Shown here: one piece after another, positions 1-64,000 of the stretch
How the letters are laid out: every line of letters starts with the position of its first letter
How positions within the stretch are numbered: the stretch's first letter is position 1
Assembly (NCBI GenBank): GCA_015061615.1
Contig: SUWE01000006.1
Location: 1-64,000, forward strand
Source: Lentisphaerota bacterium
GTDB lineage: Bacteria; Verrucomicrobiota; Lentisphaeria; Victivallales; Victivallaceae
DNA: 64,000 bases
Direction of reading: 5' to 3'
Position numbers and translations under genes: made by a program
Notes under the pieces: generated by a model
What the model saw: the letters and a program-made list of their open reading frames with translations, nothing else
Told to the model about the DNA's origin: nothing
The model's database searches: none

Positions 1-216
1 CAGAAGCATTACAGAACGCGAATAGGAGCAAGACAAAAGCAGCTTTTTAGAATCATCTTTCGCTGATTATCAACTTTTTTACGATTTTTTCGCAAATAAA
101 ACTTGACAAATAGTCTCTCATAGGAGTATTCCCAGTCGGGCAAAGCGTTCACCCCAGAGCCCGCAGAAAGCGGGTCGTTTGCAAACTAAACGCTATGATT
201 TGCGGGCAAACCACGC

Positions 217-252
217 ACAAAAAAACGGCGCAAAACCAGATGTTTTGCGCCG
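217..252 (-). terminator. Rho-independent terminator after lipoprotein gene
   Basis: An 11-bp perfect stem (CGGCGCAAAAC / GTTTTGCGCCG, 5-nt loop) is followed, on the minus strand, by a run of T. It lies 16 bp beyond the stop codon of the minus-strand lipoprotein gene and so ends that operon. The remaining bases from 1 to 216 hold no gene that I can support. A TTGACA hexamer at 113-118 has no convincing -10 partner or downstream gene. Confidence 0.8.
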
Positions 253-267
253 GAAGTTTTCCGGTGG

Positions 268-1434
268 TCACTTGATGACCGGAAGAATTGAGAACGGTTT
301 GCCGTTGAGAGTTCCGGAAATAGTTCCGGAAAGTTTATCCTGCGGCAGCTCAAAGGTGAGTTCACCGACTTTACCCGCATCGAGTGCGGCAAGGGTCTTT
401 GCCCCCAGAGCGGTGGTTTTGCCCTTTTCATTCAGGAAAAGTTCGACCTTCTGAGCGGGAACTTTGCGGACGGGACAGAAACGCATGGTGAGCATTTTTC
501 CATTCTGACGGTACTCGATAGCGGTATCGTTGCAGATTTCACGCAGATCGGTGATCCCGGGGAAGATCAGCAGACGGTAGTTCCATGAACCGCGCAGTTC
601 CTTATCCAGCTTGAGTGCAGGCAAAATGAATTCTATGGTTCTGCCGACAGTTCCTTCGTAATGCCCCTTCCATGAATAGAGGGTACATTTTTCAAGCGGA
701 TAATCGTGGATTATCGCCAATGCGACACCTTTTTTGGCGGAAGATACTGCCGCCCACGCTCTGGCAGGGGCAAAATAGGTATTCTGCCCGCCGCCTTTAA
801 CTCCGCCGCGGTAAATTGCAGTTGCAGGGAAATAGGTTTTTGTTCCCAAACCGTTGACAGCTTCGTTGCCGCGACCGGGCAATGCTGTCACCCAATCCAT
901 ATCACGCGCGGGCATCAGGTTGAGCCACGGACTGGAATATCCTTTGCGCGGCTCTTTGAGAAATTTCACATCGACCTTGAAGTTGACACTCAACTCATCT
1001 TTGCCGAGGGTGATATGACGGACAAGTTCAGCGGAAGATGTTCCGTATTCCGGGCAGTAAAGGGTGACGGAATCCGTCGCAGTTTTCTGCACTTTCATAT
1101 TGGAAATAACTTCGCCGGCACGCCAGAATTTTTCAGAGAACAACACTCCGAAAGCCTGCGGACGCACCACCAGCGGACCATTGGAAACCTGCACGAGTTT
1201 GCCGCCCCAGAGCAGCGGAGTATTCTGACCTTTCAGCACGATATTTTCGATACCGCCGCTGACGCCGGGGAAAAGAGTCAGCTTGAAAAATCTGCTTTCG
1301 ATAGTGTGACGGTCGGAAGCAAGCTCCAGAAGTTCCTCCTTTTCCTCCGTTGCCGTATGCTTCACCTTTGTTGCGGGGCAGGAACACCCCGCAACGAAGA
1401 CAAACAGGCAAAATAACGCAATGAACTTAGCCAT
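268..1434 (-). CDS. Secreted lipoprotein, unknown function, beta-rich
   Basis: The 388-aa product starts with a lipoprotein signal: a short hydrophobic stretch and the lipobox VAGC, with the lipidated Cys at residue 17. The rest has alternating beta-strand character and Trp/Gly-rich segments around residues 70-300. This recalls the beta-sandwich of galactose-mutarotase-like proteins, but I recognise no catalytic motif and assign no function. It is the last gene of a minus-strand operon: its ATG shares one base with the stop codon of the preceding 934-aa gene, so translation is probably coupled. The protein is presumably anchored in the envelope and acts with the secreted glycosidase-like protein encoded next to it. 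Confidence 0.8.
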   Translation of the reverse strand: MAKFIALFCLFVFVAGCSCPATKVKHTATEEKEELLELASDRHTIESRFFKLTLFPGVSGGIENIVLKGQNTPLLWGGKLVQVSNGPLVVRPQAFGVLFSEKFWRAGEVISNMKVQKTATDSVTLYCPEYGTSSAELVRHITLGKDELSVNFKVDVKFLKEPRKGYSSPWLNLMPARDMDWVTALPGRGNEAVNGLGTKTYFPATAIYRGGVKGGGQNTYFAPARAWAAVSSAKKGVALAIIHDYPLEKCTLYSWKGHYEGTVGRTIEFILPALKLDKELRGSWNYRLLIFPGITDLREICNDTAIEYRQNGKMLTMRFCPVRKVPAQKVELFLNEKGKTTALGAKTLAALDAGKVGELTFELPQDKLSGTISGTLNGKPFSILPVIK

Positions 1435-4238
1435 TATTTATCCCCCGTTTCAAAGCAGCGTTTGACCGGCAGATATTTGCCGCGGAAGTTGAATTTTTCC
1501 AACATCTCAGTGGGGCATCCGTCGGTCGGTCCCATGCCGAAATAGTACTCAAAACGGCGGTCCATAATGTGACAGAGATCGCGGACGAGGATATCGCCGG
1601 AGTAGCTGTCTTTTGCCGCGACGGTCAGGACGTTGCCGTTACGGGAAACACCGAGTTTGGCAGGATCTTTTTCCTTGAAATTGAGCAGGATATACGGCTT
1701 ATCTTTCGGGATTGAGCGCAGAATCTGCACTTTGCCCGCCTTGCAGAGTTTGTTTTTGACGCAGAAGGCAAAGTATTCACGGAAGTTGTCAGCAAGCGCA
1801 AGAGTTTCCTTGTCGGCATCCGCCGGAACGACCACTGCGAAATCGACCTGCTTCTTCGCATTGAGGAAAGGAAATCCGTTGATTTCAGCCTGAGTATTCT
1901 TGAAATCATTGGAGTTGTAAGTCAGGGTCATCACCGCATTTTCCGGGAACTCCACATTGTTCAGGTCAGTAACTTTTTTACCGTTGACCGCGACCACTGC
2001 CGGGGCAAAGGTACGGATTTCACGGGGTTTGATATCAGCGGAAAAACTGCTTGAGTTGTTGAATTTGACGGTAAAGAGCTGTTTGTTCAGCTCTTTGGCG
2101 GATGAAACATCCACATCACCGTCAGGCAGTGAGGAAAATCCGCAGACCGCTTCAAAAAGCACCGGAACACGCGAGGGCAGTTCAAAGTTGAAGAAGGTCT
2201 GTCTGCCGCCGATGCTGTTGGTCAGAGAGGCTTTGTCACGCATTCTGCGGACGAAGAGATAGACATCTTTACCGAGAACATCGTTGCTCACTTCATACTG
2301 GGCAGGCATCGGTTCATCGTAGGGGTTGCCGTAGAAGAGGATGGTATTTTCCTTTCTGCCGTAACGCGCCTGATACATGACTTTGCCGCCGTTGTCGCAG
2401 GCGACGGGATTGACCACCTGCCAGCCGTGACGGATACAGTCAAGCAGTTCGGGCATCGCGTACAAAGCAGTGGCATTTCCGGCATAAAGCTGGGCGGATG
2501 AGGTCATACCGTAACGGAACTGGGTCATGACCGCATAGTCCATGAGTTTGCCCAGACGGTTGAGGAACTCTTTTCTGGTGATCGAGCGCCAGTCGGGGAT
2601 CATGTAGGGGAGCATGTATCCTTTGCCGTGGATGATGATCGGCAGAGAACCGAAGGTGTGGCGCCACTGCGGCATTTTGTCGTGGAATGCGCGCTCAAAC
2701 GGGGTGCGCTCGATCATGATGACGTCGGCGTTGGTCGTACCGTTGGCGGCGATGAAGGGGCGTTCACGCAGAGGAGCTTCGGGGTTGAGCTTTTCGTGGA
2801 TGTAATCAAAAAGCGCATACTGAGCGACACCGGCATCAATATAAACACCCTGACTGTCATAAGCTCTGCCGGGCAGGTCGTAATTCTTGACCGCCGGTCC
2901 GCGGTAGTAGCAGCCGCTGCCGGAGCAGTCGAAGCTGAATCCGGGCAGATCAAGTTCATCATAGACCAGTTTCAAATCTTTGTAGAACTGTTTGGCGAAA
3001 GAGGTTCCCAGCGGGAATACGCGGGCATCCTGATCGTGATAGTTTGTCCAGCCGGTCTTGTAGATGGCAACTGAGCCGCCTTTGGTATCGGGCAGGAACG
3101 AGTCAGGATATTTGCTCTGCACCAGACCCCAGTCGCAGAAGGAGCCGCTGGCGGTCGGGTAGAAGGCAAAACCGAATTTTTTACCGTATTTATGGAAGAC
3201 GCCTTTGCGGTTCTTGTGGAAATCTTCATGCGAAAGTTTGTTCCAGTCAAAGGGACCAAATTCACCGCCGACGATCTGATTGATGTATCCGAGACGGAAT
3301 TTGCCCAGAAGCGGTTTGTAATCCCACAACTCCTTATGACCGTAAATATCTCCGCTGCGTTTGTAGGGAGCATAAGCCCAGTCCCAAGCCATGAAGTAAC
3401 GGCGGAATACCTCGTAATCGGGTTTGTAAGTCCATGCGCGGTACATTCCGTGGGCGTACCAGATATATTTATTGTCCTGACCGACATAGGGAGTCCATTT
3501 TTCGGGGAATGAGTCGTACATTGCCTGAATGGAGTTTTCTTCCCAGCCGAATTTGTTTTCGACCGCACCGATGATGAAACGGAAAGTGGTCTTGCGTTTG
3601 GGACCGAGCGCCGTTCTGCATGAGTAGTACAAATTGGCGCTGTCGCTGGTGAATTTGTTCACACCGCCGCAAATATAGGAGTATTTGTCATACATCACAC
3701 TGCCGAGGGTGAAACTGCGGTTGCTGTCACCGTAGATGGCAAGTGAAACAGGCGCGGCAAAAACGGCAAGGTGCGCCACCGAAGGACCGCCTTTGAATCC
3801 GGCACGCTCACGGTTTTTACCGTCGATGGGGAATTTGCCGTAACCGTCATAGAAGAAATCCTTTTCGGTACGGGGAACGGTCAGACTCAGACCGGGTTCA
3901 AGAAAAACCTCCTTATCCGTGGGGTTGGAAACGGTAAGTTCCGCAAGGATCATACGGTTGCGGGCGGAAAATTTGACGGTGATATCCGCCGCGCCCGCTT
4001 TGAAAGTGACAGTTTCGGTGTTCTCACCGGATTCGACACTGCCCGGAGTTATCACCTCATATTTTTTTGTTTTGCCGTTGTGAACATAAACGGAACCGTT
4101 CATGGATATACCCTGCGGAGTGCTTACGGTGTACCCGCCCGACGGGGTGATATCGGAAATTTTCACTTCGGGCACTTCAACTGCGGCAGAAAGCAGCAGC
4201 GGCAGAAGTGCGATTAAGAGTGACAGTTTTTTTCTCAT
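1434..4238 (-). CDS. Large secreted protein, putative glycoside hydrolase
   Basis: The 934-aa product has a clear signal peptide (MRKKLSLLIALLPLLLSAA). An N-terminal beta-rich region (about 20-230) precedes a probable TIM-barrel region (about 240-620). The barrel contains a strand ending GFSFDCSGSG and several conserved-looking Trp/Tyr/Asp loops, such as FAFYPTASGSFCDWG and GWTNYHDQDA. A beta-rich C-terminal part follows. The layout resembles alpha-glycosidase-type enzymes (GH31/GH36/GH101-like), and the Asp of GFSFD is a candidate nucleophile, but I cannot name the family. The ATG overlaps the stop codon of the upstream pseudopilin-like gene (ATGA). The downstream lipoprotein gene overlaps by one base, so this is one operon. 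Confidence 0.75.
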   Translation of the reverse strand: MRKKLSLLIALLPLLLSAAVEVPEVKISDITPSGGYTVSTPQGISMNGSVYVHNGKTKKYEVITPGSVESGENTETVTFKAGAADITVKFSARNRMILAELTVSNPTDKEVFLEPGLSLTVPRTEKDFFYDGYGKFPIDGKNRERAGFKGGPSVAHLAVFAAPVSLAIYGDSNRSFTLGSVMYDKYSYICGGVNKFTSDSANLYYSCRTALGPKRKTTFRFIIGAVENKFGWEENSIQAMYDSFPEKWTPYVGQDNKYIWYAHGMYRAWTYKPDYEVFRRYFMAWDWAYAPYKRSGDIYGHKELWDYKPLLGKFRLGYINQIVGGEFGPFDWNKLSHEDFHKNRKGVFHKYGKKFGFAFYPTASGSFCDWGLVQSKYPDSFLPDTKGGSVAIYKTGWTNYHDQDARVFPLGTSFAKQFYKDLKLVYDELDLPGFSFDCSGSGCYYRGPAVKNYDLPGRAYDSQGVYIDAGVAQYALFDYIHEKLNPEAPLRERPFIAANGTTNADVIMIERTPFERAFHDKMPQWRHTFGSLPIIIHGKGYMLPYMIPDWRSITRKEFLNRLGKLMDYAVMTQFRYGMTSSAQLYAGNATALYAMPELLDCIRHGWQVVNPVACDNGGKVMYQARYGRKENTILFYGNPYDEPMPAQYEVSNDVLGKDVYLFVRRMRDKASLTNSIGGRQTFFNFELPSRVPVLFEAVCGFSSLPDGDVDVSSAKELNKQLFTVKFNNSSSFSADIKPREIRTFAPAVVAVNGKKVTDLNNVEFPENAVMTLTYNSNDFKNTQAEINGFPFLNAKKQVDFAVVVPADADKETLALADNFREYFAFCVKNKLCKAGKVQILRSIPKDKPYILLNFKEKDPAKLGVSRNGNVLTVAAKDSYSGDILVRDLCHIMDRRFEYYFGMGPTDGCPTEMLEKFNFRGKYLPVKRCFETGDK

Positions 4239-4864
4239 TTCTTTTTAGCCCTCCATGGTGACCATAATTGTGTATTTACATTAAAGTGTCCATTCGGTTT
4301 TCTGGTGCCGAGGTCTTTATCCGTATAAAGGCGGATATGACCAGCGGCAGTGATAAAGTGGTAACGGTTGCTGTGCCGCTTCGTTCCGGGGTTCTGGACC
4401 GGCTGAAGATAGGGAGTTTTGGAGTCCCCGAAGATTATCAGCTTTTCCGGATTGGCGAAGTTGTGCATCGTGGCACGGCGGGTTTTGCTGTTGTATGTGT
4501 GCATAAACTCATTCATACCGTAGCTTGAAGCCGAACAGCGGCGGAGCTGCGGAACCAGGGGATCTTCCACTTCGGTATACATGTGAGCGTTGCGCACATC
4601 AGAGGGACAGGCGGCAAAAGTTCTGCTGCTGTAATAGGGATCGATATAACTTTCCCAAAACCGCCAGAGCGGTTTCTGCTGAGTCCAGACAGGGGGCATC
4701 ACGCCATGGGTATCGGCGTAATTCTGCATCAGTTTGAGTATCTGGCGCAGATTGTCGGCACAGAGAGCTTGTTTTGCATCTTTGCGCGGGGCGGCTGCTG
4801 TGAAAAGCAGACACAGCAGCGCCAGCACCGGGATGCAGAGAAAAAGTTCTTTGTAATTTCTCAT
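4235..4864 (-). CDS. Pseudopilin-like (DUF1559-like) protein without prepilin motif
   Basis: The 209-aa product has one N-terminal membrane segment (about residues 7-25) but lacks the FTLIELL prepilin signature of its neighbour. The body still reads like the globular part of DUF1559 pseudopilins: NLRQILKLMQNYADTHG after the helix, a CPSDV segment, YGMNEFM, a GDSKT strand and a glycine/aromatic C-terminus. It appears to be a pseudopilin paralogue that has exchanged the class III signal for an ordinary signal anchor or signal peptide. It lies between a canonical pseudopilin (34 bp upstream) and the 934-aa secreted protein (ATGA overlap), which places it in the same envelope complex or secretion process. 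Confidence 0.7.
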   Translation of the reverse strand: MRNYKELFLCIPVLALLCLLFTAAAPRKDAKQALCADNLRQILKLMQNYADTHGVMPPVWTQQKPLWRFWESYIDPYYSSRTFAACPSDVRNAHMYTEVEDPLVPQLRRCSASSYGMNEFMHTYNSKTRRATMHNFANPEKLIIFGDSKTPYLQPVQNPGTKRHSNRYHFITAAGHIRLYTDKDLGTRKPNGHFNVNTQLWSPWRAKKK

Positions 4865-4898
4865 ATTCTTTCCTGTTAATTGTTATTAAAATTCTGAA

Positions 4899-5687
4899 TT
4901 ACAACGAAAGTCTGGTCGGAACACCTTTATCATAGTAAAATTCAAAATATTTGACTTCTCCCATATGCCAGAGCAGATATTTGGAATCAACACCGCCTTT
5001 GATATCGCCGACTTCGATACTGTGGGCTGAGCCGTCAAGAGTGGAAACATTGGCACTCTTGCCGTGACGGAAGTCGGGCTGACCGTAATTTTCACTGTTT
5101 CCATGCCAGATAGTCCCCGCCATCATACCTTTGGCATTAAGACTGTCGCCAGAGAAGATAACAGCAGAGTGTGATGATATCTTTTTGTCTGAAACATCTG
5201 CGGGGAATCTGAAAACAGAGGTTTTGAAAAGCGGTCCGTAATATCCCGCGATGGCATCAGCTTTATATCCTTTGAACTCCATATTTGCATCTGAAAGATC
5301 TTTGGAAGGGCAGAAGAACAATTCAGGGATCAGCGTCATATCACTTTTTGAACCGTAAGTGGCACTTTTCAAAGTCGCCAGACTTGCTCCGCCGACATAG
5401 GGTATAAGGTGATAGAAAGCATTGTTGTAAACAGGGTCGCTGTGACGGAGACTGCCGCCGCGGTGATCCCACATGCCGTCATTATCTTCGCCGTACATCT
5501 GACCGCCCACGATAAGCTGTTTGTGATTGTTGATACAACTGGCACTGCGGCCGCGTTCACGGGCGCTGTTCAATGCCGGCAGCAAAATAGCCGCAAGGAT
5601 CGCGATTATCGCGATGACAACGAGGAGTTCTATAAGAGTAAAGCATGTGTGCTTTACTCCGCCATGGCGGAGAGTCGATCTTTTCAT
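4899..5687 (-). CDS. Pseudopilin, prepilin-type N-terminus, DUF1559-like
   Basis: This is a 262-aa type II secretion/type IV pilus-like pseudopilin. The start at 5687 is chosen because a good AAGGA ribosome site precedes this ATG; an upstream TTG would add 23 residues without a better site. Residues 16-35 hold the class III signal [19 protein letters not shown] with Glu at +5, then [17 protein letters not shown]. The residue before the cleavage site is Cys instead of the usual Gly. The C-terminal region ends with [11 protein letters not shown], close to the xDGH motif seen near the end of DUF1559 proteins. It is the first gene of a four-gene minus-strand unit with its own promoter just upstream. 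The likely role is in the cell envelope, presenting or exporting secreted enzymes. Confidence 0.88.
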
Positions 5688-5727
5688 TTTTCCTTTTTTC
5701 CTTTCTTGTTGGGGGGGACTGGAAACT

Positions 5728-5756
5728 ACTATACACTTGCAAAAATTTTTTTGCAA
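5728..5756 (-). promoter_or_regulatory. Sigma70-type promoter with inverted repeat, pseudopilin operon
   Basis: On the minus strand TTGCAA (5756-5751), exactly 17 bp, then TATAGT (5733-5728). The -35 and spacer form an inverted repeat: TTGCAAAAA, 2 bp, TTTTTGCAA (5737-5756). That makes a plausible operator that would block the -35 box. It lies 41 bp upstream of the pseudopilin start. Confidence 0.6.
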
Positions 5757-5844
5757 CTTGCGTCATCAAAAAATCGTCTATTTTACCTATATCATTCCTG
5801 TATTAAAAATGACATAGGGGGGGGTATCTCCGTTTTACTTGCGA

Positions 5845-7107
5845 TTATTTGCAGATATCGATCAACATTCTTTCAACGGCATGCAGATAACTTCCCCAGA
5901 CCTGATGCCCCATGAAAACAACCCGGGAAAGTGACTTCTTTTCAGTTGCAAGCGAATTGTACATTGCGTAGACCGATGAGGGCGCACAAACGGGGTCGGC
6001 ATATCCCATAATAACGGTAACTTTGGTATCTTTGATACGGGTTGCGAAGTTGGCGGCATCAAAATAAACGATATTCTTTTTAGATAGATCACTCATTTTG
6101 GTGGCGGCGCTGATGGCGGGCCATCCGCTGTTTCTTCCGGCAAGATATCCGTTGAGGTCGCAGAGAGCGGTAATATTGCTGACGACCGCTTTGAAGCGGT
6201 TGGGAACCAATCCGGCAAGGATGATACCGAATCCGCCGCCCTGACTGCTGCCTGAATAGACCAGTTTGCCGCTGTCGATTTCCGGCAGTCTGGCAACGCA
6301 GTCGATAAGGGTGTTGATACCGATGATTGAGTTGTAGAGCTGATTATTTTCCAGATTCTCATAACTGCGGTGCATGTAGTGACCTTTGGCACTTATTTCG
6401 CGGTACGCCTGGGCGGAACTTTTGGCAGGGTCAAGCGGATCGTAATTGTGGACATTGGCATAGAGAGAAGCAACATTGTATTTGCCGTCAGCTGGCGGAG
6501 CAGTAACGCTCGGCCCCGCCCCTGGAACACCCACATGAAGGGGAACAGGTGCAGAACTTTTGGGAATACGCAAAAATCCGTAAGTTCTGCCGCCGGGGGA
6601 GGCAACGCTCACTTTGTAGGCATCGGATTTGGCAGTGCAGAGCTTGTCGAGCTTTTCCATTTTGAAATCGGCGTTGGCGGAAGCGGCTTTTTTCAAAGCT
6701 TCATCCCAGAATTTATCGAAATCCGCAGGTTTGGCAACGGCGGGAGTGATTTTATCGACATCGAATCCGGCGCCGATAAGGTTGCTTGATCTTTTGTTTT
6801 TATGAACGAGCATCGCACCGCAGCGGAGGAATCCGGGCTTGTTCAGAGAGCCGGAAATGACCGCCTTGCCTTCACTGTCCAGCACGGCAGTTTCCTTCTT
6901 CAGAAGGGTAAGACCGTCTTCAGTGAGTGTGAGTTCGACCTTTGTTCCGGCAAGAGCTTTGCCGTCATCGGCGGCTTTGACGGTGAAAGTGACCGTTTCA
7001 CCTGCTTTGTAAAGAAAGTTCTTGCGGTCGGCATTGATGGTGATTTTGACTGCTCCCGAGAGCAGCTGTGCCGCACACAGTACGGCAATGATAAAGATTT
7101 TTTTCAT
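5845..7107 (-). CDS. Secreted CE7-family acetyl xylan esterase/cephalosporin-C deacetylase-like
   Basis: The 420-aa product has a signal peptide (about residues 1-19), a beta-sandwich-like N-terminal domain (about 20-120) and an alpha/beta-hydrolase domain of the AXE1/CE7 type. The catalytic triad can be read as Ser288 in GSSQGG, Asp371 in GYADPVCAPSS and His401 in MGHQVW, in the expected order. CE7 enzymes remove acetyl groups from xylo-oligosaccharides and similar acetylated sugars. The extra N-terminal domain is not part of the minimal CE7 fold. A strong AGGAGG-like ribosome site precedes the ATG. Its leader carries the long copy of a dispersed repeat in inverted orientation, and the AraC gene at 7735 diverges from it. 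Confidence 0.85.
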   Translation of the reverse strand: MKKIFIIAVLCAAQLLSGAVKITINADRKNFLYKAGETVTFTVKAADDGKALAGTKVELTLTEDGLTLLKKETAVLDSEGKAVISGSLNKPGFLRCGAMLVHKNKRSSNLIGAGFDVDKITPAVAKPADFDKFWDEALKKAASANADFKMEKLDKLCTAKSDAYKVSVASPGGRTYGFLRIPKSSAPVPLHVGVPGAGPSVTAPPADGKYNVASLYANVHNYDPLDPAKSSAQAYREISAKGHYMHRSYENLENNQLYNSIIGINTLIDCVARLPEIDSGKLVYSGSSQGGGFGIILAGLVPNRFKAVVSNITALCDLNGYLAGRNSGWPAISAATKMSDLSKKNIVYFDAANFATRIKDTKVTVIMGYADPVCAPSSVYAMYNSLATEKKSLSRVVFMGHQVWGSYLHAVERMLIDICK

Positions 7108-7141
7108 TTGGAATACCTCCTATGGTTGAAGTTAGTTTTTG

Positions 7142-7401
7142 TCTCATTTTTTGTGAAAAATCAAACCTGCGGCGGCGCATTGCGGGCAATCTCGCGCCTT
7201 GCTCCTGCGCTGGTACAGTCGAGTACAGTAGTACACTCCTGTACCATGCTCGTCGCAAAACCCGACATTTCCTCGCACTGCATCCGCCGGATGCAAACAA
7301 CTCCGTGTTTGCCGGGTTGAAAAATCACAACTTATGTGGTATGTTTTGTACGTTAACAGAAATGTTTGTTTATATGCTCCTGCCTGGGTTTCACAAAATT
7401 C
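7142..7401 (-). repeat. Dispersed repeat, long copy, in CE7 leader
   Basis: Read on the minus strand, its two ends (7401-7374 and 7207-7142) match the short copy at 8854-8940 almost base for base. Shared segments include AAACCCAGGCAGGAGCA and GATTTTTCACAAAAAATGAGA. The 166-bp middle part is missing from the short copy and begins and ends at AGGAGCA direct repeats, as expected if the short copy arose by deletion between them. The middle part (7272-7204) instead resembles 30005-30072, around ACTGTACTCGACTG. With the short copy it forms an inverted pair around the AraC gene. No gene is seen in 7108-7734 apart from this and the AraC promoter. Confidence 0.75.
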
Positions 7402-7646
7402 GGGACATTACCTGAAGTTAATCTCTATTGTCTGTTTTAATATAGCTTGCAGAAAAATTTCCCGCAAGTAAAAAATTGTCTTCCGCACACCAAACCGTTC
7501 AAATATCAATATCGTCCACATTACCCGGATACGGCTTTTGATTATAATTTACAGCAAAAGCGGAAAAATAACTTAACTGAAATGCAAAAAACAAGCACTA
7601 TCTTGCAAAACTTCATCTTTTCCACAGAAAATTATTCATAAAATTC

Positions 7647-7675
7647 TTGCAAAGATGCGTGTGCGGTGATATGGT
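7647..7675 (+). promoter_or_regulatory. Putative promoter of AraC-family gene
   Basis: TTGCAA at 7647-7652, 17 bp, TATGGT at 7670-7675, about 60 bp before the start codon. The -10 is weak (4 of 6). Confidence 0.45.
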
Positions 7676-7734
7676 ATACACCGTGAATTGCAGGACTGTA
7701 TCGTAAAGAGACAATTTCAAAAGTCAGGATAATT

Positions 7735-8622
7735 ATGTATAAAGATCCGTCACACTTTTCATGGGATATGCTCCTCTCCGGTTATGAGACCCCGGTCAAG
7801 ATCCGGGATACCCTCCAGGGAGAGAATGCTCTTGCCCACACGCACGACTTCATAGAGATAGTCATGGTGCATCACGGCAAGGGGACACATATCAGTTTTC
7901 CGGAAGATGATACCGCTGTATCCAACACTATTATAAAAGGCGATGTCTTCGTCCTTCTGCCCGGAGAAAAACATGCCTATGCCGACTGCCGCCGCTTCGG
8001 AGTATACAATATATGTGTAAGAAAAGATTTTTTCACAACCTTGGATGATGAGTTGAAAACGCTTCAGAATTTCAATAAATTCTTTATTCCGGCATACCAT
8101 GCTTCCGTCAATCAGCTTCATCTTCTGCCGGAAACATTCTACCTTGCACACAAAAAGATACGCACACTGGTACAGGCGGTACACTCCGACTCCCCCTGCC
8201 GCACGCTGGCGATACGTCTGGCGCTGACCGATTTTATTTTCACTGTCTTCGGTGAAGACTCCATGAGTTACGAAAATTCCGCAAGCGGCATTGCTCCGGA
8301 GCTGTTCCAGTCGATCATTCTGCTTGAGGAGCATCCGGAGCGGAGATTTGATCTGCCGGCAGTGGCAAAACAGGCAGGAATGAGTACATCAGGATATTCG
8401 CACAAATTCAAACAGGTCACGGGAGTATCTCCCGGCGATTACTGTTTGTTTCTGAAACTGGATAAGGCGCGGAAACTTCTGGAAAATAAAGCGCTCCCCC
8501 TTACCGATGTGGCATTGCAGTGCGGATTTTCCGACAGCAACTATCTTATAAGGGCATTCAAAAAACGTTTCGGTATGCCGCCGGGTAAATTCCGTAACAA
8601 AATTCGCGTAATAGATGCTTGA
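7735..8622 (+). CDS. AraC-family transcriptional regulator
   Basis: The 295-aa product has an N-terminal cupin-like sensor (about 20-140; HTHDFIEIVMVHHGKGTH and a GDVFVLLPGEKHAY strand typical of AraC_binding domains). The C-terminal double helix-turn-helix (about 190-290) reads FDLPAVAKQAGMSTSGYSHKF, then the second helix region LTDVALQCGFSDSNYLIRAFK. The cupin histidines suggest binding of a sugar-like ligand. It sits between the divergent CE7 esterase and the glycyl radical enzyme and probably regulates one or both. The gene is enclosed by an inverted pair of dispersed repeats. Confidence 0.9.
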   Translation: MYKDPSHFSWDMLLSGYETPVKIRDTLQGENALAHTHDFIEIVMVHHGKGTHISFPEDDTAVSNTIIKGDVFVLLPGEKHAYADCRRFGVYNICVRKDFFTTLDDELKTLQNFNKFFIPAYHASVNQLHLLPETFYLAHKKIRTLVQAVHSDSPCRTLAIRLALTDFIFTVFGEDSMSYENSASGIAPELFQSIILLEEHPERRFDLPAVAKQAGMSTSGYSHKFKQVTGVSPGDYCLFLKLDKARKLLENKALPLTDVALQCGFSDSNYLIRAFKKRFGMPPGKFRNKIRVIDA

Positions 8623-8670
8623 GCCAATTTCAAAACTCCTCAAAAATTCTTAAAATTCATCGCTGCGATC

Positions 8671-8731
8671 TTAAAGCGGGGCGTTTTCGGTGGTTATTTA
8701 TTCAATAGCCACGCTCAAACTACCGCTTTAA
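8671..8731. repeat. Imperfect inverted repeat downstream of AraC gene
   Basis: Outer arms TTAAAGCGG (8671-8679) and CCGCTTTAA (8723-8731) are perfect. An inner pair GTGGTTAT / ATAGCCAC (8690-8697, 8705-8712) has one mismatch. It could fold as a stem-loop at the 3' end of the AraC transcript but lacks a following T-run, so I do not call it a terminator. Confidence 0.5.
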
Positions 8732-8785
8732 TCTCATCAACGCTGATTTTTCAATCTCTTTTTGAATTACTTTTGAAATAGGCTC

Positions 8786-8813
8786 TTGAAAAATAATTTC
8801 ACCCGACTATATT
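8786..8813 (+). promoter_or_regulatory. Putative promoter of glycyl radical enzyme operon
   Basis: TTGAAA at 8786-8791, 16 bp, TATATT at 8808-8813. This gives a leader of about 140 nt that contains the short copy of the dispersed repeat. Confidence 0.55.
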
Positions 8814-8853
8814 ATGGTGAAGTTCACATCAGAAAGGCGGATTTTCAAAAAAA

Positions 8854-8940
8854 GATTTTGTAAAACCCAGGCAGGAGCAAGGCGCGGGATTGCCAGCAAT
8901 GCGCCGCCGCAGCAGTTGATTTTTCACAAAAAAATGAGAG
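8854..8940 (+). repeat. Dispersed repeat, short copy, in glycyl radical enzyme leader
   Basis: An 87-bp element matching both ends of the inverted long copy at 7142-7401. It ends 19 bp before the ATG of the glycyl radical enzyme, just as the long copy ends 34 bp before the CE7 start, so both copies lie in 5' leaders. No gene is seen in 8623-8959. Confidence 0.75.
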
Positions 8941-8959
8941 TACATAAGGAACAAAAAAA

Positions 8960-11002
8960 ATGAACAAGCGACTGGAAAAATTGCGTGAACAGACCCGTTC
9001 AGGATTCTATCATCAGTTCCGCACTCAAAGTGCCGACTTCCCCGCACTTGAAGAAAAGTGCCGCGGAATGTCTGATTATCAGGCGCAGGCAGAAGCGTTC
9101 AAATATTTCTCTTCGGTTGAAAAACCGGTCATCATTCCCGGTGAAAAACTGTACTTCACCCGCACGCTCGGCATCGTCATTCCCCGTATCCGCGGCGGTT
9201 ATGTGCTGGAAAATCTTTCTCCGGACTACTCCATACTGCTCAAAGAGGGGCTTTCCGGCAGAATCAATGTCGCGGAAAAAGAGCTTGCAAAAAGTAATAT
9301 CACCGCTGAAGAAAAAGATTTCCTCACCGCCGCCGTATCAATGATGCGCGATACGCTGGCGTTTTCCGAACGCTATGCAGTTGCGGCGGAAGAAGCCGGG
9401 GAAAATGAAGCGGCGGAGCTTTTACGCCGCGTTCCTGCAAATCCCGCAAAAACTCTGCATGAAGCACTGCAGTCGATAATCTTCATCAACGCGATGCTCC
9501 GCCTTTCTGCCAGCAGTCACCTCGGCTTCGGCAGAACCGACCAGTATCTGCTTGAATTTTACCGCAATGACCTTGCTTCAGGCAGAGAAACCCCTGAATC
9601 AGCAAGAGAACTGCTGACAGAATTTTTCATCATGCTCAGCAGAGATTACGACCTTTACAACGGTGTTCAGCGCGGCGACAACGGTCAGTCAATGGTGCTT
9701 GGCGGAATTTTGCCTGACGGCAGCAACGGCGAAAATGAGTTGACTGTGCTTCTTATGGATATTGCCGCCGATCTGGCGATGATCGAGCCGAAAATAAATC
9801 TGCGTATATCCAAAGATACCTCACATGAAGTTCTTAAAAGTGCCGCCCGCCTCTCGGGGTGCGGTCTGGGCTTTCCCCAGTTTTCCAATGACGAAGTGGT
9901 CATTGACGGATTGGTCAAGTTCGGTTATCCGCTGGAAAAGGCGCGCGATTATGTTGTTGCGGCGTGTTGGGAGTTTGTCGTTCCAGGCGGCAGAGATGTT
10001 CCCAATCTTTTTGCAATGAATCTGGCACTGGCGGCAGACAGAGCCATCCGTGCAGGTTTGAAAAACGGCGATGACTTTGACGGCATCTGCCGCCGTCTGC
10101 CGGTCGAGATGAAAGAGCTTTTTGAAAATATCAAGGAACAGCGCACAAAGAATCTGGAGTTCAACAGCAATCCGCTCTTTTCCTCCATCTGCCCTGATTG
10201 TCTGGAAAATCGTCACGACCTGAATATTTCCGGCGGAACTCACCGCAACTTCGGCTGTCACGGCTGTGCTTCAAGTACGGCGGCAGACTCCCTTGCGGCG
10301 GTGAAAAAGCTGGTCTTTGACGAAAAGAAAATCGCTCCGGAACTTCTGCTTGAAGCGCTGGAAAAGAATTTTGAAGGCTTCGATGAAGTGCGCAAACTGC
10401 TCAAATCGTGCGAAGACAAGGTCGGCTGCAACAGTGAACTTGCCGATGAAATGCTCAAATTTGTCTTTGACACCTTCGCAAAAACTCTTGAAGAAACGGA
10501 TGTGTGCCGCTACGGTGCGCGTGTCCGTCCCGGAACCGGTTCGGCGATGTTTTATGTACTGATGACCAAGGATAAAAATCAGCCGTCATACCTTGCGGCG
10601 ACTGCTGACGGCAGAAAAGAAGGTGAATATATCAGTTCAAGTTTGTCCCCTGCCCCCGGAGTGAAGGCAGCGGGCATGTTGAGCGTATTGCAGAGCTATT
10701 CGCAGATCGACTATACACGGGTCTGCAACGGCGGACCTATAACAATGGAACTTGATCCGGTCTACTTCCAAAGCGACGAGGCACTGGAAAAGATGACGGA
10801 ATTTCTGAAAGCGTTCCACCGCTCCGGCTGTCAGCAACTTCAGCTCAATACGCTTGATGCCGATCTGCTCCGCCGTGCGCAGGCGCATCCTGAAGAGTAC
10901 CGCGACTTGATCGTGCGGGTCTGGGGGTGGAGCGGATATTTTGTGGAACTGGAAAAGGTCTATCAGGATCAGATCATCGGGCGTCAGGCATTCCGGGGAT
11001 AA
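8960..11002 (+). CDS. Glycyl radical enzyme (pyruvate formate-lyase superfamily), unknown substrate
   Basis: The 680-aa product has the superfamily landmarks. The active-site Cys336 sits in AACWEFVVPGG, with Glu338 two residues on, as in dehydratase and decarboxylase members (usually GCVE). The radical Gly656 sits in RVWGWSGYF close to the C-terminus. Residues 425-448 follow the conserved GG-N-G-ADSLAA-KKLVF block but carry an unusual GCHGC (Cys433, Cys436) after CPDC (411-414). Pyruvate formate-lyase has two adjacent active-site cysteines, which are absent here, so it is not PflB. The protein is 80-150 residues shorter than typical diol dehydratases. An AAGGA site precedes the ATG. The activase gene follows 10 bp later. 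Reaction unknown; anaerobic and cytoplasmic. Confidence 0.88.
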   Translation: MNKRLEKLREQTRSGFYHQFRTQSADFPALEEKCRGMSDYQAQAEAFKYFSSVEKPVIIPGEKLYFTRTLGIVIPRIRGGYVLENLSPDYSILLKEGLSGRINVAEKELAKSNITAEEKDFLTAAVSMMRDTLAFSERYAVAAEEAGENEAAELLRRVPANPAKTLHEALQSIIFINAMLRLSASSHLGFGRTDQYLLEFYRNDLASGRETPESARELLTEFFIMLSRDYDLYNGVQRGDNGQSMVLGGILPDGSNGENELTVLLMDIAADLAMIEPKINLRISKDTSHEVLKSAARLSGCGLGFPQFSNDEVVIDGLVKFGYPLEKARDYVVAACWEFVVPGGRDVPNLFAMNLALAADRAIRAGLKNGDDFDGICRRLPVEMKELFENIKEQRTKNLEFNSNPLFSSICPDCLENRHDLNISGGTHRNFGCHGCASSTAADSLAAVKKLVFDEKKIAPELLLEALEKNFEGFDEVRKLLKSCEDKVGCNSELADEMLKFVFDTFAKTLEETDVCRYGARVRPGTGSAMFYVLMTKDKNQPSYLAATADGRKEGEYISSSLSPAPGVKAAGMLSVLQSYSQIDYTRVCNGGPITMELDPVYFQSDEALEKMTEFLKAFHRSGCQQLQLNTLDADLLRRAQAHPEEYRDLIVRVWGWSGYFVELEKVYQDQIIGRQAFRG

Positions 11003-11012
11003 CAGAGAGAAT

Positions 11013-11774
11013 ATGTACGGAACGGTTTTCGATATTGCCGAGTGCAGTATCCACGATGGTCCGGGGATGCGGATAACGGTATTTTTCAAGGGTTGTCCGC
11101 TGCGGTGCCGCTGGTGCCATTCTCCGGAAGGTCAACTGCCGGAAATCGAAACGCTTCATCCGGCAAATCTTGAGCCGCGCGTTTGCGGAAAAAGGTGGAG
11201 CGCAGAAGAACTTTCCGGTTACCTGAACAAAAGAGTCAGACTTCTTGACGGAGGGGTGACATTTTCCGGCGGGGAACCGTTGATGCAGAGTGAGTTCCTT
11301 TCTGAGCTGCTCGACAGGCTTCCCGGAGTGCATACCCTTGTGGACAGTTGCGGCTTTGCTCCGGAAGAAAAGTTCCTGAAAATCGCCCGCAAGGTTTCAA
11401 TGTTCTTTTTCGGCTTGAAACTGCTTGATGATGCTCAATCACGTTACTGGACAAAGCAGGAGTGTTCCGGCGTAAAAAACAATCTGCTTCTGCTCGACCG
11501 GGAAACGGATACTCCGTACCGTCTGCGCATACCGCTTTTGTCCGGAGTGACGGATACAAATGAGTATCTGCGGGAACTGGAAAAATTCTGCCGTCAGCTT
11601 AAAAGGATAACGGAAATAGATTTTCTTCCGTCAAATCCCGAAGCCGGAGCAAAATACGCTGAGTGCGGCAGGGTTTTCGCCCCCGGATTTGAGGTTGGAA
11701 AAACGGCATCTCTGCCGGAGTGGTTTGCTCCGGGCTGTCCGTTCCGTCAGCTTTCAGCCGGACAAATCGGTTAA
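11013..11774 (+). CDS. Glycyl radical enzyme activase (radical SAM)
   Basis: The 253-aa product begins with CSIHDGPGMRITVFFKGCPL and carries the radical-SAM cluster CX3CX2C (Cys28, Cys32, Cys35 in KGCPLRCRWC). The GGVTFSGGEPL strand after it is typical of PFL-activase-type enzymes. It lacks the 8-Cys ferredoxin insertion usual in activases of diol dehydratases and decarboxylases, so in build it is like PFL-activating enzyme although its partner is not a PFL. It would generate the glycyl radical on the enzyme encoded 10 bp upstream. The start at 11013 is used because the family's conserved N-terminus begins there; an in-frame upstream start would lie inside the previous gene. Confidence 0.88.
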   Translation: MYGTVFDIAECSIHDGPGMRITVFFKGCPLRCRWCHSPEGQLPEIETLHPANLEPRVCGKRWSAEELSGYLNKRVRLLDGGVTFSGGEPLMQSEFLSELLDRLPGVHTLVDSCGFAPEEKFLKIARKVSMFFFGLKLLDDAQSRYWTKQECSGVKNNLLLLDRETDTPYRLRIPLLSGVTDTNEYLRELEKFCRQLKRITEIDFLPSNPEAGAKYAECGRVFAPGFEVGKTASLPEWFAPGCPFRQLSAGQIG

Positions 11775-11800
11775 AAAATATAGATTTTCTCGTAAATGAC

Positions 11801-11832
11801 TTGAAAAAGTGTTATTTGTGAGGCATATTATA
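11801..11832 (+). promoter_or_regulatory. Putative tRNA-Arg promoter
   Basis: TTGAAA at 11801-11806 precedes an AT-rich -10 region (CATATT at 17 bp or TATTAT at 19 bp spacing), some 17-20 bp before the mature tRNA. The exact -10 is uncertain. Confidence 0.4.
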
Positions 11833-11848
11833 AAATATACAACAGTGC

Positions 11849-11924
<76 letters not shown>

Positions 11925-12321
11925 TTTTTTTGTAAAAAAAATGGCAAACGAAGACGCAAGTCTTCACTTCACTGAGCCGTCAGGCTCAACTTCACATCTT
12001 CACGCGGCGAAGCCGCTCTTCACTAAAACACCGTTCTGACTTGCTTGTGAAGTCGCTCATTTCATTCGCTTGTGAAGAAGTCGGCTTACGCCGCCTGTGA
12101 AGTTGTTCACTCGAGCTGCTTTTTTTTGTAAAAAAATGGCAAACGAAGACGCAAGTCTTCAATTCACACTTTTGCAAATTGCCGTTAAACGGCAATGCAA
12201 AAGTTCTTCACATCTTCACGCGGCGACAGCCGCTCTTCACAAAATTACAGTTTCGACTTGCTTGTGAAGTCGCTCATTTCATTCGCTTGTGAAGAAGTCG
12301 GCTTACGCCGCCTGTGAAGTT
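11925..12321 (+). repeat. Two-copy hairpin array punctuated by CTTCAC/GTGAAG
   Basis: Two tandem copies (11925-12120 and 12121-12321) each begin with T-run, GTA, A-run and ATGGCAAACGAAGAC. Within each copy, short perfect hairpins are separated by CTTCAC in the left half: GAAGAC/GTCTTC, TGAGCC/GGCTCA (copy 1 only), GCGGC/GCCGC. In the right half they are separated by GTGAAG: CGGC/GCCG and a CGCTCATTTCATTCGCTT spacer. Copy 2 replaces the TGAGCC hairpin by a long one (12169-12203). CTTCAC and GTGAAG are complementary, so each copy can fold as a multibranched structure. No coding sequence is seen here. Confidence 0.8.
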
Positions 12322-12435
12322 GCCCTCTCTGGCGAGAAAATATGTTAATCATTATTTCTTCAACAGTTTGTAACATTCCTCACTGTAGATTTTGCAGCTG
12401 GTTTGATTCATAGTCTGTTTTGCGGCACACCAAAT

Positions 12436-12489
12436 CTGTCCGACCTGTCCGACTTGTCCGACCTGTCCGACCTGTCCGACCTGTCCGAT
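12436..12489. repeat. 9-bp tandem repeat, six units
   Basis: Six head-to-tail copies of CTGTCCGAC (unit 3 starts with T, unit 6 ends with T). It lies 100 bp beyond the stop codon of the minus-strand AraC gene, in sequence without any supported gene. Units of this kind change copy number by slippage. Confidence 0.9.
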
Positions 12490-12588
12490 AAAGCCGTCCT
12501 GACGGCATTCACGCAACGACAGGTTGCAAAAGAGTAACTGTTTGACAAACTGCGGTGTTTTCTGTCACAGGCAGTCAAGTTGAACTGT

Positions 12589-13374
12589 TCATGTGGAAGC
12601 AACAAGAGTATTGCGCATTTTAACAGGCGGCACTCCGTAACGGGCTTTGAATGCTTTGGAAAAGTGATAACGGTTGGAAAATCCTGTTTTTATGGCAATA
12701 TCCTCAATAGAATTATGCAGATCAGCAAGCATTATCAACGCTCTTTCCAAACGACGCTCCATAGCATAATGAATAGGCGAAACGCCTGTTTCCTGCTTAA
12801 AAAGATGACACAAATTGCTGACTGACATATTGAGCTTTTTTGCAAGAGTTTCAAGCTGCAGATTCTGATCACAGCCTTGGGATATAAGATAACTGGCTTG
12901 ATAAATGCGGTCATCGCGTATTTGCCGACGGCAGAAGTGATTTTCAGGTATCTGCAGCAGCAAGCTGAATATCAACGAATATAACGCAAGAGCGGTTTTC
13001 TGTTCACTCTCATATCTTTGAAAAAGATGAATATTTTTTTCGATAGGAATAAGCTCTATACTGTTCAATGAATCAAATGGTTGAAATGCTATAAAATGTA
13101 TAAAGCTGTGATTGAATGGAGCAGTTTGCACTGGACTGTGTTCCAGATTCGGCGGTATCAGCATTATATGGTCAGGCAAAACAGGATAAACTTTACCGTC
13201 AGCATGGATCTCTGCACCTGGAGTTTTGTTCCAGTAACAGTAAAAGAACGGATTATTCCTTTTTTCAGGCACATTCCATTGTTTTATCTCAAGATCGACA
13301 TTGTACCTTATCACCTGGATATCAGGACGGGATATCCATTTATACTTGGTGATATCTTCCTTGTAATAATTCAT
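12589..13374 (-). CDS. AraC-family regulator of the rhamnoside locus
   Basis: The 261-aa product has an N-terminal cupin-like domain (about 30-110; HADGKVYPVLPDHIMLIPPNLEHS in part) and a C-terminal double HTH. The HTH segments are NLQLETLAKKLNMSVSNLCH and IEDIAIKTGFSNRYHFSKAF, followed by GVPPVKMR. The ATG at 13374 is preferred over an in-frame TTG 21 bp upstream. It is divergent from the six-gene locus that includes a rhamnosidase and rhamnose isomerase, so it likely activates that operon in response to rhamnose or a rhamnoside. RhaS/RhaR are also AraC-type, but orthology cannot be claimed from sequence reading alone. Confidence 0.88.
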   Translation of the reverse strand: MNYYKEDITKYKWISRPDIQVIRYNVDLEIKQWNVPEKRNNPFFYCYWNKTPGAEIHADGKVYPVLPDHIMLIPPNLEHSPVQTAPFNHSFIHFIAFQPFDSLNSIELIPIEKNIHLFQRYESEQKTALALYSLIFSLLLQIPENHFCRRQIRDDRIYQASYLISQGCDQNLQLETLAKKLNMSVSNLCHLFKQETGVSPIHYAMERRLERALIMLADLHNSIEDIAIKTGFSNRYHFSKAFKARYGVPPVKMRNTLVAST

Positions 13375-13444
13375 TCCAACATCTCTTTTTTGCAAGAATT
13401 GATATCTTTTCAGGAAAAAATTGACATTTTAATTTTTCCCGCAT

Positions 13445-13461
13445 GTGATATATTATATCAA
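13445..13461. promoter_or_regulatory. Palindrome GTGATATA-T-TATATCAA, possible operator
   Basis: A 17-bp near-palindrome (7 of 8 arm positions) lies 70 bp upstream of the AraC start in the divergent region. An almost identical perfect palindrome sits beside another AraC gene at 63613-63629. It also contains TATAAT when read on the minus strand, so it may combine a -10 box and an operator. A separate plus-strand -10 (TACAAT, about 13523) with a poor -35 would serve the operon. Confidence 0.5.
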
Positions 13462-13599
13462 GCTGTTTACAATATAGCACACAAATTATGATTTGCAAGT
13501 TTTTACATTGTTCGCACTCTGTTACAATGATATCAGATGTTCCGCTCTGTAAAGTCAAAACAGCAAAAAAAAACAGTATGAATCAAAAGAGGTAAAAAA

Positions 13600-14394
13600 A
13601 TGAAAAAACATTTGCTCCCGATCTTCGTTGGCATGATAAGCATCACTGCAATCGGCGGTGAGATCGCATCACTGAAAGCTCCGACAGATTTTACAGTTCC
13701 GTCCCGGGTAACACTCCAGAACGGCACATTTTCTTTCAAAGGCAATAATACTTCTCTGCTTTCCAAAGAATTTATCACGATCGATCCAGCGAAAAAATAC
13801 AAAATTTCCGGTGAGTTCAGAGCAAAAGACGGAACACCCGCTGCGGGAATCATCATGGGTTTTGCTCCTGTAGACAAAGACGGCAAGGCGATCCGTACAT
13901 CTGAGTACAATGTTATTGCCGATACTGCAACAGAAATCGCCGTAAATGCACCTGCCGGCAGTAAAACCATCATACTCAAAAATGCGGCAAAATGGAACGC
14001 CCGGGTTCCACACACTGTCATAGCTTTCAATATCGCCGATGATTTTTCAGATCTGCCCAACCGCGATACAGCTTCCATTGCCCCCAATGGAATAAAAATG
14101 AATAATGGTCAATGGGAAATCACTCTGGCTTCTCCGCTCAAAAAAGCTGTTTCTGCCGGCACGAAAGTCCGTCAGCAGCGCGGCGGCGACACCTATATCA
14201 ACCGTATCCACAGAAAAATGACCGATCAATGGATCTCCGCTTCCGGAATCGTTTCAGGTTTTACAAAAAATACACACTCCAGTCTGAAATTCTGGCCTGG
14301 AACCAGCAAAGTCAGAATAGCGATAACATTTGTCCGCGGCACCAGAGAATCTGTAACAGAGTTTCGGAATATCAAAGTTGAAGAGCTGGATTGA
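13600..14394 (+). CDS. Small secreted protein, carbohydrate-binding-like
   Basis: The 264-aa product has a signal peptide (about residues 1-20) and an almost entirely beta-type sequence. It includes FITIDPAKKYKISGEFRAKD and FRNIKVEELD at the C-terminus, both common in jelly-roll carbohydrate-binding modules (CBM4/9/22-like). I see no catalytic residues. AGAGGT precedes the ATG. It is the first gene of the rhamnoside locus, 39 bp upstream of the pseudopilin gene. A role in binding the substrate outside the cell is inference only. Confidence 0.72.
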   Translation: MKKHLLPIFVGMISITAIGGEIASLKAPTDFTVPSRVTLQNGTFSFKGNNTSLLSKEFITIDPAKKYKISGEFRAKDGTPAAGIIMGFAPVDKDGKAIRTSEYNVIADTATEIAVNAPAGSKTIILKNAAKWNARVPHTVIAFNIADDFSDLPNRDTASIAPNGIKMNNGQWEITLASPLKKAVSAGTKVRQQRGGDTYINRIHRKMTDQWISASGIVSGFTKNTHSSLKFWPGTSKVRIAITFVRGTRESVTEFRNIKVEELD

Positions 14395-14433
14395 TTTTCT
14401 GCTGAAATCAAATAAAATACAGGAATTACAATC

Positions 14434-15234
14434 ATGTCGAAAAAAACGGTATGCTTCACTGAAAAAAATGTGAGAAAACAGATTCATTTCACCCTTATTG
14501 AGCTTCTCGTTGTAATAGCAATTATTGCAATTCTTGCGGCGATACTGCTGCCGGCATTGAACAGTGCCAGAGAACGCGGAAGATCCGTCGCATGTCTCAA
14601 TAATCTGAGTCAGATCATCAAAGGTGTACACGCTTATGCGGACAGTTACGATGATTGGCTGCCAGGCGGATACAATGGTCTTGACGGTTCAAGCAAAGCT
14701 TATCCGTGGAGTTCAGTTATCCTTTCCATGTATGAAAAAATGAGCAATAAATATTCCATTGCTTCTTACGGAGTGAAAACAGGCATATTCGCCTGTCCGA
14801 GCGAACCGGATGCCATTGGAAAGAGTTCAGGTTTCTTTTACCATGGACACTATACACTCAATGCCCGTCTCTGCAGTACAAATATGTCATCTGAAACTTC
14901 AGGCGCAATGACTTTTATCCGCCGCAAGACGACCATGGTCAATCAGCCATCATCAGCATTGACGGTTTTTGACGGAACACACAAAACCGAACCGTATATG
15001 ACTTATGTCAGCAAAACCAGTTACGCCCGTGCAGGCTCTATTGCCAGCAGACACGGTGCTGGAGTATCTGATGAAGACACGGCAACTGAACACAATTATT
15101 ATTCAGGCAATTCTCTGAATGGTGCTTTTGCTGATGGTCATGCTGAATCCATTCTTCGGGAATCGTGGAGAAATGGTGCAAACTACGGTCACAAAATGCT
15201 CAATCAGGGTTACAGTAACGATTTTGCAAATTGA
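14434..15234 (+). CDS. Pseudopilin, prepilin-type N-terminus, DUF1559-like
   Basis: The 266-aa product has an 18-residue leader and then [19 protein letters not shown] from residue 19 with Glu at +5, followed by [17 protein letters not shown]. The residue before the cleavage site is His, not Gly. The body contains [21 protein letters not shown], a FACPSEPD segment and a C-terminal ADGHAESI motif, as in DUF1559 proteins. The first 35 residues after cleavage nearly match those of the pseudopilins at 4899 and 37142, although codon choice differs. An AGGAA site precedes the ATG. It lies inside the rhamnoside operon, and its stop overlaps the possible TTG start of the next gene. Confidence 0.9.
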
Positions 15235-15242
15235 TAAATTCC

Positions 15243-17510
15243 ATGATTCGCGACTTGATTTTACCCCCATCCGAATTGTCCCCTGCATATTTCTGGTACC
15301 TCAACGGTCCGATGAAACCGTCGGCACTCAGAAAACAGCTGCGCGAAATGGCAAAAGCTGGTATACGGAATGTCTGTCCCCATCCATGGCCTGCAGAATT
15401 CCGTCCTCAACAGCACCCTGAAGCGATGACACCGGATTATCTGTCAGAAGAATATTTTGATTGTTTCAGGGTGATTCTTGAAGAGTGTAAAAAGCTCGGA
15501 ATGAGTTGTTACCTTTACGATGAAGGCGGCTGGCCGTCAGGCAACGCCTGCGGTAAAGTACGCGCCTCCGGCGGCGACAAGTGGTCACCGATGTATTGGA
15601 CAAAGCATGGCATTGAGATCTCTCCTGCACAGCCGGAGAAAACAGCACCCGCAATCAATTCATTGATGCAGGAACCGACTGATAAATTTCTTGAATTGAC
15701 CCATGAAGCATATTACCGGCACTTCGGCAGTGAATTCGGCAGAACTTTACGCTTTGCTTTTATGGATGAACCGCGGGTACCAGCTACTTTTCTCAAACAT
15801 TTTGTATCGTGGTGTCCTGATCTGGCTGAACAATTCAGAAAACATTGCGGTTATGAACTTGAACCGCATCTGAGTTCTCTGGTTGATGACACTGCTTTGG
15901 AAACAGTAAAAATTGATTTTCATGATCTGATTTCAAAATTATTTGTCAGAAGATTTCTGCTGCCGATCCGAAACTGGTGCCGTAAACATGGTATGCTCAA
16001 CGGCGGACACTTCGGCGGCGAGGATGAACATGAACTTGCCATTCTTCATGGGCACGGCCACATAATGCGCTCGCTTCGGGCATTGGATTTGCCTGGAGTG
16101 GATGCAATATGGCGCCAGATTTTTCCTGATAAAGAAAACAGGCAATTCCCGAAATTAGCCTCATCCATAGCGCATCAGGCAGGCAGAAAACAGACATTGG
16201 GTGAACTGTTTGCAGTTTACGGCAACGGTCTGACTCCTGAAAACAGAAAATTTCTGATCGACTATATGCTTGTACGCGGAATCAATACTCTGGTATTCAG
16301 CAAAATTGCAATTTCTCACAAAAAGCAGTTTATTTTAGGATGCCGCCCGCACTTCGGTCCGATAGATCCTTTATGGAAATATTCCCGCAATATGCATGAT
16401 TACACTGCCCGTGCCGCGTGGCTGCTTACGCGGGGAACTCCAGTTATTCCCAATGCTGTATATTTTGACATGCGCTCAGTTTGGGCAGGCGGCAAATATC
16501 TTACTGATGCGGTTGCAAAACAGTGTGAGATCACCGATTTACTTATGAAAAAACAGTGTGATTTTGATTTTGTCGATGATGATGCTCTGGAAAAAGCCGG
16601 AATATGCAATGGTATTATCCGTATCGGAAAAATGAGTTATCAGACTCTTACGATGACGGAATCCAGTTTTCTGCCGCAAAAAGTCAAAAATATCGCAGAA
16701 AATTTTGTTTCATCCGCCCCGGTCCCTTTATTAAAAGTTGAACCTGAAACTCCTGAATTGAGAGTATGCAAACGCAAATGGGGCAAACGGATGATATACT
16801 TTTGCGTAAATGAAAGCGGAAAAGCGCTGGATGTAACACTTACACTGGCGGAATCTCCTGTGCTTTATCTGGATTTGCATGACCTTTGGGAATACCGTTT
16901 GAGTTCACCATCGTTTTCATGGCACTTTGAACCATTCAGTTCCGCCTTTTTCATAACTGGCAAAGCGGGGAATAAAGATCTGGAATACTTTGAAGCAGAA
17001 AAAGAGTTGACCTCTTCATGGACATTGCGTCCGTTGCGGAAACATATTGTGGCAGAAAGTGATTTGGAAATCATCCCCTGCAAAGACAAAGCCGTTTCTG
17101 CAGAACTTGGCGATTGGAGTCCGATTCTCGGCAGAGATTTCAGCGGCGATGCAGTTTATCGGACAATTTTTCACACCGACCGAACTGATTTGACACTCGA
17201 TCTGGGCAAAGTATGCTTCTGTGCCTCGGTAAAATTGAATAATGTGGAACTCGGTTCCCGTTTTCTGCCGCCATATCGTTTCCCGCTGGCTGATGCACTG
17301 AAAAAGGGACGTAATGTACTGGAAATAACAGTTTCCAATACTCTGGGCAATGCACTGGCGGCACCAGGGGTTCTGGAAAGGATACAAGAGGCGTATCCAC
17401 CTTGTTCAACTTATGAAAAACAGCAGCGTGAGTTTGAAAAAGATTCTCTTGTCAGCGGACTGTTCGGTCCAGTCATGTTCGGCAGATTTCAAAAAAAAGT
17501 AATGGAGTAA
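15243..17510 (+). CDS. GH106-like alpha-L-rhamnosidase
   Basis: The product is about 755 aa. Near residue 95 it carries YLYDEGGWPSGNACGKV, a segment characteristic of GH106 rhamnosidases. It also has YFWYLNGPM at the start, FMDEPRVPATF near 180 and a beta-sandwich C-terminus (LDLGKVCFCASVKLNNVELG). GH106 enzymes cleave terminal alpha-L-rhamnose. Rhamnose isomerase two genes downstream supports this reading. The protein has no signal peptide and is shorter than many GH106 members (about 900-1100), so it probably acts in the cytoplasm on imported rhamnosides. I chose ATG at 15243. An in-frame TTG at 15231 overlaps the previous stop codon and would add four residues; neither has a strong ribosome site. 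Confidence 0.82.
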   Translation: MIRDLILPPSELSPAYFWYLNGPMKPSALRKQLREMAKAGIRNVCPHPWPAEFRPQQHPEAMTPDYLSEEYFDCFRVILEECKKLGMSCYLYDEGGWPSGNACGKVRASGGDKWSPMYWTKHGIEISPAQPEKTAPAINSLMQEPTDKFLELTHEAYYRHFGSEFGRTLRFAFMDEPRVPATFLKHFVSWCPDLAEQFRKHCGYELEPHLSSLVDDTALETVKIDFHDLISKLFVRRFLLPIRNWCRKHGMLNGGHFGGEDEHELAILHGHGHIMRSLRALDLPGVDAIWRQIFPDKENRQFPKLASSIAHQAGRKQTLGELFAVYGNGLTPENRKFLIDYMLVRGINTLVFSKIAISHKKQFILGCRPHFGPIDPLWKYSRNMHDYTARAAWLLTRGTPVIPNAVYFDMRSVWAGGKYLTDAVAKQCEITDLLMKKQCDFDFVDDDALEKAGICNGIIRIGKMSYQTLTMTESSFLPQKVKNIAENFVSSAPVPLLKVEPETPELRVCKRKWGKRMIYFCVNESGKALDVTLTLAESPVLYLDLHDLWEYRLSSPSFSWHFEPFSSAFFITGKAGNKDLEYFEAEKELTSSWTLRPLRKHIVAESDLEIIPCKDKAVSAELGDWSPILGRDFSGDAVYRTIFHTDRTDLTLDLGKVCFCASVKLNNVELGSRFLPPYRFPLADALKKGRNVLEITVSNTLGNALAAPGVLERIQEAYPPCSTYEKQQREFEKDSLVSGLFGPVMFGRFQKKVME

Positions 17511-17516
17511 TAAAAA

Positions 17517-20336
17517 ATGAAAAATACGATCGTTGGAATGGTGCTTTTTTCGGCATTGATCTTTGGATTGTGCCTGCATGGCGAAAATATGCTGAAAATG
17601 CCTGAATCGATTTCTGAAGCTCAATGGCTGTGGTGCGGTCCATCGGGAAATCCACCGAAAGAGGCTTTTTTCCGCAATGTGTTCGTAATCAACAAACCTG
17701 TCAAACGGGCATATTTTTACACATATCTGGAAGGCGGCTCCAATGTATATATCAATGGAAAGCGCGTTTCAATACATCTCTGGGAAAAATTCCGTTATTA
17801 CCGCGGCCATGTCAAAGGCAGTGGAGCAGAAATCGCCCATCTGCTCAAGCAGGGAAAAAATGTTATCGCCATCGGCGGCATGAAAACAGGCCGTTCACAT
17901 CGCGGATTCATTTTAAGAGGAGAAATTGAATTTACCGATGGAACCGGACAAGCTCTGGTCAGCTCGGCAAAACATTTTGTTGCCTCTGGTACAGCAGCAG
18001 AGAATTGGGAAAAGCTGGATTTTGATGATTCCAGCTGGACTCCCGCATGGGAACTGGGTGATGTCCGTACCAAAAACTGGAGCATTTACGGCGATGTACC
18101 GCGGATTTATTGCACTGCGCAGGAATATCAGAATTATGTAAAACTTTATACAGCGGGATTTCCTGAAGAAAAACTGCTCAAAGAACCCGAAAAACCTGAA
18201 ATAAAGGTGGTTTTCAATAAATTGACTCCCGGGATCAGTTTCAATGGTGAAGTTTTTCCGATATACACCTTGTCATCAACTGATGTGAACAGTCTTGAGG
18301 GTATGGAAATGGTTCGCAGGGGGCACAGGATCGGACTGCCTTTCTACATTATGAGTGTAAATGATCAAACTTGCGGCGGTGGTATCGGACACTATGATTT
18401 CAATACACTTGACTTGAATATCCGACGGCTTCTGGCACTCAATCCAAATGCAAAAATCATATTTTCCTATCGCGGAGTGCCGCTTACTCAATGGCTGAAA
18501 CAAAATCCCGATGAGTGTCAGGAGTATGCCATAAAACGGGATAATCCGGGCTATATAAGTTGGACATACTGGTACAATCCGCTGTCGAACTCTTTCGCCT
18601 CAAGAAAATACAGAGAAGAGGTCGTCACATCTTTTGTCAAGGCTCTGGCAGAGTTTTCGCTCCGTCAACCGTGGGGCAGACGGGTAGTGGCAATGCAGCT
18701 GCAATATGGCGGATCGGCAGACGGAATGCCTTTCGGATGTCACTCAATGCCCGATACAGGCAAGCGTATGACAGAAGCATTCCGCCGTTATCTTACAAAA
18801 AAATATGTCACTGATCAAGCACTGCAAAAGGCGTGGAATGATCCGCAGGTCACACTGCAAACTGCCGCAGTTCCCGATCAAGTCCAGCGTCTGGGATCAG
18901 GAACGCTCATCCGTAATCCTGAAGATCCGCGAGATCGCCGCCTTGCAGATTTCTACACCTGCTACCACAGTGAATTCAGCAGTTTGATCGAAGAATTCGG
19001 CAAAGCTGTAAAAACATATTTTCCTGGACGCCTTGCAGGAGCTTTTCACGGTTATATGCAGCTTGGTTACACTCCTGAAGGCAGTACTGCCAATTTTGAA
19101 CCGCTGTTGAAATCTCCTTATATCGACTATCTCAATGGTACGACTGTCGGCTACAACCTTACTGACGGACTTCACCGCATTATGAGCGTTCCTTTGCGTA
19201 AACACGGCAAATTCACCAGTATCGAAGCAGATATCCGCACGCATCGCGGCGGAGAAAAACAATGGCGCTGCAAAACCCCTGAAGAGACCCGCGCAACGGT
19301 GACCAAAGTCATAGGCAACGCTCTATTCCACGGCTGCGGTTATCATATCGTTGATTTCGGCAGAGATAAAAAATATTTTATGTGCGATGAAGCACTTGAA
19401 CCGATTCAGCAGAGTATCGTATTGTGGAAGAAATTTTTCCATAAAGCACCAGAAAATAGTTCTGATGTGGTTGTCGTGACAGATCCGAATCAAATCTGGA
19501 TGCAGGGTTCTGCGGTTTATTCTGAAAACAATCCTTTCGGTCACGGAATAATGAGCCATACACTTCAAACACTCACATTTTCGGGTTATTCCTATGACTG
19601 GATGACACTGAATGATTATCTGGAAGAAGATAAACCTTACAAAGCAGTGATTTTCCTGAATCTCTTTTCAATATCAGCTGAAAAACAACAGCAGCTGTTG
19701 AAAAAATTACGCCGTCCGGGAGTCACAGCCATCTGGAACTTTGCCCCCGGAATAGTTTCTGAAACCGGCTACTCTGAACTTTCCATGAAAAATCTTACTG
19801 GCTTGAATCTGAAATATACAACGCAAAAGCATTTGTTTTCAGCACGGCAAAGCAATGGCCGACCTTTGAAAATGTTTATGAACGGCGATAGCTGGAAAGC
19901 AAGTCCGAGAGTTTTTGCCATGGATCCTGACGCAGAGATACTTGCCCGTTTTATTGATGATGATACACCCGCGGCAGTACGCAAAACTCTTGCCGACGGT
20001 TCAACAGCGGTATTTTCAGCAATTCCCGTCAACGATTCTCTGATGTGGGCGGAATTACTTGCCAAAGCCGGGTGTCATGCCTTTACTGAACCTGGATTTT
20101 TTATCAGAAAAAACAGCAAACTGCTGATGGTCTACTCAGGTAAAGGCGGCAAAGTTGCGCCTGAAAGCAGTGTTTCAATACCGTATATCAGTCAGACAGG
20201 CAAAGCCGTTGTAACATTGGAAAAGAAAGCAGCGCATGTAACAGATATATTTACAGGGCAAGTAATTGCCAGAGATGCAAAAGAGTTCACTCTATATTCA
20301 GAAACTCCCCGCACATGGGTTCTGGAAATTGAGTAA
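17517..20336 (+). CDS. Large secreted GH42-like glycosidase
   Basis: The 939-aa product has a signal peptide (about 1-22) and a galactose-binding-like beta-sandwich (about 35-190; YFYTYLEGGSNVYINGKRV). A TIM-barrel-like region (about 230-620) includes NPNAKIIFSYRGVP, a SIEADIRTH strand (candidate nucleophile Glu) and HIVDFGRD. A Rossmann-like domain (about 640-760) reminiscent of the beta-galactosidase trimerisation domain follows, then a beta-rich tail. This order is that of GH42-type proteins, but I cannot confirm the family. GGAGT precedes the ATG, 6 bp after the GH106 stop. As the secreted enzyme of the locus, it may debranch a rhamnose-containing glycan before uptake. Confidence 0.75.
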   Translation: MKNTIVGMVLFSALIFGLCLHGENMLKMPESISEAQWLWCGPSGNPPKEAFFRNVFVINKPVKRAYFYTYLEGGSNVYINGKRVSIHLWEKFRYYRGHVKGSGAEIAHLLKQGKNVIAIGGMKTGRSHRGFILRGEIEFTDGTGQALVSSAKHFVASGTAAENWEKLDFDDSSWTPAWELGDVRTKNWSIYGDVPRIYCTAQEYQNYVKLYTAGFPEEKLLKEPEKPEIKVVFNKLTPGISFNGEVFPIYTLSSTDVNSLEGMEMVRRGHRIGLPFYIMSVNDQTCGGGIGHYDFNTLDLNIRRLLALNPNAKIIFSYRGVPLTQWLKQNPDECQEYAIKRDNPGYISWTYWYNPLSNSFASRKYREEVVTSFVKALAEFSLRQPWGRRVVAMQLQYGGSADGMPFGCHSMPDTGKRMTEAFRRYLTKKYVTDQALQKAWNDPQVTLQTAAVPDQVQRLGSGTLIRNPEDPRDRRLADFYTCYHSEFSSLIEEFGKAVKTYFPGRLAGAFHGYMQLGYTPEGSTANFEPLLKSPYIDYLNGTTVGYNLTDGLHRIMSVPLRKHGKFTSIEADIRTHRGGEKQWRCKTPEETRATVTKVIGNALFHGCGYHIVDFGRDKKYFMCDEALEPIQQSIVLWKKFFHKAPENSSDVVVVTDPNQIWMQGSAVYSENNPFGHGIMSHTLQTLTFSGYSYDWMTLNDYLEEDKPYKAVIFLNLFSISAEKQQQLLKKLRRPGVTAIWNFAPGIVSETGYSELSMKNLTGLNLKYTTQKHLFSARQSNGRPLKMFMNGDSWKASPRVFAMDPDAEILARFIDDDTPAAVRKTLADGSTAVFSAIPVNDSLMWAELLAKAGCHAFTEPGFFIRKNSKLLMVYSGKGGKVAPESSVSIPYISQTGKAVVTLEKKAAHVTDIFTGQVIARDAKEFTLYSETPRTWVLEIE

Positions 20337-20388
20337 ACGGAATCAGACCATATATTTTCACACACTGCTCACCAGAAAGGAAATTACC

Positions 20389-21645
20389 ATGAACTGCATC
20401 GAAAAATCTTTTGAAATTGCTTGCGAAATTTACCGTGAACATGGGATCAACCCCGTTCAAGCAATAGAAATACTGGAAAAAATCCCCGTTTCTCTCCACG
20501 CATGGCAGGGGGACGATGTTGTTGGATTTGAAAATTTTGAAACCGCCCTCACCGGCGGCTGTCAGGTCACGGGCAACTATCCAGGCAGAGCCGGGAGCGC
20601 AAATGAACTGCGCGTTGATCTTGATCTGGTTTTGAAACTTGTTCCTGGAACATCGCGCGTTTGTCTGCAGGGACATCAAGTTGATAAAATGATTACTGGT
20701 GTTGACCGCGACGGATATACAATCGAACACTTTGAAAATTGGCTCAACTGGGCAAAAGAACGCAAAATCGGTATGGATATTGCCCCATGTTTCTACTCAC
20801 ACCCAAAACTGGATCATGGTTTTTCTCTTTCACATCCCGATCCAGCCATCCGCAAATTCTGGATCGAACACGGCAAAGCCATCCGCCGTATAGGTGCTGA
20901 ATTCGGCAAAGTCCTCAAAACACCTGCGGTCTGCAACTTCTGGATGCCTGACGGCTTCAAAGATATTCCAGCAGACCGTTATGCTCCCAGAATGAGGATG
21001 GGAGAATCTCTGGATGAAATTTTCTCTGAAAAAATAGACGAACGATATGAACTTGATGCTGTTGAATCAAAACTTTTCGGTATCGGTGTGGAATCATGTA
21101 CCGTCGGTTCCCATGACTTCTTTATGATGTATGCGGCACAGAACAACAAACTTATATGTCTGGATTCAGGTCACTTTCACCCGACCGAATCCATTGCCGA
21201 CAAATTAAGTTCCATCGTTGCAAGGCAGGGAAGAATACTTCTGCATGTTTCACGCGGTGTCCGTTGGGATAGTGACCATGTTATCCTGCTCAACGATGAG
21301 CTGCTCTCGATCGCCCGGGAAGCGGCTGTTTACGGTTACCTGGATAAAATATTCTTCTGTCTGGATTACTTTGATGCCAGTATAAATCGGATAGCGGCAA
21401 TGGTAACCGGTGCCAGAAATATGCAAAAAGCCCTGCTTATCGCCCTGCTTGAACCGACAGAGCTGCTCAAGAAAGAAGAGGATGCTTTTGATTTCTCCGC
21501 CCGCATGGCACGGCAGGAAGAAATCAAAACTCTGCCATGGTCAAGTATCTGGAATTACTACTGCCACATTCACAACATTCCTGATGATTTTGCCATCATG
21601 AACGAAATCAGAACCTATGAGAAAAATGTCCTCGCTGTCCGTTGA
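20389..21645 (+). CDS. rhaA: L-rhamnose isomerase
   Basis: At 418 aa it has the length of RhaA. Landmarks include SLHAWQGDDVVGFE near the N-terminus, CQVTGNYPGRA, NFWMPDGFKDIPADR, SHDFFMMYA, LDSGHFHPTE and RWDSDHVILLND. The His/Asp/Glu residues in these blocks bind the divalent metals. It converts L-rhamnose to L-rhamnulose in the cytoplasm. The start at 20389 has a good AAAGGA site; an ORF extension upstream lies within the previous gene. The kinase (rhaB) and aldolase (rhaD) are not in the window, so the rest of the pathway is elsewhere. This gene ends the plus-strand rhamnoside operon. Confidence 0.95.
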   Translation: MNCIEKSFEIACEIYREHGINPVQAIEILEKIPVSLHAWQGDDVVGFENFETALTGGCQVTGNYPGRAGSANELRVDLDLVLKLVPGTSRVCLQGHQVDKMITGVDRDGYTIEHFENWLNWAKERKIGMDIAPCFYSHPKLDHGFSLSHPDPAIRKFWIEHGKAIRRIGAEFGKVLKTPAVCNFWMPDGFKDIPADRYAPRMRMGESLDEIFSEKIDERYELDAVESKLFGIGVESCTVGSHDFFMMYAAQNNKLICLDSGHFHPTESIADKLSSIVARQGRILLHVSRGVRWDSDHVILLNDELLSIAREAAVYGYLDKIFFCLDYFDASINRIAAMVTGARNMQKALLIALLEPTELLKKEEDAFDFSARMARQEEIKTLPWSSIWNYYCHIHNIPDDFAIMNEIRTYEKNVLAVR

Positions 21646-21657
21646 CCTGTTTGCAGC

Positions 21658-21687
21658 AAAAAAAAAGGACTGCCGTATTGACAGTCC
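21658..21687 (-). terminator. Terminator after VWA gene
   Basis: Stem GGACTG/CAGTCC with a 9-nt loop. On the minus strand it is followed by nine T, 16 bp beyond the VWA stop codon. On the plus strand no T-run follows, so it serves the minus strand. Confidence 0.8.
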
Positions 21688-21702
21688 CTCTGGATGAATG
21701 TG

Positions 21703-23559
21703 CTATTTTTTGCACTCTTCAGCCATTTTTACCAGAGTCAGGAACTCTGCCCGTTTGCCGTCGGAGTCATTACCGATGAGCTTTCGCGCTCTATTGAGCA
21801 ATAAAGTGTAATCGGCATTGCCTTTATATTCGCTGTTCCGCAAAAGCATACTGAATTCAGCCACTGCCGCCGCCCAGCGGATATTATCCTTTGTTTCAGG
21901 CAGTTCTTTGAGAATGAACATCTGTTTGCTGCTCTGTTCATTGCCCTCAACCTTCTGATAACGGAGCTTGAAGGTAAGTACCGCAGAGGAATTTCCCGCA
22001 ACACTCTTCTGATATTCAAGTTTGTCAACGTCACCGATATACTGTTTTTTCACCTTTTCCGGCGCATCGTTCATGATAAGTTCATAAACCGCTGTAACCT
22101 GATGACCGACACCGACTTCGCCGGAGTCCTTCGTATCGTCATTGAAATCGCGGTCGGCAAGTTCGCGCATTTCATAGCCGATAAGGCGGTAGGCGGCGAC
22201 GACGGCAGGGTTGAACTCGATCTGGATCTTCACATCTCTGGCAAGCGCAAACATCTTTCCGGTCATTTCATTATTCATCACGCGGCGCGCTTCGCGGATA
22301 TTATCAAGGTAAGTATAATTACCGTTGCCTTTATTGGCAAGCATTTTGAGTTTATTATCCTTGTAATTGCCCATGCCGACACCGAAAGCGCTCAGGTAAA
22401 CGGCGCTTTTGCGCTGCTTTTCGATCATGGAAACAAGTTCGGATTCACTGCTTGCGCCCACATTGAAATCACCGTCAGTGATAAGGACGACACGGTTGTT
22501 CCCACCTTTGATAAAGTGTTTGTGAGCAAGGCGGTAAGCTTCCTTGATACCTGCACCGCCAGGGGTGAATCCGCCGACGGAAAGATTTTCAATCTGTTTT
22601 TTGACCGCAGCTTTATCTTTACCGCTGCCGCCGTCAAGCAGAACAGTCACTCCGCCGCCGTAGGTGACGATGCTGATACGGTCACACTCACGCAGTTTGT
22701 CTGCAAGGGTCTTGAGCGCCTCAATGACAATGGGAAATGAGCCGTACATTGAACCGGAATTGTCGATGAGAAAGACGAAGTTCGATTCCGGCAGTTTGCC
22801 CTGTTCCACATCTTTTGCCTGAATACCGGCAAGCAGAAGTTTGCGTTCCGGCGCCCACGGGGCATCCATGCTTTCAAAAGTGACATTAAAGGGATTTTTC
22901 CCCTGCACTTGCGGATAATCATAGGTAAAATAGTTGATCATTTCCTCACTTCTTACCGCATCTTTCGGCGGAAGCCGGTGATACTGCTGCAAATATCTGC
23001 GGACATTGGCATAAGAAGCAGTATCCACATCCGCACCGAAGGTGGATAAGGGCTTATTCAGTGTGCTGATAAAACCTTTTTCCACGACTGCCTTATACTC
23101 TTCGGTATTGAATGCGATCGAGGCGGCAGGCATCTTTCTTAATCCGCCGGAAAAAGACGGAGCAGAATTTTCAAGCGCCATTTTTCTTTTCGGTGCAAAA
23201 CTCCTTTCAACAAGCGCGGCGGCGTCACAAACTGCGGAGTGTTCAGCTGCGGGTAACACTTCATCAAATTTGCTCTCTGCGGCAGTGGTGTCTGCGGTAT
23301 TCTGCAAAGGAGATATATCATCTGATTTATCAATAAACGCCGGCAGAATACAGCTGCACACCGCCATTGCGGCAACAGCAGTAAAGATGATTTTCAGAGC
23401 GGGACGGATTTTTTTCTTTTCAGCAACGCCCTCTTTTGCAACTCTTTTGAAGAACTCTTTTTCAAACTCCTCTGTACTTTTGAATTCTTCTTCGGGAATG
23501 GGGGTGTTTTTCACCTCGTCGAGCATTTTATCAATATCTTTATCATTAATGTTGTTCAT
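21703..23559 (-). CDS. Membrane-anchored von Willebrand factor A protein, YfbK-like
   Basis: The 618-aa product has a charged cytoplasmic N-terminus (about 1-47), one membrane segment with AVCSCILPAF (about 50-70) and a long outer part. In that part come a vWF_A N-terminal domain (about 165-235; STFGADVDTASYANVRRYL), a VWA domain with the MIDAS motif DNSGSM (near 266), and a C-terminal DUF3520-like region. The last two match the YfbK family. The N-terminal tail plus single helix is what one expects of an anti-sigma factor. The gene overlaps the ECF sigma gene by ATGA, so VWA sensing outside may control the sigma factor inside; this is inference. Confidence 0.85.
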   Translation of the reverse strand: MNNINDKDIDKMLDEVKNTPIPEEEFKSTEEFEKEFFKRVAKEGVAEKKKIRPALKIIFTAVAAMAVCSCILPAFIDKSDDISPLQNTADTTAAESKFDEVLPAAEHSAVCDAAALVERSFAPKRKMALENSAPSFSGGLRKMPAASIAFNTEEYKAVVEKGFISTLNKPLSTFGADVDTASYANVRRYLQQYHRLPPKDAVRSEEMINYFTYDYPQVQGKNPFNVTFESMDAPWAPERKLLLAGIQAKDVEQGKLPESNFVFLIDNSGSMYGSFPIVIEALKTLADKLRECDRISIVTYGGGVTVLLDGGSGKDKAAVKKQIENLSVGGFTPGGAGIKEAYRLAHKHFIKGGNNRVVLITDGDFNVGASSESELVSMIEKQRKSAVYLSAFGVGMGNYKDNKLKMLANKGNGNYTYLDNIREARRVMNNEMTGKMFALARDVKIQIEFNPAVVAAYRLIGYEMRELADRDFNDDTKDSGEVGVGHQVTAVYELIMNDAPEKVKKQYIGDVDKLEYQKSVAGNSSAVLTFKLRYQKVEGNEQSSKQMFILKELPETKDNIRWAAAVAEFSMLLRNSEYKGNADYTLLLNRARKLIGNDSDGKRAEFLTLVKMAEECKK

Positions 23560-24047
23560 ATTGCCACCTGAAGTTTTTCTCTTAAAAGTTGTTTTGCTTT
23601 GTGGATTATCTGATAGAATTTTTCCACAGTAAAACCGAGTTCGGCTGCGGCATCAGCAATATCCATGCCGCGGAAAAAGACCATCAGCAGCGACACTTTC
23701 CACGGGTCGGAAAGTTCATGAACCGCCTCATTCATCAAATCAATGCGGTAATCGGCGGTTTCTGTGCGTTTTTTACTCATTTCGGCACTGAACTTCCGGA
23801 TTTTTTCACTTTTTCTCTTTGCGGCCCGCAGACGGTCAAAACAGATATTCATCATGATTTTGAAGACCCAGGTGGAAAGTTTGGATTTCCCGTCGAACTG
23901 ATCGAACTTCTTCCATGCGGATACCAGAGCATCCTGCACCGCATCGTCAGCCTCGTTTGAGTCTTTCAACACCCGGTACGCCCCCGCCCGGAGCATCCCC
24001 AGATCGCTTGCTATAAGCGATTTGAAAATTTCCTCTTTCGTTTTCAT
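23556..24047 (-). CDS. ECF-type RNA polymerase sigma factor
   Basis: The 163-aa product has region 2 (NEADDAVQDALVSAWKKFDQ, then STWVFKIMMNICFDRLR, about 30-85) and region 4 (ELSDPWKVSLLMVFFRGMDI and a YQIIHKAKQLLREKL helix, about 110-160). These are the two domains of group 4 sigma factors. The start at 24047 is used because GAGGAAAC precedes it; an upstream start at 24062 has no site. It overlaps the VWA gene by ATGA, and that product is a candidate cognate anti-sigma factor. No clear ECF-type promoter was found upstream. Confidence 0.9.
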   Translation of the reverse strand: MKTKEEIFKSLIASDLGMLRAGAYRVLKDSNEADDAVQDALVSAWKKFDQFDGKSKLSTWVFKIMMNICFDRLRAAKRKSEKIRKFSAEMSKKRTETADYRIDLMNEAVHELSDPWKVSLLMVFFRGMDIADAAAELGFTVEKFYQIIHKAKQLLREKLQVAI

Positions 24048-24203
24048 TTTTTGTTTCCTCACGATTTTTCCAGTTACACAGCGATATCAATGTGTTTCTG
24101 TAAAGTAAGACGGAATGAATTTGCTGTTTTTTGATGGTGAGATGACTTTTTTTGAAAAATCAGCTCATTTTTTGCAGAAAAGCAGTTTTTGTACCAAAAA
24201 AGT

Positions 24204-25514
24204 TTATTTTTCAGCATTCTGTTTCTTTTCGCGCAGAGAGTTCCAGTAATCAAGACGGCGGCGTATTTCGCGCTCAAATCCGCGCTCGACCGGGCGGTAA
24301 AACTGCTTTCTGCCCATCTTTTCGGGGAAGTAGTTCTGACCGGAAAAACCTTCCGGCGTATCGTGATCGTAAATGTAATCTTTGCCGTAACCCAATTCTT
24401 TCATCAAGCGGGTCGGAGCATTGATTATATGAGCTGGCGGAGTGAGTGAAGAAAACTCCTTCGCACTCTTTTTTGCCGCTATCCACGCCGTTTCAATGGC
24501 ATTGGATTTGGGAGCAGTTCCCAGATAAACGATAAGTTCCGCTATGGCAAGTTCACCTTCAGGAGAACCGAGACGCTCATAACTTTCCCATGCGGCGATC
24601 GCCAGCTGAAGTGCCATAGGATCGGCAAGTCCCACATCCTCTGAAGCAAAACGGGTCAGACGGCGCAGGAGATATTTCGGGTCCTCCCCGCCTTCGATCA
24701 TCCGCGCCGCCCAGTAAAGCGCCGCATCGGTATCAGAGCCGCGCAGGGATTTATGCAGAGCGCTGATGAGATTGTAGTGTCCTTCGCGGTCTTTGTCATA
24801 AACAGGAGAACGCTTCTGCACCACTTTGAGCAGAGTTTCGCTGTTGAGCGTTTCGTGCATTCCGGTAAGGTCGTAAACCGTTTCCAGAAGATTGATAAAA
24901 TATCTGCCGTCACCGTCGGCAAGCTGAAGCAGAAGCTGGCGCGCCCCGTCATCCACCGGAAGTTTCCGCTTCTGGAGTTCTTCCGCCCGCACGATGAGTT
25001 TTTCAAGCGCATCACAGGATAACGGTTTGAGGACAAACACTTTACAGCGGCTCAAAAGCGCGCTGTTCAATTCAAACGAGGGATTTTCTGTTGTCGCACC
25101 GACAAGGGTGACAGTTCCGTTTTCGACGTAAGGCAGAAATCCATCCTGCTGAGCGCGGTTGAAACGGTGTATTTCGTCGATGAAAAGCAGAGTTCCTTCG
25201 CCGCAGGAGCGGTATTTTTCCGCTTCTTCAAAGGCTTTGCGCAAATCCGCAACGCCGGAAAAGACCGCCGACAGTGCAACAAAACGCATCTGTGTTTTAG
25301 TTGCAAGGATACGGGCAAGTGTGGTCTTTCCGCACCCCGGAGGTCCCCAGAGGATGAAACTTGAAAGTTTGCCGGAGTCGATCATACGCCGCAAAGGAGC
25401 GCCCACACCGAGCAAATCTTCCTGACCGACGATCTCAGAGATATCCGACGGGCGCATCCTGTCCGCCAGCGGACGGGAAAGCGTTTCCCCGAAAAGTGAT
25501 CCCTGTGTACTCAT
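24204..25514 (-). CDS. rarA: Replication-associated recombination ATPase RarA/MgsA
   Basis: The 436-aa product is an AAA+ ATPase of the clamp-loader family. It starts PLADRMRPSDISEIVGQEDL and has Walker A GPPGCGKTT (near 60) and Walker B LLFIDEIHRF. The sensor segment is GATTENPSFELNSALLSRC. The C-terminal part (HKSLRGSDTDAALYWAARMI, YPEK/GYGKDYIYDHD) is typical of RarA, which acts at stalled replication forks. It is the last gene of the minus-strand operon and overlaps the CYTH gene by ATGA. Confidence 0.95.
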   Translation of the reverse strand: MSTQGSLFGETLSRPLADRMRPSDISEIVGQEDLLGVGAPLRRMIDSGKLSSFILWGPPGCGKTTLARILATKTQMRFVALSAVFSGVADLRKAFEEAEKYRSCGEGTLLFIDEIHRFNRAQQDGFLPYVENGTVTLVGATTENPSFELNSALLSRCKVFVLKPLSCDALEKLIVRAEELQKRKLPVDDGARQLLLQLADGDGRYFINLLETVYDLTGMHETLNSETLLKVVQKRSPVYDKDREGHYNLISALHKSLRGSDTDAALYWAARMIEGGEDPKYLLRRLTRFASEDVGLADPMALQLAIAAWESYERLGSPEGELAIAELIVYLGTAPKSNAIETAWIAAKKSAKEFSSLTPPAHIINAPTRLMKELGYGKDYIYDHDTPEGFSGQNYFPEKMGRKQFYRPVERGFEREIRRRLDYWNSLREKKQNAEK

Positions 25515-25993
25515 TTATCTTCACTGCCCCATGTGGAGTAGGGAGTGCGGCTCAGCGCCCGGTTGGTGTAACGGCGGTCATTGGAAACTTCTTCCCCCAG
25601 CCATTGCGGAACGGCAAACGGGGTATTTTCATCCGGCAGTTCGATCTCAGCCGTAAAAAGCGGGGCATTGGCGCCGCAATATTCGTCGATTTCCCAGAAA
25701 AGTCCGTCTCCGGCAGGGACGATACAGCGGATTTTTTCCACCGGCGGGTCACAGACAAGATTTTCCAGCATCTCTTTTGCTTCTTCAACGGGAATGAGAT
25801 ACTCGTACTCATTGCGGGCGATTCCTTCGGCTCTGCCTTTGACAGTGAGGAATCCCAACTCATCCATCACGCGCACGCGTACGGTGGCTCCGGATGAGGA
25901 TAAATACCCCTGCACGATCCGGCTGGAACTTATAACATCCTTGCGCCATGCGTCGGATTTGAGCAGAAATTTGCGTTCGATTTCCAGTGCCAT
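25511..25993 (-). CDS. CYTH-domain protein (triphosphate tunnel enzyme)
   Basis: The 160-aa product opens with EIERKFL, the ExExK signature of CYTH proteins. Alternating strands follow with the paired basic and acidic residues that line the tunnel (ATVRVRVM, FLTVKGRA, YEYLIPVEEA, WEIDEYCG, LFTAEIELPDE). Members hydrolyse tripolyphosphate or other triphosphates; class IV adenylate cyclases share the fold. I cannot choose between these activities. It lies 3 bp from the GNAT stop codon and overlaps rarA by ATGA. Confidence 0.92.
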   Translation of the reverse strand: MALEIERKFLLKSDAWRKDVISSSRIVQGYLSSSGATVRVRVMDELGFLTVKGRAEGIARNEYEYLIPVEEAKEMLENLVCDPPVEKIRCIVPAGDGLFWEIDEYCGANAPLFTAEIELPDENTPFAVPQWLGEEVSNDRRYTNRALSRTPYSTWGSEDK

Positions 25994-25995
25994 AC

Positions 25996-26466
25996 TTATT
26001 CAGATTCCATGAGCAGAGCGATCTCGTCACAGCAGTCGCGCTTGGAACACTTTGAACAATCGCTCCATATTTTTTCGGGGAAGAGATCCTTTTTCACCTC
26101 CGTAAATCCCAGCGCACGGAAGAACTCCGGCTGCAAAGTGAGGGCAAAAAGCCGCCATTTGTCACGCTGACAGCGCAATTTTTCCACGATCATATTGATA
26201 ACTGCCCTGCCGACACCTTTGCCCTGCATCGCCGGAGCGATCACCAGAGAACGGATTTCCAGAAGATCGTTGCCGAAGTCGCGCACAGCGGCACAGCCGC
26301 ACACTTCGCCTTCGTATTCGGCAACGACGAAATTGCCGATAAAAAGGGCGATATCATCACGGGAACGGGAAAGGACGATGCGCTTGGCGGCATACATTTC
26401 CAGCAGCTCAAAAATCCTGTTGACATCACAGAGTTCCGCCTGCCGGATATTGAGAAGTTTATTCAC
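25996..26466 (-). CDS. GNAT N-acetyltransferase, short N-acetylglutamate synthase-like
   Basis: The 156-aa product has the acetyl-CoA loop PAMQGKGVGRAVI and ends with FPEKIWSDCSKCSKRDCCDE. This Cys-rich tail after a FPEK-W motif is found in the short ArgA-like GNATs that acetylate glutamate for arginine synthesis; that activity is inferred. GTG at 26466 is chosen as the start. It lies within the last codons of accA (overlap 8 bp), and the conserved GNAT beta-strand IRQAEL begins five residues later. Extending to 26505 adds 13 residues inside accA. Confidence 0.8.
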   Translation of the reverse strand: MNKLLNIRQAELCDVNRIFELLEMYAAKRIVLSRSRDDIALFIGNFVVAEYEGEVCGCAAVRDFGNDLLEIRSLVIAPAMQGKGVGRAVINMIVEKLRCQRDKWRLFALTLQPEFFRALGFTEVKKDLFPEKIWSDCSKCSKRDCCDEIALLMESE

Positions 26467-27436
26467 AATCAGCTCCGGTTCTTTCCTCAAACTGCCCGAA
26501 GGCACGGAATTTATTGTAGCGTTTATCTTTCAACTCCTCACCGGATAAAGCGCAGAGTTCATCGAGATTTTTCTGAAGTACCTCTCCCAGAAGCCGCGCC
26601 GCTTCATCATGATCGGTGTGCGCTCCGCCGAGCGGTTCGGGAACGATTCCGTCAGCGATGCCGAGTTCCTGAAGTTTCGCCGCAGTAAGTTTGAGAGCAT
26701 CGGCGGACTGGGGGGCAAATTTGCGGTCTTTCCACAAAATCGCCGCACATCCTTCAGGAGTGATGACGGAGTAATAGGCATTTTCCATGATGAGGATACG
26801 GTTGCCGACACCCAGACCGATGGCGCCGCCGGAACCGCCTTCACCGATGATGATGGAAATCACCGGAACAGTGAGATTGAACATTTCACGCAGATTGACG
26901 GCGATGGCTTCGGCGATATGACGCTCTTCACTGCCGACACCGGGATATGCTCCCGGGGTATCGACAAAGGTCACCACCGGGATCTGCGCCTGATTGGCAA
27001 GACGCATCAGACGGAGCGCTTTGCGGTAGCCTTCGGGCTGGGGCCAGCCGAAGTTGCGGAAAACGTTTTCCTTCATATCCCTGCCCTTCTGGGTGCCGAT
27101 GACCATGATCTTGCGGCCGTTGAAGGTGGCAGGACCGCCGATGATCGCTTTATCGTCACTGAAACGGCGGTCGCCGGAAAGTTCCATAAAGTCCGGACAG
27201 AGCCGTTTGATGTAGTCCAGCGTGTAGGGGCGCGCCGGATGGCGGGATATCTGCACCTTCTGCCACGGGGTCAGATTGGCATAGACATTTTTGCGGGTGA
27301 TCTCCATTTTTTCCTGCAACGCCCTGATCTCATCGGAAACGTCGATACCGCTGGCAGCAGAAAACTTCTGAAGTTCACTTATCTTCTTTTGCAGTTCCGC
27401 CACAGGCGCTTCAAATTCAAGCATTACTTCCGCCAT
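26459..27436 (-). CDS. accA: Acetyl-CoA carboxylase carboxyltransferase subunit alpha
   Basis: The 325-aa product has the full AccA sequence: N-terminal coiled coil (about 10-50), ELSGDRRFSDDKAIIGG, FGWPQPEGYRKALRLM, VVTFVDTPGAYPGVGSEERH, the oxyanion-type GEGGSGGAIGLGVGN and a helical C-terminus. With AccD it transfers carboxyl from biotin to acetyl-CoA, the first step of fatty acid synthesis. accD, accB and accC are not in the window. ATG at 27436 is preferred over a TTG three codons upstream. Its stop overlaps the GNAT start. Confidence 0.96.
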   Translation of the reverse strand: MAEVMLEFEAPVAELQKKISELQKFSAASGIDVSDEIRALQEKMEITRKNVYANLTPWQKVQISRHPARPYTLDYIKRLCPDFMELSGDRRFSDDKAIIGGPATFNGRKIMVIGTQKGRDMKENVFRNFGWPQPEGYRKALRLMRLANQAQIPVVTFVDTPGAYPGVGSEERHIAEAIAVNLREMFNLTVPVISIIIGEGGSGGAIGLGVGNRILIMENAYYSVITPEGCAAILWKDRKFAPQSADALKLTAAKLQELGIADGIVPEPLGGAHTDHDEAARLLGEVLQKNLDELCALSGEELKDKRYNKFRAFGQFEERTGADCE

Positions 27437-27473
27437 AAAAACCAACTTTCTGTAAACTGTAAGTTACTGTAAA

Positions 27474-28522
27474 TTACTCAACTATTTTGACCGGAGTCTT
27501 TTCCGGAACAAGCAGATAAAGCAGCTCCATATCCTGATTGTGCAGGACGATACCGCCGGAGTTCACCGATTTTTCCACCGCCGGAGCATCCCCCTGACCG
27601 TGGATGCAAATACGCAGACGGGCATTGGGCGAAGCCGGACGGGCAAGTGTCAGAAGTCCTTCGCCGTAAGGATTGCCTTCGGTTCCGGCGGGGAACTTTC
27701 TGCCGAGATTATCAATGTAACCGGCTCGGAGTAACGGCGCAAAATCATAAGATTATCATCCGGAACTCCCGCCTTCATCCGGCAGGGGAAAAGGGCAAAC
27801 GGAATTGCCTGACCGTTGAGAACGCGCTCAAGGAGCAGTTCCGCCTTTTTACGGCTGACGGTGATCTGCCACTTTTCCGCCTTGAGAAAGTGGATCTTCT
27901 GCCCGATGCGGATAGTGTCGGCATTGGTGATACCGTTGGCACGTTTAAGAAATTGCAAAGTAGTGTTGTTCCGGCGGGCGATACGTTCAAGGGAATCCCC
28001 GGCAACGACAGTGTGGACTCCGGTATCCCGGCTCTTTTTCCAGCTGCCGTTTTGCAGGGAGCTGCGGAAAGCATCGGTGATTTTCAAAAGTTCCGAAGAA
28101 GCCGGATCATATTTGGCACTTCCGCCGGAAACAACGGCAGGCTCATCACCTTTCTGAGCAGTGCCGTTTTCTTCAGCTTTATCTTTGGTATCTCTTTCTG
28201 CCGGAGTATCAGCTGTCTGCGGAGCATCAGGAGTTTTTTCCTTGTCATTTTCCGGCTTGACAGGATTTTTTTCAGTTCCGCCAGATGGAGCAGAGGGGTC
28301 ATCCTTTTTTTCCGGAGCATTTTCCCCCGGTTCAGCCGGAGCAGGTGCGGGAGGCTGAACTGCCGGAGCTTTTTCCGGATCATTTTTGGGAAGAATGAAG
28401 TAGATCACTGCGGCAGTCACCGCTGCAACCAGACAGAAAAGCAGAATGATACGGACAGCTTTGCCGCCATCTTTACGGGAATATTTTACTTCGCGTTCCA
28501 CATCAAAGTTGAATTTTGCCAT
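27474..28522 (-). pseudogene. LysM plus YkuD-like L,D-transpeptidase protein, frameshifted
   Basis: Reading from 28522: a short cytoplasmic part, one membrane helix (about 30-47), a Pro/Glu/Lys-rich linker, then a LysM domain (about 170-215; HTVVAGDSLERIARRNNTTL). A YkuD-like beginning (KAELLLERVLNGQAIPFALF) follows. The frame then closes at 27650. The neighbouring frame continues from about 27725 to a stop at 27474 with the rest of a YkuD domain: NPYGEGLLTLARPASP, RICIHGQG, NSGGIVLHNQDMELLYLLVP, TPVKIVE. One missing base near 27718-27730 would explain it. In the restored domain the usual SxGCxR reads NSGGIV, so the catalytic Cys is Gly and the Arg is Val. It is probably a peptidoglycan-binding envelope protein without transpeptidase activity, or an assembly error plus a divergent domain. 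Confidence 0.75.
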
Positions 28523-28570
28523 AATCGCTTTCCTGTCAGGTACACTCTTTATGAGATTTTAATATTATAT

Positions 28571-28599
28571 AATATAGCCTGAGAAACTGTTTTTTTCAA
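28571..28599 (-). promoter_or_regulatory. Putative promoter of LysM-accA-rarA operon
   Basis: Minus strand TTGAAA (28599-28594), 17 bp, TATATT (28576-28571), 49 bp before the LysM start. It is back-to-back with the tsaD promoter. Confidence 0.65.
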
Positions 28600-28606
28600 G
28601 TCTTTG

Positions 28607-28635
28607 TTGCTATTTAAGCACTTTGATGTTATATT
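28607..28635 (+). promoter_or_regulatory. Putative tsaD promoter
   Basis: TTGCTA (28607-28612), 17 bp, TATATT (28630-28635), 40 bp before the tsaD ATG. Confidence 0.55.
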
Positions 28636-28674
28636 AAGGTGAAGACATGATAACTTATCAACGGAGAATTGCAA

Positions 28675-29751
28675 ATGAGTTTGATACTGAGTATAGAAAG
28701 CAGCTGTGACGAAACCGCCGCCGCGATAGTTGAAGACGGCAGCAAAGTTCTTGCCAGCGTGGTGGCATCACAGATAGCCAAACATGCTCCGCACGGCGGA
28801 GTCGTTCCGGAACTGGCGGCGCGCGAACACCTTAAAGCGGTGATCCCCGTCACCGAAGGGGCGCTGAAAGAAGCCGGAGTCACCCTCAAAGATATCAGCG
28901 CCGTTGCCGTCACCCAGGGCCCCGGATTGATTCCGGCTCTGCTTGTGGGAATGAATTTTGCCAAAGGTCTTGCTCAAGCGAACAAACTGCCGCTCATCGG
29001 CATAAATCACTTTCTTGCCCATATTTACGGAGCATTTCTTGATGGAGACCTTGAGGTTTTGAAAAATCCCGATACCTATCCGATGCTTGCACTGGTGGTT
29101 TCCGGCGGACACACCTCGCTTCTGCTCGTGGACAAGGATGGTTCGGCACGTCAGCTGGGCTGTACCATCGACGATGCCGCCGGTGAAGCTCTGGATAAAG
29201 GGGCAAAACTGCTCGGCTTGGGTTATCCCGGCGGACCAGTCATGCAGAAAACCGCCGAAAACGGCGATCCGGAAAAGTTCGACTTCCCCCGTCCGCTTAC
29301 CGGAGGAGCAGGCAGAGCGTTATCGCCGGAAAATCTCTACAACTTCAGTTTCAGCGGTATAAAAACCGCGCTTTTGTACCATGTCCGCAAAGCTCAGGAA
29401 GCTGACTGCTGTGATGCCCAATGGCTTGCAGACACTGCGGCAAGTTTCCAGAGAGCCGTTGTAGATGTGCTTGTGCGAAAGACACTTACTGTTTTGAAAA
29501 ACTATCCGGTAAAAACCGTTGTCGTCGCCGGCGGAGTCGCCTGCAATGCCGAATTGCGCCGGATGATGGCAGAACGTCTGCCCAAACGGATCACCCTGAA
29601 AATAGCACCGCCCAAATACTGTACCGACAACGCCGCAATGGTCGGCGGAATCGCATGGCACGCATTCAATAAACAGGAATTTTCCGGATTGAATATGGAT
29701 GCCTTCGCCAGACTGCCCCGAATCGTCTCAGTTCCCTTCGTCGGAAAATAA
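28675..29751 (+). CDS. tsaD: tRNA N6-adenosine threonylcarbamoyltransferase
   Basis: The 358-aa product has the TsaD/Kae1 landmarks: ILSIESSCDETAAAIV at the start, GGVVPELAAREHLKAV, VTQGPGLIPALLVG, the metal-binding INHFLAHIYG, VVSGGHTSLLLV, DDAAGEALDKGAKLLGLGYP and VAGGVACNAELR. It joins threonylcarbamoyl to A37 of ANN-reading tRNAs in the cytoplasm, with TsaB and TsaE, which are not in the window. The ATG at 28675 has GGAG upstream; a TTG two codons earlier is less likely. Confidence 0.97.
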   Translation: MSLILSIESSCDETAAAIVEDGSKVLASVVASQIAKHAPHGGVVPELAAREHLKAVIPVTEGALKEAGVTLKDISAVAVTQGPGLIPALLVGMNFAKGLAQANKLPLIGINHFLAHIYGAFLDGDLEVLKNPDTYPMLALVVSGGHTSLLLVDKDGSARQLGCTIDDAAGEALDKGAKLLGLGYPGGPVMQKTAENGDPEKFDFPRPLTGGAGRALSPENLYNFSFSGIKTALLYHVRKAQEADCCDAQWLADTAASFQRAVVDVLVRKTLTVLKNYPVKTVVVAGGVACNAELRRMMAERLPKRITLKIAPPKYCTDNAAMVGGIAWHAFNKQEFSGLNMDAFARLPRIVSVPFVGK

Positions 29752-29773
29752 AAAAGCGGTGCGTCAGCACCGC
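29749..29773 (-). terminator. Terminator-like hairpin at tsaD 3' end
   Basis: GCGGTGC/GCACCGC stem with a GTCA loop. On the minus strand a T-rich run follows that reaches into the tsaD stop codon. It is the third of three such hairpins between tsaD and the creatininase gene. Confidence 0.6.
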
Positions 29774-29776
29774 AAA

Positions 29777-30011
29777 GGGGTACGGGGGCGGCGGGCTGCG
29801 CCCGAGTGAAGTGCAGCAAAGCTGCGTGAAGTGTTGCTGCGCAACTGTGAAGTTTTTTTGCCTTGCGGCAAAAGTGAAGTGCTTGCTCACGCAAGTAAGG
29901 ATGTGTAAAATAAAAAAATAAAAAAACGGTGCGACAGCACCGTAAAGGGCGGTGCAAACCGCCCGCCGGAGTCGAATCACCCAAAAGTTACGATGAAGGC
30001 AGTATGAGGCA
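29777..30011 (+). repeat. 235-bp duplicated block, copy 1, with GTGAAGT-punctuated hairpins
   Basis: Nearly identical to 30176-30410 (offset 399 bp). It holds five hairpins: CGGGC/GCCCG, GCAGC/GCTGC, GTTGC/GCAAC, TTTTGCC/GGCAAAA and CTTGC/GCAAG. GTGAAGT separates each from the next. After these come a terminator hairpin (29926-29943) and a second hairpin GGGCGG/CCGCCC. No coding gene is supported. Confidence 0.88.
29911..29943 (-). terminator. Terminator-like hairpin in duplicated block, copy 1
   Basis: ACGGTGC/GCACCGT stem, GACA loop. On the minus strand it is followed by a long T-rich run. An identical one lies at 30310-30342. Both could stop transcripts leaving the creatininase gene. Confidence 0.7.
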
Positions 30012-30050
30012 AGGTGCGGGTTTTGCGCCGGAGCAGGCGAAGGAGTGTAC

Positions 30051-30178
30051 GACTGTACTCGACTGAGCCGGCGACAAGCAAGGCGCGCAGATTGCCCATA
30101 ATGCCGAATCGGGCGACTGTACTCGACTGAGCCGGCGACAAGCAAGGCGCGCAGATTGCCCATAATGCCGAATCGGGG
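30051..30178 (+). repeat. 64-bp tandem repeat, two units, dispersed-repeat family
   Basis: Two head-to-tail units start GACTGTACTCGACTGAGCCG and end ATGCCGAATCGGG. A third unit (one base shorter) is at 30445-30507 and a partial one at about 30404-30444. The sequence upstream of unit 1 and unit 1 itself resemble the middle of the long copy at 7142-7401. Confidence 0.88.
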
Positions 30179-30410
30179 GTACGGGGGCGGCGGGCTGCGC
30201 CCGAGTGAAGTGCAGCAAAGCTGCGTGAAGTGTTGCTGCGCAACTGTGAAGTTTTTTTGCCTTGCGGCAAAAGTGAAGTGCTTGCTCACGCAAGTAAGGA
30301 TGTGTAAAATAAAAAAATAAAAAAACGGTGCGACAGCACCGTAAAGGGCGGTGCAAACCGCCCGCCGGAGGCGAATCACCCAAAAGCTCCGATGAAGGCA
30401 GTATGAAGCA
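30176..30410 (+). repeat. 235-bp duplicated block, copy 2
   Basis: Second copy of 29777-30011, with the same hairpins and GTGAAGT separators. Differences are clustered near its end (for example 30370-30391). Confidence 0.88.
30310..30342 (-). terminator. Terminator-like hairpin in duplicated block, copy 2
   Basis: Copy of the hairpin at 29911-29943. It is the first terminator met by transcripts leaving the creatininase gene on the minus strand, about 170 bp past its stop codon. Confidence 0.7.
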
Positions 30411-30444
30411 AGGCGCGCAGATTGCCCATAATGCCGAATCGGGT

Positions 30445-30507
30445 GACTGTACTCGACTGAGCCGGCGACAAGCAAGCGCGCAGATTGCCCATAATGCCGA
30501 ATCGGGG
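30445..30507 (+). repeat. 64-bp repeat unit abutting the creatininase stop codon
   Basis: A 63-bp copy of the GACTGTACTCGACTG unit, one base shorter than its relatives at 30051-30178. It ends two bases before the creatininase stop codon. The gene's C-terminus is not encoded by the repeat. Confidence 0.85.
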
Positions 30508-30509
30508 GG

Positions 30510-31361
30510 TTATATGGCGCGGATTTTCAGGTGTGCGTTGTCCTCGTGGATGATGCGTTTACCGGTTTTGCGCGCTTCATCAGCATCCGCAATGGCTTTT
30601 TGAATTGCGGGAACAGCATTTTCCAGAAATTCCGCTTCGATTTTCTTTCCGGTTTCGGCACATGCGCGTTCCGGATACCCCATCACGCCGACTTTGACAT
30701 CCTCGCGCTGAGAGGTTTGAATGATTTCCTGTTTAAGGTTGGTGAAAGATTCACGCAGCTGGAAGCTGTCGGGGTCTTTGCGCAGACGGGCGGCGACTTC
30801 CGGTTCATCCATAACGATCTCATCACGGACGACTTCGGGCGACCAGTGGAGCAGAAGCGAAGTTTCAGCATCGGACGCGTGATAATCCTGTTCATCAAAG
30901 AGTTTTGTCCATGTGGGAGAGAAATCCCAGAGCTGGGTCAGAAGAATGAGGGTATCGCGCAAAGCGGGGTTGAGCCATTTGAGAATACGCAGAGACTCCT
31001 TGAGGTGAAGCAGACTTTCACTGCCGCCGTGACCGGGCAGAATGATAATGTTGCGGAATCCCTGAAGCACGAGGGACTCGATGATTTCACCGACGAGGTT
31101 GGCGAAGGTGTTGGGTTTGACGTTGATAGTTCCCTGAAGCATACCGCCGCTGAAGGTGTAGTTGAGAACGGGGGCGCAGATACAGCCGAGCTTTTCGGCA
31201 AGTGCTTTGGAGCAGAATTCGGCATTGCGGATATCGGTATCCAGCGGCAGGTGGAATCCATGCTGTTCACAGAGGGCATAGGGAAGGATGATGGTCTGAT
31301 TGGTCTTGAGGTACTCCTGCAATTCACGGACAGTGAGATCCTGCATACGGTAGTGTTTCAT
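30510..31361 (-). CDS. Creatininase-family amidohydrolase
   Basis: The 283-aa product contains the family's metal-site motifs: ALCEQHGFHLPLDTDIRNAE (Glu, His, Asp), LPGHGGSESLL and HASDAETSLLL (His, Asp, Glu). The order and spacing fit creatininase and the related formamide hydrolases. The true substrate is unknown; the family includes creatininase, FAPy deformylase and MftE-like peptidases. The start at 31361 has GGAGAAA upstream; a longer reading to 31403 adds 14 residues without a site. It is transcribed alone, toward the repeat block. Confidence 0.87.
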   Translation of the reverse strand: MKHYRMQDLTVRELQEYLKTNQTIILPYALCEQHGFHLPLDTDIRNAEFCSKALAEKLGCICAPVLNYTFSGGMLQGTINVKPNTFANLVGEIIESLVLQGFRNIIILPGHGGSESLLHLKESLRILKWLNPALRDTLILLTQLWDFSPTWTKLFDEQDYHASDAETSLLLHWSPEVVRDEIVMDEPEVAARLRKDPDSFQLRESFTNLKQEIIQTSQREDVKVGVMGYPERACAETGKKIEAEFLENAVPAIQKAIADADEARKTGKRIIHEDNAHLKIRAI

Positions 31362-31492
31362 GATAGATTTCTCCAAAAGTTCGGGTTTGACATGTAACTT
31401 CAACTAATATACCCCGGAAACAGGAATAAGTCAAGTAAAAAGCGGCAAAGAAGTGTTACGGCAGGTCGTGCTGAAAATTTTTCAAAATTCAC

Positions 31493-31521
31493 TTGCAATC
31501 CGCTGTATAATGTATTATATT
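31493..31521 (+). promoter_or_regulatory. Putative ftsK promoter
   Basis: TTGCAA (31493-31498), 17 bp, TATATT (31516-31521), 39 bp before the TTG start. A TATAAT inside the spacer lacks a -35 at the right distance. Confidence 0.55.
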
Positions 31522-31559
31522 TTATCTGAATAATAATACCGCACAAAGGAGCATATATT

Positions 31560-34205
31560 TTGATCGTCAAAAATCAGCAAAAAGAAGCCGCACCGCCGGC
31601 AAAAATAAGTCTTCCGGGCTTGAAGGTCTTTCTCTGTATCGTGATGGTGCTTGCGGCACTGGCGATGATATCCCATTCACCGCAGGATTGGAACGTCCTC
31701 AACGGCGGACTTGACGCCCTTGTCCGGAACTGGATCGGACCGCTGGGCGCCGGAGTAAGCCACACACTGCTGCTGTTCTGCGGAATAGCCGCATATTTGT
31801 TTGTACTGCTGCTGTTGATCCGTTCACTGCGGATACTGTTGCCGGGCGCGGGCAGCATCCGGAATTTCACCGGCGGTTTCTGTCTGGTGATGTTCGGTTC
31901 GATGCTGCTGCTTGCCATTACGCCGGAAGCATTTGCGATAATCACCAACAATCTCGGTCTGGGTCACAGCGGTGAGCCGGCGAAGGCGCTTTCCGGCGGA
32001 CTTATCGGACAATTTTTTGCCGCACCGCAGATCAGTTCCGAACTTGCACCGGGGTGTCTGCGCGCATGGATAGGCACTGTGGGAACAATGATCGTCGGCT
32101 GGATAATCGTCACCATCGGCGGGGTGATACTTTATGTGTCGGACTGGCACGATATCATGCGCAAATTCATCGCACCTGCCGCCGCCGGAGCGGCGGAAGA
32201 GGCATCTCAGGGCTTGGCGAACTGGCGCAGCCGTCTTGCGGAAAAGCAACGTCGGAAAAAGGAAGCTGAAGCTCAGGATGAGGAAGATGATTATCCTGAA
32301 GAAGATAACGACGGGGGCGAACAGCAGGAACTTATTGAACTTGAAGAAGATGACGACGGGGACGAGGAGGAAGAACCTGTTGCCCCTCCGCCGCGTCCGG
32401 AAAGAAAAACACCTGTCGCCGCAGGCAGTAAGGATTTGAAATCGCGCCTTGCCGCCTTCATCCATGCGCAGGATGAGGCAAAAGATAATGATGCAGATGA
32501 AGAAGATGATGCAGATGATATTCCGGATGATACCCCCGATGCTCCTGCCGTATTCAATCTGCACAACATCGGCGCAGGGAACCGCAATGCGGCGGCAGAT
32601 ATGCCCTCATCCCCCTCCGTCCGTCCGGTGATGGAAACTCCGGAAGTCGGCAAACATGTCGTTCAGCAGGGCGAACAGATTCAGGGATGCCGCGGAAAAT
32701 TTGTTCTGCCGCTGGTCTCGATGCTGGCGCAGGGAACCAATGTCGTCGGAGAAAATTACGATGCCATTGAGTTGGCAAAGAGCAAGATACAGCAAACGCT
32801 GGAAAACTTCTCCATTCCCGGAAAAGTCACCGGTCATGTATCCGGTCCCCGCGTCACCCGTTATGAAATCACACTCGAACCGGGGGTGAATGTCAAGAAA
32901 GTTGAACAGATCCAGGAAAATATCAGCATGGAACTGGAAGCCCAGAGTATCCGTGTGCTTGCTCCGATACCGGGACGTTCAGTGGTCGGTATCGAAGTAT
33001 CGAACAGCAAACCTGAAGCGGTGTTCATGCGTTCGATAATGGAAAGCAGTGAGTGGGAATTTTCCAAAGCGGAAATCCCTCTGGCTCTGGGCAAAAACGT
33101 TTCCGGCAAACCGATCATTCTCGACCTTGCCAAAGCGCCGCACATGCTGGTCGCCGGAGCAACGGGTACTGGTAAAAGTGTGTGTTCCAACTCGATCATC
33201 ACCAGTTTGCTTTTCAAATTCGCCCCGGATGAACTGCGGTTGATAATGGTCGACCCGAAGATCGTGGAGTTTGAAGCGTACAAAACCCTGCCGCATCTGC
33301 TCACCCCGATAATCAACGATTCGGCGAAAGTCCCCATTGCGCTGCGCTGGGCGGCAAATGAGATGGATAACCGTTACCGGATACTGGCAAAAGCCGGAGT
33401 AAAAAAACTTTCAGAATTCAACAACCGTCCGCGCAGTCCGGAAGTGGAGTATGACGACGACGGCAATCCGATTCCCGAAAAAATGCCGTATCTGGTGATA
33501 ATTCTGGATGAGCTGGCGGACCTGATGATGACCGAAGCGAAAAAAGATGTTGAAACCAATATCGCCCGCATCGCCCAGAAGGGACGTGCCGCCGGTATCC
33601 ATATCATCGTTGCCACTCAGCGTCCGGATGCGAAGATCGTCACCGGTGTCATCAAAGCGAATTTGCCGACCCGTCTCTGCTTTCAGGTGCGCAGCTTGGT
33701 CGACAGCCGCGTGGTGCTGGATACGATGGGTGCGGAAAAACTGCTCGGCATGGGTGATATGCTTGCAATGACCCCCGCCAGCATGGAACTGGAGCGTGTC
33801 CAGGGTGCATGGGTGAAAGATGATGATATCAAAAGTGTGGTAAAATTCGTCTCCGATCAGGCGCCGCAGCGCTTCAACGATACCGTGCTGGCTGAAAATT
33901 CAGGCGATGATGATGATATGGATGAAGAGCTGGAAAAAATCGACCCTGAAGACCGGGCGGATATTGCCCCGGTGGTGCAGAAATATCTGCGTCCGGGTGA
34001 TGATGATACGATGAAACGGGCGCTTGAAGTGGTCGTACTTGACCGCAAAGCAAGCACAAGTTATCTTCAGCGGCGGTTGAAGATCGGCTACAACCGCGCG
34101 GCGGAGCTGATCGAGATCATGGAAGAACGCGGCATCGTCGGTCCCCCGTCGGGCAGCGGCAACAAACGCGATATTTTGATTTTTGATGGAATTGATATAG
34201 GATAA
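31560..34205 (+). CDS. ftsK: DNA translocase FtsK/SpoIIIE
   Basis: The 881-aa product has four membrane helices in the first 210 residues. A strongly acidic linker (about 235-340, long Asp/Glu runs) follows, then the motor: alpha domain near 400-480 and RecA-like beta domain with Walker A GATGTGKS near 535 and LVIILDELADLMM. The C-terminal winged-helix gamma domain (SYLQRRLKIGYNRAAELIE) reads DNA polarity motifs. FtsK pumps chromosome termini through the closing septum. The start is TTG at 31560, with AAAGGAG at suitable distance; no ATG lies near. The RodZ-like gene follows 10 bp later. Confidence 0.96.
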   Translation: MIVKNQQKEAAPPAKISLPGLKVFLCIVMVLAALAMISHSPQDWNVLNGGLDALVRNWIGPLGAGVSHTLLLFCGIAAYLFVLLLLIRSLRILLPGAGSIRNFTGGFCLVMFGSMLLLAITPEAFAIITNNLGLGHSGEPAKALSGGLIGQFFAAPQISSELAPGCLRAWIGTVGTMIVGWIIVTIGGVILYVSDWHDIMRKFIAPAAAGAAEEASQGLANWRSRLAEKQRRKKEAEAQDEEDDYPEEDNDGGEQQELIELEEDDDGDEEEEPVAPPPRPERKTPVAAGSKDLKSRLAAFIHAQDEAKDNDADEEDDADDIPDDTPDAPAVFNLHNIGAGNRNAAADMPSSPSVRPVMETPEVGKHVVQQGEQIQGCRGKFVLPLVSMLAQGTNVVGENYDAIELAKSKIQQTLENFSIPGKVTGHVSGPRVTRYEITLEPGVNVKKVEQIQENISMELEAQSIRVLAPIPGRSVVGIEVSNSKPEAVFMRSIMESSEWEFSKAEIPLALGKNVSGKPIILDLAKAPHMLVAGATGTGKSVCSNSIITSLLFKFAPDELRLIMVDPKIVEFEAYKTLPHLLTPIINDSAKVPIALRWAANEMDNRYRILAKAGVKKLSEFNNRPRSPEVEYDDDGNPIPEKMPYLVIILDELADLMMTEAKKDVETNIARIAQKGRAAGIHIIVATQRPDAKIVTGVIKANLPTRLCFQVRSLVDSRVVLDTMGAEKLLGMGDMLAMTPASMELERVQGAWVKDDDIKSVVKFVSDQAPQRFNDTVLAENSGDDDDMDEELEKIDPEDRADIAPVVQKYLRPGDDDTMKRALEVVVLDRKASTSYLQRRLKIGYNRAAELIEIMEERGIVGPPSGSGNKRDILIFDGIDIG

Positions 34206-34215
34206 GAGGTCTGAC

Positions 34216-34977
34216 ATGCTTGATTTTGGTACAGAAATGAATACCGGTGATACTCCGGATACCGGTGATCTTTTTGAAAATGATGGAGCCGCCGTTGCTC
34301 CGGCGGAAGAAAATGTAAAAACCGCCGGTCCTGCCGCCGCTCCGGCACACCGGGTGATAAAACCGCCGGTCCTGCCGCAGTACAGCCATCCGGATGAACC
34401 GGAAAAGAAAAAGAAACCTGCTCCTGCGGGATTGAAGGGCAGTCCCCATTTTCTCCACCTCAAACGGAAATCGGAAGAATTTTCCGATAAGGATAAAGTG
34501 GAAACGGCGCGTATATTGAAAGCGGCGCGCAGTGCCGCCGGATTGTCGCTCGAAGATGTGGAAAAAGCCACCCAGATCCGTCCCCACCACCTCACTGCAT
34601 TGGAAAGTGCCGACTTCGACTCCCTGCCCCGTCCGGTCTATGTGCTTGCGTATCTGCGCAAACTCTGTGAATTGTACGATGTGCCGGAAGATGAGGAAAA
34701 TATGCTCGTCCGTCCGTGGCGCAACATGCCCTGTGAACTGCCCGGAGATCTGAGTAAATCCATCCAGCCGGATACCGACAACGAACAGCGCAAAGTCCTT
34801 CATCAGCTTGAAGTGGCACTGCTTGCCCTCGGCGGTATCATCGTGCTTGGCATCGTGGTGCTGGTAGTGGTGCTGGTCGTTTCATACGTCAATAAAAACA
34901 ATGTTCCGCAGCTGACATTTGAAAACACCAAAATTCTGGAACTTCAGGAAAAACCGCGTTTGCAGATGCCGCAGTGA
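34216..34977 (+). CDS. RodZ-like HTH membrane protein
   Basis: The 253-aa product has a low-complexity Ala/Pro/Glu region (about 1-80) and a RodZ-type helix-turn-helix (about 95-165; ILKAARSAAGLSLEDVEKAT, LTALESADFDSLPRPVYVLA, YLRKLCELYDV). A membrane helix follows (about 200-225). It ends soon after the helix, so it lacks the large periplasmic domain of E. coli RodZ. RodZ links MreB to the cell-wall machinery. Its position after ftsK suggests a cell-shape or division role. AAGAGGT precedes the ATG. Confidence 0.85.
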   Translation: MLDFGTEMNTGDTPDTGDLFENDGAAVAPAEENVKTAGPAAAPAHRVIKPPVLPQYSHPDEPEKKKKPAPAGLKGSPHFLHLKRKSEEFSDKDKVETARILKAARSAAGLSLEDVEKATQIRPHHLTALESADFDSLPRPVYVLAYLRKLCELYDVPEDEENMLVRPWRNMPCELPGDLSKSIQPDTDNEQRKVLHQLEVALLALGGIIVLGIVVLVVVLVVSYVNKNNVPQLTFENTKILELQEKPRLQMPQ

Positions 34978-34996
34978 GCAGCCGGAGTAAATACAA

Positions 34997-35749
34997 ATGG
35001 AAATAAACAACCTTGAAAAATTCAGAAATACCATTGCATCCGGTAAAACCGCACTCGGAGCAGTCATAACTCTTTCCGACCCGGCAGTCAGTGAGTGTGC
35101 CGGAGATTGCGGGTTGGATTTCATCTGGATAGATGCTGAACACGCCCCCCATACGCTTGAAACCATCAAAGCTCATATCAGTGCCTGCCGGGGAACGGAT
35201 TGCGCTCCGTTCGTCCGCGTTTGCGCCAACGATCCGGGGGTGCTGAAACCGGTGCTTGACCTTGCTCCGGCAGGAGTGATAATCCCGATGGTCAACAGTG
35301 CAGACGAGGCTGAAGCCGCCGTTGCCGCCTGCCGTTATCCGCCGCGCGGGATCCGCGGCTGCGGCGTGCGCCGCGCCATCCGTTACGGAAAAGATGATCT
35401 TTTTGAATATCTGAAAAAATCTGAAACCGAACCGCTGGTGATCGTGCAGATAGAGCATGTCGATGCGGTAAAAAATCTTGATTCCATCCTCAAAGTTCCC
35501 GGCTTGGACTGCATTTGCGTCGGTCCCTGCGACCTTTCCGGCAGCATGGGCAAACTCTGTCAGACAGATGATGCGGAAGTTAATCAGGTCATTGACGAAA
35601 TATGCCGCAAGACCAAAGCCGCCGGAAAACTCCTCGGAACCGCCTCCGCTCCGCTTGCGCCGTGGCTCGCGCGCAAAGTTGACTGGATCGCCCTCGGCAG
35701 CGACTGGGGATTCATGGCTCAGGGATTCCGCGCCCTGCGGGAAAAGTGA
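34997..35749 (+). CDS. HpcH/HpaI-family aldolase
   Basis: The 250-aa product matches the class II pyruvate aldolases (HpcH, RhmA, GarL). It shows CGLDFIWIDAEHAPHTLETI, FVRVCANDPGVLKPVLDLAPAG (conserved Arg), GVIIPMVNSADEAE, RGIRGCGVRRA, VIVQIEHVDAVKN (metal Glu) and CVGPCDLSGSMG (metal Asp). It cleaves or forms 2-keto-3-deoxy acids using pyruvate. The exact substrate cannot be read; 2-keto-3-deoxy-L-rhamnonate is one possibility in view of the rhamnose locus, but that locus uses the isomerase route. GGAG lies upstream, 19 bp after the RodZ-like gene. Confidence 0.9.
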   Translation: MEINNLEKFRNTIASGKTALGAVITLSDPAVSECAGDCGLDFIWIDAEHAPHTLETIKAHISACRGTDCAPFVRVCANDPGVLKPVLDLAPAGVIIPMVNSADEAEAAVAACRYPPRGIRGCGVRRAIRYGKDDLFEYLKKSETEPLVIVQIEHVDAVKNLDSILKVPGLDCICVGPCDLSGSMGKLCQTDDAEVNQVIDEICRKTKAAGKLLGTASAPLAPWLARKVDWIALGSDWGFMAQGFRALREK

Positions 35750-35984
35750 TCCCCATTTCAGCGGACAGCGAAACAAAACAGTTTCAGTACGTTACCGGAC
35801 AAATCAGACAACTCATGTGTGCCGCGGATATTACAGTGGTATGTTTCGCGGCAATCCTTGCAGACATCTGAAGCAATACCCCCTCAATGCACAGCTTTGA
35901 ACAACTTTAAGCATTGAAAAAGAGTTTTTCTCTTTGAAAAATTTTTTTTCCGGCTGTAAGTTAAATAAAGAGGGAATATTGTAT

Positions 35985-37145
35985 ATGTCTGACCTGCTTG
36001 CTTATTATAAATTGGAAAAAGAGTTGCGTATGCAGATAATATCGGGTTTTCTGCCCGATTATCACCGCATACATTCAGAAAATATTCTTGCTGCAAGATA
36101 CGGGATCTGCCGCAATTCGGTACGCAAAGCGCTCAATAATCTGGAAAAAGAGGGTCTCATATTCCGCAAAAAAGGCAGCGGTACCTTTGTTGTTCCTGCC
36201 AATGAAAGAAAAAATGATTTTCAGCTTGCTCCGAAGTCAGGCAATATAATCCTCTATCTCTCATTTTCCTCACTCTACTCGCGCAGTACATTTCAGGAAA
36301 GCAGCACATTCAAAGTAATGTATGACGGCATCAGTAAAATATTGACTCCGGCAGGGTACGGATTCCGGGCCGCTCACGTCGGAATAAATTGGCAGGCTCC
36401 GGAAGAATTGAACGACCCCGCCGTCGGCGGAGTGATTTTTGAGGGAGTGGTCCCGAAAGAATTTTTCGACCGTTATCTGTCAAAAAAACCTGCTATCGGA
36501 GTGAACTGCTACAATCCTGAACTTGAGTGCAGCTGGGTATTGGAAGATTCCCGTCAGGTGGGGGAATTAAGTGTAAAACACCTTTATTCTCTTGGATACC
36601 GCAAAATAGCCATCCTTTCCGATGAAGCCTCATCACCGCCGATGCAGGAAAAACTTTCCGGTTATTACTCAGGAATACACAAGGTCGGTCTGCCGTTGAA
36701 AGAGAAGTTTGTAATTTACTGGGAGCGCGCAAAAATCAACGGCGAACTGTGCAATGAAGGCATTGCCGGCAGCAGTTTCAAACCCTGTCTCAAAGAGCTT
36801 TTCACTTCAGATGATCATCCGGATGCAGTGATCGTTCAGGACAGCTACCGTGCGGAACAAACCCGGCTTGCACTGGAAAGTTTCGGCTTGAGTGTGCCGG
36901 AGGATGTGGCAATAATCTGTTCCACCGGACGTTCTCAGTACCGCCGCACCAAAATACTCTACGAAGGCTTTTGCGCCCGCAAACATGAAGTCTTCGCCGA
37001 AGCGGCAAAAGAGATCATCGAAGAAATAGAAAACCGCACCGCAGTCAGCAACCGCATAACCTATATGCGTCCGTTTCTGACCAAAGGCGACAGTGTCCGC
37101 GATAAAAATATCCATCAACAAACCAAAGGAGATTTTGAATTATGA
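35985..37145 (+). CDS. GntR-type HTH plus LacI-like sensor regulator
   Basis: The 386-aa product has an N-terminal winged helix (about 1-75; [52 protein letters not shown]) of GntR type. A periplasmic-binding-protein-like effector domain (about 85-375) follows, with [33 protein letters not shown] and [20 protein letters not shown], as in AraR-type sugar repressors. The start at 35985 has GAGGGAA upstream. A longer ORF to 35934 overlaps the putative promoter TTGAAA-17-TAAGTT (35934-35962). Its stop overlaps the pseudopilin ATG (ATGA), so it is the first gene of a regulator-pseudopilin-secreted enzyme operon. Confidence 0.9.
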
Positions 37146-37906
37146 AAAAATGTTTCACCCTCATCGAACTGCTGGTAGTTATTGCGATAATCGCCATTCT
37201 GGCGGCGATACTGCTCCCGGCACTCAACAGCGCCCGTGAACGCGGCAGAAGTGCAAGCTGTCTCAACAACCTCAAACAAATGGGCAACGCCGCGGCAATG
37301 TATGTTGCTGATACCGGATTTATCCCTGCCGGCAGCAGTTGGAAAAATTCATGGTCAGCCCGTCTTGTTCCCTACCTCGGCGGTCCGGCACCGCTCACCT
37401 ACGGAACCGGTCCGTGTTACGACAGAAGTGTGGAAATCCCCATTCTCGCCTGTCCTTCGCAGGTCTGGCGCGGAACTTACAACAACTACAACACCGCCTG
37501 GGCGCACGGCAAGGGAGTGTTGAGCTACAACGCTAACAACAACCTTGTGCGTCTTTTCAACGGCGACGGAACCGAAACTGCCACCAACGGTATCCCGCTT
37601 AAAGAATCGAGGATCAATCAGGCTTCGGCAAGATGGTACATTGTCGATGCGGGCGAAGACTTCAAACATGACGGAACCTCTCTTACCCTGACGATCTACA
37701 ATGCCTACAATCAACTCGCTTTCCGCCATCCGGCAAGTTCCGGCGGAACCGTGACCATTGAATCCGCCGCACGCAACTCCACCGGCAGCGGCGGAGTCAA
37801 CATGCTCTATGTCGACGGTCACGTTGCCGGAAAGAACAATCCGGTGCTGACAGCAGCAGAGGATAAGGTTTTCTGGTCAGACGATATCAGACTCCAGTAT
37901 TACTGA
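37142..37906 (+). CDS. Pseudopilin, prepilin-type N-terminus, DUF1559-like
   Basis: The 254-aa product has a very short leader (MKKC) and then [19 protein letters not shown] with Glu at +5, followed by [17 protein letters not shown]. Cys occupies the -1 position. The body shows [28 protein letters not shown] and a C-terminal YVDGHVAG, as in DUF1559 pseudopilins. AAAGGAG precedes the ATG, which overlaps the stop of the regulator gene. The secreted 1076-aa protein gene follows 24 bp later. It is the third canonical pseudopilin in the window, again beside a large secreted enzyme. Confidence 0.9.
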
Positions 37907-37930
37907 TACAATTCAACACGAGGTCGATTT

Positions 37931-40900
37931 ATGCGTAATATGCTTACTGTACTTGCATTATGCACGGCATTCACGCTCAGTGCCGGAAATATTCTGCAAA
38001 ACGCCGACTGGCAGAAAAAAAGCAGTGCAAATCTGCCTTTGCAATGGCAGCTGCGCGGCTCGGCTGACGGAGTGAAAATCGAAGGGGACTCCATAACCCT
38101 CGGTAAAAACGATCAGGATATCTGGCTTATCCAATATCTGCCTGACAACACCGTCAAAGGGAAGAAATATGAACTCAGTTACACCGCAAGCGGCAAAGGG
38201 GTGTTCCGCCCTTATGTCGAGTGGCAGTATATATCTGAAGGCAAAAAGAAGTGGCGCTCAAGCGGAGCAAAACTGCGGAATTTGACCGATGTTCCGGAAA
38301 CGGAAAAAATCGTTTTTACTCTGGCAGACAATTCGTTAAGACCCTACGCCGTCATCAATGTTCCCAAAGGCAATCTGGTCACGCTGAAAAATCTGAAACT
38401 TGTTCCCTTCACCGAACCCCTGCTCCTCAATGCGGATTTTGCACTCAAAGCCGCCAACGGCGCACCTGCCGACTGGAACAGACGGGGAAAAGCGGAACAA
38501 TTTTCCTTTGCTGACGGCAAAGCTGTTCTGAAATCTTCCGCCGGAAAAAATGCTTATCTTATCCAGAATATGAAACAACGTCTGCTCCCCGGCGCGACCT
38601 ATCAGGCAAGCTGCAAAGTTTCCGGCAGGGCAGACAGTGCTTTCCGCTGTTATGTGGAAAGCAGTCTGCTGACCAACGGTCAGCGTTCCACCCGCGCGTT
38701 CCACCATCAATGGATGAGTCTGAAAGATAAAGAAGAAAATATTTCTTTCAAATTCACCATGGGCAAAAACGCTGTCGGCGCGCTCTTTGTTCTCAATATA
38801 AAAGATGCAGCGGAAGTTGTTTTCAGCGATCTGAAACTGGAACTTGTTTCAGCTCCGGAAAATCCCGTTGCAATGGAAACTCCGGCGGAGTTCACAGGTT
38901 CATGGCAGGGAAAAAACATCGCTGCCCAATCCAATCATCTGACAGTTTTCAGAAACTCAAATGCGGTCAGAAAAGTTCAGGGACTCAAACCGGGAAAAAA
39001 ATATCAGCTTTCCCACTCATCCCGTGGTGAAGGCAAGAGCGACAGCGATTCCGGATTTTACTTTTACGATACTTTCATCCGCTTTGCCAACGGCAAAAAA
39101 ATCCGTCTGGCACATGAAGATACGGGAACAGCTTTGCAGAATAAAAGCTATACCTTCACCGCTGAAACGGCAACTGCCGAAGTGGAAATACTCCCCCTTG
39201 GCGCGGATAAACTCATCCTCCGCGAGATCCAGCTGCGGCAGGCACCTGCGGATGCGGCAATTCTTCCGGAATTGAGTTTTTATCTGCAGCGCAACACCAT
39301 TTACAGCAAACTTCCGCAAAAAAGTGTAACCGGCAGACTCACCAATCCGCACAACGCAGTTTCCGCAAAAATCACCTTCAACGGCAAAACTTACGATGCG
39401 GTCAAAAGCGGAAAAGATTTCCGTTTCACCCTTGACACCGCAAATTTGAAAACCGGCTCTTACGATGTATCCGCACAGTTGACTGCCGCAAACGGCAAAA
39501 CCGGCATTGCAAAAAGTAAAATAACCGTTCTGCCCCCTGCTCCGGTGGAAGTTACCGTCGGTCAGGGCCGCCGCTTTTACGTCAACGGCAAGGCGTATTT
39601 CCCGGTCGGCATGTGGAGTCTGCCGAATATGAACAATATTCTCAATCTGAAGTTTGCGGCAAAACACGGGATAAATTTCATCAAAACCCCGCTTTCCGAC
39701 CCGCTCCGCACCAAAAAATTTCTCGATACAGCAGATAAACTGGGAATGAAAGTGTGCTTCAATACCGGAACTCCCGCGGATGAGAGCGATGGAGCATTCC
39801 GCAGCTGGCTGCACTCGGTCGAATCGGTATTGACTCCGGAAGTGTTGAATCATCCGGCACTGTTCTGCTACTTTCTGCGCGATGAACCTTTCTGGGTGGG
39901 TTATCCCTTGAAGGTGCTTGAGCGCTGTTACAAGGAACTCCAACGTCTTGACCCGTACCGTCCGGTATGGATAAATGCCGCTCCGCGCGGCAGTTATGCC
40001 GATCAGAAACCGTTTGCAAAACTCTGCGACATCTACGGTGTGGATATCTACCCGATACCTGATTCCGCAGGTCACAGCCATCTGGAGGATAAGAGTGTCG
40101 CCTGTGTCGGCAAATACGCCCTGCGTAAAGCGGAGATCGCCGGAGACACAAAACCGGTCGCTATGGCATTGCAGGGATTTTCATGGAGAGCGTTCCTTGA
40201 TAAAAAAGAGTCCCCGCGTTCCATCTATCCGACGGCACACGAGACCCGTTTTATGACGTTTGACTGCATTATCAACGAATCCGCACTGGTAAGCTGGTGG
40301 GGCAACGGTTATATCCTTGTTCCGGAGTTTTACAATGTGCTGTTTGCGCAGTTTGATGAATTGCGCCGTCTGGATACTCTTCTCACTGAAAGTGAACTGT
40401 CCCGCCGCAAAGAAACCGCCGACGGCATAGAGTACCGCGTTTTCACCGGAAAAACTTACAAAGTCATCATCGCCGCCAACGCCGCTGATGCTGAGCGCAA
40501 AGGAACTTTCAGCGGAGAATTTTCCTCTGATAATGTCACCGAATGGACAGCGAAACGCAAAATCCGGCTCAACAGCGGCAAATTAACCGACACTTTTGCC
40601 CCGTATGCCGTACATATCTATTTTGAAGGCAAAGTTCCTGAACTCATGTCTGCTCCCGCCAACGACCCTTCTGCGGGCAATCCCTTTGCCGAAGCTGTAA
40701 AAATGCGCGTAAACGGCAGAATATACGACGGCAAAGCCTGCTGGATATGGGAGAAAGATAACATAAATAAAGTCGGCAGCTCCGCCGTTATCCGCAAAAC
40801 GTTCACCGTGAACGGCAAAGCGGATGCAGTAATCCATATATCCGCTGACGATCAGGCGGAAATCTACTGCAACGGCAAAAAAGCCGGAACAGTTGCCGAC

Positions 40901-41161
40901 TGGACATTCATGCAGAGATTTGATTTGAGCAAATTTCTCAAAGACGGTGAAAACACCGTTGAAATCCATGCCGCAGACGGCGGTATGATGCCATGCGGTG
41001 TTCTGGCGGAACTGCATGTAAACAATTCCGTATATCCCACAGGAAGCGACTGGCTCGCCGCAAAAACTCCCGGCGGAACCTTTGCCCCCGCCGGAGTCGT
41101 TGCAAAATTCGGATCCGGTGTCTGGGGACGCGGAGTGCGTTACTGCCCCGGCAAACCCTGA
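37931..41161 (+). CDS. Giant secreted multidomain glycosidase-like protein
   Basis: The 1076-aa product has a signal peptide (about 1-19) and three consecutive beta-sandwich, CBM-like modules: about 20-150 (ILQNADWQKKS start), about 155-305 (a second LLNADF start) and about 315-440. An Ig-like strand region (about 450-535) comes next. A TIM barrel (about 545-830) with GRRFYVNGKAYFPVGMWSLP, CYFLRDEPFW (candidate acid/base Glu) and YGVDIYPIPDS follows, in the style of clan GH-A. The end is another beta-sandwich with IHISADDQAEIYCNGKKAG. Two modules look like an internal duplication. Substrate unknown. It closes the regulator-pseudopilin operon. Confidence 0.78.
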   Translation: MRNMLTVLALCTAFTLSAGNILQNADWQKKSSANLPLQWQLRGSADGVKIEGDSITLGKNDQDIWLIQYLPDNTVKGKKYELSYTASGKGVFRPYVEWQYISEGKKKWRSSGAKLRNLTDVPETEKIVFTLADNSLRPYAVINVPKGNLVTLKNLKLVPFTEPLLLNADFALKAANGAPADWNRRGKAEQFSFADGKAVLKSSAGKNAYLIQNMKQRLLPGATYQASCKVSGRADSAFRCYVESSLLTNGQRSTRAFHHQWMSLKDKEENISFKFTMGKNAVGALFVLNIKDAAEVVFSDLKLELVSAPENPVAMETPAEFTGSWQGKNIAAQSNHLTVFRNSNAVRKVQGLKPGKKYQLSHSSRGEGKSDSDSGFYFYDTFIRFANGKKIRLAHEDTGTALQNKSYTFTAETATAEVEILPLGADKLILREIQLRQAPADAAILPELSFYLQRNTIYSKLPQKSVTGRLTNPHNAVSAKITFNGKTYDAVKSGKDFRFTLDTANLKTGSYDVSAQLTAANGKTGIAKSKITVLPPAPVEVTVGQGRRFYVNGKAYFPVGMWSLPNMNNILNLKFAAKHGINFIKTPLSDPLRTKKFLDTADKLGMKVCFNTGTPADESDGAFRSWLHSVESVLTPEVLNHPALFCYFLRDEPFWVGYPLKVLERCYKELQRLDPYRPVWINAAPRGSYADQKPFAKLCDIYGVDIYPIPDSAGHSHLEDKSVACVGKYALRKAEIAGDTKPVAMALQGFSWRAFLDKKESPRSIYPTAHETRFMTFDCIINESALVSWWGNGYILVPEFYNVLFAQFDELRRLDTLLTESELSRRKETADGIEYRVFTGKTYKVIIAANAADAERKGTFSGEFSSDNVTEWTAKRKIRLNSGKLTDTFAPYAVHIYFEGKVPELMSAPANDPSAGNPFAEAVKMRVNGRIYDGKACWIWEKDNINKVGSSAVIRKTFTVNGKADAVIHISADDQAEIYCNGKKAGTVADWTFMQRFDLSKFLKDGENTVEIHAADGGMMPCGVLAELHVNNSVYPTGSDWLAAKTPGGTFAPAGVVAKFGSGVWGRGVRYCPGKP

Positions 41162-41249
41162 TTCCGCATCTCAGCCGGAATACTGCGGAACCTGCCAGTT
41201 TTTCCGGTGCAGTGAAACAAAAACAGATACTTGAACTTGAAATACAAAA

Positions 41250-41295
41250 GGCTGCTGCAAAACATCACATTTCGCAGCAGCCCCCTGTTTTTTGT
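41250..41295. terminator. Bidirectional terminator between glycosidase-like gene and nrdD
   Basis: A 9-bp perfect stem GGCTGCTGC/GCAGCAGCC (41250-41258, 41274-41282) lies between the two convergent genes. A T-run (GTTTTTTG) follows on the plus strand and a weaker T-rich stretch on the minus strand. Confidence 0.75.
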
Positions 41296-41306
41296 TTCCG
41301 GTTTTA

Positions 41307-43694
41307 TCAGCGGCCGTCGATATATTTACGGATGGCGGAGATACCTGCGAGTTTTTCCGCATCTTTGCCGTTGGAAATCACCAGTGTCGGCGCGTGGCTG
41401 ATCTGGAACTCTCTTGCCTTTGCTTCATCCTGATCGGCAACGACCACATCGTATTCGATCCCTGCATCATCGAGGAAACGTTTGGCGATACGGCAGTTGG
41501 GACAGGTGGTAGTGGTAAAGAGCGTCAGTTTGTCCGCGCTGACCACCGGAGCTTTTTCCGGAGCGGCGGCAACCATCGGCGCAGTGCCGCAGCAGCATGT
41601 ATCGGTGGTAAACTCACGTTTCATCGCATTGAAAGCGTTGTAAACCTTGCGGTCCTTGTACTCCTGTGCTTTACCGTCGTTCCAGTTCTGCACCGGACGG
41701 TAGTAACCGGTGATACGGCTGTAAACTTCGGTCTTGTTGCCGCAGTCGGGACATTTGAATGCTTCACCGGCAATGTAACCGTGATTCTGACAGATGGAGT
41801 AAGTCGGCGACATGGTGTAGTAGGGCAGACGGTAGTTTTCCGCGATCTTGCGCACCAGATTCGCCGCCGCCTGCCAATCGGGGAGTTTTTCACCGAGGAA
41901 AGCGTGGAAAACGGTTCCGCTGGTATACAATGTCTGCAACTCATCCTGAACATCCAGAGCGGAAAAGATATCGTCGGTGTAGCTCACCGGCAGATGTGAA
42001 CTGTTGGTGTAGTACGGAGTACCGTTTTCAGAAGCGGTGATGATATCGCCGAAACGGTTCTTGTCATGCTTCGCCAGACGGAAACTGGTGGATTCCGCCG
42101 GAGTCGCTTCAAGGTTGTAGAGATCGCCGTACTGCTCCTGATAGTCGGAAAGTCTTTCGCGCATGTGATTGAGGACATCTTTGGTGAACTCCTGCGCTTC
42201 GACCGTGGTCAGATCTTTTCTCAGCCATTTGGCGTTGAGACACGCTTCGTTCATACCGACAAGACCGATGGTGGAAAAGTGATTGTCGAACTTGCCGAGG
42301 TAACGTTTGGTGTAGGGATAAAGTCCCTCATCGAGCAGTTTGGAAATAACTTCGCGTTTGATTTTCAGTGAACGCGCGGAAATATCCATCATGTGGTCAA
42401 GGCGCTCGTAGAAATCCTTTTCATCCTCAGCCAGATAGGCGATACGGGGCATATTGATGGTGACGACACCGATGGAACCGGTGCTTTCACCGCTGCCGAA
42501 GAAACCGCCGGACTTCTTGCGCAGTTCGCGCAGGTCAAGGCGCAGACGGCAGCACATGGAGCGGATATCGCTGGGTTCCATGTCGCTGTTGACGTAGTTT
42601 GAGAAGTACGGAGTACCGTATTTGCTGGTCATTTCAAAGAGGAGTTTGTTGTTTTCCGTCTCGCTCCAGTCAAAATCGCGGGTGATGGAGTAGGTCGGAA
42701 TGGGATACTGGAATCCGCGGCCCTGGGCGTCGCCTTCGATCATCGTTTCGATGAATGCGCGGTTGACCATATCCATTTCCGCTTTGCAGTCTTTATATTT
42801 AAAATCCATCTCTTTGCCGCCGACGATACAGTTCTGTTCGGCAAGGTCGGCAGGAACGGTCCAATCCAGAGTAATGTTGGAAAACGGCGCCTGAGTACCC
42901 CAGCGGGAAGGAGTATTCACACCGAAGATGAATGATTCAATACATTTTTTGACCTGCTTGTAGTTGAGGTTGTCAACTTTGACAAAGGGTGCAAGATAGG
43001 TGTCAAAACTGCTGAACGCCTGTGCGCCCGCCCACTCATTCTGCATGATACCGAGAAAGTTCACCATCTGGTTGCAGAGCGTGGCAAGGTGTCCGGCGGG
43101 GGCGGAAGTGATTTTGCCCGGAACGCCGCCGAGACCTTCCTGAATAAGCTGTTTGAGCGACCATCCGGCGCAGTATCCGGTGAGCATCGACAGGTCGTGC
43201 AGATGGATATCGGCGTTGCGGTGGGCGTTGCCGATCTCATCGTCATAAATTTCTGAAAGCCAGTAGTTGGCGGTGATCGCACCGGAGTTGGAAAGGATGA
43301 GTCCGCCGACGGAATAGGTGACTGTGGAGTTCTCTTTAACGCGCCAGTCGTTGATTTTCACATAATCATCAACGGTCTTTTTGAAGTCGAGGATCGTGGA
43401 CTGGGCGTTGCGGAGTTTTTCACGCTGACGGCGGTAGAGAATGTACGCTTTGGCAACATCGGCATAACCCGCCTGAACGAGGACGGATTCCACACTGTCC
43501 TGAATATCTTCGACCGCGATCAGACCTTCTTTGATTTTCGGTTCAAAATCAGCGGTCACCTTCAGTGCGATGAAGTCGATGATCGACTGATTGTACTGTT
43601 TTTCCTGAGCTTCAAATGCCATTTTCACGGCATCTGCGATCTTCTTGAGATCGAAATCGATGTTTTTTCCGTTACGCTTCTGTACCTGATACAT
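41307..43694 (-). CDS. nrdD: Anaerobic ribonucleotide reductase NrdD fused to a C-terminal redoxin
   Basis: The 795-aa product has an ATP-cone (about 1-95; VQKRNGKNIDFDLKKIADAV) and the class III reductase core. The Zn-site CPDCGNKT precedes the radical loop RITGYYRPVQNWNDGK, with the radical Gly at 663. Unusually, the chain continues: a TCCCGT motif (about 699-704), then a glutaredoxin/NrdH-like domain (722-795) with CPNC at 731-734 and a cis-Pro HAPTL strand. The fused redoxin suggests a thiol-based electron supply, as in NrdD types that use thioredoxin-like donors, and not formate. It reduces ribonucleotides to deoxyribonucleotides without oxygen. nrdG lies 58 bp upstream. Confidence 0.95.
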   Translation of the reverse strand: MYQVQKRNGKNIDFDLKKIADAVKMAFEAQEKQYNQSIIDFIALKVTADFEPKIKEGLIAVEDIQDSVESVLVQAGYADVAKAYILYRRQREKLRNAQSTILDFKKTVDDYVKINDWRVKENSTVTYSVGGLILSNSGAITANYWLSEIYDDEIGNAHRNADIHLHDLSMLTGYCAGWSLKQLIQEGLGGVPGKITSAPAGHLATLCNQMVNFLGIMQNEWAGAQAFSSFDTYLAPFVKVDNLNYKQVKKCIESFIFGVNTPSRWGTQAPFSNITLDWTVPADLAEQNCIVGGKEMDFKYKDCKAEMDMVNRAFIETMIEGDAQGRGFQYPIPTYSITRDFDWSETENNKLLFEMTSKYGTPYFSNYVNSDMEPSDIRSMCCRLRLDLRELRKKSGGFFGSGESTGSIGVVTINMPRIAYLAEDEKDFYERLDHMMDISARSLKIKREVISKLLDEGLYPYTKRYLGKFDNHFSTIGLVGMNEACLNAKWLRKDLTTVEAQEFTKDVLNHMRERLSDYQEQYGDLYNLEATPAESTSFRLAKHDKNRFGDIITASENGTPYYTNSSHLPVSYTDDIFSALDVQDELQTLYTSGTVFHAFLGEKLPDWQAAANLVRKIAENYRLPYYTMSPTYSICQNHGYIAGEAFKCPDCGNKTEVYSRITGYYRPVQNWNDGKAQEYKDRKVYNAFNAMKREFTTDTCCCGTAPMVAAAPEKAPVVSADKLTLFTTTTCPNCRIAKRFLDDAGIEYDVVVADQDEAKAREFQISHAPTLVISNGKDAEKLAGISAIRKYIDGR

Positions 43695-43752
43695 TTTCCG
43701 TCATCCTTTCTTTCTTTCTTTTCTCAGTAATCAATAATCTTAACACACATTC

Positions 43753-44442
43753 TTATCTGCCGCGTATCTGAGCCAGAGGAACAAACTTCCTGACCTCCGT
43801 CAGAAACTCCTTCAACTGCTCATCGCTTACCGCAAAGCGCGCACTGTCACCGCCGAGTATCTCTCCGGAATCCTTGAACCCCTGCAAAAAATAGCGTTCT
43901 TCACCTGCCAGCCAGTTTCCGATGGCGGTAAAGTCGCTCTTTTCATGCAGATTTCCGGTAACGGTCGTGCGGAACTCATGGTCAATGGAGCTGTTTTTGA
44001 GCAGTTCCACACTCTCAAAGACCTTTTCCCAATTTTCTGTTCCGCAGGTTGCCGCGTACTTTGCAGGTGAATTTTTGATATCCATAGCGACAAAATCCAC
44101 CGCATTATCCGCCAGCAGCTCCGCGAGCCGTTCCGGAAAAGAACCGTTGGTATCCAGTTTCACTTTGTAACCCAGCGCTTTTGCCGCCTGAATGAAGAGT
44201 ATCGTGTCACGGTGCATCAAAGGCTCACCGCCAGTCACACAAACTCCGTCAAGCCGGCTTGTGCGCTCTTCCAGAAACTCCAGAATATCGCCGAAACTGT
44301 ACTCAAGATCACCCTCATTCCCGGTCACCAATACCGGATTGTGACAGAATGGACACCGGAAGTTGCACCCGCAGGTGAAAACCGTACATGCCACCTGTCC
44401 CGGATAATCAAGCAGGGTCAGTTTACGCAAGCCGAAACGCAT
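43753..44442 (-). CDS. nrdG: Anaerobic ribonucleotide reductase activating protein
   Basis: The 229-aa radical-SAM enzyme carries CGCNFRCPFC with the CX3CX2C cluster at Cys26, Cys30 and Cys33. DYPGQVACTVFTCG lies before it and GVCVTGGEPLMH after it. It generates the glycyl radical on NrdD. It is longer than E. coli NrdG (about 154 aa) and resembles the PflA-like NrdG2 type that accompanies NrdD forms with RITGYYRPVQ. First gene of the nrdG-nrdD operon. Its upstream region has two NrdR-like boxes overlapping the promoter. Confidence 0.93.
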   Translation of the reverse strand: MRFGLRKLTLLDYPGQVACTVFTCGCNFRCPFCHNPVLVTGNEGDLEYSFGDILEFLEERTSRLDGVCVTGGEPLMHRDTILFIQAAKALGYKVKLDTNGSFPERLAELLADNAVDFVAMDIKNSPAKYAATCGTENWEKVFESVELLKNSSIDHEFRTTVTGNLHEKSDFTAIGNWLAGEERYFLQGFKDSGEILGGDSARFAVSDEQLKEFLTEVRKFVPLAQIRGR

Positions 44443-44460
44443 TTTTACGCTGAAATATCT

Positions 44461-44490
44461 ATAATACTATTTTTATATCTAATACCACAA
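44461..44490 (-). promoter_or_regulatory. Putative nrdG promoter
   Basis: Minus strand TTGTGG (44490-44485), 18 bp, TATTAT (44466-44461), 18 bp from the nrdG start. The -35 is inside the first NrdR-like box. Confidence 0.45.
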
Positions 44491-44532
44491 TATATAGTAA
44501 AAGACAATAAACAAATTCACTATATCTTGTTA
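44485..44532. promoter_or_regulatory. Tandem NrdR boxes upstream of nrdG-nrdD
   Basis: CCACAATATATAGTAA (44485-44500) and TCACTATATCTTGTTA (44517-44532) match the NrdR consensus ACACWATATATWGTGT at about 13 and 12 of 16 positions. Their starts are 32 bp apart (three helical turns), the spacing known for paired NrdR boxes. NrdR represses ribonucleotide reductase genes in response to dATP/ATP. nrdR itself is not in the window. Confidence 0.75.
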
Positions 44533-44606
44533 CCTCTTCAATATATCACCATTCCGTGATTTTGCAAGTGCAAAAAGGAAAATTTTGGTATTTTTATTTT
44601 CCCCAC

Positions 44607-44622
44607 CCACTATATATAGTAT
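44607..44622. promoter_or_regulatory. Isolated NrdR-like box
   Basis: CCACTATATATAGTAT agrees with the NrdR consensus at 14 of 16 positions and lies 165 bp upstream of nrdG. No partner box lies 31-32 bp away, so its function is less certain. Nothing else is recognised in 44533-44680. Confidence 0.55.
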
Positions 44623-44680
44623 GTAAAAGATATTTCAAGCAGAAAACACCACACTGGGCTGTAACAGCACGGCTTCCCCG

Positions 44681-44730
44681 AAAAAAAAAGACAAAAAAAA
44701 CCGCTGCAAAACCGTGAAGTTCCGCAGCGG
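44681..44730 (-). terminator. Terminator after acidic orphan gene
   Basis: CCGCTGC/GCAGCGG stem (44701-44707, 44724-44730). On the minus strand it is followed by T-runs, 18 bp beyond the stop codon. Confidence 0.75.
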
Positions 44731-44747
44731 AAAGTAAACTTATGCAA

Positions 44748-45518
44748 TCAGGCGAAGGGGAAGAATCCTGCCGCAAGTGCGCCGTCTGACTTGCTGTGCT
44801 TGTCAGTTTCAGCATTGTAACCGTCTTTCAAACTGTCGTCAACGGAAAGAAGCGGTTCAAACCACAGCATCTTCTCTTTATTATCGGTATAAGCATCCAG
44901 AGCGCCCTGAAGTTCAGTCTTGGAGCGTCCCCAGCTCATAAGCAGATTGCCGTCATCATCGCGGGAATACATGACCCAGACATCGTCTGCGGCATCCATG
45001 GTATCTTTACCCTCGACCTGGGTCGGAGTACCGAACATGGAATCGTAACGGTCGAGCATAAAATCGGTCCAAACATTGGATTTGACGACCATGACTGTAC
45101 CTGCGGCACCGAAGTTATCCCAGAAGACTTTAGCATTATCAATCTTCTCACCGAGTTTATCGAGCTGTGAAGCAAGATCATCGTCATCATTGTCATCATC
45201 AGGAACGATATCGTCTGTATCATCACCCGGAGTGGTGCCGGGCAGTTCGGTACCGTCACCGTCATCCGCCGGTTCATCAGTTGACGGGGGCACGGGGTCT
45301 TCAGTTTCAGCATCATCATCTTCTTTGTCGAAACGTTCAAAGAACTTTTCAAAAGTGATCTGCTGAAACTCAAGAGCTTTGGCGAACTGTTCCTGAGCTT
45401 TGGTGTAGAAATCGAAGTAGCTGTCAGCAAGATCCTTATTAAAGGCCGGACTGAAAATAGAGGGGAGATCCTGAGCGGAATCGTCAGAACCTGAGAAAAA
45501 TTTATTGAAAATAGCCAT
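44748..45518 (-). CDS. Orphan acidic protein, unknown function
   Basis: The 256-aa product has no signal peptide or membrane helix. The N-terminus (about 1-60) is an amphipathic helix region rich in Phe and Gln/Lys (YFDFYTKAQEQFAKALEFQQ, ITFEKFFERF), similar in flavour to phasins. A strongly acidic Asp/Thr/Pro linker follows (about 62-118). The globular C-terminal part (about 120-256) ends SDGALAAGFFPFA. I do not recognise a family. A very good ribosome site (AGGAACAGGAA), its own promoter and terminator point to a well-expressed single gene. The ATG at 45518 is chosen over a start 13 codons upstream for that site. Confidence 0.82.
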   Translation of the reverse strand: MAIFNKFFSGSDDSAQDLPSIFSPAFNKDLADSYFDFYTKAQEQFAKALEFQQITFEKFFERFDKEDDDAETEDPVPPSTDEPADDGDGTELPGTTPGDDTDDIVPDDDNDDDDLASQLDKLGEKIDNAKVFWDNFGAAGTVMVVKSNVWTDFMLDRYDSMFGTPTQVEGKDTMDAADDVWVMYSRDDDGNLLMSWGRSKTELQGALDAYTDNKEKMLWFEPLLSVDDSLKDGYNAETDKHSKSDGALAAGFFPFA

Positions 45519-45603
45519 TTCCTGTTCCTTTCCTTTTTGCCGCGTCCTCTCAGTCATACCCCTTTCACCGGAGAAAACGCAACGCGAAATGCATTTTACT
45601 TAT

Positions 45604-45634
45604 ATAATAAAGCACACCATTTGCAATAAGTCAA
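45604..45634 (-). promoter_or_regulatory. Putative promoter of acidic orphan gene
   Basis: Minus strand TTGACT (45634-45629) with TATTAT at 19 bp (45609-45604) or TTTATT at 17 bp, about 85 bp upstream of the ATG. Confidence 0.5.
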
Positions 45635-45705
45635 GAAATCACATTCATTTTTTTGAGAAAAAATTCCCGAAAGGCGGCAATATGCAATTTTTTTCAGAAA
45701 AAGAC

Positions 45706-45734
45706 TTGAAAAATGAGATAAAAAGGTGTATTTT
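45706..45734 (+). promoter_or_regulatory. Promoter of the rpmJ-rplQ operon, with a long leader
   Basis: TTGAAA (45706-45711), 17 bp, TATTTT (45729-45734). A 260-nt leader (to 46001) precedes rpmJ. It contains small stems such as TGCC-GGAA-GGCA near 45948 but no recognised riboswitch or ribosomal-protein binding fold. An in-frame extension of rpmJ through this leader is not credible. Confidence 0.5.
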
Positions 45735-46001
45735 ATAGGAAATACAGGGATACTGTAAGAATTTCTTTGCGGCATACATATTCCACCGCCCGCAAAAAAA
45801 GGACTTCAGTATTCAGGACAATGACAAGCTTAGTTTGTGCAGCGTCGCTACGGAAAACCCCGCAAAAAGCAGGGTCAGGGTAGTTACGCACCTTTTTTCG
45901 TGTCTGCATATCAGAGCAGAGACAAAAGAAGGGAAACGAAAGCTGCCGGAAGGCAAGACTTTTTAACAGTTACTAAAGAAAAAGTTCAAGGAGTACCGAA
46001 A

Positions 46002-46118
46002 ATGAAAGTCAGAGCGTCGGTGAAACGCAGATGTGAATTCTGCCAGATCATCAAACGTAACGGCAAGATCCGGGTCATCTGTTCCCGTGATGCGCGCCAC
46101 AAACAGTGCCAGGGCTGA
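46002..46118 (+). CDS. rpmJ: 50S ribosomal protein L36
   Basis: The 38-aa product [20 protein letters not shown]... has the zinc ligands of L36 (Cys11, Cys14, Cys27 and His33). The length is typical. AAGGAG lies 6 bp before the ATG. First gene of a ribosomal/RNA polymerase operon. Confidence 0.97.
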
Positions 46119-46173
46119 CCCCGGCATCAGGATGGATTTCATTCACAAAGGTTAATTATAAAGGATCAAAATC

Positions 46174-46572
46174 ATGCCCCGTATCATTGGTGTGGACATC
46201 CCCGGAAACAAGCGCATTGAATATTCCCTGCGCTACCTCTACGGAATCGGCCCGGCTAAAGCGCTGGAAATCATCGCAAAAGTCGGAATCGACCGCGATC
46301 TCATGGCAAAAGACCTGACTCAGGATCAGATTGCCGCTATTACCAAAATGCTTCAGGACGATCTGCTGGTCGAAGGTGACCTGCGTCGTGCCGTTGCAGC
46401 TGACATCCGCCGTCTTCAGCAGATCAACTGCTATCGCGGCATCCGTCACCGCCGCAACCTGCCTGTCCGCGGACAGCGTACCAAAACCAACGCCCGTACC
46501 CGCAAAGGCAAGAAAGTTACGATCGGTGCCATCCGTGACAAAACTCAGCGTCGTCTCGCAGCCAAAGGCTGA
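46174..46572 (+). CDS. rpsM: 30S ribosomal protein S13
   Basis: The 132-aa product starts [20 protein letters not shown] and carries the helix-hairpin-helix [11 protein letters not shown]. Near the C-terminus is the nucleic-acid-binding [20 protein letters not shown], both diagnostic of S13. It sits in the head of the small subunit and contacts the P-site tRNA. It follows rpmJ by 55 bp. Confidence 0.98.
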
Positions 46573-46635
46573 TAAAAGAGCAGCTTGAGTGAAACAAGAG
46601 TAAGTTAAACAATTCAATTTGGAAAGTATAGAAAA

Positions 46636-47076
46636 ATGGCTGAAGAAGTGAAAGTTGCGGATATCGCCGCCCCGGAGACGGAAGCCCCTGCCGCCGCTGC
46701 CCCGAAACAGCGCAGCAAAAGCGGTCGCTATATTCCCAGCGGTATCGCCTACATTCTGGCGACATTCAACAATACCAAAGTTACCTTTACCGATTTGCAC
46801 GGCAATGTGATCAGCTGGTCCACCGGCGGCAAAAACGGTTTCAAAGGCTCCCGTAAAAGCACTGCCTATGCTGCGCAGGTCATCGCCGGCGATGCCGCCA
46901 AAAAAGCGATGCTGCTCGGCATGAAAGAGGTGGAAGTCCGCATCAAAGGACCCGGCGCCGGCCGTGAGTCTGCTGTCCGCGGAATCGCCGCCGCCGGTAT
47001 GGAAATCAGTGTGATCAAAGATACCACACCTGTTCCCCATAACGGTTGCCGTCCCCCGAAACGCCGCCGCGTCTGA
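46636..47076 (+). CDS. rpsK: 30S ribosomal protein S11
   Basis: The 146-aa product has an Ala/Pro/Glu-rich N-terminal extension of about 30 residues and then the S11 fold: [50 protein letters not shown] and the basic end [12 protein letters not shown]. It lines the mRNA exit region of the 30S platform. The extension is longer than in E. coli S11 (129 aa). The ribosome site is weak (GAAAG). Confidence 0.97.
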
Positions 47077-47186
47077 CGTTGAATTGTACGGCGGGAAGGG
47101 TTTTCCCGCCGTGCAAAAAAAAAGATGCAGCAATTCAGTAAAAAAAGTGTCCGCTGCGGCACATGCAATTTTTGGAGGATAGAGTT

Positions 47187-48203
47187 ATGAGTTCATCAAT
47201 CGGTTTCCCGATGCCGAAGTCGCTCATCGTTGACGAAACGACTGAGACCCCGACTTACGCGAAGTTTACTGCCCAGCCGTTCCAGCGCGGATTCGGTCAC
47301 ACCTTGGGCAACTCTTTGCGCCGGGTCCTTCTGTCTTCGCTCGACGGCGCGGCTATTTCATCCGTGCGGATCGATAATGCGAAACATGAATTTGATTCTC
47401 TCAGCAACGTTGTTGAGGACATCACCGAAATCGTACTCAATCTGAAGTGCGTCAAACTCAATATCCATGCCGAAGGTCCCAAAACCCTCGAGATCGTCAA
47501 GGACAAAGCCGGTCCGGTAACTGCGGCTGACATTGTCTGCGACAGCACTGTTGAAGTGCTGAATCCCGAGCAGCTGATCTGCACGCTGGATAAGGATAAA
47601 AAATTCCACGCTGTCATTGAGGTCATCAACGGCCGCGGATATCTTCCTGCTGAAGAAAATCCCGCGCCCCGTACGATCGGCACCATTCCCGTTGACTGCC
47701 TGTTCAGCCCCGTCACCCGCGTCAACTATCAGGTTGGTGCAGCGCGTGTCGGTGAAGAAACTGAAATGGACAGTCTGGAACTGGAAATCTGGACCGATGG
47801 CAGAGTTTCTCCGCGCAACGCTCTGGAAGAAGCTGCCAGAATCCTGCGCGACCATCTCCAGCCCTTCATGGGTTCACAGGTTCAGGAAAAGAATGTTATC
47901 CTGACTGAAGAAGAAGAAAAACAGTTCAAACTGCTCTCACAGGATGTCGAAGTCCTCGATCTTTCTGTCCGCGCGATGAACTGCCTGAACAGTGCGAATA
48001 TCAAACTGGTATTTGAACTGTGCAACAAAACCGAAAGCCGTATGCTCAAATACCGCAACTTCGGTAAAAAGTCACTCGATGAGATCAAAGAAAAAATTGA
48101 AAAGCACGGTTTGGAGCTGGGCATGACACTCAGCGACCGGCTGCTCGCCGCTCTTGAAGCGGAAGCCGCCAAGGTGAGAGCCGATGCAGAGGAGAGTAAT
48201 TAA
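47187..48203 (+). CDS. rpoA: DNA-directed RNA polymerase subunit alpha
   Basis: The 338-aa product has the N-terminal assembly domain (FQRGFGHTLGNSLRRVLLSS; ISSVRIDNAKHEF), the insert domain and the C-terminal domain (about 255-330). The latter holds LDLSVRAMNCLNSANIK and YRNFGKKSLDEIKEKIEKHG. GGAGGATAG precedes the ATG at 47187; an earlier in-frame start at 47163 has none. rpsD, which normally lies between rpsK and rpoA, is absent; the gap is 110 bp. Confidence 0.98.
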   Translation: MSSSIGFPMPKSLIVDETTETPTYAKFTAQPFQRGFGHTLGNSLRRVLLSSLDGAAISSVRIDNAKHEFDSLSNVVEDITEIVLNLKCVKLNIHAEGPKTLEIVKDKAGPVTAADIVCDSTVEVLNPEQLICTLDKDKKFHAVIEVINGRGYLPAEENPAPRTIGTIPVDCLFSPVTRVNYQVGAARVGEETEMDSLELEIWTDGRVSPRNALEEAARILRDHLQPFMGSQVQEKNVILTEEEEKQFKLLSQDVEVLDLSVRAMNCLNSANIKLVFELCNKTESRMLKYRNFGKKSLDEIKEKIEKHGLELGMTLSDRLLAALEAEAAKVRADAEESN

Positions 48204-48205
48204 TC

Positions 48206-48571
48206 ATGCGTCATAAAGTCGCCACTTTCAAAATCGGTCGTTCCGGCGCCCATCGCCGGGCGATGCTCGCCAACATGGCGAACAGCCTGTTCATCAACGG
48301 TCAGATCGAAACTACCCTCGTCAAGGCCAAAGAACTCCGCCGTTTCGCTGAAAAGCTCATCACCACCGGTAAAAAAGGTGATCTTCACAGCCGTCGTCTG
48401 GCGTTTGCCAAACTGCACAGCCGTGATGCGGTCAAAAACCTCTTTGACGTTGTCGCTCCTGCTTTCGCCGGACGCAACGGTGGTTACACCCGCATTTACA
48501 AACTGGGTTTCCGCCGCGGTGATGCCGCTGAAATGTGCCTGATCCAGTTGGTCAAGGAAGAAGCCAAATAA
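48206..48571 (+). CDS. rplQ: 50S ribosomal protein L17
   Basis: The 121-aa product starts MRHKVATFKIGRSGAHRRAM and has LFINGQIETTLVKAKELRRF and the C-terminal GGYTRIYKLGFRRGDAAEMC, all diagnostic of L17. It starts 3 bp after the rpoA stop and is the last gene of the operon; a strong terminator follows. Confidence 0.98.
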   Translation: MRHKVATFKIGRSGAHRRAMLANMANSLFINGQIETTLVKAKELRRFAEKLITTGKKGDLHSRRLAFAKLHSRDAVKNLFDVVAPAFAGRNGGYTRIYKLGFRRGDAAEMCLIQLVKEEAK

Positions 48572-48590
48572 TTTATTTGAGCAGACAGAC

Positions 48591-48637
48591 AAGGCTGTTG
48601 CAAAACCGTAAAAACGGTAGTGCAGCAGCCTTTTTTA
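48591..48637 (+). terminator. Terminator after rplQ
   Basis: A 12-bp stem AAGGCTGTTGCA/TGCAGCAGCCTT (one G-U pair) with an inner ACCGT/ACGGT stem, ending in a T-run (48631-48637). Confidence 0.9.
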
Positions 48638-48662
48638 TTGCGAACAGGGAGGATAAAAAAAA

Positions 48663-50087
48663 ATGAGTGAAATATCCGCACTTGAACCGAAGAAGGTATG
48701 GTATTTTTTTGATTTGCTGTGTTCGGTTCCGCACATATCCAAACACGAAGCGGCGGCGGCGGAAAAATTTGCCGCTGAAGCGGAAAAAGCCGGGCTTGAA
48801 GTGATCAGGGACAACGGCGGAAACGTGATAATCAAACGTCCGGCATCGGAAGGTTTTGAAGATGCTCCGCGCATCATCATGCAGGCGCACATGGATATGG
48901 TTCCGGCAAGCGAAGGTGAATTTGATTTCATCAACACGCCGATAACTCCGTATATCGACGGCGACTGGGTGAAGGCAAAAGGGACGACACTCGGCGCTGA
49001 TGACGGTATCGGTGTTGCCAATGCGATGGCGGTGATAACAGATAAGGATTTCAAGTGCGGCGCGCTGACGGTGATACTTACTGCCGATGAAGAAGCGGGC
49101 ATGTCCGGAGCAAGACAGCTTGATCCGGCGCACCTTGAAGGCAGATACATGCTCAATCTCGATGGCGGCGACAAAGGTTTCTGCATCGCATGTGCCGGCG
49201 GATTGCGTCAGGAAACGACCTTTTCTGCGGAGTATGTCCCTGCCCCCGCAGGCGAAACGGTAAAAATCACTGTCGGCGGACTCCCCGGCGGACACTCAGG
49301 CGGCTGTATCCACGAAGATCGCGGCAATGCGCTGAAATTTCTGGCGGATTGTCTGGATTGTCAGAGTGATATCCACGTTGCGGCAATGGACGGCGGCAGT
49401 GCGGATAATGTTATTCCGGCAGGTGCGGTTGCGCTCGCGGTGACAGACAAGCCGCTTGAAACGGTGCAGAAACAGCTTGATGCCTATGCTCTTATGCTGA
49501 AAAAAGAGTGCGAAGGCGCCAAAAATGTGACATTGACCGTTGAAAAAGCAGACAAAAAGCTCACTCAGGTGTGGAGTGAAAAATTCCGGAGCGATCTGCT
49601 TTCGGCGATGATACTTATTCCCAACGGCGTAATGGATTTTGATGACGATCTGGGAATCGTCAAAACGAGCAGCAATCTGGCGACGATAGCTACTGCCGGA
49701 GATAAGGTCATAATCCGTACCAGTCAGCGGAGCCTTTCGGATGAGTCCCGGCAAGAGATCGCCGCAAGGATACGCACTCATTTTGAACTTTTCGGTGGAA
49801 CAAGCCAGCCGCAGGCAGAGTATCCGGCGACCCCGCCGAAAAAGGACTCCTCTCTTTTGAAAAAAGCTGTTGAGTGTGCGGAAAAACGGGGTAAAAGAGC
49901 AGTTCCTTACGCCATTCATGCCGGATTGGAAACGGGCTGGTTCTCAATGAAAAATCCGGCAATAGAGATCATTTCCTGCGGTCCGGCACACACCGATCTG
50001 CATACGCCGAATGAAAAACTCAATATTCCGTCAGTCGGTGAATTTGACAAGTTTCTGAGGGAACTGCTGGCTGCACTGGCAAAATAA
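48663..50087 (+). CDS. pepD: Aminoacyl-histidine dipeptidase (cytosolic beta-Ala-His type)
   Basis: The 474-aa product is an M20 metallopeptidase of the PepD group. It shows LCSVPHISKHEAAAAEKF, MQAHMDMVP (metal His, catalytic Asp), KGTTLGADDGIGVANAMAVI (bridging Asp), TADEEAGMSG (general base Glu and metal Glu), LNLDGGDKG and the lid region GGLPGGHSGGCIHEDRGN. The metal His lies in GPAHTDLHTPNE near the C-terminus. It hydrolyses dipeptides such as Xaa-His in the cytoplasm. GGAGG precedes the ATG. It stands between the ribosomal operon terminator and the uxaE-like gene. Confidence 0.95.
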   Translation: MSEISALEPKKVWYFFDLLCSVPHISKHEAAAAEKFAAEAEKAGLEVIRDNGGNVIIKRPASEGFEDAPRIIMQAHMDMVPASEGEFDFINTPITPYIDGDWVKAKGTTLGADDGIGVANAMAVITDKDFKCGALTVILTADEEAGMSGARQLDPAHLEGRYMLNLDGGDKGFCIACAGGLRQETTFSAEYVPAPAGETVKITVGGLPGGHSGGCIHEDRGNALKFLADCLDCQSDIHVAAMDGGSADNVIPAGAVALAVTDKPLETVQKQLDAYALMLKKECEGAKNVTLTVEKADKKLTQVWSEKFRSDLLSAMILIPNGVMDFDDDLGIVKTSSNLATIATAGDKVIIRTSQRSLSDESRQEIAARIRTHFELFGGTSQPQAEYPATPPKKDSSLLKKAVECAEKRGKRAVPYAIHAGLETGWFSMKNPAIEIISCGPAHTDLHTPNEKLNIPSVGEFDKFLRELLAALAK

Positions 50088-50132
50088 ACTGTTTTTAACA
50101 CTTTTTTGAGCGCTTTTTGCAATCACTTCAGG

Positions 50133-50161
50133 TTGAAAAACTCCGGAATCGGTGATATATT
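50133..50161 (+). promoter_or_regulatory. Promoter of the uxaE-like gene with half-sites
   Basis: TTGAAA (50133-50138), 17 bp, TATATT (50156-50161). GTGATATA (50152-50159) overlaps the -10, and its complement TATATCAC recurs at 50186-50193, near the ribosome site. These match the arms of the palindromes at 13445 and 63613, though here 26 bp apart. Confidence 0.55.
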
Positions 50162-50213
50162 AACTCTAATTATATATTGCTTACTTATATCACAATAATG
50201 AAAGGTAGTTTTT

Positions 50214-51743
50214 ATGAAGCAGATTGCAGAAAGTTTGCTCCCGCTGCTCGGCAGAAGCGATGCCGTACTGAAGGAAAAAATGATGCTTGAATCCGGAACG
50301 GTAAAAGTTTATGCCGACTCCGTCCATACCTGCGGCAAAGCGGTCGTTTATATGTGCCGTGATGATGAGAAGAAATATCTTTTCGTCGTCGCCGCCGGTG
50401 ACAAAGATATTCCGGCAGGTTTTGAAGGCGAAAAGATCGTCCTCGCGGACAAAAGCGTGGCACTGAAGGGCGGATTGAGCGAAGCGAATGCCGCCGCACT
50501 GCGCAACTATTTCCCGTGGACAGCGCCGAAAAGTCTGCGCAATGAACGCACCACCGTCGGTTGCGGCGACCGTCTCGGTCTGGCGACCACCGGTCACCTG
50601 CGTGCGGCGAAAAAATTTCAGGTCTCCCCGGTGCTGGCTCAGCAGTCCATCCGCGAACTGACGATGACCAAAAGAACTTTCCGCAAAGTTGTCGATGATG
50701 CGTGTTTCCTCGTTTTTGCCGAAGATTACCGCAACGGTTACGGTGCTGACGGCGACCACCTCAAGACTCTGGCGGATATCGACACTGCGCTTGCCGCAGG
50801 TATGCCGATGATCACCCTCGACCTTTCCGACGTGATGAATGCCGCCGCCGGTGACTGGGATGCGGCGAAAATTGATGCCGCCTTCGCGGAACTGCCTGCC
50901 GAACTGAAGAAAACCGTCCTTGCCGACTATGCGGATAAAGAGTTCGTCCTGAAAGAAAATGTCACGGTCGCACTTGATGCGCTTACCGCCAAACGCTGTG
51001 CGGTCATGTACACTGCGGCGCTGGATTTTGCCTTCGTCGTTTACGAACACCTGAAAGCGGCGCGCGGCGATGAGTTTGATCTGGAAATCAGTATCGACGA
51101 AACCAGCAGTCCCACACTGCCCTCACACCACCTTTTCATCGTGCGCGAACTGCGCCGCAGAGGTGTGGAGTTCAGCTCACTGGCGCCGCGTTTCATCGGT
51201 GAGTTCCAGAAGGCGATCGACTACATCGGCGATCTGGCGGAGTTCGACCGTCAGTTCATTGTCCACGCCCAGATCGCTCAGAACTACGGCAACTACAAAA
51301 TTTCCGTCCACTCCGGCAGTGACAAATTTGCCGTTTATCCGACCGTCGGCAGAGAGACCCGCCACTACCTGCATCTGAAAACAGCAGGAACGAGCTGGCT
51401 TGAAGCGGTCACCGTCATTGCGTACAAAGACCCGCAGCTTTACCGCGACATGCACCGGTGCGCGCTGGATAATGTTGCCGACATGCTCAAACTTTACCAT
51501 ATCACAGCGGATTTCAACAAGATCCCGGCGCTGGATACGCTGAAAGATGAGGAACTGCCCGCTTTGATGACGATGCCTGAAGCGCGTCAGCTGCTCCATA
51601 TCAACTATGGACCGATCCTGACCGGAGCGCTCCGCGAACGTTTCTTCAAAGCGATGCATCTTTTTGAAGCGGATTACGACAAGCGCATCGAAGCGCATTT
51701 CGATAAACACCTGACTCTGCTCGGTGTTCCCGAAGCGAATTGA
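50214..51743 (+). CDS. uxaE: Tagaturonate/fructuronate epimerase-like protein (UxaE family)
   Basis: The 509-aa product resembles the UxaE family (D-tagaturonate 3-epimerase type) by length and by blocks such as NERTTVGCGDRLGLATTGHL, LQQSIREL-type helix AQQSIRELTMTKRTFRKVVD, EISIDETSSPTLPSHH, LAPRFIGEFQKAIDYIGDL and KISVHSGSDKFAVYP. The His/Asp/Glu residues in these blocks would bind the metal. UxaE interconverts tagaturonate and fructuronate in galacturonate breakdown. No other uronate genes are nearby, so the substrate in this organism is inferred from family only. AAAGG precedes the ATG. yajC follows 33 bp later. Confidence 0.75.
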   Translation: MKQIAESLLPLLGRSDAVLKEKMMLESGTVKVYADSVHTCGKAVVYMCRDDEKKYLFVVAAGDKDIPAGFEGEKIVLADKSVALKGGLSEANAAALRNYFPWTAPKSLRNERTTVGCGDRLGLATTGHLRAAKKFQVSPVLAQQSIRELTMTKRTFRKVVDDACFLVFAEDYRNGYGADGDHLKTLADIDTALAAGMPMITLDLSDVMNAAAGDWDAAKIDAAFAELPAELKKTVLADYADKEFVLKENVTVALDALTAKRCAVMYTAALDFAFVVYEHLKAARGDEFDLEISIDETSSPTLPSHHLFIVRELRRRGVEFSSLAPRFIGEFQKAIDYIGDLAEFDRQFIVHAQIAQNYGNYKISVHSGSDKFAVYPTVGRETRHYLHLKTAGTSWLEAVTVIAYKDPQLYRDMHRCALDNVADMLKLYHITADFNKIPALDTLKDEELPALMTMPEARQLLHINYGPILTGALRERFFKAMHLFEADYDKRIEAHFDKHLTLLGVPEAN

Positions 51744-51776
51744 TCAGATTTACCATATAATAGGAGAAAACAAAAA

Positions 51777-52190
51777 ATGAAAATCAAAACCCTGTTCCTC
51801 ACCCTGATGATCTGCGGAGCGTGCTATTGCAATGCCGCAGAAACTCCTGCCGCCGCGCCGGACAACGCGCCGGCAACGGAAGCTGTCGCCCCGGCAAAGA
51901 AACCCCAGCAGCAGAGTTCATGGAAGAGTATGATCGTTCCCATCGGTATCATCGTGGTGATGATCCTGCTTTTCAGCCGTGCGAACAAAAAACAGCAGAA
52001 ACAGCGTCAGGAGATGATGAACAAGATCGTCAAAGGCACCAAAGTTCTGCTCAACAGCGGAGTTTACGGCAAAGTCATCGAAGTCAAAGAGAATGATTTT
52101 GTGATCGAAATCGCAGAAAATGTCCGCGTTCTGGTGGTCAAAGAGGGTATTGCCCGTGTTGAAGAAGAGAAAAAAGAGGAAGCAAAATAA
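51777..52190 (+). CDS. yajC: Preprotein translocase subunit YajC with N-terminal extension
   Basis: The 137-aa product has the YajC core (about 42-125): one membrane helix (MIVPIGIIVVMILLFSRANK), then KQQKQRQEMMNKIVKGTKVL and the small beta domain GVYGKVIEVKENDFVIEI. Before this lies a typical signal peptide (about 1-20; MICGACYCNA) and a Pro/Ala-rich stretch (21-45). Usual YajC is about 85-110 aa and has no signal peptide. YajC associates with SecDF, whose gene starts 2 bp after this one. Confidence 0.92.
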   Translation: MKIKTLFLTLMICGACYCNAAETPAAAPDNAPATEAVAPAKKPQQQSSWKSMIVPIGIIVVMILLFSRANKKQQKQRQEMMNKIVKGTKVLLNSGVYGKVIEVKENDFVIEIAENVRVLVVKEGIARVEEEKKEEAK

Positions 52191-52192
52191 TC

Positions 52193-54724
52193 ATGGATAA
52201 AAAACCCCTGCTTCTGCGTTCTTTGCTGACGCTTCTGGTCGTGGTCGTCTTCGCCGCGGCGATGTATCCGCTGGCAGAAAAAGATTATTATGATGTGTTC
52301 AAAGATCTGCTGAAAGATCCGAAAGACAAGGTCGCGTTGGAACTTATTGAAGATGCGAAAGCCAAAGAAAAAGCCAATCCGGATATCTTCCAGTCCCAGG
52401 CACTGCTTGCCGCGGCGGATGAAAAGGGAGTGAACCTTGCTGAAAGAGTCAACGGCAGAGATCTGTACAACAACCGTGACGTGATCAGCCTTATCCGCAA
52501 AGAGGCGGCAAGCTCCATCCGTCTGGGTCTTGACCTCGCCGGCGGTGTTGAGTTCTATCTCGACCTCATTCCCGATACCAATATGAAGGATGAGACCATC
52601 CGCAAGAGTATGGAAGATGATTTCAACCGTTACCGCGACGTGGCGGTGGAAACTCTGCGTAAACGCCTTGAAGGTCAGAATATCTATGAGGCGGAAATTG
52701 CCCCTGCAGGCGATCGCAGCATCGTGCTGCGTGCGCCGATCGTTTCCAAAGACGAAAAAGTCAAACTGCGCGATATCATCCAGATGAGTGCAAAACTTGA
52801 GTTCCGTCTGGTCGAAGCGAACATTCCCGCGGAACAGCGCAGTCAGTACAAGGGCAAAGATGCCAAGATCCCCGAAGGCATTGAGTACCTTGAATACACC
52901 GAAATGGAACAGGGCAAGCCGGTCATCCACAGTTTTCTGGTCAAAAAACAAGCTGAAATGGATGGCAGTAACATTACTATGGCACGCGCCCACCGCGACG
53001 AGATGACCGGACAGCTCAAAATCATGCTTCAGTTCAACTCCACCGGTGCGAAAGATTTCAAACGCGTTACGGAAAACAGTGTCGGCAGACAGCTGGCGAT
53101 CGTTCTTGACGGCAACCTCTACTGCGCACCGACGGTCAACGAGCCGATCGCCGGAGGCAGCGCAAGCATTTCCGGCAGCTTCACTGAAGATGAAGCAAAA
53201 AGCATTGCCGACGCCCTTATGTCCGGCAGTTTCCCCTTCAATATCAACGTGCAGGCGGTATTCGACACCGACCCGACCCTCGGCCGTGCCAGCGTGCAGA
53301 ACGGTATCAAGGTCGGTGCGATCTCACTGGTGCTGGTGGCGATTTTCATGATCATCTACTACCGTTTCAGCGGTTTGATCTCAGTCATTGCGCTGGGCTT
53401 GAACGTTCTGCTCATCCTCGGAGCGATGGCGGCGTTTGACTGCACACTCACACTGCCCGGTATCGCCGGTATCGTGCTTACCATCGGTATGGCAGTTGAC
53501 GCCAACGTGCTTATTTTTGAGCGTATCCGTGAAGAGCTTGCCACAGGCAAATCCCTGCGCAATGCGGTGGAAGCCGGTTACAACCGTGCATTGAGTGCGG
53601 TCGTTGACTCAAATATCACCACACTCATCACCTCATTCATCCTGATGTATGTCGGTACCGGTGCGATCAAAGGTTTTGCCATGACACTCTGCATCGGTAT
53701 TCTGAGTACACTTTTCTCAGCGGTGTTCGTCACCCACTTGTTCTACGATGCGCTCTTCCGCTTATTCGATCTGAAAAAGCTCACTATGATGCAGATCATC
53801 AAAGCCTCGAACTTTGACTTTATCAAGCTCTGGCGTTATTGCCTGTGCATCTCTGCGGCGATCGTGCTGGTTACGATCGGCTGTTTTGCTGTCCGCGGCA
53901 AAGGAGTTCTGGGTATCGACTTCACCGGCGGTTCAGCGATCACCTATAAGTTTGACAAACGGGGCGACACCTCGGCAATGGCAAAGACCCTGAAAGCCGC
54001 AGGTTACGATGAACCGTCATTGACCTACAAGACAGACATTGCCGCCCAAGAGGGCAATGGGGAGTTTCTGGAAATCCGTCTGCGCGGCTCCAAAGATTCT
54101 GCGGAAGTGACCAAAATCAAAGTTGCCCAAATGCTCCAGAAGAGCTATCCGGAGTGCGGAATAACCCTTGAAGGCTCCAATATCCAGCAGCTTGACGGTC
54201 TGATCGGCAGAGAGTTCACCAAAGCCGCCGTTACAGCGATCATACTGGCGCTTATCGGTATCGGTGCGTATATCGTCTTCCGTTATGAAATGTCCTACGC
54301 GATCGCCGCAGTTCTGGCGCTCTGTCACGACGTTATCGCGGTGCTGGCAGTCTATCTGCTCTGCGGACGCACCATCGGTCTTACCACCGTTGCCGCGTTC
54401 CTGACGGTTATCGGTTACTCAATCAACGATACAGTGGTCATCTTTGACCGTATCCGTGAAAACAGTCAGCTGAAAAAAGGTCTGTCTCTTGCGGAAAATG
54501 TCAATCTTTCGATCAACCAGACCCTGAGCCGTACCCTGATCACCAGTGTGAGTACCTTTATCGTGGTCTTCATCATGTGGTGCTTCGGCGGTCCGGAAAT
54601 CAGCGACTTCGTCTTTGTGATGATGTGGGGTATCATTCTGGGAACATACTCATCCGTCTTCCTCTCCGGTCCCTTCGTGGCATGGAGAGCGCAGCGTAAA
54701 GCCGCCAAAGAGAAAGGATGCTGA
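52193..54724 (+). CDS. secDF: Protein translocase SecDF fusion
   Basis: The 843-aa product joins SecD and SecF in one chain. The SecD half has RLGLDLAGGVEFYLDL, a P1 domain, LAIVLDGNLYCAPTVNEPI and a membrane block with GIVLTIGMAVDANVLIFERI. The SecF half starts near 530 with a helix, then GIDFTGGSAITYKF and a second block with VIGYSINDTVVIFDRIRENS. Twelve helices are expected. Aspartates in DANVLIFERI and DTVVIFDRI belong to the proton-driven cycle that pulls exported proteins through SecYEG. Such fusions occur in Bacillus and several PVC bacteria. Its stop overlaps an ATG of the next gene. Confidence 0.97.
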   Translation: MDKKPLLLRSLLTLLVVVVFAAAMYPLAEKDYYDVFKDLLKDPKDKVALELIEDAKAKEKANPDIFQSQALLAAADEKGVNLAERVNGRDLYNNRDVISLIRKEAASSIRLGLDLAGGVEFYLDLIPDTNMKDETIRKSMEDDFNRYRDVAVETLRKRLEGQNIYEAEIAPAGDRSIVLRAPIVSKDEKVKLRDIIQMSAKLEFRLVEANIPAEQRSQYKGKDAKIPEGIEYLEYTEMEQGKPVIHSFLVKKQAEMDGSNITMARAHRDEMTGQLKIMLQFNSTGAKDFKRVTENSVGRQLAIVLDGNLYCAPTVNEPIAGGSASISGSFTEDEAKSIADALMSGSFPFNINVQAVFDTDPTLGRASVQNGIKVGAISLVLVAIFMIIYYRFSGLISVIALGLNVLLILGAMAAFDCTLTLPGIAGIVLTIGMAVDANVLIFERIREELATGKSLRNAVEAGYNRALSAVVDSNITTLITSFILMYVGTGAIKGFAMTLCIGILSTLFSAVFVTHLFYDALFRLFDLKKLTMMQIIKASNFDFIKLWRYCLCISAAIVLVTIGCFAVRGKGVLGIDFTGGSAITYKFDKRGDTSAMAKTLKAAGYDEPSLTYKTDIAAQEGNGEFLEIRLRGSKDSAEVTKIKVAQMLQKSYPECGITLEGSNIQQLDGLIGREFTKAAVTAIILALIGIGAYIVFRYEMSYAIAAVLALCHDVIAVLAVYLLCGRTIGLTTVAAFLTVIGYSINDTVVIFDRIRENSQLKKGLSLAENVNLSINQTLSRTLITSVSTFIVVFIMWCFGGPEISDFVFVMMWGIILGTYSSVFLSGPFVAWRAQRKAAKEKGC

Positions 54725-54726
54725 AA

Positions 54727-55044
54727 ATGGCAGGATTCGGAGATTTGATGAAACTTATGTCGCATGCCAAAGAGATCCAGGCGGGTGCGGCAAAGCTGAA
54801 AGAAGAACTGCCGAAAATGGAGTTCACCAGCGCAACAGCCAATGGCGGTGTGCGGGTCACTGTGGGGGGCGACTTCACGGTGCGCAATGTCAACATTGAT
54901 CCGGAAATGCTCTGCGACAAAGAGTTTCTGGAAAGCGCGCTCACCGAAGCGCTCAACAGCGCTTTTGCTTCTGCCCGCACTGCGATGCAGGAGCAGATGA
55001 AATCCATCGGCGGATCACTCGGCATCGACATGCCGATGTTCTGA
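54727..55044 (+). CDS. YbaB/EbfC nucleoid-associated protein
   Basis: The 105-aa product has the YbaB build: FGDLMKLMSHAKEIQAGAAK coiled helix, ATANGGVRVTVGGDFTVRNV central sheet and a C-terminal helix with EALNSAFASARTAMQEQM. YbaB dimers bind DNA and often lie beside recR or dnaX, which are not here. ATG at 54727 has AAAGGA at good distance; the ATG at 54718 (in the last codons of secDF) would add three residues and cannot be excluded. Confidence 0.92.
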   Translation: MAGFGDLMKLMSHAKEIQAGAAKLKEELPKMEFTSATANGGVRVTVGGDFTVRNVNIDPEMLCDKEFLESALTEALNSAFASARTAMQEQMKSIGGSLGIDMPMF

Positions 55045-55109
55045 AAATCAGAAAAATCGGGGGATAGATTTCCATATCTGTCCCCTGTTCTTTTTATGGA
55101 GATAACGCA

Positions 55110-56270
55110 ATGACTGAAGTGCATTATTCACAGTGTAAAAGCTATGATGCTGCGGAACTTGATGCGGCACTGGAAAAAATCCTTGCTCCGGTTGCGGCGC
55201 AAGCCGGCGGCATTGCCGGTAAAAAGGTGATGATAAAACCGAATCTGCTGGAATACCGCAAAGAAAACGACCCTGCCTCGGTGCATCCGCAATTATTGCT
55301 GGCGCTGTGCCGTTATATCCATAAAGAAAATGCAGCGGCGATCGCCGTTATTGAAAATCCCGCTGTGCGCACCGCAGATGCAGTTGTAAAAAGCATGGAT
55401 ATCATGCCGGAACTGGAAAAAATGGGTGTGACAGTTAAAAACTGTACCAACTACACCAAATGCAAAATGCCGGAAGCGTGCCGTTACCGCACCCTTGAAG
55501 CGGCGGCGGAATTTCAGGAGTACGATATCATCGTCGATTTTGCCAAAGCAAAAACACATGCGATGATGATATTGACCTGCGGAGTGAAAAACCTTTTCGG
55601 TCTGGTGCGCGGCAGTGAAAGATTGGCGTGGCACCTTGCAGTGGGGAGAAATTTCGATGATTTTGCCGATATGTTGCTCGACCTTTATCTGCTGGTCAGG
55701 CCGCAGATAACACTGCTGGATGCCGTAACCGGCATGGAAGGCAACGGCCCGGGCAGCGGCGATGCGGTGGAACTGGGATTCCTTGCCGCCTCAAACGATG
55801 CGCTGGCGCTTGACCGCTCTGTGGCGGAAAAACTCGGCGTTGCCGATACTCCGATACTCAAACAGGCGGCAAAACGGGGGCTGATGCCGGAGTATGTTGA
55901 GTGTCAGGAAATTCCGGATATCCGCGCCATCCGTCTGCCGGAACCGCCGGAAAAGAAACTTGAGTGGGGAGTGTATTTCCCGGTCAGATTACGGACATTT
56001 CTCCGGAACAAACTGCTTTCCCGTCCGGTGGTGAACAAACCGGAGTGTATCGGCTGCGGATTGTGCGCGCAGAAGTGTCCGCCGCAGACGTTGAAGATGG
56101 TGGAAAACAAACCGGTATTCGACTATCCCGGCTGTATCCGCTGTTTCTGCTGTCAGGAGTTCTGCCCGAAAGGGGCGATCACAGTGGAAAAGAGTCCGTG
56201 GATGAAGGTGCTTTCAGCGTTGGAAAAATTCATCCGCAAACTGAATCTGCGCCGCTCAACCGGCAGATGA
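55110..56270 (+). CDS. DUF362 protein with C-terminal 2x[4Fe-4S] ferredoxin domain
   Basis: The 386-aa product has an N-terminal DUF362 domain (about 1-270; KKVMIKPNLLEYRKENDPAS, HPQLLLALCRYI, FAKAKTHAMMILTCGVKNLF, LDAVTGMEGNGPGSGD). The ferredoxin part (about 308-360) has CIGCGLCAQKCP and CIRCFCCQEFCP. DUF362 proteins occur widely in anaerobes; their function is not established, though electron transfer is expected. GGAG precedes the ATG. The last 15 bp overlap the 3' end of the convergent flavoprotein gene. Confidence 0.9.
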   Translation: MTEVHYSQCKSYDAAELDAALEKILAPVAAQAGGIAGKKVMIKPNLLEYRKENDPASVHPQLLLALCRYIHKENAAAIAVIENPAVRTADAVVKSMDIMPELEKMGVTVKNCTNYTKCKMPEACRYRTLEAAAEFQEYDIIVDFAKAKTHAMMILTCGVKNLFGLVRGSERLAWHLAVGRNFDDFADMLLDLYLLVRPQITLLDAVTGMEGNGPGSGDAVELGFLAASNDALALDRSVAEKLGVADTPILKQAAKRGLMPEYVECQEIPDIRAIRLPEPPEKKLEWGVYFPVRLRTFLRNKLLSRPVVNKPECIGCGLCAQKCPPQTLKMVENKPVFDYPGCIRCFCCQEFCPKGAITVEKSPWMKVLSALEKFIRKLNLRRSTGR

Positions 56271-57491
56271 GTTTCCGGCGGAAGTTCCGGCGAGCATTCC
56301 GGAAGCGAGCGCCCAGGTGATATTGAATCCGCCGCAGGGTCCGGTGATATCGAGCATTTCCCCGGCGAAAAAGATATTGTCATGAAAACTGCTGGCAAGA
56401 GTTGCGGAATCGACCTCTTTCAAACTTACACCGCCGGCAGTAACCATCGCCTTTTCCCACTTTTCAACGCCGGAAATTTCCCATATTCCCTGCTTTATCC
56501 TGGTCAAAAGAGCATCGCAATCGGCTTTTTTCCAGCGGGAAATTTCCGGGTCGGTACCGTTTACAAGCATCTGGGCAAGACGTCTGGGGAAAAATTCACT
56601 CAAGCAGGATGAAACATGCTTTGTTCCGCAGTTTTTGCGGCATGCGGCAAAATATTCCGACAACTCAGCACTGCTGAGTTTGGGCAGAAGATCAAGCTTC
56701 AGTTTGACGACCGGAGTTTTGTCAAGCATTGCGGCGATCGCTCCGGCAAGGTCAAGAATGGCAAATGCGGAAAATCCGTTGCGGGTAAAAAGCAGTTCGC
56801 CGCGGGCGGCAGGTTTTTCGCGTCCTTTGGTGACAACTTCGGCAATGCACTCATCAAGAGATATCCCGGCACACTCACCGACAGCAGGATCGGAACAGAT
56901 GATGCCGGTCATTGCCGGATAAAGCGGCGTGACAGAGTGACCGAGTTTTTCAGCAAGTGTGTACCCCGCCATACTGCCGCCAAGAGCAGGATATCCCCTG
57001 CCGCCGCAGGCAAGGACAAGCGATTTTGCGGAAAACTCCTCACCGTCGGCACATTTCACGGTACAAGGATGCCCCGGAGTGACGGAAACGACCTTTTTAC
57101 CGCAGAAAAGTTTTCCTCCGGCAGAAGAGATGCGGGAAAGAAAAAGTTCCAGAACATCGCGTGCCTTTCCGGAGCGGGGAAAGTAGTGAAATCCGTCAGT
57201 CAGTTCCAGCGGAACACCGTTCTGTTCAAAAAAACAAAGCAGACTCTCACCGGAAAAATCACAGAGCGCCGGCAGAAGGAAGCGCCACGCTTTGCCGAAA
57301 CGGCGGGCAAAATCTTCCGTTTCAAGCACATTGGTAACATTGCAGCGGGAGCCGCCGGAAGCGAGAAGTTTCATTCCCGGAGAATCCATTTTTTCGAGGA
57401 TAACGACCCGTTTTTTACTGCGTGATGCGGCAAACGCCGCCGCAAGTCCGGCAGGTCCGGAACCGATAACAAGCACATCTGTACGGGTCAT
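56256..57491 (-). CDS. NAD(P)/FAD-dependent oxidoreductase, HI0933/BaiN family
   Basis: The 411-aa product starts with the FAD dinucleotide fold TDVLVIGSGPAGLAAAFAAS. The signature GMKLLASGGSRCNVTN follows, then LVLACGGRGYPALGGSMAGY and, at the C-terminus, ITGPCGGFNITWALASGMLAG. These mark the HI0933-like flavoproteins, which include the BaiN bile-acid reductase; the substrate here is unknown. The start at 57491 is set by the dinucleotide-binding fold; the ORF extends upstream into the next gene without family similarity. It begins 10 bp after the secreted unknown gene and ends overlapping the DUF362 gene tail-to-tail. Confidence 0.9.
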   Translation of the reverse strand: MTRTDVLVIGSGPAGLAAAFAASRSKKRVVILEKMDSPGMKLLASGGSRCNVTNVLETEDFARRFGKAWRFLLPALCDFSGESLLCFFEQNGVPLELTDGFHYFPRSGKARDVLELFLSRISSAGGKLFCGKKVVSVTPGHPCTVKCADGEEFSAKSLVLACGGRGYPALGGSMAGYTLAEKLGHSVTPLYPAMTGIICSDPAVGECAGISLDECIAEVVTKGREKPAARGELLFTRNGFSAFAILDLAGAIAAMLDKTPVVKLKLDLLPKLSSAELSEYFAACRKNCGTKHVSSCLSEFFPRRLAQMLVNGTDPEISRWKKADCDALLTRIKQGIWEISGVEKWEKAMVTAGGVSLKEVDSATLASSFHDNIFFAGEMLDITGPCGGFNITWALASGMLAGTSAGNSSAG

Positions 57492-57501
57492 GGCATAAAC
57501 C

Positions 57502-58770
57502 TTACTGCAAATAGGTGTTAAGTATCCGGTGCAGGAACTTGAGTTCATCTTTACTGCACGCCTCATCGCTGAACTCCAGCGTATCAAAGATGAGCTGATA
57601 GCGGTCAGGCAGAGCGCCCTGTTTTGCCATGACATCTTTGAGAAAAATATCGCATTTTATCCGTTTGCGGATACGGGCTTTCAGCGCGTTGTAAGATTTT
57701 TCAAACTCCGCGTAAGCATTGCGTTTTTTTCCGAAATCGAGTATATTTTTGGCAATGCGCGAACAATAGTGCCGTTCTTCAGCGGGGATCATTCTGGAAA
57801 ATTGCAGAAAATCCGCGGCGGCGGCAGAGCGCAGAGTCTCAGCCGCAACTGCGGCGGTAACGGCATCGGTACCGGTACTTTTTTTGCTCAGATATTCGTC
57901 AAACTCTTTCAAAGAACAGCTTATGTAGTTGCCGTTGGGCTTGTCTTTTTCATCAAGCTGGGGGACAAAACGGTTTTCAAGTTCGGCAAGGCGGGCGAGG
58001 AACAACTCTCCGGGCATCGGTGAGTAACGGTTCCAGATGACCGGCATACCGAGGGTGTTCAGCCGTTCCTGAGCGGCGGCACGGTTGCGGCCGTAAAGAT
58101 GGATAAAAGCATCCGGAGCGCCGCCGGAAACACCGGATTCAAAAACTTTGCCGATCTTTTTATCGCCGGCAAGGATTTGGAGCAGTACGCGCGAAGTCTC
58201 TGCAAGTATGGCATTCATTCCGGGATTTTTCACCCTGCCCAGACGGGCGGTCGCGGCAAAATCGGGGAGTTTTCCGCTCAATCCGGCAACTTCCGACCAG
58301 AAGAAATAACGGCGGTTGGCAACGAGATACTGACCGCTTCTTTCAGCTTCCGCAAGTTCGGCATCAATGCCGTTGACTATCCACGCAGCGACACCGGATG
58401 AGCTGCTTTTGTAACGGAAATCGAAACGGTGCGAAGCCAATACGCCGATGATTTTGCGGCGCAGTTCAAAATCGTAGCGCCAGAGAGAAGCATCACCGGG
58501 CAGATAGATATGCTCTTTGCCGCTGTAACCGCAATACTCCCCTTTGCCGCAGACGATGATGAACTCACCGGAATTGCGTTTGATATCCGCCCGGCGCGCG
58601 TAGCGGTCGAGCTGGCGGAGGAGTTTTTGCAGATATTTTGCATCCTCTCCGGAAACATCGTCATGAAGTATCAGCCCCGGCACCAGCGGCAGAGCCGAGC
58701 GGAGTGACAGCGGGCAGAAAAGCCCCGCAAGAAAAAATATTGCAAATATTTTGCCGAATAACCGTTTCAC
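57502..58770 (-). CDS. Secreted protein of unknown function
   Basis: The 422-aa product has a signal peptide (about 1-25) and a mature part without recognised motifs. It includes VPGLILHDDVSGEDAKYLQK, an EFIIVCGKGEY strand and a long helical C-terminal half (about 250-420) rich in Lys/Arg/Glu. Its organisation, with SGVAAWIVNGIDAELAEAER near 128, recalls secreted peptidase-like proteins in which the HExxH site is lost, but this is speculation. The start is GTG at 58770, with only a weak ribosome site. The flavoprotein gene follows 10 bp later, so they are probably co-transcribed. Confidence 0.75.
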   Translation of the reverse strand: MKRLFGKIFAIFFLAGLFCPLSLRSALPLVPGLILHDDVSGEDAKYLQKLLRQLDRYARRADIKRNSGEFIIVCGKGEYCGYSGKEHIYLPGDASLWRYDFELRRKIIGVLASHRFDFRYKSSSSGVAAWIVNGIDAELAEAERSGQYLVANRRYFFWSEVAGLSGKLPDFAATARLGRVKNPGMNAILAETSRVLLQILAGDKKIGKVFESGVSGGAPDAFIHLYGRNRAAAQERLNTLGMPVIWNRYSPMPGELFLARLAELENRFVPQLDEKDKPNGNYISCSLKEFDEYLSKKSTGTDAVTAAVAAETLRSAAAADFLQFSRMIPAEERHYCSRIAKNILDFGKKRNAYAEFEKSYNALKARIRKRIKCDIFLKDVMAKQGALPDRYQLIFDTLEFSDEACSKDELKFLHRILNTYLQ

Positions 58771-58849
58771 CGTTTGTTTTTTTCCCGTTTACAGTGTAAA
58801 TTTTACCTTGACAATAATATAAGATAATCCCTATGTCGGAAAAACTCAA

Positions 58850-59680
58850 ATGCAAAAAAAGAACAAAATCAAATTTTACCCTGCGGCGATGACAGTTTCA
58901 GGCAGTGACTCCGGCGGAACTTCCGGAATTGCCGCCGATTTGCGTACATTCAACGCCTTCGGCGTCTTCGGCTCATGCGCCATAACCGCCGTATCGGCAC
59001 AGAATCCGTACTTCATCCGCCATACAGACGTGACCGCGCCGCGCTCTCTTGCCGCGCAAATCGAAACAGTGCGTGAAAAAATCCATTTTGAATATATGAA
59101 AACCGGATTTTTCGGCAGTGCGGAAAATATTTCAGCCGTCGTTCAGGCGGTGAAAAAACATGCGTTTTCTCTGGTCTGCGCCCCCGAACTCTTTACCGCA
59201 GACGGCAAAAAAACTGCCGATGAAAAAAATATCCCGCTGATGGAAAGTGAATTGTTCGTGCTGGCGCAATGGCTCGTTGCCGATATGGCGGAAACGGAAC
59301 TCCTCTGCCAAAACAAATGCACCAACGAAGAAGAAATGGTGCAGAATGCAAAAACTCTTTCTGAAAAATACCATTGTTCCGTCATCATCTGCGGGGAGGA
59401 AAAGTTCGATGATATCATCGTCAAAGACGGCAAATGTTACTCCGCCTATGTGACCGAAGATTTTACCACCCTGCCGCTTGCCGGAGCAAAAAGCACCTAT
59501 GCCGCCGCATTGACGGCGATGCTGGCGCTGGATTTCCCGTGGAAACAGGCGGTGTGTTCCGCCAAAGCGTTTGTCTTCGGCTCACTCTGTCAGAGTGTGG
59601 AAGCCGGTCCCGGATGCAGTGTAATGTATCCGCCGGCGGAAGATTATTCGCATCTGGTAAAACTTGCAGAAGCGGAGTAA
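58850..59680 (+). CDS. ThiD-like pyrimidine/pyridoxal kinase, degenerate catalytic loop
   Basis: The 276-aa product has the ribokinase-type ThiD fold: AMTVSGSDSGGTSGIAADLR at the start, FNAFGVFGSCAITAVSAQNP and FEYMKTGFFGSAENI. ThiD phosphorylates hydroxymethylpyrimidine and its monophosphate for thiamine synthesis. Near the C-terminus, where ThiD normally has a GTGCT loop holding the catalytic Cys, this protein reads LAGAKSTYAAALTA, so the Cys is replaced. It may be a different kinase or an inactive paralogue. No thiamine genes or THI-box are nearby. The amidase gene follows 7 bp later. Confidence 0.8.
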   Translation: MQKKNKIKFYPAAMTVSGSDSGGTSGIAADLRTFNAFGVFGSCAITAVSAQNPYFIRHTDVTAPRSLAAQIETVREKIHFEYMKTGFFGSAENISAVVQAVKKHAFSLVCAPELFTADGKKTADEKNIPLMESELFVLAQWLVADMAETELLCQNKCTNEEEMVQNAKTLSEKYHCSVIICGEEKFDDIIVKDGKCYSAYVTEDFTTLPLAGAKSTYAAALTAMLALDFPWKQAVCSAKAFVFGSLCQSVEAGPGCSVMYPPAEDYSHLVKLAEAE

Positions 59681-59687
59681 AAGAAAT

Positions 59688-60647
59688 ATGCTCCGTCTTC
59701 TGATTGCGGCAACCGCACTTATAATGTTCCTTCCGTCATCCTCATACGGTGCGGGAGTACGCCAGAAAAATATAAACAAACAGAATTACAGCAGTCTGAA
59801 TGACCTGCTTGCCAGCAACGGGTTCCGCACCACCTTCACCAAAACGTCGGCAACCGGCAGCAAAAAGGGGAGTTACTGCTTTTTTCAGAAAAATCAAAGG
59901 ACAATCACCTGCGGCAATACGAAAATAGAACTGCTGATGCCGACGGTGTTTGAAAACACCCATCCGTGGATATTGACCCTTGACTGGTTCAAGACGCTCC
60001 GTCCGGTACTCTATCCGGCGACAGTCCCCAGAAGCAAAGTGAGAGCGATCACCGTAGATATGGGACACGGCGGCAACGACCCCGGCGCTATCGGTGCAAT
60101 TTCCAAAGAAAAAATGATAACGCTGAAAGTCGGCAGAAAAGTTGCGGAAATACTCCGGGCTTACGGCTTTACTGTCCATTGCACACGGAACTCCGATGTA
60201 CAGATACCGCTGAACAGTGTCGCTCAGCTTCAGAAAAAGCATAAAAGCGATCTCTTTGTTTCAATACATGTCAATTCAGCAAAAAACAAGACCATTTCCG
60301 GCTTGGAAACCTTCTGCCTCACCCCCGCCGGAGCCGCTTCAAGCAACGGCGGAAAGGTCTCGTGGACTGCCCATCCGGGAAACAGACAGGATGCGGCAAA
60401 TATGCTTCTTGCGTGGAATATCCACCGTCAGCTGCTCAGCCGCACCGGAGCAGTCGACCGGGGAGTGAAACGCGCACGCTTTGCGGTATTGAAAGATATC
60501 ACCGTTCCCGGTGTGCTGGTGGAAATAGGTTTCATCAGCAACCGCGCCGAAGAACGCAAGCTCAATGACCCGAAATATATCGAAAAGATCGCCAGAGGCA
60601 TTGCCGAAGGCATCGCCGCGTTTACCCGCAGTACAAAAGCACGGTGA
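59688..60647 (+). CDS. N-acetylmuramoyl-L-alanine amidase (Amidase_3)
   Basis: The 319-aa product has a signal peptide (about 1-21) and the zinc amidase domain (about 115-315). Its landmarks are ITVDMGHGGNDPGAIG (zinc His), a KEKMITLKV segment (zinc Glu region), DLFVSIHVNSAKNKTISGLE (zinc His) and GVLVEIGFISNRAEERKL (catalytic Glu). It cuts the bond between N-acetylmuramic acid and L-alanine in peptidoglycan. A region of about 95 residues before the domain is not recognised. GGAG precedes the ATG at 59688; a longer ORF start overlaps the ThiD-like gene. nagA downstream suggests a link with cell-wall recycling. Confidence 0.92.
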   Translation: MLRLLIAATALIMFLPSSSYGAGVRQKNINKQNYSSLNDLLASNGFRTTFTKTSATGSKKGSYCFFQKNQRTITCGNTKIELLMPTVFENTHPWILTLDWFKTLRPVLYPATVPRSKVRAITVDMGHGGNDPGAIGAISKEKMITLKVGRKVAEILRAYGFTVHCTRNSDVQIPLNSVAQLQKKHKSDLFVSIHVNSAKNKTISGLETFCLTPAGAASSNGGKVSWTAHPGNRQDAANMLLAWNIHRQLLSRTGAVDRGVKRARFAVLKDITVPGVLVEIGFISNRAEERKLNDPKYIEKIARGIAEGIAAFTRSTKAR

Positions 60648-60654
60648 TTTTGAT

Positions 60655-60683
60655 TTGACAAAAGAGGTTTGCGATATTATATT
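60655..60683 (+). promoter_or_regulatory. nagA promoter
   Basis: Consensus TTGACA (60655-60660), exactly 17 bp, TATATT (60678-60683), starting 7 bp after the amidase stop codon and 37 bp before the nagA ATG. One of the best sigma70-type promoters in the window. Confidence 0.7.
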
Positions 60684-60720
60684 AAAGCAACAGAACCGTT
60701 TATTGCACAGAAACAGAACT

Positions 60721-61911
60721 ATGAAAAAGAGCAGAGTACGCAGAGTCTATTTCGCAGATTATCTCATCACTCCCGACCATATCATACCCAATGGCGGAGT
60801 GCTGTGTGAAAATGACCGCATCATCGCCGTCGGCGGTGAGTCGGGATTTTCCAGAAAAGAGGAGGATTTGGAGGTCGTATACTTCAAAAATGCCTATATC
60901 ACCCCCGGATTCATAGATACCCATATCCACGGAGCCGGCGGCTTCGACTGCTCCCGCGCGGCGGCATCACGCAACGATCTGGCGGCGATGAGTGCCATTC
61001 TCGGCAAAAGCGGAGCGACCGGATTTTTTCCGACCGTAGTCGCCGATTCACCGGAAAATATGATAAACAACCTGCGCACACTGACTTCCGCAATGCGTCT
61101 CCCCCTGCCCGGAGCCGATGCCGAAGGGATAAATATTGAAGGACCATTCCTCAATCCCGAAAAATCCGGTGCCCAGCCGCGCAGTTTTCTGGGGAAGATC
61201 GACCTGAAGTTCGCATCCGACCTGATCGATGCCGGTGAAGGCATGGTAAAGATAATGACCTTTGCCCCGGAACTGGAGAACGCCGACAAACTTATTGAAC
61301 TGCTGATATCCCGCAACGTCATCGCCTCAATGGGACACAGTCTTGCCGGAGAAAAAGAGACTCTCCGCGCCATTGATGCCGGAGCGACCCACTGCACTCA
61401 CCTTTTCAACGGAATGAATCCGCTGCACCAGCGCGAAGTGGGACTGCCGGGGATCGTGCTTACCGATGACCGCGTAACCGTGGAACTCATCATCGACGGC
61501 AGACACGTCCACTCGCGTATGGTCGACCTTGCCTGCCGCTGCAAGACCCTGCGGCAGATAATCGGTATCAGCGACGGAACAATGGCAAGCGGTATACCCG
61601 ACGGCGAATACCACATAGGACCGGCGGAAATCATCGTCAAAGAGGGATTTTCCCAGACATCCGCCGGAACTCTTGCCGGAACGACCACGATGCTCGATGC
61701 CGGCTGGCACAGTCTGATGAGCTGCGGTCACCTTTCTGAAACAAAATCCGCCCTTGCGGTCACCCGTAATCCGGCGGAACATTACGGCTTGACCGACCGC
61801 GGTCAGCTTCTTCCCGGATTGCGCGCCGACCTTGCCGTTTTTGAACGCGGCACCAACCGCCCGCTTCTGACCGTCCGCCGGGGTGAAGTCATCGCCAAAG
61901 CAGAGGAGTAA
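60721..61911 (+). CDS. nagA: N-acetylglucosamine-6-phosphate deacetylase
   Basis: The 396-aa amidohydrolase shows PGFIDTHIHGAGGFDCS (metal HxH), INIEGPFLNPEKSGAQ (metal Glu), IASMGHSLAGEKE (His), THCTHLFNGMNPLHQREVG (His) and GISDGTMASG (catalytic Asp). It removes acetate from GlcNAc-6-phosphate, feeding amino-sugar catabolism or recycling. The start at 60721 gives the family's normal length; the ORF's longer reading crosses the promoter. The ribosome site is weak. nagB is not in the window. Confidence 0.95.
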   Translation: MKKSRVRRVYFADYLITPDHIIPNGGVLCENDRIIAVGGESGFSRKEEDLEVVYFKNAYITPGFIDTHIHGAGGFDCSRAAASRNDLAAMSAILGKSGATGFFPTVVADSPENMINNLRTLTSAMRLPLPGADAEGINIEGPFLNPEKSGAQPRSFLGKIDLKFASDLIDAGEGMVKIMTFAPELENADKLIELLISRNVIASMGHSLAGEKETLRAIDAGATHCTHLFNGMNPLHQREVGLPGIVLTDDRVTVELIIDGRHVHSRMVDLACRCKTLRQIIGISDGTMASGIPDGEYHIGPAEIIVKEGFSQTSAGTLAGTTTMLDAGWHSLMSCGHLSETKSALAVTRNPAEHYGLTDRGQLLPGLRADLAVFERGTNRPLLTVRRGEVIAKAEE

Positions 61912-61920
61912 TACTTTATT

Positions 61921-62754
61921 ATGGCAAACGAATATATTCTGCTTGACAGCGGAAATCTGAAAAAACTTGAGCAGGTCGGGCCTTACCGGCTTATCCGTCC
62001 GGCACTGAACGCATTCTGGCAGCCCTCGCTGAATAATGCAGAGTGGCGCAGCGCCGATGCGGAGTTCGTCCGCGACAGTTCCGGACGCGGCAGCTGGAAA
62101 AACCGCGACCGCATTCCGGATATCTGGAGTGCCGACTGGGGCGGTGTCACCATGCAGATAAAGCCGACAAGCTTCGGTCATCTGGGATTTTTCGCCGAAC
62201 AGTTCCGCAACTGGGAGTATTTCCGCAAAAACTGCCGGAACATGGATACGCTGAACCTCTTTGCCTACTCCGGTCTGGGTTCGCTCTCAATGGCGGCAGG
62301 CGGAGCGAAAGTCTGCCACCTCGATGCGGCAAAAGGCATGATCGAATGGGGAAAAGAGAATCTGGCACTGAATCCGGATATTCCCAATGCTATCCGCTGG
62401 ATCGCCGACGATGTGAACAAATTCATCAACCGTGAAATGCGCCGCAACAGCCGTTACGATCTTATCGCACTTGACCCGCCGACCTTCGGCAGAGGAACTT
62501 CCGGTCAGTTGTGGAAGATCGAAAGCGATCTGCCCCAACTGCTGAAAAACTGCCTTGCCCTGCGCAAGGAAGAGAGACCCTTCACACTGGTTCTGAGCTG
62601 TCACTCCCCCGGATTTTCCCTGCTTGTGCTGGAAAGAATGGTGCGCGAAGTCGTCGGGAACAAAGCGGAAATCGAAGCCGACGAGATGTATATCCCCGAA
62701 AGCACCGGACGCAAGCTCCCATCCGGCATCGGTCTGCGCTGTATCGTAAAGTAA
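61921..62754 (+). CDS. Class I SAM-dependent methyltransferase, RlmI/RlmK-like
   Basis: The 277-aa product has SAM motif I in LNLFAYSGLGSLSMAAGGAK, motif II in VCHLDAAKGMIEWGKENLAL and motif IV LIALDPPTFGRG. It resembles the catalytic domain of RlmI/RlmK-type 23S rRNA cytosine/guanine methyltransferases. It lacks the N-terminal PUA domain and has instead about 80 residues with GPYRLIRPALNAFWQPSL. The methylated base is unknown. It starts 9 bp after nagA. Confidence 0.88.
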   Translation: MANEYILLDSGNLKKLEQVGPYRLIRPALNAFWQPSLNNAEWRSADAEFVRDSSGRGSWKNRDRIPDIWSADWGGVTMQIKPTSFGHLGFFAEQFRNWEYFRKNCRNMDTLNLFAYSGLGSLSMAAGGAKVCHLDAAKGMIEWGKENLALNPDIPNAIRWIADDVNKFINREMRRNSRYDLIALDPPTFGRGTSGQLWKIESDLPQLLKNCLALRKEERPFTLVLSCHSPGFSLLVLERMVREVVGNKAEIEADEMYIPESTGRKLPSGIGLRCIVK

Positions 62755-62757
62755 ATT

Positions 62758-63543
62758 TCACCCCATGCGGCTGCGGCGGTATTCCCCCGGAGTAAGCGAG
62801 GTGTTTTTACGGAAAAAACGGGAAAACTCCGATGCGCCTTCAAAGCCGCACTTTTCCGATATCTCTTTGATGGAAAGATTGCCGGAGGTCAGCAATTCCT
62901 TTGCCAGACGTATCCGGCAGAAATTGACAAAACGGTGCGGCGGCATTCCTGTGGATTTGGAAAAAACCCTCGTCCAATGGCGCATCGTCACCCCTGCCCG
63001 CCGGGCTTCAGCAGAAAAATTCCACTTTTTCCCGGGATTGCGGTTGATGGCAGTAAGCAGTTCATCAAGTTTGAAACGGTGGGTTTCCGGGTGTTTTTCC
63101 TGATGCAGTTCCGCCTCAAGCAATGCGGCGAACTCTTCAAAACAGAGAATTATCCGGTGGTGGTGCAGCGGATTGCCGAGGGAGAAAAGCTGACGGAACT
63201 CTTCCAGTTTGGCAAGATAAGGTGCAGTATCTTTCACAAAAATGTGCCGCCAGGAGTCAAGTGCATCAAATGCGGCAAAAAAACGGTCGGCACGTTCACC
63301 GAGGCATTCGATATAAAAATTATCCCGGAAAGCATTTGGCGGCGACACCCAGCCGGAAAGCGTGTCGATATTCCGCGGAGTAAGATAGACAAAAGGACGG
63401 TTTTCCGCAATGCCGTTGACAAAAACCGTTCCCTGGATTATGCCGAGATAGTGACAGCGCGTGTGCAGAACCTTCGTATCAAATGAACCGTACATGCGCA
63501 CTTTGGTCACATTGAGCAGTTGAAAATCATCAAAATATCCCAC
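62758..63543 (-). CDS. AraC-family transcriptional regulator
   Basis: The 261-aa product has a cupin-like N-terminal region (about 20-85) and a long helical linker. The C-terminal double HTH (about 160-258) reads NFSAEARRAGVTMRHWTRVF and LSIKEISEKCGFEGASEFSR, followed by LTPGEYRRSR. The start is GTG at 63543 with GGAG six bases upstream. It is divergent from the truncated gene at 63670, which it may regulate; a perfect 17-bp palindrome lies between them. The 3' end is 4 bp from the convergent methyltransferase. Confidence 0.88.
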   Translation of the reverse strand: MGYFDDFQLLNVTKVRMYGSFDTKVLHTRCHYLGIIQGTVFVNGIAENRPFVYLTPRNIDTLSGWVSPPNAFRDNFYIECLGERADRFFAAFDALDSWRHIFVKDTAPYLAKLEEFRQLFSLGNPLHHHRIILCFEEFAALLEAELHQEKHPETHRFKLDELLTAINRNPGKKWNFSAEARRAGVTMRHWTRVFSKSTGMPPHRFVNFCRIRLAKELLTSGNLSIKEISEKCGFEGASEFSRFFRKNTSLTPGEYRRSRMG

Positions 63544-63612
63544 TTTTTTCTCCGCAATGTCTGTTAATGCAACAAAATGTCCTTTTTTGCATATTTATTT
63601 TTTGGTTACAGT

Positions 63613-63629
63613 GTGATATAATATATCAC
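63613..63629. promoter_or_regulatory. Perfect 17-bp palindrome GTGATATA-A-TATATCAC
   Basis: Eight-base arms around one central A, between the AraC start and the start at 63670. It contains TATAAT (63617-63622) on the plus strand with only a poor -35 (TTTATT at 17 bp), which fits an activator-dependent promoter. The site at 13445-13461 differs in the central base and one arm base. Confidence 0.6.
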
Positions 63630-63669
63630 AGACGTCTGAAAAATTCCAATCGTGAATCAGGAGAAAATT

Positions 63670-64000
63670 ATGCTGGAGATCACAAATTTCCGTGACGGGC
63701 AGATTTTGAACCGGCATTACGGCAGAGAAAGTGCCGATGCTCTGGAAATAACACTCGAAGGTATCGCCCCGCCGCAGGAGCTTGTCACCGTCAATGGTAT
63801 TCCTGCCAGACGGCATGACCGCATTTTTACTGCCGATATAAAACTCACACAGAAAATAAACCGCATAACTGTATCATCTGACGGTTATTTCGGCGAAAAA
63901 ACCCTTGCCATCACCCTCGTATGGGATAAGCAGTCGTACAAAAGATACTGCTTTTTCATTGACGATTGCAGCTTCTTTCTGCGCAAACTCACCCTTGACC
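63670..64000 (+). CDS. Unknown protein, 3' end beyond window
   Basis: The frame opens with ATG at 63670, preceded by AGGAG, and stays open to the last base (110 codons). The visible part has no signal peptide and is beta-rich, reading MLEITNFRDGQILNRHYGRE at the start. Near the end comes YKRYCFFIDDCSFFLRKLTL. An FFIDD segment of this kind recalls proteins of the polysaccharide-deacetylase-like fold, but this is a weak impression. Divergent from the AraC regulator. Confidence 0.8.
   Translation, partial: MLEITNFRDGQILNRHYGRESADALEITLEGIAPPQELVTVNGIPARRHDRIFTADIKLTQKINRITVSSDGYFGEKTLAITLVWDKQSYKRYCFFIDDCSFFLRKLTLD

Follow-up and report, generated by a model that had tools for sequence, protein, structure and literature searches.

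The locus downstream of the tRNA-Arg(TCT) gene raises the question of what a dense array of hairpins, punctuated by the complementary words CTTCAC and GTGAAG, is doing directly behind an intact tRNA. The stretch of DNA analyzed (the window) comprises 64,000 nucleotides of contig SUWE01000006.1 from an uncultured Lentisphaerota bacterium (class Lentisphaeria), and its own genome (G000) consists of 2.71 Mb in 109 contigs and is 85% complete.

Two tandem copies behind tRNA-Arg(TCT)

The sequence-only reading of this locus had placed the start of the array at the base after the tRNA CCA, and position 11925 is indeed that base. The same reading described two tandem copies (Table 1), and these are well defined, as their 48-nt starts are 92% identical and their 102-nt ends are 91% identical. 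Each copy follows one plan: a T7-A7 palindrome comes first, then a head hairpin (the most conserved hairpin of the family) and two further hairpins spaced by CTTCAC. An unpaired apex leads over to the right half, which contains three GTGAAG words. The left-end palindrome of copy 1 extends 5 nt into the tRNA, whose last 5 nt are mirrored in the right arm of the palindrome. The CTTCAC words of copy 1 are at 11962, 11967, 11990, 11998, and 12018 and its GTGAAG words at 12047, 12072, and 12097; those of copy 2 are at 12206, 12214, and 12235, plus ATTCAC at 12162, and at 12264, 12289, and 12314, respectively. The two words occur 57 times in the whole window versus 31.5 expected, a number reached by no shuffle, and 14 of them fall within these 400 nt. 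Just before copy 2, the sequence CGAGCTGC resembles the tRNA end CGGGCTGCCA and is possibly a decayed direct repeat, since tRNA 3′ ends separate tandem copies in relatives. An Rfam scan of the window identified only the tRNA and no known RNA family for the array.

Table 1. Features of the hairpin-array locus (window coordinates).
Feature	Position	Strand	Basis
tRNA-Arg(TCT), intact including CCA; insertion site	11849..11924	+	ARAGORN, Rfam RF00005
Left-end palindrome of copy 1, TGCCATTTTTTTGTAAAAAAAATGGCA	11920..11946	+	Inverted repeat I3, 12-nt arms, 100% complementary
Copy 1 of the hairpin-array element, non-autonomous, without IVP (PF05635) gene	11925..12119	+	Direct repeats D2-D4; fold z -4.45
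Head hairpin GAAGAC-GCAA-GTCTTC	11950..11965	+	Pattern present in 18 of the 289 phylum genomes
Left half of copy 1, containing five CTTCAC words and the hairpins TGAGCC/GGCTCA and GCGGC/GCCGC	11962..12023	+	Sequence, fold
Apex between the halves of copy 1, unpaired or weakly paired	12024..12046	+	Sequence, fold
Right half of copy 1: three GTGAAG words	12047..12102	+	Sequence, fold, word count
Right end of copy 1	12103..12119	+	Sequence; inference from tandem copies of relatives
Copy 2, right side truncated, end approximate	12120..12335	+	Repeats; fold
Long hairpin of copy 2 (ACTTTTGCAAATTGCCGTT/AACGGCAATGCAAAAGT), replacing the TGAGCC hairpin	~12168..12204	+	Fold
Left half of copy 2: CTTCAC words with hairpin GCGGC-GACA-GCCGC	12206..12240	+	Sequence, word count
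Right half of copy 2: three GTGAAG words	12264..12319	+	Sequence, word count

Both copies fold better than 200 of 200 dinucleotide shuffles (z -4.45 for copy 1 and -6.13 for copy 2). The replacement of the TGAGCC hairpin by a long hairpin in copy 2, as described in the sequence-only reading, is evident, and the stems are unrelated between slots and between copies. The further claim that hairpins separated by a constant hexamer make up both halves holds for the left halves but mostly not for the right. Over all elements examined, left-half segments are hairpins in 37 of 50 type A cases (MFE ≤ -3) and 17 of 19 of type B, and right-half segments in only 12 of 38 (median z -0.15) and 1 of 11, respectively. 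In the right half of copy 1 the first spacer (TCGCTCATTTCATTCGCTT, 12053-12071) forms no hairpin and the second (GGCTTACGCC) does, and AAGTCGGCTTACGCCGCCT is a hairpin. G-U pairs make up 5 of 493 pairs in the array hairpins versus 10.5% in the tRNA stems of the same loci, a comparison of predicted structures in which the pairs are not independent; this near-absence may fit DNA hairpins better than RNA but is suggestive only. Some arrays carry nested palindromes, one of ~30 nt (TCCCGCCATAGC...GACGGCGGA) forming a mini-element between CTTG and TGAAG (L007, L008, and L085) and another (GGGATAGCCTGAATGAAATGAAGGCAATCCC) within the T7-A7 loop at the tRNA junction (L008, L060, and L076).

Other repeats were observed in the window. 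Just downstream of the element, at 12437-12489, a 9-mer (CTGTCCGAC) is repeated six times in tandem, and short tandem words also adjoin PF05635 genes elsewhere (GTACGGATGA in L038, TTAGTGA in L260, and a GAAAG-type word in L257). Two hairpin arrays of the right-half type, with GTGAAG only and a GGATGTG tail, are located at 29806-29879 and 30205-30278, 399 bp apart, between tsaD and another gene. They have neither a tRNA nor a CTTCAC half, and their 26-nt core is in no other fetched locus.

A family of elements at tRNA 3′ ends

A search of 289 phylum genomes used the pattern of the head hairpin alone, and every match was fetched; this tRNA-blind test avoids query bias, and the reversed control pattern gave no match in the same genomes. 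The further copies anticipated by the sequence-only reading are present in both its own and related genomes, and their position behind a tRNA is not accidental. Of the 49 matches, all from related Lentisphaeria, 38 have an intact tRNA on their own strand no more than 400 nt upstream, and none has an intact tRNA downstream. A remnant resembling a tRNA 3′ end, such as CCGCCA-T8 or CTACCACCCCA-T8, precedes 10 of the other 11. All six loci in the window's own genome follow a tRNA, those at the other five loci being tRNA-Ser(CGA) twice, Ser(TGA), Ser(GCT), and Pro(CGG), and most tRNAs of that genome have no element. An intact tRNA lies no more than 400 nt upstream of 55 of the 70 distinct heads collected from relatives, and 41 of these 55 heads start 22-35 nt past the CCA. 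The targeted tRNAs are Ser, Pro, His, Arg, Val, Phe, Ala, and Glu, and the same tRNA has the element in some relatives and lacks it in others. Exact matches to the array core were found in sheep colon, yak cecum, and other Lentisphaeria MAGs. The exact 31-nt core has no match in IMG/VR, where a GTGAAAT pattern retrieved one orphan left-half array and two unrelated repeats.

Directly behind tRNA-Pro, -Glu, and -Gln (L003 at 5508-5720, L019, and L122) lies an inverted-repeat element of another kind (T8GCC ... GTGAGCAATCC ... AGCAAAAAGCAA), and tRNA 3′ ends are therefore a hot spot for several repeat families. At L051 (1032-1200) a GIY-YIG-like ORF starts (MYYVYIL) shortly behind a tRNA-Cys and is perhaps a further tRNA-end element in this order.

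Evidence of insertion and transfer

A comparison of the tRNA-Pro(TGG) locus in the window's genome with that of a relative (G001) provides an empty and an occupied site, the relative alone carrying a clean 487-nt insertion. The pair is 77% identical up to the tRNA end and 92% identical over 347 nt beyond the insert, which has an 11-nt direct repeat, CACCCCGACCA, at both ends. The sequences show insertion to be exact, at the 3′ ends of tRNAs. In this pair, and as the CCGCCATTTTT repeats, the tRNA 3′ end is directly repeated on both sides of the element. Such direct repeats went undetected in most of the short loci; automatic detection using the last 9 nt found them in 6 of 55 elements, many of these loci being short. 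Moreover, many assemblies of related genomes are broken at the elements themselves, and right ends are known for a minority. Tandem elements in relatives have tRNA-end repeats between them. They look like insertions or duplications of whole elements, and additional palindromes, present in some arrays, resemble separate nested inserts. The proposal in the sequence-only reading that the element grows by adding hairpins is not supported.

The mirror in the left palindrome varies with the identity of the tRNA. The right arm of the palindrome mirrors at least 5 nt of the 3′ end of its own tRNA in 30 of the 34 non-His, non-Phe elements close to a tRNA, and the mean mirror length over all 43 elements is 4.1, compared with 2.9 (maximum 3.5 in 2000 trials) when tRNA ends were randomly dealt. 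Arrays that are about 90% alike carry different mirrors in different tRNAs, and hence the mirror was made at insertion or selected afterwards.

The protein encoded by complete copies, a PF05635 23S_rRNA_IVP (S23)/TIGR02436 four helix bundle protein (IVP), is 97 and 94% identical to the copy in the window's genome in two genomes of other genera (G110 and G102, respectively) and 94% identical in one of another family (G058). The TsaD identities of the same three genomes are 70, 63, and 57%, which indicates recent horizontal movement between genera and between families.

Complete elements and their protein

In a complete copy the order is tRNA, array, terminator, PF05635 gene, variable passenger ORF, conserved right end, and direct repeat of the tRNA 3′ end. 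Long copies have past the array a terminator-like hairpin (GGCGGCAAGCCGCC-TTGATTTTT), a promoter-like site, and then the IVP ORF of ~120 aa. The passenger ORFs behind it range from ~130 to 800 aa and differ between copies, and none of those listed was recognized as an integrase when read by eye. The right end is a common module of ~110 nt that trails different passengers and ends in GAATGGCGGGGGAAGATAAAA..CAG; next comes CCGCCATTTTT, which repeats the end of tRNA-Ser. The right end also holds an inverted copy (ATGGCGG..CCGCCAT). Since neither IVP nor this conserved right end is present in the window copies, they are non-autonomous. The sequence-only reading had missed that the element targets tRNA ends, has direct repeats, and is linked to an IVP gene with passengers. 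It was right in describing a modular element whose complementary punctuation is conserved and whose hairpins are interchangeable.

The array is upstream of 22 of the 28 distinct IVPs of the subfamily, and 19 of these 22 also have a tRNA. IVP is the sole protein conserved in the element, and its median dN/dS of 0.15 (223 pairs) shows purifying selection. Five array-bearing genomes are without a close IVP (G005, G008, G013, G020, and G022; 76-89% complete). The AlphaFold model of IVP has four helices (pLDDT 95), and its best structural matches are 2RLD (S23 family, TM about 0.9) and 2GSC. The match to Avd (4DWL) has a TM of about 0.7 and is below significance by E-value. A ribonucleoprotein complex that contains Avd has been solved (8UB7), and by analogy this likeness would favor RNA as the form of the array that is recognized. 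Known phages and plasmids gave only distant relatives of IVP, and there are no close relatives in IMG/VR. Some PF05635 genes without arrays (L256, L282, and L283) are located within defense-type operons, where they lie between the S and R subunits of a type I RM system, between DUF1156 and Swt1-HEPN genes, or between genes for a helicase and an N6-methylase.

Punctuation words and IVP clades

IVP clade A is associated with CTTCAC/GTGAAG arrays and throughout with tRNA-Ser, and clade B (~70% identical) with CTTCAT/ATGAAG arrays, its subclades being found in tRNA-His, -Pro, and -Val. The left halves of clade B arrays contain 35 CTTCAT words and no CTTCAC, and the right halves 28 ATGAAG words and no GTGAAG. 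As read from the sequences, this switch amounts to compensatory change at each rung of the left-right pairing that was proposed, and the pairing of complementary words suggested in the sequence-only reading thereby gains support from a second family in which both sides have changed. The co-variation extends from clade and word to subclade and target tRNA.

An unbiased word test, in which any 6-mer and its complement both had to be repeated in the 450 nt upstream of each IVP, showed that related IVPs have arrays with CTTCAC, GCTTCA, AACATC, TGATAT, TGAAAT, TTCATT, and AGCGGA, mostly with at least three copies of the word and at least three of its complement. AACATC is found behind tRNA-Thr in another Lentisphaeria genus (L209), TGATAT behind tRNA-Arg on a human-gut Clostridia-like contig (L258), TGAAAT behind intrinsic terminators (L259 and L279), TTCATT behind a tRNA-end remnant and terminator (L280), and AGCGGA on a Treponema plasmid (L257); the hosts of L258, L259, L279, and L280 were assigned by sequence character and not by taxonomic record. 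Distant PF05635 proteins gave background values and no array in this test, and no punctuated array was detected by it at the PF05635 genes of cyanobacteria, Chloroflexota, and Bacteroidota plasmids. Some of these genes sit within defense operons.

A proposed mechanism and its rivals

We propose that the window feature represents two tandem, protein-less copies of a site-specific mobile element, and that a partnership of IVP with the array is the best overall explanation, in which we place middling confidence. The identity of the feature as a mobile IVP element is very probable; that the IVP-array partnership drives mobility is put forward more tentatively, as plausible but somewhat short of an even chance. 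IVP would be the element's own mobility factor and would recognize the array through its family-specific word pair, either in the form of a read-through RNA from the tRNA or as hairpins of single-stranded DNA. It would then bring the element to the tRNA end, where host or other recombination enzymes would do the joining, and the window copies, which keep the putatively cis-acting array, would be moved in trans. An IVP-array complex is the simplest reading of the mobility machinery because IVP is the sole conserved protein and changes together with the array. The element would be tolerated because the tRNA and its CCA stay intact and the array sits in the trailer that is removed by RNA processing. 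That no catalytic recombinase was recognized among the element ORFs listed counts against this model, as do the array-bearing genomes without a close IVP, though these are incomplete, and the automatic detection of direct repeats in only 6 of 55 elements.

A serious rival, albeit one that we consider less likely than not, is a tyrosine recombinase acting in trans (XerC/D, or a phage or ICE integrase) that uses the tRNA 3′ end as its attachment site, with IVP and the array as passengers or accessories. tRNA 3′ ends are classical integrase sites, and the direct repeats (11 to 22 or more nt), the inverted tRNA-end sequence near both termini, and a repeat at the native flank of one locus (L003) that matches the empty-site tRNA better than the present tRNA, as if supplied by the insert, all speak for it. 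However, no integrase gene was seen by eye in or beside the elements read, the repeat length varies widely, and an integrase leaves unexplained both the constant retention of the array and the joint change of its word with the IVP clade. It is improbable that the element is instead copied from RNA in a retro- or SINE-like manner, whereby a read-through tRNA-array RNA would be reverse transcribed in trans with IVP acting like Avd. The target-site repeats of variable length, the start fixed at the tRNA end, and the resemblance of the IVP fold to the Avd of diversity-generating retroelements (PMC10053308) are consistent with it, but RVT_1 (PF00078) is absent from several element-rich genomes, including G026 (97% complete), G017 (95%), G021 (94%), G012 (93%), and G011 (91%), and dependence on a reverse transcriptase was rejected on these grounds.

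The remaining readings are less probable still. A domesticated structure linked to the tRNA and useful to the host, such as a terminator or an element for tRNA 3′ maturation or stability, might account for the location on the tRNA strand, the mirroring of at least 5 nt of the tRNA end (30 of 34 non-His, non-Phe elements), and the terminator-like hairpin behind the array of complete copies. It is very unlikely, as the presence of the element at the same tRNA varies between relatives, the identity of the tRNA varies, most tRNAs of the same genome are without it, and IVP transfers between families. Least likely is that a REP-associated Y1 transposase (RAYT) moves the arrays as REP/BIME-like palindromes. 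The short hairpins, tagged in one orientation and then in the other (hairpin-CTTCAC, then GTGAAG-hairpin), do resemble REP tags (PMC3733652), but their stems show no conservation, the element inserts at tRNA ends and is linked to an IVP, and PF01797 was not found in G000, G012, G015, G018, and G021. Dependence on RAYT was rejected since Y1_Tnp is missing from several element-bearing genomes.

The IVP-array reading ties a PF05635 protein to a definite candidate nucleic-acid partner, and this offers a route to the function of proteins that are widespread and whose function, to our knowledge, has been unknown for decades since their discovery in rRNA intervening sequences. Each IVP clade has its own complementary word pair, and thus binding and mobility are directly testable. 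If true, the elements would represent a new tRNA-targeting type of mobile DNA that has no need for a recognizable reverse transcriptase or REP transposase in the genome, and that carries passenger genes between families of gut bacteria.

Comparison with known systems

In the open-access literature, no paper was found that connects PF05635 or the "four helix bundle protein" with repeat arrays or the ends of tRNAs and, judged against those papers, the element is apparently an undescribed kind of mobile DNA. It shares with REP/BIME sequences tagged hairpins in both orientations and many genomic copies, but differs in having a constant tag with unrelated stems, a fixed tRNA-end site, and a linked IVP in place of the Y1 transposase, which several element-bearing genomes lack. 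Like the islands and satellites integrated by tyrosine recombinases, it has a tRNA 3′-end site, a tRNA-end direct repeat, and cargo; unlike them, no integrase was recognized in it, the array is always retained, and the array-IVP unit is only ~0.8 kb. IVP has the same fold as the Avd of diversity-generating retroelements (TM about 0.7), to which PF05635 is homologous (PMC10053308), but several element-rich genomes are without reverse transcriptase and no template or variable repeat was seen.

Parallels in gene content come from the intervening sequences (IVS) of 23S rRNA in Coxiella, Leptospira, and others, which are excised by RNase III and encode an S23p of unknown function, the ORF in Coxiella being directly preceded by GACAGAT heptamer repeats (PMC4990558). 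In both cases a small selfish insert at a stable-RNA gene has one conserved ORF, PF05635, with short repeats just upstream; PF05635 is encoded by the complete relatives and is absent from the window copies. The element described here differs in its site, at tRNA 3′ ends and not within 23S rRNA, and in its long punctuated hairpin array, separate promoter-like site, terminator, passenger ORFs, and tRNA-end repeats. As a tentative generalization, held with less assurance than the role of the IVP-array partnership in mobility, IVP/S23 four-helix-bundle proteins may be word-specific nucleic-acid partners of punctuated hairpin arrays and constitute with them a recombinase-less mobile class that inserts at RNA 3′ ends (at the ends of tRNAs in Lentisphaeria and, in Clostridia-like contigs, at terminators as well), of which the 23S rRNA IVS would be one degenerate branch.
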